DNA of 21,724 nucleotides from a virus: positions 1 through 21,724 of IMG/VR virus record IMGVR_UViG_3300035698_016608; one strand, 5' to 3'. Made by a program: the position numbers and the translations under genes. The notes beneath the pieces were generated by a model. That model saw only the letters and a list, made by a program, of their open reading frames with translations, was not told where the DNA came from and ran no database searches. Within the stretch, counting starts at the first letter, position 1. Every line of letters begins with the position of its first letter. Of the stretch, positions 1 through 21,724 are shown in pieces.

Positions 1-2806
1 ACAGGGGCCTCGGCCCCAAATAATTCCATCTTAACTGTATTTTGATATAATCAATCTCTTTCACAGCATCAAATGTCAGGGTTGTTCGCCAAATAGTGCC
101 ATCTATAGATGTCGTATACATCGTATCGTAAGAGGCATCAGTATAGTACGCAGACACATCTATCCCCGAATAACCAGCTCGTGAGTACGCTAACTCCAAC
201 GTAAGCCCTAACAATAATCCCGTAGGTGGAGTGGGGGTTATTATTATCTTGCAATTATCCTGAAAAACAATAACTCCTGACTCTTTGGTGACTAACTCAT
301 ACGGCGGATTGTGTGTGGACAGCAAGGCACTGGTAGTCTGGGTATAAGATGAAAAGTCATCATAGTTCGGGCCTGTCGCTGTCCCATAGCCCGGCCCTGT
401 TGTTTGGTCAACCGCTGTCCAAGCCCAAGTCTCCCCTGAGTTTGTTGACTTCCCAATCCAGCTATTCCACAAAGCCTCTGTTGCTTGGTACAAAGTAAAT
501 GTAACATACAACTCACCCGCCACACTTGGATTGTATACAACTTCTCCGAAAGTGCCGTTAGCTATGGTAGGGGTAACAGTGTGAGTCCAACTATTGGGTG
601 GAGCCGCTGGAGTCACATCAGACCAAGTTACACAACTATCAGAGGATTTATATATGGCATGTTCACAAAGCAATATAAACTCATCCCTGCCGTTCGGGTT
701 ATTGACCAACTGGACACATTGGGCTAAATCCGCAGGGTCTATGCCTGTGTTTCTCTCTATCCACTTGAACGACTCGTACATCTGATACACGCCTTCTACT
801 GAGTCAAGAACATACACCTCTCCTACATCTACAAGGCCATCAGCAACTATTCCGCCCGATAAAGTTTCAGGTATGGCTCCGTTTCCAGAGGATGGAACAG
901 GCACATTTTCAATGTAGGGGTAGTCACCATCTATGCCGTCTCTGCCGAATACCTCTGGCTCCGCAACTACATCAACCATAACTATGCCAGATACCACGTC
1001 CACATTTACGCTGGTCTGTATAGGCACTACTTTGAAAGGCGTTGTGACTCCGTTAATCATCAAATCAATTATTATCCATTCCTGCCGAGCTACAGTTACA
1101 GCATTAGCCCAATTTCCCGCAAAAGTCCAAGACACACTCTCTATATGATAATTATGTTTGGCAACATGCCTACCAGTAAGATGATTTAGGTATGCTTGAG
1201 ACTCAGGCCAGACCCCAGAGACGGTCAAAGAGTTTGTACCATTTTGCCCTGCGACAGCACCCCATTTGGATAAGATTGGAGTGCCTGTAGTCCCGTCCCA
1301 CAAAATACCATCAAGAAAGGCTAAAGCTACTTGCGGCCTCTCTCTGAGGTTTACAGTTACTTCCCCTCTCACATCAGACTCGCCTAGTGTAAAAGCTGTG
1401 GGTGCTGAATTTCTATCTGCCGCCTCTAACATGTTTATATCTTCGTGTGACCAAACTTCGCCAGCCCATGAATCCGTTATCACTGCGTTTATGGCTGTGT
1501 ATGCAAAATCCCGTGCAGAGTTCAGTAAATCGCCCTGTGTAAATTTATTGACTCCAGCGGCTATCCTAGAGTCTGATGTGGGCAGTAAGACATTTGTTAC
1601 ATTGAATAAGGTGGAGTGCCTGTACCATAAATGATAGAGGGCCATTGCTACAGTCAACTTATCCGCCGGAAACTTCCACCAATCATCTACAGTACCTACA
1701 GCAGTAGGCTCTGCAATCAGGGAAATTGAATAGCTCATTTTCTCACTCAGTACGCCTAGAGGCGATAACACCTCTAAGCCTATAGCATAAACTTCATTTG
1801 CGGGGTTCCTTACCGCCTCACTTGAGAACACGTATCCGAAAAAGTCTACCCTTGTCGGGCCATTAGTATATTGAGCGTAATCGCTGTAGGCACTCACCCC
1901 ATTATCCAAAATGCCTCCGTAATAATTGTCACTCCAAACTATGACGGGCATATAGCGCAAGGGCTTAGTCCCCTTGTATGTCAGGTCAACCCTACAGAAG
2001 CCTGACTTGTCCTCTGTCCTATTGAATGAACCAATTAGAGGCTGTGGAGTAATAGTATCCCCGTTTATAATTATCAGCCTCATAGAGCTTGAGGTTTTAC
2101 CCTCGGCTGTAACAGAAACCTTTAACCAGTAATAGCCCTCTTTGTCAAAAGTAATGAGGGTGTTCTGGGCAGTGGGGGTGGCTATAACTGGATTCGCCGT
2201 TTGGTCAGAGGTAATTATTGCTCTGGCGTAAGTGTAGGAGGGTGCTGAGTTGTCAGGCATGTAGCCATAACAATAATCATTTATAACGTGGGTCGGGCTG
2301 TCCCCCATCTCACCTGCATACGCAGGAAGGCATATAACTATTGGGGAATACGCCGTGTTTTCGTCTGTGTATTCAATTGAATAATCAACATAAAAAGTAG
2401 AGGCATCAACACTGATTGACTCAAATCGGGGGAATACAGGCCAAACTTCATAAGACAGTATCAGAGTCAAGTAGGCATTATCCGCCCACAATATGTCTGA
2501 GTTCCATCCCACGTTTACAGTGCCTGTAGTTTCACTTCCAGTAATACTTATGACTCTAGCTCGCCCATAGTCATCCAAACCATAGGCTGAACCAATAAGC
2601 AGTGTCTGTCCAGCCTCTACTAACCCAAATAGGTATGAACTTAATAGGCCCGTATCGTAAGCTATACTCATAGCTCCCAAACCGATAGCGGCATCATTAA
2701 CCAATGCTTTAAGCAGGGGTATCTGAGGCAGGATGTTCATACTAAGATTTTTGTAATGGGGCGATGTGCCCCGCAATGTTTCTAGCTGTCCTGAATTAAG
2801 GGCCAT
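1..2806 (-). CDS. Large tail protein (distal tail/hub-like), C-terminus cut by window edge
   Basis: An open frame starts at ATG 2806 and runs without a stop to base 1, giving about 935 residues with the C-terminus outside the window. The ATG overlaps the upstream stop as TAATG, so translation is probably coupled. The protein begins MALNSGQLETLRGTS and is rich in Thr, Ser, Tyr and Val with many predicted beta strands. A stretch around residues 200-265 (FDKEGYYWLKVSVTAEGKTS) resembles a PKD/Ig-like domain. Two Asp-box-like motifs (S-S-D-S-C-V-T-W near residue 718 and S-T-N-S-G-E-T-W near residue 785) suggest BNR-type propeller blades in the C-terminal third. Position after the tape measure and a small tail protein, together with size, suggests a tail-tip hub or adhesin-bearing protein. 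The family role is inferred; no enzymatic residues are recognised. Confidence 0.8.
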   Translation of the reverse strand, partial: MALNSGQLETLRGTSPHYKNLSMNILPQIPLLKALVNDAAIGLGAMSIAYDTGLLSSYLFGLVEAGQTLLIGSAYGLDDYGRARVISITGSETTGTVNVGWNSDILWADNAYLTLILSYEVWPVFPRFESISVDASTFYVDYSIEYTDENTAYSPIVICLPAYAGEMGDSPTHVINDYCYGYMPDNSAPSYTYARAIITSDQTANPVIATPTAQNTLITFDKEGYYWLKVSVTAEGKTSSSMRLIIINGDTITPQPLIGSFNRTEDKSGFCRVDLTYKGTKPLRYMPVIVWSDNYYGGILDNGVSAYSDYAQYTNGPTRVDFFGYVFSSEAVRNPANEVYAIGLEVLSPLGVLSEKMSYSISLIAEPTAVGTVDDWWKFPADKLTVAMALYHLWYRHSTLFNVTNVLLPTSDSRIAAGVNKFTQGDLLNSARDFAYTAINAVITDSWAGEVWSHEDINMLEAADRNSAPTAFTLGESDVRGEVTVNLRERPQVALAFLDGILWDGTTGTPILSKWGAVAGQNGTNSLTVSGVWPESQAYLNHLTGRHVAKHNYHIESVSWTFAGNWANAVTVARQEWIIIDLMINGVTTPFKVVPIQTSVNVDVVSGIVMVDVVAEPEVFGRDGIDGDYPYIENVPVPSSGNGAIPETLSGGIVADGLVDVGEVYVLDSVEGVYQMYESFKWIERNTGIDPADLAQCVQLVNNPNGRDEFILLCEHAIYKSSDSCVTWSDVTPAAPPNSWTHTVTPTIANGTFGEVVYNPSVAGELYVTFTLYQATEALWNSWIGKSTNSGETWAWTAVDQTTGPGYGTATGPNYDDFSSYTQTTSALLSTHNPPYELVTKESGVIVFQDNCKIIITPTPPTGLLLGLTLELAYSRAGYSGIDVSAYYTDASYDTMYTTSIDGTIWRTTLTFDAVKEIDYIKIQLRWNYLGPRPL
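4..17 (-). other. GC-rich hairpin at left edge inside the large tail gene
   Basis: The bases form GGGGCC and GGCCCC arms around a two-base centre. The tail-protein frame continues through it, so it is a coding hairpin in what can be seen. A terminator overlapping a gene end is possible, as at 15048, but the downstream T tract would lie outside the window. Confidence 0.3.
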
Positions 2807-3237
2807 TATATCCCCTCTTTTGTGACTGCGTAAAACACGATTCTAGGCGATTCCACGATAGCGGGGGAATAATGTACAGGCGTTCCCCCTTCCCCTGAAA
2901 AATCGGGCAATAAAGTGGTGATTATGCTGAATTTGTAGAAGTCAGAATTAGGATTAGAACCGAATCCCAACATTTCAGGGCAAACTACCCACACCCCATA
3001 GATATTTCTATCGGAAACTACAGCCCCCAAGTACCTGTACAGGCTTTGAATTTGGGACATTCCCAGGCTGTCCCAAACCCACTCAATACTAGATACTCCC
3101 TCGCCTACTTTCTTCTTATCGCCTCTCTGATAAGCAGACGTGTAAGGTCGGTATATGCTTGAAACAGGAGTCGGCAGACTTAAAGCTGAAAGGGGTAACA
3201 GCCCCGCCTCTCCTATTCCTATCTTAAAAGTGTTCAT
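2806..3237 (-). CDS. Small tail protein following the tape measure
   Basis: This 143-residue protein starts at ATG 3237, which overlaps the tape-measure stop as TAATG, and its own stop overlaps the next ATG in the same way. The N-terminal part carries YRPYTSAYQRGD, then a W-x-W segment (SSIEWVWDSLGMSQ) followed by a helix and beta strands. Small proteins of this layout (a Y-x-x-Y start, a 'W.W..L' helix entry and a beta-rich end) commonly follow the tape measure in siphoviruses and are taken as tail-tip or distal-tail components. No catalytic motif, signal peptide or membrane segment is visible. Tail assignment rests mainly on position between the tape measure and the large tail protein. Confidence 0.7.
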   Translation of the reverse strand: MNTFKIGIGEAGLLPLSALSLPTPVSSIYRPYTSAYQRGDKKKVGEGVSSIEWVWDSLGMSQIQSLYRYLGAVVSDRNIYGVWVVCPEMLGFGSNPNSDFYKFSIITTLLPDFSGEGGTPVHYSPAIVESPRIVFYAVTKEGI

Positions 3238-6053
3238 TAGTTGGCTCCTATCGTTTTCTTAACAACCTGCAATGCTTGTTTTTGGGCTACCATCTGCATG
3301 TATGGGTCAACCCCCGTTAAGTTCATACTTACATTAGCCGAAGTGTTTGTATTAGTGGTGTTTGAGTTTCTTTCACCAGTTAAACTTGCGGCGTTTGGTG
3401 GAACATAGGCAGAGGACTTAGATGGATTAGCAGAGGCTCCACTTGCACTTTTTGTATCCTTTAATTTCGCCTCAGTTAGTTTCTTGATGCTGATTTCTTG
3501 GAGTGACTCAGATTGTTTACGATAAAAGGCATCCATAGTCTGAGTTACAACCCCATCAGGCCCGTATGTCAATTCATACTCACGAGCTTGGGCAAGCAGG
3601 GCATCCACAGTTAAATCTGTATCTATGGCATTTTTTCTTTCAGCTTCTGCTATCTGCCTACCAAGACTGTTTTTGAAATCTTCCTCAGAACGGGCTAAAG
3701 CTCTATCTACATCTTCTTTCTTACGCCGTTCCATTTTCAGTCTTTGTTCTTCCCTCTCTTGTAGAGAGGCGGAGTGTCTGACTACAGCATCATCATAAGA
3801 TTCTTGTAAAGCCTCTAACTGCTCTTTTACATTAGCCTCTAAATCCGCTTGACTAGCATCTAGGTTTTTCTTAAGTGCGGCTCTGTCCACACCATATACA
3901 TTTGAGGCATCTTCCAGACTATACGCCCTGTCTGTTTTAGCACCAGCTATGCCTGATTGTGCAGAGCGTTGTGCAGACAAAAAGGCTTGTGCATCATTCG
4001 CAATCACAGCCTCTCTAGCTTGGTCATCAAAGGACTTACGAATAGACTCCAATCTTCGCCTATAAGCTGTCTCTATGTCTAACCGCTTCTGCCTATAATC
4101 CTGACCCGACTTAGTTAAGGCTTCCTCTGCCTCTTTAGCATTTTGCGCCCTAGCTGAGTCAGCATTAGCTAGTATGCTGTTTCTCTTCTCGGCACTCTGA
4201 GCATCTAAGTTTTCAAAGAATTTTGCAGAGGCTTCTGCTTCATCTTCTAACCTCCTAGCTTCAAATATAGCCGCATCTATTCTCTTTCTCTCAATGTCAA
4301 TGGCTTGTTTCATATATCTTTCAGATATTGACTTGCGAACCTCTACTAAATCATTTTCAAGGTTTTCAATAGCTTGTTTAATTTTGTTTGTACCACCGGG
4401 CAGTAGGACATCATCCCCGACGGATTGCTTTGTCTCCTCTAGCCTATCCAATTGGTTCTGATGAAATTCCTCAGCTTTTTTATCGGCTTCATCCATTGCG
4501 GCGATGGAGTTTCTCATAGAGGCATTAAATGCTTCATCAGCCGCTTTAGTGTCATAATCATAAAGGCCGTCAAAAGACTTTTTCATGCTAGTTGCACTTT
4601 TATCCAGAGCCTCTATCAAACCATCAATATCACCTGACCATATTGAGGAGGATATTTCTGACATCAGAGTAAGTTTTTCTGTAATGCCATTCAGTATCGG
4701 AGCTACACCCTCCCCAAACCCAACAAGAAACGCTTTAACAAGGGCTATCCCTTTTTGCAGTGTCACCATGGCATCACCCATAGACTTAATAAATGCTAAT
4801 GGGCTTGAGAAAGCCTCCCCTAAAGCATCAATCCCCTCCTCTAGGAGTTTAGTGGTATCACTCGCCTCTGATACGTTATCCCCAAACCCCTTCGCCCCTT
4901 GTGATAAAGGACTGAATATTTTAGCTATTCCCCGTACCGCCCCTTCTATCTTCCAAGCCTCTTTGGTTAAACCAACAAAATCATTCCAAATGGGCTTTAC
5001 CCGTATCAGAATATTATTAAACTGAAAGGCTAACTCTTTCATTCCCTCATTTATATCTTTAACATTCATTGAGGGGCCGAGGCTGGTCATCTCTTTCAAA
5101 AAGTTCAAAGCGGTGACAGCCAAATCCCCAAATGATACAGCTATGGCTGTTATTTCTTCTCTGTTCTCCTTCAAGTATCCCACAATGGCTACTACTGTAT
5201 TTTTGTATTCTTCAAAATAATCCTTCCCACCTGTAACCAGCAAGTCCGCCTTCATCCCCGCTATTTCTTTACGGGCTTGAGCTAAAGTACCCGCAAACTC
5301 ATCAGCCGAGTTCACCCCTAACTTTCTATCTTCAAGATACTCGGTAAGCCCCTTAACTAATCCCTCTGTTTTGCCGTATTCAGCCTGCAAGTTCTTTATC
5401 TGAGCTATCTGTTGTGGCCCTAAGTCCAACATTCTCCGCATAGAATCGAACTGCCCACCTACAGCGTCATTCACAGAAAACTGAATGAGGCTAAAATCAC
5501 GATTTTGTAAATCTGAAAACCTATCTGTCAGGGTCAACAGTTGCTTTAACTGCCCTACATCGTCAGAGTCAGGAGCTAATGCCTGACCAAAAGAAATAGC
5601 GTCTTGTGTAGACACCCCCAACTGAACAGCCAAGTCTCTCAAATCTGAAACCAATGCCGAGGACTTCTCTTTGTCCCCGTCAAAAAAGTTGGCAAACAAA
5701 GTAGTGGCCTTTTCAATTTCTGAGTTCATCTCAACAGACTGTTGGGCTATAGCCATCATTGCAGAAGCCCCCCGTATTCCCAACTCTATGAACTTAGAGG
5801 TTAGGGCTGTAACTATCCCAATTGTAGCTCCCATCTTTAAGTTTAGACCAGACATGCCACTACCAGAAGAATTACCATCTAAACTACCTACAGCACTACC
5901 TGCCTCATTCACTTTCTTCTCAAACGCATCTAAAATTACACTGCCACGCTTCTCTAGTTGAGTCAAGCCTTTGTTGAACTTTTCAAATATACCATCTATT
6001 TCCTTTCCCCCTTGAATTGTGAAGTCCATTACGGTTTGTTCTCTATCTGCCAT
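3237..6053 (-). CDS. Tail tape measure protein
   Basis: The protein of about 938 residues sets tail length by spanning the tube lumen during assembly. The N-terminal third has Gly/Ala-rich and hydrophobic helices (about residues 75-115, with GATIGIVTALTSKFIELG). Roughly residues 555-860 are a long charged heptad-like coiled coil full of Glu, Lys, Arg and Ala. The C-terminus is Ser/Asn/Thr-rich. At the usual ~1.5 angstrom per residue this predicts a tail near 140 nm. Two ATGs lie in tandem at 6056 and 6053. The Shine-Dalgarno AGGAGG ends 2 nt before the first and 5 nt before the second, so the second is preferred. That Shine-Dalgarno contains the TAG stop of the upstream +1-frame chaperone ORF, so translation is probably coupled to the frameshifted chaperone. 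Confidence 0.92.
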   Translation of the reverse strand: MADREQTVMDFTIQGGKEIDGIFEKFNKGLTQLEKRGSVILDAFEKKVNEAGSAVGSLDGNSSGSGMSGLNLKMGATIGIVTALTSKFIELGIRGASAMMAIAQQSVEMNSEIEKATTLFANFFDGDKEKSSALVSDLRDLAVQLGVSTQDAISFGQALAPDSDDVGQLKQLLTLTDRFSDLQNRDFSLIQFSVNDAVGGQFDSMRRMLDLGPQQIAQIKNLQAEYGKTEGLVKGLTEYLEDRKLGVNSADEFAGTLAQARKEIAGMKADLLVTGGKDYFEEYKNTVVAIVGYLKENREEITAIAVSFGDLAVTALNFLKEMTSLGPSMNVKDINEGMKELAFQFNNILIRVKPIWNDFVGLTKEAWKIEGAVRGIAKIFSPLSQGAKGFGDNVSEASDTTKLLEEGIDALGEAFSSPLAFIKSMGDAMVTLQKGIALVKAFLVGFGEGVAPILNGITEKLTLMSEISSSIWSGDIDGLIEALDKSATSMKKSFDGLYDYDTKAADEAFNASMRNSIAAMDEADKKAEEFHQNQLDRLEETKQSVGDDVLLPGGTNKIKQAIENLENDLVEVRKSISERYMKQAIDIERKRIDAAIFEARRLEDEAEASAKFFENLDAQSAEKRNSILANADSARAQNAKEAEEALTKSGQDYRQKRLDIETAYRRRLESIRKSFDDQAREAVIANDAQAFLSAQRSAQSGIAGAKTDRAYSLEDASNVYGVDRAALKKNLDASQADLEANVKEQLEALQESYDDAVVRHSASLQEREEQRLKMERRKKEDVDRALARSEEDFKNSLGRQIAEAERKNAIDTDLTVDALLAQAREYELTYGPDGVVTQTMDAFYRKQSESLQEISIKKLTEAKLKDTKSASGASANPSKSSAYVPPNAASLTGERNSNTTNTNTSANVSMNLTGVDPYMQMVAQKQALQVVKKTIGAN

Positions 6054-6062
6054 CATTACCTC

Positions 6063-6305
6063 CTAACTGAATTTTATATCCAACATATCAAGCATATTAC
6101 TGGCAAAACGACTACCCAGTATCAAAGCCCTATCAAACACTGGTTGGGCATACCACGACTCAAGACTCATCCCCATTTCTCTGGCTGATATTATCTCCTC
6201 TAAGGACATCTGATATTCCCGCCCAGAGTCTGGTAACATCTTCCGAGCCTCCATCAGTGGTAAATCTCTCCAACTTAGACCGAAAGTAACCATAAGCCAA
6301 TTCAA
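6063..6305 (-). CDS. Tail assembly chaperone, +1-frame extension (GT-type second ORF)
   Basis: This short frame overlaps the last 146 nt of the preceding chaperone gene and lies in its +1 (equally -2) frame. It has no convincing start of its own. Its furthest upstream start-like codon is a TTG at 6305, and internal ATGs lack well-spaced ribosome sites. It sits directly before the tape measure, where lambda-like phages make a gpG-T fusion by programmed frameshifting. Visible sequence includes FGLSWRDLPLMEARKML and SLEEIISAREMGMSLESW, a helical, charged product. Candidate +1 slip sites on the minus strand are TTT-CGG (6285-6280) and CTT-AGA (6204-6199). Slippage at the first would give a fusion of about 255 residues. 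The existence of the ORF is seen; the frameshift is inferred. Confidence 0.65.
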   Translation of the reverse strand: MNWLMVTFGLSWRDLPLMEARKMLPDSGREYQMSLEEIISAREMGMSLESWYAQPVFDRALILGSRFASNMLDMLDIKFS

Positions 6306-6831
6306 TATCAGCTATAGTCACCTCCGAGACTAGGGCGTGTTCAAGTATCTGCATAAAATCATCAGCAGTAATACAGAAGGCTTTTAGAAAATACTCCATC
6401 TTGTTGCCTTCGTTTATGTTTATTCCCTCATTCAAGAGGGTCTGTATCCAAGGCCCATTATTAAAGCCTTCTAGCAACTCTTCTTCCCCTATACAGTCAA
6501 TAACATCAGACTCCACGGGAAAGTAAAAAGACACACACAGATTGAGAATCAATCTGTTCAGTGCCTCATTATAGTCTGTCATTCTCTGCATGTAGTCCCT
6601 ACGCCACATTAGGTACATATTGTACCTTTCCCACAATTCTACATCTGACTCATCTGGCGGGGTTTCTGGGGGCGTATAGGGAAACGTGAGACTGTCCCCC
6701 GTTAGAGGCGATTTGTACTGAAAAGTAAACGTGTCATCCTCAAGCCGATAAATGCGGCGTATATCCACAAAGAGATGAGGTAGGGCTTTTGACACGTTAA
6801 GCCCTACCCCACTCTCAGTCACAAAGACCAT
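6160..6831 (-). CDS. Tail assembly chaperone (gpG-like)
   Basis: This 223-residue acidic protein is encoded between the major-tail-like gene and the tape measure, the canonical place for the tape-measure chaperone. The start ATG 6831 abuts the upstream TAA with no gap (TAAATG) and has only a weak GGAAG upstream, so it is likely translated by coupling. The C-terminal part, about residues 150-195 (ADDFMQILEHALVSEV followed by a helix ending AYGYFRSKLERF), fits an alpha-helical chaperone with a 'VSE..v..A...FR' signature seen in other phage tail chaperones. The tail end overlaps a second ORF in the +1 frame. A perfect-looking Shine-Dalgarno (GGAGGTGA, 6325-6318) lies inside the gene upstream of the overlap. 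No enzymatic motif is seen. Confidence 0.75.
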   Translation of the reverse strand: MVFVTESGVGLNVSKALPHLFVDIRRIYRLEDDTFTFQYKSPLTGDSLTFPYTPPETPPDESDVELWERYNMYLMWRRDYMQRMTDYNEALNRLILNLCVSFYFPVESDVIDCIGEEELLEGFNNGPWIQTLLNEGININEGNKMEYFLKAFCITADDFMQILEHALVSEVTIADIELAYGYFRSKLERFTTDGGSEDVTRLWAGISDVLRGDNISQRNGDES

Positions 6832-8340
6832 TTAGAAGTCTTGGCTTCCATCAAAGTTACTACGCAGAGTCTCGACCATGGTTAAAGACCCCACAGCGTC
6901 GCCCGAAACAGTAACAGTGTTTGGGTCATCGGAAACAGACAAGGCGTTAATGACTCCCGCCGTAGCGATGGGTTTCCAGCTTGCGCCTCCATCGGTAGTA
7001 CGAAACATGTAATTGCCAGAGGTGTTCAGCATGTAACCTGTAACCCCATAGGAGTCAAAGGCCATAGTATAGCCAGCGTCAAACGTACCTTCCACCGTGC
7101 TAGTGCGATTTGTCCAAGTTAAGCCTTCATCCATACTTACATACAGGGCAGTAGCAGTACAGACAAAGATAAGGCCATTGCTTGGGTTAATGGCGCAACC
7201 AGTAAAAGCAGTTGATGTAGTAGTGCCAGAGGGGAGGGCTACATCAGTAAAATCAGTGAAGTTATTACAAACTGCAATAGCCCCCAGACCAACTGCAACT
7301 CCAAAGCCATTCTTCATTACAGAAATGTCTACCATCTCATCGGCTTGAGTGTTAGTGTAAATCACAGACCAACCAGCCCCACCATTGCTACTATGCCAGA
7401 TAAACCCAGAAGTAGCGGCCTCCCCACCAACCCCATAAATTGCAGAGGCGTTAATGGTCAACAGTTGACTCACGTATTCATCTACAGCACCTGGCAGGAC
7501 AACTTTAGTCCATGTGGCTCCCCAGTCATCACTATAAGTAATTACTGCGGCCTCCGCAACATCAGCCCCACGAGAGACGATGATACGGTTGTCACGGGCA
7601 TCACCAAAACCCGTTACCCCATAAAGGGTATCATCACTGGCTAGGGTGGAGGGCTGGACAATGGTCATCGTCTCAAAGCCGTCTACTGATAAAACAACTT
7701 CTGGAATAGCACCAGTCTTTGCACTTACAGTAAACACCCCCATCTCACCTGAGTCAATCCGGCGTGTGAAGTCATCAGACATCAAGGCGGGAAACACAAA
7801 CACCCCAAAGCTGTCTTCTATGGTTGTTTGGGCCTTGCGAATAAAGAGGGTAGTTAAATCAATGGGTAGCGGGCCATAAATAGCCATCACATTAAATTCC
7901 ATTGAGATTGGGGTGGCTTCCCCCTCATTGGTCATGTTAGCCCCTTGGTCTGACGTGCCTCCCGACATCTTACAGTAAACCCAAGCCAGCAATTTACCAC
8001 TAGCCCCGTATTGAGTCGGGTTTACCGAGCTATTGGTAGCCAGTTGCACGTTAAACACCCGACCTTTACTGAGGCCGATGAGGTAGTTCTTTTGATTGCT
8101 CAATCGGGAGGGAATGGCAAAAGTAGGTTGTTCAACATCACCTTCACCTAGTGCTACAATTTCCTGACCCATAGGCAAGTTTTGACTCTGACCACGGATA
8201 GCGTTAATAGATGGGCTAATCCAGTTGATACCAGTCAAGCCATGATTGTGTAACAACAGAAAAGGGGATAGGGGGTTAGGTTGCACCCACACTCGGCCCT
8301 CTTTCTGAAAAAGCGGTACTGATTGATTTTGTAAAGCCAT
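6832..8340 (-). CDS. Major tail (tube) protein with C-terminal Asp-box/BNR beta-propeller
   Basis: This 502-residue protein occupies the slot between the tail-completion gene and the tape-measure chaperone, which is that of the major tail tube protein. Residues 1 to about 220 have no propeller repeats and are the likely tube domain. Residues about 230-490 carry four Asp-box motifs: S270-D-D-W-G-A-T-W277, S317-S-N-G-G-A-G-W324, S402-M-D-E-G-L-T-W409 and T448-T-D-G-G-A-S-W455. They are spaced 40-85 residues apart, as expected for a BNR/YCF48-like beta-propeller. Such a propeller would be displayed along the outside of the tail and could bind glycans. The Shine-Dalgarno AAGGAGT lies 5 nt before ATG 8340 and incorporates the upstream TAA stop. 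The repeats are seen; the tube role is inferred from position. It could instead be a tail spike or decoration protein. Confidence 0.75.
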   Translation of the reverse strand: MALQNQSVPLFQKEGRVWVQPNPLSPFLLLHNHGLTGINWISPSINAIRGQSQNLPMGQEIVALGEGDVEQPTFAIPSRLSNQKNYLIGLSKGRVFNVQLATNSSVNPTQYGASGKLLAWVYCKMSGGTSDQGANMTNEGEATPISMEFNVMAIYGPLPIDLTTLFIRKAQTTIEDSFGVFVFPALMSDDFTRRIDSGEMGVFTVSAKTGAIPEVVLSVDGFETMTIVQPSTLASDDTLYGVTGFGDARDNRIIVSRGADVAEAAVITYSDDWGATWTKVVLPGAVDEYVSQLLTINASAIYGVGGEAATSGFIWHSSNGGAGWSVIYTNTQADEMVDISVMKNGFGVAVGLGAIAVCNNFTDFTDVALPSGTTTSTAFTGCAINPSNGLIFVCTATALYVSMDEGLTWTNRTSTVEGTFDAGYTMAFDSYGVTGYMLNTSGNYMFRTTDGGASWKPIATAGVINALSVSDDPNTVTVSGDAVGSLTMVETLRSNFDGSQDF

Positions 8341-8350
8341 GTGTTACTCC

Positions 8351-8803
8351 TTAAAATTTGACTTTCTTTTTGGCTAGGGCCATTGCTTTTTTATCAAAAC
8401 GTCTCGCCCAAATGCCTGGATGATTTACTTGTTTCTTTTTGATGATGTTTGTAGCCCCCGAACTTCCTCCACCCCCCTCACTCTTAGCGGCGTAAGGTAC
8501 ACTGAAAATCAGGAATGGTACGTTCTTTGCTCTAATGATATACGGCTTGGTTCCGAAGTTTACCCACAAAAACCTTTTGCCATAGTCATTGTTTACCACA
8601 CTCACAATCAGTTTGTATCTTTTGCCTCCGGCTCCTCTGATAATCTTTATTCTAAAAGAGGGCTTGTTAGTCCACTTCCTAAGCAGTATGTGGACTTCTT
8701 TTACATACTGCCTCCCCAACCTCTCTAAATAGTCTTGATGCTTTTTCTCTGAGGCTCGGTTCTCTTTTAACTTAGGGCGTTTCTTTACAAACTTTCTAGC
8801 CAC
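8351..8803 (-). CDS. HK97 gp10-like tail completion/head-tail joining protein
   Basis: This basic protein of about 150 residues has the hallmark layout of the HK97-gp10-like family. A Lys-rich helical N-terminus is followed by WVNFGTKPYIIRAK, a beta segment (VPFLIFSVPYAAKS), and a C-terminal KKKQVNHPGIWARRF block leading to a terminal helix. Members form a ring at the tail terminus or head-tail interface. Two GTG starts are possible. GTG 8803 overlaps the upstream TAG as TAGTG and has AAGGGGA 6 nt away. GTG 8824 has GGAG 5 nt away. The first is chosen because one-base stop/start overlaps recur in this genome, but the choice is not secure. The stop TAA forms part of the next gene's Shine-Dalgarno. 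Confidence 0.8.
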   Translation of the reverse strand: MARKFVKKRPKLKENRASEKKHQDYLERLGRQYVKEVHILLRKWTNKPSFRIKIIRGAGGKRYKLIVSVVNNDYGKRFLWVNFGTKPYIIRAKNVPFLIFSVPYAAKSEGGGGSSGATNIIKKKQVNHPGIWARRFDKKAMALAKKKVKF

Positions 8804-9243
8804 TAAATGTCCCCTTTCAACCACTTATACTCCAACAGGGCTTGATAACCAAAAGTCAGATTACCATGACTGCCTATAGATACAGCGGGGGTGTTTATCC
8901 CTGTTTCACCTTGGCACGTCATCAACTCCCCATTGGCTATAGATTGCAGTGAGGAAGTTATCCACTCGTTATGCCGTGTTTTATCGTCCATGGATAACTC
9001 CCTCACGTTGGGGTGTTCAGTGAGTAAAGAGGCCCTTACTATACACAAGCCTTTCAGAAAACCAAGCATATTCTCTGTTTTATTGCAGTCAAGTTGATTT
9101 GAGGCAGATAATGCTGAGTCTATTTCCCCAGAGGCTATCAGGATGTTTACATCCAAAGTAGCTTCACTGGGGCTGACAAGCTCTGCTAAGTCTTGAGTGT
9201 GAAACAGAAAATTAAGAACATCTTGGGCTGTGCAGTATGGCAT
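8803..9243 (-). CDS. Head-tail connector, Mu gp36/DUF1320-like
   Basis: This 146-residue protein starts MPYCTAQDVLNFL and continues with LAELVSP, then a segment ending ASGEIDSALSASNQLDC and a helix (MLGFLKGLCIVRASLL). That order ('Y.t..D', then 'I..A..EID..L', then a helical core) matches the DUF1320/gp36-like connector group found between the capsid and tail genes of Mu-like and many other phages. It probably forms an adaptor on the portal. ATG 9243 has AAGGAGT 5 nt upstream, and that Shine-Dalgarno includes the previous gene's TAA. The residues after about 100 (MTCQGETGINTPAVSIG) are an unassigned beta-rich extension. Confidence 0.65.
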   Translation of the reverse strand: MPYCTAQDVLNFLFHTQDLAELVSPSEATLDVNILIASGEIDSALSASNQLDCNKTENMLGFLKGLCIVRASLLTEHPNVRELSMDDKTRHNEWITSSLQSIANGELMTCQGETGINTPAVSIGSHGNLTFGYQALLEYKWLKGDI

Positions 9244-9253
9244 CTTTTACTCC

Positions 9254-9586
9254 TTAAATACCGTCAGGCGACCACATTGGGGGAACCATATAGGGCAATT
9301 GTGAAACGTGAACTACAGGGGCCGCTTTAATCTTGTTGGCCCACTGCTTGCGAGATTCTAACGCCTCTGGTGTAGCGAGGGAAGCGTCTGCAATGAGTGA
9401 CCCATCGGGGTTAATGCCCAACAGATACCCGTGTGCATCAGAACCAAAGGCTACGAAGTCGGGGTTGTTACCGTCCTCACTTTCTACCTCTACATCCTCA
9501 ATTTCATACTCATTCCCGTCATCTAAACTGGCGGTGGATAACTTGTTTTTAATTTCATCGGATGTTGTTACTAATCGCTTTGCCAT
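9254..9586 (-). CDS. Small acidic protein after the capsid gene
   Basis: I do not recognise this 110-residue protein. It has an acidic stretch near residues 20-40 (DDGNEYEIEDVEVESEDG), a GYLLGINPDGSLIAD beta-hairpin-like segment, and a Pro/Met-rich C-terminus (VVHVSQLPYMVPPMW). It has a good Shine-Dalgarno (AGGAG, 10 nt before ATG 9586) in a leader resembling those of its neighbours. Location between the major capsid gene and the connector suggests a minor head or head-completion role, but nothing in the sequence proves it. Confidence 0.7.
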   Translation of the reverse strand: MAKRLVTTSDEIKNKLSTASLDDGNEYEIEDVEVESEDGNNPDFVAFGSDAHGYLLGINPDGSLIADASLATPEALESRKQWANKIKAAPVVHVSQLPYMVPPMWSPDGI

Positions 9587-9614
9587 TGTTAATTTACTCC
9601 TAACTATTTGTTAT

Positions 9615-9624
9615 TTCACGTGAA
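9615..9624. repeat. 10-bp perfect palindrome (TTCACGTGAA) between capsid and next gene
   Basis: This perfect 10-bp palindrome lies in the 44-bp gap between the capsid stop (9631) and the start of the next gene (9586). It is too short and lacks the T tract needed for a terminator. It could be a protein-binding site or chance. Confidence 0.3.
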
Positions 9625-9630
9625 TTAAGA

Positions 9631-10734
9631 TTAAGAAGCCGCAGTAGAGTAATAAATACCACGGAAGTCGGTGACTCCAGCCCATGTGCTATCCGCCATA
9701 CCTCCCCAAACATCAGCAACCTTCAACTGAATATTGCCAGTGGTGAAGTCTCCTAAGCCCTGAACTAAAGCACCTCCTTGACCGAAAGCGGAGAATACTT
9801 GTTGATTAGCGGCCTTTTGCAGAACCAAGGGGCCGGGGCGACCTTGCATACGTGCAAGAGTCAGAGGGCGGATACCGTTTGCATTGCTTCCACTGAACAA
9901 AGCCCAAGGTAAGTTAGGGGCTGTAGCGGTGGGGGCCAAATAGGGGTCAACAATAATTTGAAAATTCGGTAGCACGTTCAGGGCGTTGTTGGGAGTCTCA
10001 GCAACTTGGGTAGAGCGTTGAATCTGCAAAGCGGTAGGCTCAAGTCCACGGTGGATAACCAAATAGGTGGGGGTCACTGAGATAGGCTCACTCGCTGTAT
10101 CGAGACGCTGACTGAAAGAGGCCCAAGCGGTCATCAAAGCGGCGGTAGTCAACTGAGCAGTACCACTATACAACGCACCTAAAGAGGCTAAAGAAGCTAA
10201 GGTAGTGGTATTGAAATAAAGTCGGTTGACGAACTTCTCAATACTACGGCGAGCCGCTTCACCCATAAGGCGGGGTTGCTCTTGGAAATAGCCGAGGTCA
10301 TCGTTTACCAGCATTTCCATTTCAAAGCTGAAACTTCGTTCCCAACGGTAAGCCCGATATTGCAACTTACGGGGCTTGGGAAAGTCAGCTTGTGCGGCTG
10401 GAGTCTGAGGATTAACCATCAATAGGTCATCCAAGCCTTGCTGTCGTTGGTAGCGGGTAACAGGCATAAAGTTGGGAACGGTGTCATTGTAAACCAGAGG
10501 CTCAAAAGCGAAACTAGCTCGCTCGTAAGAAGGCCACAACGCACGGTCAACAAACTCACCCAAAGCTAAGGGGAAGTCGGAGGCAGACATAGCCTCCATA
10601 ATCTTATCTTCCGGCAGGGAGCCTTGTCCTGAAATTGCTTGGTCAACCAACGGGAAAAGTCTCTCATAAATATCAGCCTTTGCGGGTCGATTGGCTACAT
10701 TGATTTCTTGTAACATCTGTAATACTTGGCGCAT
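9631..10734 (-). CDS. Major capsid protein (Mu gpT-like, HK97 fold)
   Basis: This 367-residue protein forms the icosahedral shell. Family-like blocks appear in order: SASDFPLALGEFVDRAL near residues 50-66, VPNFMPVTRYQRQQG near 86-100, NDDLGYFQEQPRLMGEAARR near 143-162, VTPTYLVIHRGLEP near 220-233, LPNFQIIVDPYL near 254-265, and a C-terminal VADVWGGMADSTWAG block. This matches the Mu-like major head subunit group, including the 'NDDLG' and 'P..L.i...LEp.A' signatures. It follows the protease-scaffold and decoration genes, the standard head-module order. The Shine-Dalgarno AGGAG is 9 nt before ATG 10734. No separate prodomain is obvious; the first ~45 residues are helical and could be removed by the upstream protease, which cannot be decided here. 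Confidence 0.88.
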   Translation of the reverse strand: MRQVLQMLQEINVANRPAKADIYERLFPLVDQAISGQGSLPEDKIMEAMSASDFPLALGEFVDRALWPSYERASFAFEPLVYNDTVPNFMPVTRYQRQQGLDDLLMVNPQTPAAQADFPKPRKLQYRAYRWERSFSFEMEMLVNDDLGYFQEQPRLMGEAARRSIEKFVNRLYFNTTTLASLASLGALYSGTAQLTTAALMTAWASFSQRLDTASEPISVTPTYLVIHRGLEPTALQIQRSTQVAETPNNALNVLPNFQIIVDPYLAPTATAPNLPWALFSGSNANGIRPLTLARMQGRPGPLVLQKAANQQVFSAFGQGGALVQGLGDFTTGNIQLKVADVWGGMADSTWAGVTDFRGIYYSTAAS

Positions 10735-10771
10735 TTTTTAATACTCCTAATTGAGTTTAATGTTTGTTAAA

Positions 10772-11353
10772 TTAAGCGGCTACTTGAAACTGAACACTGC
10801 GGACAATCATCACTGGCAACTCATAAACTTCAACAGTTGAATTATTGCCAGTTAAGGTAGCACTATAGGTTGGCAGAGTCCCAGAGAAGTTGTTAGGCAG
10901 GTCTGCAGGGTTGTAATACACAATGCCTACTAACTGGTTTACATCGCCTCCATCATCCACTTTAGCGAGAGAGGCAAATACACCCTCTGCTGTAACATCG
11001 GCGGAGATGTCTAAGAAAACAGGCGTTCCTGCAACATATTTGCTAAAGGCATCAATATCAAACTCTGACTGGTTACTGAAAGAGGTTAGGTAGACGTTGC
11101 CTTCTGCAATGTCAATGGAGGCCAATTCAGAGACTTCATTGACTGACACAACCACCCCGGCAATAGGGGTGTTTAATACGGTATTTGTGTCGTTGGTAGA
11201 GCTAATCTTGGTGAAGCCTCGCAACTGTCCTACAACGGGCTTGGTAGCAAGGATAGTAGTGGCGTTGGTGGGGTCATACCCAGAGATGTTCACAAAAGGC
11301 ACTTCTACAACCTTTACGTCACCACAGGCGGAATAAAGTAACTTGTTAGTCAT
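10772..11353 (-). CDS. Putative head decoration protein
   Basis: This 193-residue beta-rich protein lies between the protease-scaffold gene and the major capsid gene, where lambda gpD-type decoration proteins are encoded. It has low charge and is rich in Val, Thr, Ser and Asn, with segments such as VVGQLRGFTKISSTND, AGTPVFLDISADVTAEG and QLVGIVYYNPADLP. The alternation 'G.pVfldis..vt..g' followed by 'vGivyy' resembles beta-tulip decoration folds, but I cannot name a family with certainty. ATG 11353 has AGGAG 9 nt upstream. The similar leader to the capsid gene suggests high expression. Confidence 0.6.
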   Translation of the reverse strand: MTNKLLYSACGDVKVVEVPFVNISGYDPTNATTILATKPVVGQLRGFTKISSTNDTNTVLNTPIAGVVVSVNEVSELASIDIAEGNVYLTSFSNQSEFDIDAFSKYVAGTPVFLDISADVTAEGVFASLAKVDDGGDVNQLVGIVYYNPADLPNNFSGTLPTYSATLTGNNSTVEVYELPVMIVRSVQFQVAA

Positions 11354-11395
11354 TTGTTGATTCTCCTAAATGAAAATAATTATTGTTAATTTGGT

Positions 11396-11929
11396 TTAGC
11401 CACCAATACCGTATTTTTTCAACACGGCATCTGTAGCATCGGTACGCTCTTTAAGGGTCTTAGGGGCGGCGTTATTGCCTCCAGTCGGGGGATTACCCAA
11501 CAGGTTAGCAATGGCGGTTTCCCTACTCTCTTTGACGGGGGCGGGGTCAGGTTCGGGAGTGGGGTTTTCATCTATATCTTCTTCTTCTTCCGCCTCATCA
11601 TCGTCATCGACAGAGACGGCGGTATCAACCACAGCCTCGTCACCATCTTCCATCCCGTCACCAGCCTCTAACAGAATAGACTGTACATAGTCTAACTCTG
11701 TCTCAATCAAGGCTTCAACGGTTACACCTTCAACTAAGCCGTACTCAGCTACTTGAACAGCCAGTCGACTCTTGGACACTGCGGGTAATTCGCTCAAATT
11801 GATTTCAGCAACAGCCTCTTGTAGACTCAATCGCTTTTCCAAAAGAGAAACAGCGGTCAGCAGGTTGGTGTTTTGCTCAATCAATAGAGCCATTTGTTCA
11901 CTATTCACATCTGTATCTTTGGGGGGCAT
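11396..11929 (-). CDS. Nested scaffolding protein from internal start (lambda Nu3-like arrangement)
   Basis: Inside the protease-scaffold gene, codon 178 is an ATG at 11929 preceded by GAGGAG (11944-11939) with a 9-nt gap. This is as good as the sites used by independent genes here. The product of 177 residues (MPPKDTDVNSEQMALLIEQ...) would contain exactly the helical, acidic scaffold region and none of the protease. Lambda C/Nu3 and other phages make scaffold by the same in-frame internal initiation. The site is seen; its use is inferred. Confidence 0.55.
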   Translation of the reverse strand: MPPKDTDVNSEQMALLIEQNTNLLTAVSLLEKRLSLQEAVAEINLSELPAVSKSRLAVQVAEYGLVEGVTVEALIETELDYVQSILLEAGDGMEDGDEAVVDTAVSVDDDDEAEEEEDIDENPTPEPDPAPVKESRETAIANLLGNPPTGGNNAAPKTLKERTDATDAVLKKYGIGG

Positions 11930-12460
11930 ATCTTCTTTCTCCTCAATAAAATTGATTAAATTGCCGTTTTGTGAGATACCTTCATTCTCAGCCAAGGTCT
12001 GGATGTAACCACCAGCTCCGGCTTGATTTACAAAATCAACGGTCTTTACCTTGTCGATACTCTCAACAATCTTGGCTCGTTTTCCTTCTACCTCACCCAC
12101 ACGACTTGAGCCTGACGCTACTATGCTCACATTCATCATATCCAGCAAGCCGTTGGAGTCTAACTCTACTAGCTTGTCCCAAAAATTGTTATCGTGAACT
12201 GCGGCTTCCATCACGGGGTTTCCGGCTTCATCACGTTTACCTGTCGGGCCTAAGATAGTCGCATACCAATTTGCCTCCCCCCACTTCTCATGCTCAGTGG
12301 AGTGCATCTTGACACGGCTCATCTTTTCTGCCAACTGGTTTACAATGTCTGTGGTATAGTAGTGGTTGTCCCTACTATTACCAAATCCAGCTTGAATCGG
12401 CACGAAATGGAACTTCTTTCCGGCTGACTTTCCTTCATCGTTTTGCAGTTCTAAAAACAT
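11396..12460 (-). CDS. Prohead protease-scaffold polyprotein
   Basis: The 354-residue product appears to be a head-maturation protease joined to a scaffold. Residues 1 to about 160 carry the likely protease: PIQAGFGNSRDNHYYTT, possible catalytic His in MHSTEHEKW (H53 or H57), candidate Ser in MNVSIVASGSS (S112) and KVKTVDFVNQAGAGG (D142). This order resembles the H/S/D pattern of phage prohead proteases whose domain ends in a 'VDfV..A..GG' strand. Residues about 178-340 are helical and very acidic (runs of Asp and Glu near 280-300), typical of scaffolding delta domains. The start overlaps the upstream stop as TAATG. Assignment of individual catalytic residues is tentative. An internal start for the scaffold alone is described separately. 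Confidence 0.75.
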   Translation of the reverse strand: MFLELQNDEGKSAGKKFHFVPIQAGFGNSRDNHYYTTDIVNQLAEKMSRVKMHSTEHEKWGEANWYATILGPTGKRDEAGNPVMEAAVHDNNFWDKLVELDSNGLLDMMNVSIVASGSSRVGEVEGKRAKIVESIDKVKTVDFVNQAGAGGYIQTLAENEGISQNGNLINFIEEKEDMPPKDTDVNSEQMALLIEQNTNLLTAVSLLEKRLSLQEAVAEINLSELPAVSKSRLAVQVAEYGLVEGVTVEALIETELDYVQSILLEAGDGMEDGDEAVVDTAVSVDDDDEAEEEEDIDENPTPEPDPAPVKESRETAIANLLGNPPTGGNNAAPKTLKERTDATDAVLKKYGIGG

Positions 12461-12906
12461 TACTTTGCCACCTTTATAGTGTATTTGTGATTACTGCCTT
12501 TTGCTTGGGAATAATCAAGGGTTAATTTGGTATCTCTGCCAACGACTCCGCTAATCCAGCCCTTCACCCTCTTTTGGGGTATAGGCCGTTCTGATGTTAC
12601 AGTGATGGTACAGTTATCGCCTCTAGTAGTTACACTAAAATCGCTGACAAAGGCTGGTTTTGATTGAACTAGACCAGCCTTGAGAGTGTCCTCATAAGTG
12701 TCAACCATTTTTGCCTTGTGCATAGGTCGGCCCTTCATCATCTTTTTACCAGACTTATTGAGTCCCAAATCAGCCTTCTGCTCATCGGTTAGGTTTTGAT
12801 TCCCCATGCTAAATCCACGGGCTTTACCGCCTCTACCATCATGTCCAAAATTGCCTTTACGCTCTCTCAATAAAGTAAAGCCACCTATTGCTACATATCT
12901 ATCCAT
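12460..12906 (-). CDS. Unknown small basic protein between portal and protease
   Basis: I do not recognise this 148-residue protein. The N-terminal half is Gly/Lys/Arg-rich (NFGHDGRGGKARGFSMGNQ, then KSGKKMMKGRPMHKAK). The C-terminal half looks like a single beta-sandwich (SDFSVTTRGDNCTITVTSER and later LTLDYSQAKG). ATG 12906 overlaps the portal stop as TAATG with GGAGG 5 nt upstream, so it beats the in-frame start at 12918. Its stop overlaps the protease start in the same manner. Minor head proteins usually sit at this position, so a virion role (internal or DNA-binding) is plausible but unproven. Confidence 0.7.
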   Translation of the reverse strand: MDRYVAIGGFTLLRERKGNFGHDGRGGKARGFSMGNQNLTDEQKADLGLNKSGKKMMKGRPMHKAKMVDTYEDTLKAGLVQSKPAFVSDFSVTTRGDNCTITVTSERPIPQKRVKGWISGVVGRDTKLTLDYSQAKGSNHKYTIKVAK

Positions 12907-14915
12907 TATCGCCTCCATGAAACTGAATCTTTTGTTTGATTGTTCTTGACTCTCAGGCTTCCTGAATTCAAAATATAAGGGGTGAATCTGGCGTTTATCT
13001 TATCTACATACTCCTGACCTTTGCCTTTTTTCACATAGGCTAAAGTTATATGGGGATTATACGATGGGAATGTTGAGGTTTCATGAGGCATTGTCAGTAA
13101 ATCCGTTTGTAAGGCTCTCAGACCTTCTGACTCAACCATTAAGAATACTGCGTCATGAGGCTTATCTGAGTTATCAAAATATCCAACCCCAATTACGTGA
13201 ATTTCACTCAAATCATGATTAGCCAACTTCAACCCTATCTTGGTTTCATCGGGGTCTTTTAGGGCATAGACTACGGCTATATGTGGGTTTTCTTCCCGAC
13301 CTGTCACATCATCACCTATGTACAAATCATCATTGAGGATATGCAACTTGCCGTAATCCGTAATCATTTTGGACTCATCGGCATCAAATATAATGCTGGA
13401 ATAGCTTGTACTCTCAGCGGCTAGTATCTCAGCTATCTCTGACTCGCCTGTTGGTATTTCTGGTTTTGGTTCTGGATTTACTTCTGGCTGTTCTGTGGTA
13501 CTTTCCTCCTCTGCCTCACTATCAGACATTATTTTCTTTGCCTTCTCTTTTGCATTATCAAACCCTAAGTGGTCAAGTAACAGCACTGAGGCTGATTCCT
13601 TGTCCAGTAAGTCTCTGTCAAGGCCCAGTGTTATCTTTTGAATTAGGTCAGCAGTAGTGGCTCTGATGATATTAGGCATACTTACAGATATATCTTCCTC
13701 GGAGGCATCTTCATACCCATTTTGTCTCAAGACAAACAGCCAAATCATAATCAGGACAGATTCCCATAAGAATTGATAGTCCTGAAAGTTCTGTAACTGC
13801 GGCCCTTCCATCTGTTCAGCAGTAGCAAGGCTTCCTATACTAGGGTCGCCTGTTAAGTTTGCTTCTGTGATACCTGTACCTATAGCTACAGGCTGTCGTA
13901 ACATACGGGAGTCTTGCATTGCGTCACCTGCCCCTGTACTTGAAGGGGGCGTGTTGGACATTGTTGCTTTCTTGTTACCCACAAAGGTTGAGCCTACAGG
14001 TGGGGACGGATTAGAGTCAAAGGGAGTACCAGCCCCGTTTAGTATGCTTGAGGTGAACCGATTAGCTATCGCCTTCACGTCTATGCTACTTCCGTCTACT
14101 GTAACCTGCCGGATGTAAGTTGCTAACTCTCTAACTATAGTGGCTCTGTCTCGTAGCATATCACGCCAAGCTCTGGAATATAGTGTAGTGGCGAACAATA
14201 ACCCATTGCCTCGTAGGTCTGTCGGGTCAAATGGGACATGAAACATCCGTACAGGCTCACCCTTTGAGTCCATAGCAGCATTAACTACACTCACATCCAA
14301 GCCCTTGCTGATAGCATCTTGCAGGGTAGCGGCATCTACGCTCATGTCTAAATAAGCCCGTTCTATTGACTCACTGGACGTGTTTATAAATCGGGTGTTC
14401 TGCCTTGAGTATCTCCTAATGTAGAAGATAGGCGTACTTTTATCCTCTGGATGGGTCACAATTTCCACAATCTCATCGGCATCTATGTTCCTTACTATAA
14501 CCTCGCCGTCCCTTGAGGTTGTGAGTGAAAGGAACAACTCGCTATCTATAAGCAACTTCTTTGGTAGGGTGCGGCGGTATATAGCTCCGAATATACGGTA
14601 ATTTACTGGCAGTTCCCAACACTTCTCTTTCCAAATCTCGAAATAAGCCTCCTTAGTAGTAGACTCAAAGTTCACCTTTGTAATGCCTAAGTATGTCAGG
14701 TAAAGACGAATGGCTTGTTTAGACAGAGGCTCTCTTTCCGCAAAGATACGGGACTCTTTAATGCTTTGTATCCGGCTTCTACTGCGGGACTCTGTATCCT
14801 CTGTGAAACCTACTTGGTTCCAGCCTACCATAGACTGTAGATAGGAGGCCATTTCATCATACACCGCCTCTGCTATGTCTATGTGTTCTGCTTGCAGTTC
14901 ATCGTTTTGGGGCAT
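12906..14915 (-). CDS. Portal protein fused to a C-terminal 2H phosphoesterase-like domain
   Basis: The 669-residue protein combines two modules. Residues about 1-460 look like a portal: a helical N-terminus, an anti-sigma-like stretch (KLLIDSELFLSLTTSRDGEV), RMFHVPFDPTDLRGNGLLFA, a long stem helix (WRDMLRDRATIVRELATYIR) and a GDPSIGSLATAEQMEG loop. Residues 465-500 are a Glu/Pro-rich linker. Residues about 500-665 resemble the 2H phosphoesterase (LigT/cyclic phosphodiesterase) superfamily, with H545-I-A-V in the first motif and H622-I-T-L in NPHITLAYVKKG as the second. The first motif has Ala where HxT/S is usual, so activity may be altered. ATG 14915 has AAAGGAGA 5 nt upstream, directly after a structured leader. 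The portal is confident from position and length; the 2H domain is recognised from motifs. Confidence 0.82.
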   Translation of the reverse strand: MPQNDELQAEHIDIAEAVYDEMASYLQSMVGWNQVGFTEDTESRSRSRIQSIKESRIFAEREPLSKQAIRLYLTYLGITKVNFESTTKEAYFEIWKEKCWELPVNYRIFGAIYRRTLPKKLLIDSELFLSLTTSRDGEVIVRNIDADEIVEIVTHPEDKSTPIFYIRRYSRQNTRFINTSSESIERAYLDMSVDAATLQDAISKGLDVSVVNAAMDSKGEPVRMFHVPFDPTDLRGNGLLFATTLYSRAWRDMLRDRATIVRELATYIRQVTVDGSSIDVKAIANRFTSSILNGAGTPFDSNPSPPVGSTFVGNKKATMSNTPPSSTGAGDAMQDSRMLRQPVAIGTGITEANLTGDPSIGSLATAEQMEGPQLQNFQDYQFLWESVLIMIWLFVLRQNGYEDASEEDISVSMPNIIRATTADLIQKITLGLDRDLLDKESASVLLLDHLGFDNAKEKAKKIMSDSEAEEESTTEQPEVNPEPKPEIPTGESEIAEILAAESTSYSSIIFDADESKMITDYGKLHILNDDLYIGDDVTGREENPHIAVVYALKDPDETKIGLKLANHDLSEIHVIGVGYFDNSDKPHDAVFLMVESEGLRALQTDLLTMPHETSTFPSYNPHITLAYVKKGKGQEYVDKINARFTPYILNSGSLRVKNNQTKDSVSWRR

Positions 14916-14932
14916 GTCTTTCTCCTTTAAGT

Positions 14933-14993
14933 GTGGGGCTAGGATTTTTAATTTCTAAATTAGGAGTGTTTCACGGGGGATACCTAGCCCCAC
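14933..14993 (-). promoter_or_regulatory. Stem-loop leader upstream of the portal gene
   Basis: An exact 11-bp inverted repeat (GTGGGGCTAGG at 14993-14983, CCTAGCCCCAC at 14943-14933, minus strand) encloses a 39-nt loop. It begins within a few bases of the start predicted from the TATAAT box at 15006-15001, so the virion-module mRNA would start with this hairpin. The loop holds a small TAATTT/AAATTA palindrome and a CTCCT that could pair with the portal AGGAG. Stabilisation of mRNA or control of portal translation is inferred. Confidence 0.6.
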
Positions 14994-15000
14994 GATTTTT

Positions 15001-15028
15001 ATTATACAATAGAAAAACCCCCAGACAA
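15001..15028 (-). promoter_or_regulatory. Sigma-70-type promoter for the virion module
   Basis: On the minus strand TTGTCT (15028-15023, four of six matches to TTGACA) is followed by a 16-nt spacer and a perfect TATAAT (15006-15001). It lies in the largest non-coding gap of the window, immediately upstream of the portal leader. Its -35 region sits inside the terminator hairpin of the preceding cassette. Transcription would start near 14993-14995. Confidence 0.6.
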
Positions 15029-15064
15029 CCCAATAATTAAAATCGGCCTATAAGGGGGTTTTTC
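15012..15064 (-). terminator. Rho-independent terminator after the small-gene cassette
   Basis: A perfect 11-bp stem (GAAAAACCCCC at 15064-15054 and GGGGGTTTTTC at 15022-15012, minus strand) closes a 31-nt loop, which can itself form CCGAT/ATTGG. GGGGG followed by TTTTT gives the expected GC stem and U tract. The stop TAG of the upstream small gene (15050-15048) lies within the loop, and that gene's last codons form the 5' arm. Confidence 0.75.
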
Positions 15065-15233
15065 TGTTAGTCTTATGTGTGCTGTGACTGCGTAAGCCTT
15101 CAACCAGTTCTACTCCAGTTGAGGTGACAATGGCAGTTACATGCGGGTGATAATTTTCCGCTAAGAACCTTATTAACGGCTCACACGCCTCTATCAAGTC
15201 TTTCTGCGATTGGTCTACGCATGGCGTATCCAT
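15048..15233 (-). CDS. Unknown 61-residue protein
   Basis: I do not recognise this small protein. It starts MDTPCVDQSQKDLIEACEP, has a predicted helix, a beta strand pair (HVTAIVTSTGVELVEG) and a basic tail ending KTNRKTPL. It is supported by an excellent Shine-Dalgarno (AAAAGGAGA, 7 nt before ATG 15233) and by its position 14 nt after the RNase H-like gene. Its last codons lie in the 5' arm of the terminator and its stop lies in the terminator loop, so it is the last gene of its transcript. Confidence 0.6.
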   Translation of the reverse strand: MDTPCVDQSQKDLIEACEPLIRFLAENYHPHVTAIVTSTGVELVEGLRSHSTHKTNRKTPL

Positions 15234-15247
15234 GTATTTCTCTCCTT

Positions 15248-15661
15248 TTAGTGGCCCAATATCTGTTTGACTTGGGCGTTATGTATCCAACTGTGCCTTA
15301 CTATAACATGGGGCTGTTTCATCAGTACATCTAATGAAGAAAGCACTTGGCTGTTCAGCATACGAAGCCCTGAATCCTTGACTTTCCAACCTTCCCAGAC
15401 TTGCCCCAGTATCAGCTTTGAATCCCCCCTAAAAAGGACTGTTACGGCCCGATTATGGGGGATTGTGTGTAGGGTGTTAATAGCCCCCCAGATACCCTTA
15501 TCTAGTGCTAGGTATTCCGCCTGATTGTTTGTGCAAGCGTGTGGGAAAATATGCCTTTTAATAGGATGCGGTTTACACGGCTTATACAGAACCACATGGC
15601 TACCATAAGCATGATTTTTTGAGGGCTTATATCCCCCATCATAAATTACTACTAGAATCAT
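15248..15661 (-). CDS. RNase H-like protein (type 1 fold)
   Basis: About 137 residues with type-1 RNase H features: a first strand ending in an acidic residue (ILVVIYDGGYKPSKNHAYG, D8), E49 in TNNQAEYLAL, and D80 in FRGDSKLILGQVWEGW. Those are three of the four carboxylates that bind two metals to cut RNA in RNA-DNA hybrids. The fourth, expected in an 'hN..AD..A' motif, is missing: the corresponding segment reads HNAQVKQIL. The start at 15661 is chosen because it puts the first strand at the N-terminus. An ATG at 15691 has its nearest GGAG about 16 nt away. The gene overlaps the end of the upstream gene by 23 nt. It probably acts on replication intermediates or transcripts; activity is uncertain. 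Confidence 0.75.
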   Translation of the reverse strand: MILVVIYDGGYKPSKNHAYGSHVVLYKPCKPHPIKRHIFPHACTNNQAEYLALDKGIWGAINTLHTIPHNRAVTVLFRGDSKLILGQVWEGWKVKDSGLRMLNSQVLSSLDVLMKQPHVIVRHSWIHNAQVKQILGH

Positions 15662-15929
15662 TTTGACGAGTACCTGCCGCAAATCGGGCATATAGGTTTT
15701 TATTCTTCTCCAAGAGATATTTGGTTATTTCGTCTACTTCCTCTTGATGAGTCTTAGCATTGCTTCCAGCTACTGGCGTAAAGCTCACAGTGACATCTTC
15801 GGGCTTTACTTCAACGGGGCCTCCCGCTTCTACATCCCCCCAAGATACCAAGTAGTTGCCTTCTGTGGTTCTATCTACTATCTGGCCTACTCTACCTGAC
15901 TCTGTTTTGACTATACCTATCATTGCCAT
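15639..15929 (-). CDS. Probable SH3-barrel/KOW-like small protein
   Basis: This 96-residue protein has an N-terminal half that looks like a five-strand SH3-type barrel: GIVKTESGRVGQIVD, GNYLVSWGD and VEVKPEDVTV. The C-terminal half is helical (HQEEVDEITKYLLEKNKNLY) with a polar tail. ATG 15929 overlaps the upstream stop as TGATG with GAGGTG a few bases upstream, so it is preferred to the GTG at 15932. The fold guess is from pattern only, and no partner is known. Confidence 0.6.
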   Translation of the reverse strand: MAMIGIVKTESGRVGQIVDRTTEGNYLVSWGDVEAGGPVEVKPEDVTVSFTPVAGSNAKTHQEEVDEITKYLLEKNKNLYARFAAGTRQNDSSSNL

Positions 15930-16165
15930 CACTTCACCTCAGTTAATGAGAACTCGGCTGATTCCCCGTCTTTCACGTACACCACTACATTGCCGTACTT
16001 AACGACAACAGAATGGCCCGATTGAGTCTTGATACGGACTACCACATCCTCAAGGGGCATCATCCACCCGTAGGTGAATGTAATCATATAGGCATCCCCC
16101 TTATCTAAGGTGTTAATCAACTTCCACAACAGGCGTAACATCTTGAACAGTTTTAATTTATACAT
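15929..16165 (-). CDS. Unknown 78-residue protein
   Basis: I do not recognise this protein. ATG 16165 has GAGGAG 7 nt upstream, which decides it over upstream in-frame starts that would lie further inside the preceding gene. It overlaps that gene by 8 nt. The N-terminus is a basic, hydrophobic amphipathic helix (MYKLKLFKMLRLLWKLI). The rest is beta-rich (DVVVRIKTQSGHSVVVKYG, then NVVVYVKDGESAEFSL), possibly a small barrel. The N-terminal helix could contact membranes or pack against a partner. Confidence 0.6.
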   Translation of the reverse strand: MYKLKLFKMLRLLWKLINTLDKGDAYMITFTYGWMMPLEDVVVRIKTQSGHSVVVKYGNVVVYVKDGESAEFSLTEVK

Positions 16166-16490
16166 TTTGGCTCTCCTCATCAATAATAGTTAATATAGTT
16201 TTGTATTCTTCTGGCGGCTCTGTTTCCATTTCTTGCTCAAACTCATAGAGCATAGAGGGGCTGTCATTCTCTATGAGTTGAGTTATATCTGTGGCTGTGT
16301 TTGTGTATTTAGCTTTATCGGCCTCCGTTAAACCACTATAGTCTTGATACAGGGGCTTTAGGTCACTTAGAATAGGGCGGGTGGATATGAATACTATTTC
16401 ACCACCCCGCTTCTCTGCCTCTATAAATGAGCTAAGTATCTCTTGTTCAAATCTAAACAGCCGTTCTGCTATTATTTCTTGTGCTGTCAT
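16158..16490 (-). CDS. Unknown 110-residue acidic helical protein
   Basis: I do not recognise this protein. It begins MTAQEIIAERLFRFEQEILS, is mostly helical and acidic, and has a Glu/Pro-rich end. ATG 16490 has AGGAGG 4 nt upstream, and this Shine-Dalgarno is built on the TAG stop of the large terminase, so it is probably co-translated with terminase. That coupling is the only functional hint. Confidence 0.65.
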   Translation of the reverse strand: MTAQEIIAERLFRFEQEILSSFIEAEKRGGEIVFISTRPILSDLKPLYQDYSGLTEADKAKYTNTATDITQLIENDSPSMLYEFEQEMETEPPEEYKTILTIIDEESQNV

Positions 16491-16498
16491 ACTGCCTC

Positions 16499-18250
16499 CT
16501 AATATTCCCCTAGACTCAACATCGGGGCTTGTCTTACCATAATTTCTTGTCCGGCATATCTCATCTGTCCTGCAATAGCATCGGCTATTACTAGGTCATC
16601 GTGACTCCCTGCTTGTGCGGATAAGGCTCCATTACTGTGTCTTACAAAGTGCATCATCTCGCCTAATACCGTTTCATCATAAATTATGCCTCCTCCTGCT
16701 GTGTTCTTTAGCTCTTCATCTAAGTCATCAATCATGATAGGCTTGGTTGTTCTGGTGGTGGGCCAACCTAGTCTTTCATCTACATGTTCATAGATGTTTG
16801 TGTAAGGCTTAATTGTACCATCAGACACCCCGTTTGCTAAATACCCCAGTATGGCATGTCCGTGATTGTTTCTCTCGACTCCGATTAGGGCATTATTAAA
16901 CACCTGACCTACTTGGGAGAGTATGTAGGCGTATTCTAGCAAGCTAAACTTACCGTGGATTGTGGCTACCCTTTCATTAGATATTCTGTCCCTTACTACT
17001 GCGGCTGAATAGTCGGTATCCCCACCATCTGTTTTAACTATGCCCTCCGCTACGTCAGCCCCTATCACATACTCTCTGTTTTGTAGGGGGGCTTTGTATA
17101 TCCGTAGCTGATGAAACTCTTTGCCTTCATATATAACGGGGAAATCTACAAAGATAGGCTTTATCGTATGCTTGTCTATCCTCTCCTTTACTTTTAATAG
17201 ATTGAACCTTGGGCGGCCTGTAGTTAAAAATGCAGTAGCTATACTTTCGGGGTATTCCTGTTGAAAGGCTTCCCCTTGGTCTTTTATCTTACTGCGCCTC
17301 CACTTTATCATTTCTGGTGAGGCTGTCTTACCCTCCCTTATTATTCTTTCTACTAATGCCTCCTCCTCAGACGTGTACTGTATCTTCTCGTTTGGCTCTA
17401 AAGATATACTGTATTCTGGTGCATGCCACCACGGGTAGAAGTGGACTTTGAAGTTAGATGCGCCTCTTAGAGACTTCTGTACCTCCTCGTAGAAATATCC
17501 CCCTACACCATTAGCCGTAGACTCTAGGACTATGTAAGTATCAACTCCCGCATCTAGGCTAGGGACTGACTCAAGTACACCTGTCATTGTATGTCTGGCG
17601 GCCTCCCAGAAAGCTACCTCTGAGCCGTGGAATACGTGTACCGTTTTTGACCTCCCCCAATTTCTGTTTTTGGCTGTACCTACATATAGTACGGAGTCCC
17701 TATTGGGATACCTAAAGCCGTTTGGATACCTACCCTTTCTGAATGGCCTCTCAGCATCCGGCATATAGTCCTCAAAACGGGAGTATATCTCAATCATGTG
17801 GGAAGTGTTATCACCCTCGTTGGCTACCGTAATATATGACCTACCTTTCCTCTGCACTACATCCTGATACATCAAGCCTTGGAGCATAGTGCTAAACCCC
17901 ATCTGACGGGCCTTCACTATAATGTCCCTTGGAGTCTTGTTCTGAATATAGTGGTATTGGGCATCATTCATTATAAAGTTTTCTATCCGGCCTAGCTTAC
18001 TCTTTAGCTTGAGTCTGGTGGCAAAGAAGGCATCATGGTTCATATCCTCCACCTCCTTGGGGAGTATGCCTCGGATAAAGTCCTTGTAGAGCGTGGCTAC
18101 CTTATCACTTGACTCCTCCTCTAAAACAGCCTGTAAGCGTTTCTGGGCGTGTTTTTGTTCATCTTTGGCGTTCAGTAGCTTAATTCTCAGGTCATCGGGG
18201 AGGTGGAGTTTACGTCTAACTCTAACTCTAACTCCTGTATTTTGACTCAT
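16499..18250 (-). CDS. terL: Terminase large subunit
   Basis: The 583-residue packaging motor and nuclease. The ATPase domain has a deviant Walker A, KARQMGFST (113-121), a Walker B-like HGSEVAFW (208-215), and VLESTANG (241-248) as the coupling motif. The nuclease domain (RNase H fold) has D399 in VIGADVAEG, E459 in LIGVERNNHGHAIL and D551/D552 in GSHDDLVIADAIA, together forming a two-metal site. Length is typical. The N-terminal 90 residues are basic and helical. AAGGAC lies about 6 nt before ATG 18250, after a 78-nt gap that contains a hairpin. The TAG stop sits in the next gene's Shine-Dalgarno. The protein cuts concatemers and drives DNA through the portal encoded at 12906-14915. Confidence 0.95.
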   Translation of the reverse strand: MSQNTGVRVRVRRKLHLPDDLRIKLLNAKDEQKHAQKRLQAVLEEESSDKVATLYKDFIRGILPKEVEDMNHDAFFATRLKLKSKLGRIENFIMNDAQYHYIQNKTPRDIIVKARQMGFSTMLQGLMYQDVVQRKGRSYITVANEGDNTSHMIEIYSRFEDYMPDAERPFRKGRYPNGFRYPNRDSVLYVGTAKNRNWGRSKTVHVFHGSEVAFWEAARHTMTGVLESVPSLDAGVDTYIVLESTANGVGGYFYEEVQKSLRGASNFKVHFYPWWHAPEYSISLEPNEKIQYTSEEEALVERIIREGKTASPEMIKWRRSKIKDQGEAFQQEYPESIATAFLTTGRPRFNLLKVKERIDKHTIKPIFVDFPVIYEGKEFHQLRIYKAPLQNREYVIGADVAEGIVKTDGGDTDYSAAVVRDRISNERVATIHGKFSLLEYAYILSQVGQVFNNALIGVERNNHGHAILGYLANGVSDGTIKPYTNIYEHVDERLGWPTTRTTKPIMIDDLDEELKNTAGGGIIYDETVLGEMMHFVRHSNGALSAQAGSHDDLVIADAIAGQMRYAGQEIMVRQAPMLSLGEY

Positions 18251-18274
18251 GAAATGTCCTTTATTCTTCTATAA

Positions 18275-18300
18275 GAGCCTCATAACCTAATTATGGACTC
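18275..18300 (-). other. Hairpin in the leader of the large terminase gene
   Basis: On the minus strand GAGTC-CATAA pairs with TTATG-GGCTC around the loop TTAGG, with one bulged A and one G-T pair. It sits about 25 nt before terL in the 78-nt gap after the previous gene. No T tract follows, so it is not a terminator. RNA processing or translational control is possible. Confidence 0.4.
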
Positions 18301-18328
18301 TGGTTTATTTTAGGATAGAGAGTTTATG

Positions 18329-18859
18329 TTAATTTAACCAGTCATCATACAGCCTTACCACGTCATCCCCGATTGATATGTTATAGATAGGGATTCTGTT
18401 TTGTTCCGCCGCTGTGATTGCTTGGCCTACTAAGTGTGTTCTGGTGGTGCGGTCTTTTGTGGTCTTTTCCCCGCTGTGAGTCGCCACTAATAAAAAGTCT
18501 ACGGGGTCTTTACCCTTTAACCCCAATACTGCGAAGGTGTGGGCCGCATTTTCCACTAATACCTCTGTATTGTTGGTATAGGGGCTTCTGTAATACTTTG
18601 ATGTTAGGTTTAGCATATCACAGCCTAGTTGATAGACTTTCGAGGATATGTCTACTATGTGGCCCGCTTTTGCTGAGTCGGCAACTCTGCGATTATACGC
18701 ACTGTAATCTGGAATTGTCTTACACACAAAGAAATCATTGGGCATTTCTAATGATGTTAAGATGTTGGTTAATCCGGCTCCAACATACGCCACTGATGTA
18801 TCACTGACATCTTGACCCAAATTGGCAAAGGTTACTACTTTTCTGGTTTTTTTAATCAT
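18329..18859 (-). CDS. Putative SLOG/DprA-like Rossmann-fold protein
   Basis: The 176-residue protein starts at ATG 18859, overlapping the upstream TGA as ATGA; a TTG at 18886 is less likely. The C-terminal half (residues 105-165) reads HTFAVLGLKGKDPVDFLLVATHSG, then THLVGQAITAAEQNRIPIYNIS. This order (a helix, 'vLGl....P.DFll..T', a 'GqAi..A....IP.yNi' block) resembles phage SLOG-superfamily proteins related to DprA/YspA, which bind nucleotides or DNA. The usual Gly-rich 'GGTgqA' is replaced by THLVGQA, and the N-terminal 'GSR' motif is not evident. It ends 78 nt before terL. The family call is moderate; the function is unknown. Confidence 0.6.
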   Translation of the reverse strand: MIKKTRKVVTFANLGQDVSDTSVAYVGAGLTNILTSLEMPNDFFVCKTIPDYSAYNRRVADSAKAGHIVDISSKVYQLGCDMLNLTSKYYRSPYTNNTEVLVENAAHTFAVLGLKGKDPVDFLLVATHSGEKTTKDRTTRTHLVGQAITAAEQNRIPIYNISIGDDVVRLYDDWLN

Positions 18860-19041
18860 GAGTTTAACTCGTATTGGGCTTTCCAATAACTAAGGTCAGG
18901 GTAATCTTCTACCCCTTCCGCCTCTGATATAAAATTAAACACTGACACATATAGTTCATCAAATTCCCCAGAGCCTTGCTCTATTCCTGACTCTGTAGCT
19001 ATAGAAACTACTAGGGCATCAATCAAATTTGTCTTGTTCAT
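18856..19041 (-). CDS. Unknown 61-residue acidic protein
   Basis: I do not recognise this small helical, acidic protein (MNKTNLIDALVVSIATESG, then FISEAEGVEDYPDLSYW). It is bracketed by ATGA overlaps at both ends. GGAG lies 9 nt before ATG 19041. The overlaps argue that it is translated. It could be a small partner of the Zn-motif protein just upstream. Confidence 0.6.
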   Translation of the reverse strand: MNKTNLIDALVVSIATESGIEQGSGEFDELYVSVFNFISEAEGVEDYPDLSYWKAQYELNS

Positions 19042-20180
19042 TTTCTTTTTCTCCGGTGTTTTATACTCTTTGCTGTTATAGTTAATTTTTTGGCTTGGGT
19101 AGATTCCCGCACCGTGTGGTATTGTGGGTCATAGTGTATTGACCCGCTTTGCCATTCTGTATTACACTCTGGGCAAATGAATACATCGTCCTGGGTATTT
19201 CTGAGTCTGTACTTCTCATTTTCTTTGCAGAATGAACAGCCTGGGTTTGCTTTGCTCTTATTCTGCCACCTGTGATTAGGGGACAAGTTGGGGAACTGTA
19301 AATGCACGGCACTGTCTACCCCTTGTAGTCCTGTTGGTTGTATCACCTCAAAAAACTTCATAGCTATGGCATTTCTGGTTGCTGAATCATCAATACCGAG
19401 TATCACGGCTTGCTGTAGGTTTGTCACGATTGCCAATACTTCCTCTACTGCATACATCTCTTTTGCTTTCACTTGGCGATTAACTTCCATCGTCACATGG
19501 TCTGAACGTGAATGGACGGTCTTGATTATCTCTTGCCAAACTAAATGGTCTGAGCTTGATAAGGCTCCCCGCAGTATCTGCATCCCTTTTTGTATTCCCG
19601 CCACGTCCTGAGTCCTAATGGACAGGTTCAGAACATCATAGGCTTCCTGTACTTGTCTCCAACCTTGACCTGACTCTTTGGTTTCGGCTCGTTCTAGCAA
19701 CTGCTCAATACGGGCTGTAAGTAAATCAATCTCAGGGTTATATGTGAGTCGGGTGGGGTCGGTGGATAGGGCTATAAACCTCCTCAAAATGTCTTTCGGC
19801 ATGTGTTTAGCATAGCGCATCACCGCATCAGAGATAAGGCCGTTTACTTTGGGCTTTCTCCTGATATGACTTTGGCAGTATTCTTGTGTATCGTCTGTGG
19901 CCCTACGTTCACATTGTGGGTCATCCCCCATCAGCCACTTTCTCCATACTGTACCTTGACATCTTCTAGCCCTAGTCCCGTCAAACTTATCAAAGTTTTC
20001 ATAGTTGATGGTTTTACGGGCTTCGTCCTCGGTTATGACCCCGACTTCAAATATCATAACAGGCGTTCTGTAGTTGGCTTTCACCTCCTCTGGTGTGGCT
20101 AGATTCGGGAAGTTGTACAACTCTATCGGAGGCTTCTCTATGTTATACTTTTTCTTTTCTGCCGTTGTTCTCATCACCAT
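19038..20180 (-). CDS. Putative terminase small subunit-like protein with two Cys/His clusters
   Basis: This 380-residue protein carries an N-terminal Cys/His cluster, C74...C90...C102-x2-H105 (RCQGTVWRKWLMGDDPQC, then YCQSH). This resembles the 'C..C..CrmHGG' motif of phage proteins encoded near the terminase. It is followed by a long helical region (about residues 120-260) with IDLLTARIEQLLERAE, matching that family's 'Ll.ldari.eLLer' segment. The C-terminus adds a zinc-ribbon-like CxxC pair (C315, C318; C336, C339) and a basic tail ending KHRRKRK. Gene order before terL fits a small terminase or DNA-recognition factor, although two small genes intervene. AGGAGA lies about 7 nt before ATG 20180. 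The role is inferred from motif and position. Confidence 0.65.
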   Translation of the reverse strand: MVMRTTAEKKKYNIEKPPIELYNFPNLATPEEVKANYRTPVMIFEVGVITEDEARKTINYENFDKFDGTRARRCQGTVWRKWLMGDDPQCERRATDDTQEYCQSHIRRKPKVNGLISDAVMRYAKHMPKDILRRFIALSTDPTRLTYNPEIDLLTARIEQLLERAETKESGQGWRQVQEAYDVLNLSIRTQDVAGIQKGMQILRGALSSSDHLVWQEIIKTVHSRSDHVTMEVNRQVKAKEMYAVEEVLAIVTNLQQAVILGIDDSATRNAIAMKFFEVIQPTGLQGVDSAVHLQFPNLSPNHRWQNKSKANPGCSFCKENEKYRLRNTQDDVFICPECNTEWQSGSIHYDPQYHTVRESTQAKKLTITAKSIKHRRKRK

Positions 20181-20181
20181 G

Positions 20182-20496
20182 CTATATTCTCCTAACCCGT
20201 ATCAAGGAATTATGTGCCTCTATAAAATCATCAAGGGTATCAGTAACAACATAAGCCCAATTTGGATTCTCACTGAGTGAATAATTGAACTTAAAGTCCT
20301 CTGGCAGTCGTTTTACTTTCACTCCAAATTGATACCTTTCACGTATAGGGTTTAATATACTGCTGGCTGTGCTGACTAACACCCCCACCACACTGCCTCT
20401 ATGTACTATATCTTGAGCGCACTCATTGCCACTATTATTAAATACACTTTCCCCGAAAGTTATTTTGCTTTTATTTAACTTGGGCCATCTTCTCAT
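20182..20496 (-). CDS. Unknown 104-residue protein
   Basis: I do not recognise this protein. It starts MRRWPKLNKSKITFGES and its latter half may be alpha/beta (NPNWAYVVTDTLDDFIEAHN). The start overlaps the resolvase stop as ATGA, and the next gene follows after 1 nt, so it is clearly in the operon. No motif is seen. Confidence 0.65.
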   Translation of the reverse strand: MRRWPKLNKSKITFGESVFNNSGNECAQDIVHRGSVVGVLVSTASSILNPIRERYQFGVKVKRLPEDFKFNYSLSENPNWAYVVTDTLDDFIEAHNSLIRVRRI

Positions 20497-21014
20497 AATT
20501 TCCTCACTTTTAGTTTTCTCCTATTACGTGGAGGCTTATTAAACATCTTCATCCCATATAGGGCTAAACATATAGCATCCCTTTTGTGTTGGTTTGTCCG
20601 GCCTATCTCTGGGTACTCTTTGTTTATGAATAGGCTTACATCCTGTTTGGAGGCTCTCCCGTTTCCTAATACTTCTTTTTTCCAAGTACCCGACTGGACT
20701 TTGTGGGCTTTGCCGTGCATAGCACTCCAATAAATAGCCCACTCTATAATCAATTCTGTCTGCCCCGACTGTACTACCCCGAATTTCGCTCCGTGAGATA
20801 TTGCTTCATAGATAATTATATCCGGCTCTAAGTTCATTATTGTTGAATATAGGGCATCCCTCAAATCCTCAAAGGCTGTAATCTTATTTTTTACTAAATC
20901 TTTTTCCCCCTTCTCGCCTTTATAAATCTTTATTTCATGGAATACAAATTCTGTTCCAGAATACTCCACGGCTGACAAGTTAGGAAAGCCGGGGTCAATT
21001 GCTAATACTTTCAT
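20493..21014 (-). CDS. RuvC-like Holliday junction resolvase
   Basis: This 173-residue protein has the RuvC/RNase H-fold pattern: D7 in VLAIDPGFPN, E70 in DIIIYEAISHG, and H143/D146 in NQHKRDAICLALYG. Between them is a conserved-looking VQSGTWKKEVLGNGRASKQD, similar to the RuvC 'P..vK....G.G.A.K.qv' segment. It would resolve branched replication or recombination DNA before packaging, a common role for phage RuvC homologues encoded near terminases. The ATG overlaps the methyltransferase stop as ATGA. The C-terminus is basic (RNRRKLKVRKL). Length is typical. Confidence 0.85.
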   Translation of the reverse strand: MKVLAIDPGFPNLSAVEYSGTEFVFHEIKIYKGEKGEKDLVKNKITAFEDLRDALYSTIMNLEPDIIIYEAISHGAKFGVVQSGQTELIIEWAIYWSAMHGKAHKVQSGTWKKEVLGNGRASKQDVSLFINKEYPEIGRTNQHKRDAICLALYGMKMFNKPPRNRRKLKVRKL

Positions 21015-21667
21015 TTTTGCCTCTCATAGTTTAATACGAAAGTTTCCCATGTTCTAGGAATACCCTTACCTTTACGCCAATAATAGATTGCATAATCTGT
21101 TGCGTTTGTCTTGCCACCATAGAAACTTGGTCTACGGGCGCAAACCCCGACTCTTTCAAGTGGGTGTGTTACCCACAAGCCGCTATATCTTTTTATACCA
21201 GACATCAAGCTGAGTCTCAACAGGAACATCACACGGCCTTTACTTCCCAAACAACTATCCAGTGCTTTTATGATGAACCACTCGGCTAGGGGTCGGTTTT
21301 TAATCTTCGGGCCATAAGGGGGATTCCCGATTATTACATCATACTTGTGTGGAGGCTCCCAACTCAGAAAATCTGTGTTGAATACTTCGTCATAGAGGCT
21401 ACTGCAATTTGAGGCTCTATCCTTATCTAACTCTACCCCGTGTATTTCGGCTGAGGGGAAGAAACTTCTAAAGGCACTTCCCCATATCCCATTCCCACAG
21501 CCGGGGTCTAACACTCTCAACGGCCTGTTAGTCCTAACTACTTCACCTCGGCTTAAATTAAACCCTCTGCGGATTGACTCAAGGGCTAAACTTCTTTCTG
21601 TTTCGTAGAAGTCCAGTTTGGCTCTCTCTGGTAACTTCACATCACTACTCAAATAAATTGTTGTCAT
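21011..21667 (-). CDS. SAM-dependent DNA adenine (N6/N4 amino) methyltransferase
   Basis: The 218-residue enzyme has motif I VLDPGCGNG (52-60), an acidic E79 after it (GVEL), NTDF (97-100) and the catalytic NPPY (115-118). The C-terminal RPSFYGGKTNATDYAIYYW block (about 178-197) is typical of small phage N6-adenine methyltransferases. The motif order I then IV is that of gamma-class or MTS-type enzymes. No separate target-recognition domain is obvious, so specificity cannot be read. It could protect phage DNA from host restriction. ATG 21667 overlaps the upstream stop as ATGA. Confidence 0.8.
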   Translation of the reverse strand: MTTIYLSSDVKLPERAKLDFYETERSLALESIRRGFNLSRGEVVRTNRPLRVLDPGCGNGIWGSAFRSFFPSAEIHGVELDKDRASNCSSLYDEVFNTDFLSWEPPHKYDVIIGNPPYGPKIKNRPLAEWFIIKALDSCLGSKGRVMFLLRLSLMSGIKRYSGLWVTHPLERVGVCARRPSFYGGKTNATDYAIYYWRKGKGIPRTWETFVLNYERQK

Positions 21668-21724
21668 AGACCTAACGCCTTCATATCTGGAAGTTCAGTT
21701 ATTATTTTTCTGCTTTCTCTCTTG
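21664..21724 (-). CDS. C-terminal fragment of an upstream gene (partial)
   Basis: The last 19 codons and stop of a gene that begins outside the window, ending ...KIITELPDMKALGL. The TGA overlaps the methyltransferase ATG as ATGA, matching the other junctions of this operon. The product is unknown. The frame is supported only by this overlap. Confidence 0.45.
   Translation of the reverse strand, partial: KRESRKIITELPDMKALGL

Follow-up and report, generated by a model that had tools for sequence, protein, structure and literature searches.

A putative portal protein with a C-terminal 2H-fold domain lacking the threonine of its first motif

Introduction

Domains of the 2H type have been described in polyvalent proteins and in fusions to MuF or portal proteins, for which RNase or oligonucleotide-degrading roles were proposed (Iyer et al. 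2017, PMC5512222), and in a 2022 paper by Iyer et al. the MuF and portal fusions were taken to suggest packaging and injection against nucleotide signalling (PMC9503650). We found no experimental test, in the literature cited here, of the prediction that a portal- or MuF-borne 2H domain is an injected weapon. A Thr or Ser in the motif has been reported for all 2H phosphoesterases (PMC4643303), and in Acb1 of the T4/FBB1 type the tetrad is formed by H44, T46, H113, and T115 (PMC9117128). In CNPase, replacement of the equivalent Thr by Ala (T232A) gave a kcat/KM of <0.01, compared with 1.70, which was described as "near-complete catalytic inactivation", and the KM rose about 70-fold, from 553 to 39,648 μM; slow product formation was seen all the same in T232A crystals (PMC4643303).

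Here we describe a portal-2H fusion encoded in the IMG/VR virus record IMGVR_UViG_3300035698_016608, of which the whole stretch of 21,724 nt (the window) was analysed. The portal-2H architecture is already published (2017, 2022), and the new detail in this virus is a degenerate motif.

Results

Gene context and portal part

The portal-2H gene sits between the gene for the terminase large subunit and those for the protease and the capsid, all on the minus strand. The features of the gene and of the surrounding head module are the following:

12906-14915, minus strand: portal-2H fusion ORF of 669 aa, from the ORF call, with its stop codon at 12906-12908
13506-14915, minus strand: portal proper, aa 1-470, from the PHROG 10963 match and about 25% identity to named portals
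13407-13505, minus strand: Glu/Pro-rich linker, aa 471-503, from the sequence EAEEESTTEQPEVNPEPKPEIPTGESEIAEILAAEST around the linker and a low pLDDT
12909-13406, minus strand: 2H-fold domain, aa 504-669, from Pfam PF13563, the AF2 model, and Foldseek and VIA-align matches
13263-13283, minus strand: degenerate motif 1, H545-I-A547-V-V-Y-A551, which is H-x-T-x-x-Y-G in the relatives
13149-13151, minus strand: A589, a position occupied by Val in 118/123 relatives
13023-13052, minus strand: intact motif 2, H622-I-T-L-A-Y-V-K-K-G631, whose columns belonged to the search pattern, so that their conservation is partly due to selection
16499-18250, minus strand: terminase large subunit, upstream in the head module, from PHROG terminase matches and tblastn to 291 phage records
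12460-12918, minus strand: 152-aa ORF between portal and protease, whose start overlaps the portal stop
11396-12460, minus strand: probable head maturation protease/scaffold, PHROG 15531 (E-value 1.7e-6)
9631-10734, minus strand: major capsid protein, Pfam Phage_capsid_4 (E-value 4.8e-23)

The PHROG 10963 portal family matches aa 29-476 of the ORF (E-value 7.9e-29), and by this match together with the position of the gene the ORF is identified as a tailed-phage portal. As judged by tblastn and alignment, the portal part is about 25% identical to the portals of Methanoculleus virus L4768/Blf4, Arthrobacter phage TripleJ, and Caudovirus D_HF5_3. These named portals stop at the start of the window linker, and therefore the 2H domain was added behind a complete portal. 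The linker itself is read as flexible from its low pLDDT. In a model of the full-length protein, aa 1-500 were predicted with low confidence from a shallow alignment, and the 2H part scored >90 in most blocks.

The 3' end of the portal gene, with its 2H extension, appears native to the gene cluster, since the next gene starts (12918) inside the last codons of the portal gene (stop at 12906). This next gene, the 152-aa ORF, had no family match in Pfam or PHROGs. A recent foreign origin of the 2H domain was considered and found to be unsupported, the codon usage of the 2H part being typical for the virus despite a slightly lower GC content (0.40 vs 0.46).

Among named phage records, the capsid (9631-10734) and the portal (13506-14915) of the window are closest to the archaeal Methanoculleus virus L4768/Blf4, with 28.8% and 25.5% identity, respectively. 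A 502-aa protein of the virion region (6832-8340) has weak matches to BNR/sortilin-like repeats, below cut-off. Neither tRNAs nor Rfam families were found in the whole 21,724-nt window.

Family and fold of the 2H domain

Pfam PF13563 (2_5_RNA_ligase2) matches aa 542-635 (E-value 4.9e-7; 30.3 bits, cut-off 27; 33.6 bits in a separate search) and PHROG 755, annotated as "RNA ligase", matches aa 503-635 (E-value 2.6e-9), well beyond what chance would give. The window protein scores under the cut-offs of the LigT_PEase and 2H-SAK families of Pfam and of NCBIfam TIGR02258 (23.9, cut-off 65.7). It also stays below that of the Acb1 family PF23474 (21.9 bits, cut-off 27), and membership of Acb1 was rejected on this score. 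When solved chains were compared with a profile of the subfamily to which the domain belongs, the best match was Acb1 of phage BCSR5 (9q2g, E-value 6e-9), followed by archaeal ThpR-like proteins.

An AF2 model of aa 495-669, computed from an alignment with 62 relatives, reached a pLDDT of 87.3 and a pTM of 0.83. The predicted structure is a bilobal, internally duplicated 2H fold, in which the two histidines probably face each other, as judged from the alignment of the whole domain to 2H structures. The best Foldseek matches in the PDB are all 2H proteins, namely the Acb1-type phosphodiesterase of phage BCSR5, the penguinpox cGAMP phosphodiesterase, USB1, drCPDase, FBB1 Acb1, and LigT. With VIA-align, the Z-scores for USB1 (13.9, 160 residues), plant CPDase (13.5), Acb1 (13.4, 135 residues), and LigT (13.0) amount to a tie. 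The model and the structural matches settle the predicted fold as 2H.

These results agree with most of an earlier sequence-only reading of this locus, which had proposed a 2H-like domain fused to the portal. The portal-length N-terminus, the Glu/Pro linker, and the H545-I-A-V and H622-I-T-L motifs that it listed are all present as described, and the fusion is borne out by the portal match at aa 29-476, the Pfam 2H match, and the modelled fold. The structure prediction that it suggested indeed yielded a bilobal 2H fold, matching USB1, LigT, CPDase, and Acb1 at Z 12-14. It was right that a domain exists at 12936-13298, but the domain is larger than this, with the predicted fold covering approximately aa 504-667 and the domain 12909-13406.

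Active-site motifs

H545 is encoded at 13281-13283, A547 (GCC) at 13275-13277, and H622 at 13050-13052, with codons 547 and 551 both being GCC. Motif 1 is H-x-T in all 64 distinct relatives retrieved by the scan that did not use this motif, and H-I-A in the window. Overall, the motif 1 Thr is found in 123/123 distinct relatives; since motif 1 was among the two alternative patterns of the second scan, only the 64/64 figure is free of this bias. The alteration of the first HxT motif reported by the sequence-only reading is therefore real. The same reading had asked whether the Ala is conserved among homologues, and it turned out to be shared by none of the 123 relatives examined. There are two departures beyond the one it had noted, G551A, at a position that is Gly in 121/123 relatives, and V589A. 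There are 16 columns with a conservation of 95% or higher. The window deviates in three of them (T547A, G551A, and V589A), which is tied for the most among the 124 sequences; 88/124 have no deviation, and just one besides the window has three. The window domain keeps both histidines, the second HxT, F580, D588, Y627, and K629/K630, and has no frameshift or stop.

At the DNA level, the pattern GRE-[DEKN]-x-PH-[VIM]-Thr was found in 72 stretches in IMG/VR, and the Ala version of the GRE..PH[VIM] pattern in one stretch. The sole candidate relative with an HxA motif was rejected as a chance match, being antisense to an unrelated 1891-aa ORF. In terms of the two H-x-[T/S] motifs required of 2H enzymes, the window domain has HIT in motif 2 and HIA in motif 1, and we therefore term it a 2H-fold homologue and not a competent 2H enzyme.

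Relatives of the 2H subfamily

When IMG/VR was scanned with a pattern built from the second motif alone, 288 relatives were confirmed, from which 80 loci were kept, and the second scan added more. A similar second-motif pattern retrieved 3 loci in 84,980 bacterial and archaeal species genomes, and the subfamily thus appears almost confined to viruses (288 IMG/VR relatives vs 3 cellular loci), with the reservation that the cellular pattern was somewhat stricter. A single-sequence search of IMG/VR gave no close relatives of the whole window portal or of its 2H domain, and in the distant-portal alignment there was no stretch conserved enough for scanning.

Judging by family matches, the subfamily is repeatedly found in virion proteins, including portals from three PHROG groupings, MuF-type proteins, polyvalent proteins with an LPD38 domain, and a head protease. 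The portals of the L045 clade belong to PHROG 10963, the same portal family as that of the window. Other portal-2H fusions involve PHROG 2662/12 portals (L118, L122, L124, L145, L035, and L142) or PHROG 146 portals (L108, L121, and L132, and also L130 by a local profile of the PHROG 146 group). In L142 (4099-7260), a portal, then a 2H domain, and then a head-morphogenesis (MuF-type) domain are found in one polypeptide. The 2H domain occurs with MuF-type head proteins in L158 and L131 and with a head maturation protease in L055, and L173 weakly matches a minor head protein family (minor head/pilot). LPD38, a domain of polyvalent proteins, is present in L076 and L102, and L117 has a match to a DarB-like antirestriction family. 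Stand-alone 2H genes were found a few genes from the terminase large subunit in unrelated contigs (L003, L039, L072, L075, L077, L079, and L089).

Further domain combinations were noted, most of them by eye. In the 2234-aa protein of L060 (4585-11286), the 2H domain is preceded by matches to families of phosphoheptose isomerase and polynucleotide kinase, and the protein is possibly an RNA-end-healing or nucleotide module. The 2H domain of L016 (5593-6411) has an N-terminus resembling, by eye, a ParE/RelE-type toxin. In L020 (3226-5235) and L024 (4684-6438), 2H lies behind an apparent tRNA nucleotidyltransferase/poly(A) polymerase, also recognised by eye, which would fit RNA repair, and in L005 (3860-5176) and L023 (5881-7203), from a 634-kb phage and a relative, it is fused to what looks like a DnaQ-type exonuclease.

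Origin of the fusion

In a tree of the 2H domains, a long branch leads to the window, which lies near copies that stand alone or carry a toxin-like fusion (L016, L011, and L014), apart from the other portal-borne copies, and its nearest neighbour is L016. Constraining the window and L044, a 5' truncated copy of the L045 protein, to be sisters gave an AU p-value of 0.042, and constraining all portal-borne 2H copies to a single clade gave 0.080. The tree suggests that the window fusion arose by a separate acquisition, with the reservation that the window branch is long.

Discussion

Phage portals are formed by twelve subunits, and their C-termini form a crown within the capsid. Since this crown lies inside the capsid, the domain would hang in the head lumen beside the DNA, at about one copy per portal subunit. 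Twelve 2H copies at the vertex, as the sequence-only reading had supposed, is a reasonable and plausible extrapolation from portal biology.

In our view, the protein is probably a whole portal followed by a flexible linker and a C-terminal 2H-descended domain that is borne in the head, most likely catalytically crippled, and persists as a folded passenger or as a weak ligand-binding or structural domain. The architecture, the fold, the family, and the loss of the motif 1 Thr and of two other conserved residues are the observed part of this explanation. The A547 copy is likely to be crippled because the motif 1 Thr is universal in the relatives and CNPase T232A is nearly inactive, and the window copy is thus probably a weak or dead enzyme. 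RNA or nucleotide signals were probably the target of its ancestor, a domain that would have travelled in the virion. If set free, for example by the head protease cutting within the linker, or if exposed during DNA ejection, this ancestral domain would have used its two HxT motifs in acid-base catalysis to hydrolyse RNA ends or (cyclic) oligonucleotide signals. The present copy would have residual activity at best. A point against the crippled reading is that the kept catalytic residues, the confident foldability, and the intact frame are unlike free decay, and argue against complete decay.

It is unlikely, but deserves to be weighed, that the domain is a still-working 2H phosphodiesterase, in which H545, H622, and T624 act with a water molecule or another residue in place of the Thr, and that it destroys RNA ends or nucleotide signals during infection. 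Both catalytic histidines and the entire second motif are kept, the top solved-structure sequence match of the family profile is a phage Acb1, and, given the product formed slowly in the CNPase T232A crystals, some residual activity is possible. This has to be set against the Thr or Ser reported throughout the 2H phosphoesterases, the invariant motif 1 Thr of the relatives, and the two additional conserved residues that are lost. We consider it less probable again that the domain has become a repurposed pseudoenzyme that binds nucleotide, RNA, or DNA and leaves it uncut, acting perhaps as a signal sponge or within a DNA-gripping crown. The fold and the residues of the binding cleft are kept, and the structural matches include AKAP18 bound to AMP (2vfk) and a mitoribosomal subunit protein (6hiw_DQ), which are binding or structural settings, but the raised KM of the Thr-to-Ala CNPase makes it probable that binding is also weakened, and there is no homologue with the same change that would show that selection keeps the Ala. 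The more elaborate proposal of a virion-borne 2H pseudoenzyme kept for binding, as a portal-tethered nucleotide/RNA sensor or sponge or as a DNA-gripping extension of the crown, and evolved from an injected anti-defence enzyme, is a long shot.

An error of sequencing or assembly at the Ala codon of this metagenomic contig, which would make the domain an ordinary member of its family, is very improbable. The sequence comes from a single contig, and T547A and G551A require one base change each, but three separate conserved sites are altered, and the frame is intact with a codon usage typical for the virus. The crippled, head-borne domain is our preferred explanation. As regards function, the alternative of a relic that the sequence-only reading had also offered is the better supported one, and a special link of this copy to Acb1 finds no support.

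By itself, the window copy is one degenerate example, and the family represents a testable class of head-borne effectors. The spread of one subfamily over portals from three PHROG groupings, MuF-type and polyvalent proteins, and a head protease, with nearly all copies on viral contigs, strengthens the idea that the virion location matters. As a natural variant that has lost the Thr, the window copy is a potential built-in negative control when head-borne 2H effectors are tested.

Comparison with known systems

The closest described systems are the fusions of Iyer et al. 2017 and of the 2022 paper, in which, as in the window, a 2H domain sits on a tailed-phage portal; packaging of these fusions and an action on RNA or nucleotide signals were proposed. 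The window copy differs from them in lacking the motif 1 Thr, and no degenerate copy is mentioned in either PMC5512222 or PMC9503650. The 881-aa IMG/VR protein L045 has the same order of portal (PHROG 10963), linker, and C-terminal 2H domain, whereas its first motif, HVTVKYG, is intact and its position in the 2H tree is different (AU p 0.042 against sisterhood).

Anti-CBASS Acb1 (PF23474) shares the 2H fold and is the best PDB sequence match of the subfamily profile, but it is a stand-alone protein with an HxT/HxT tetrad, in contrast to the window domain, which has HxA in motif 1 and scores below the Pfam cut-off. In the alignment, A547 takes the place of T46, so that the Acb1 tetrad is incomplete. 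With one tetrad residue missing and the Acb1 structural match tied with those of USB1, LigT, and CPDase, a specific anti-CBASS role is unsupported. LigT/ThpR, plant CPDase, and USB1 likewise resemble the window domain in fold (Z 12-14), and differ from it in being cellular RNA-processing enzymes in which both motifs are intact.
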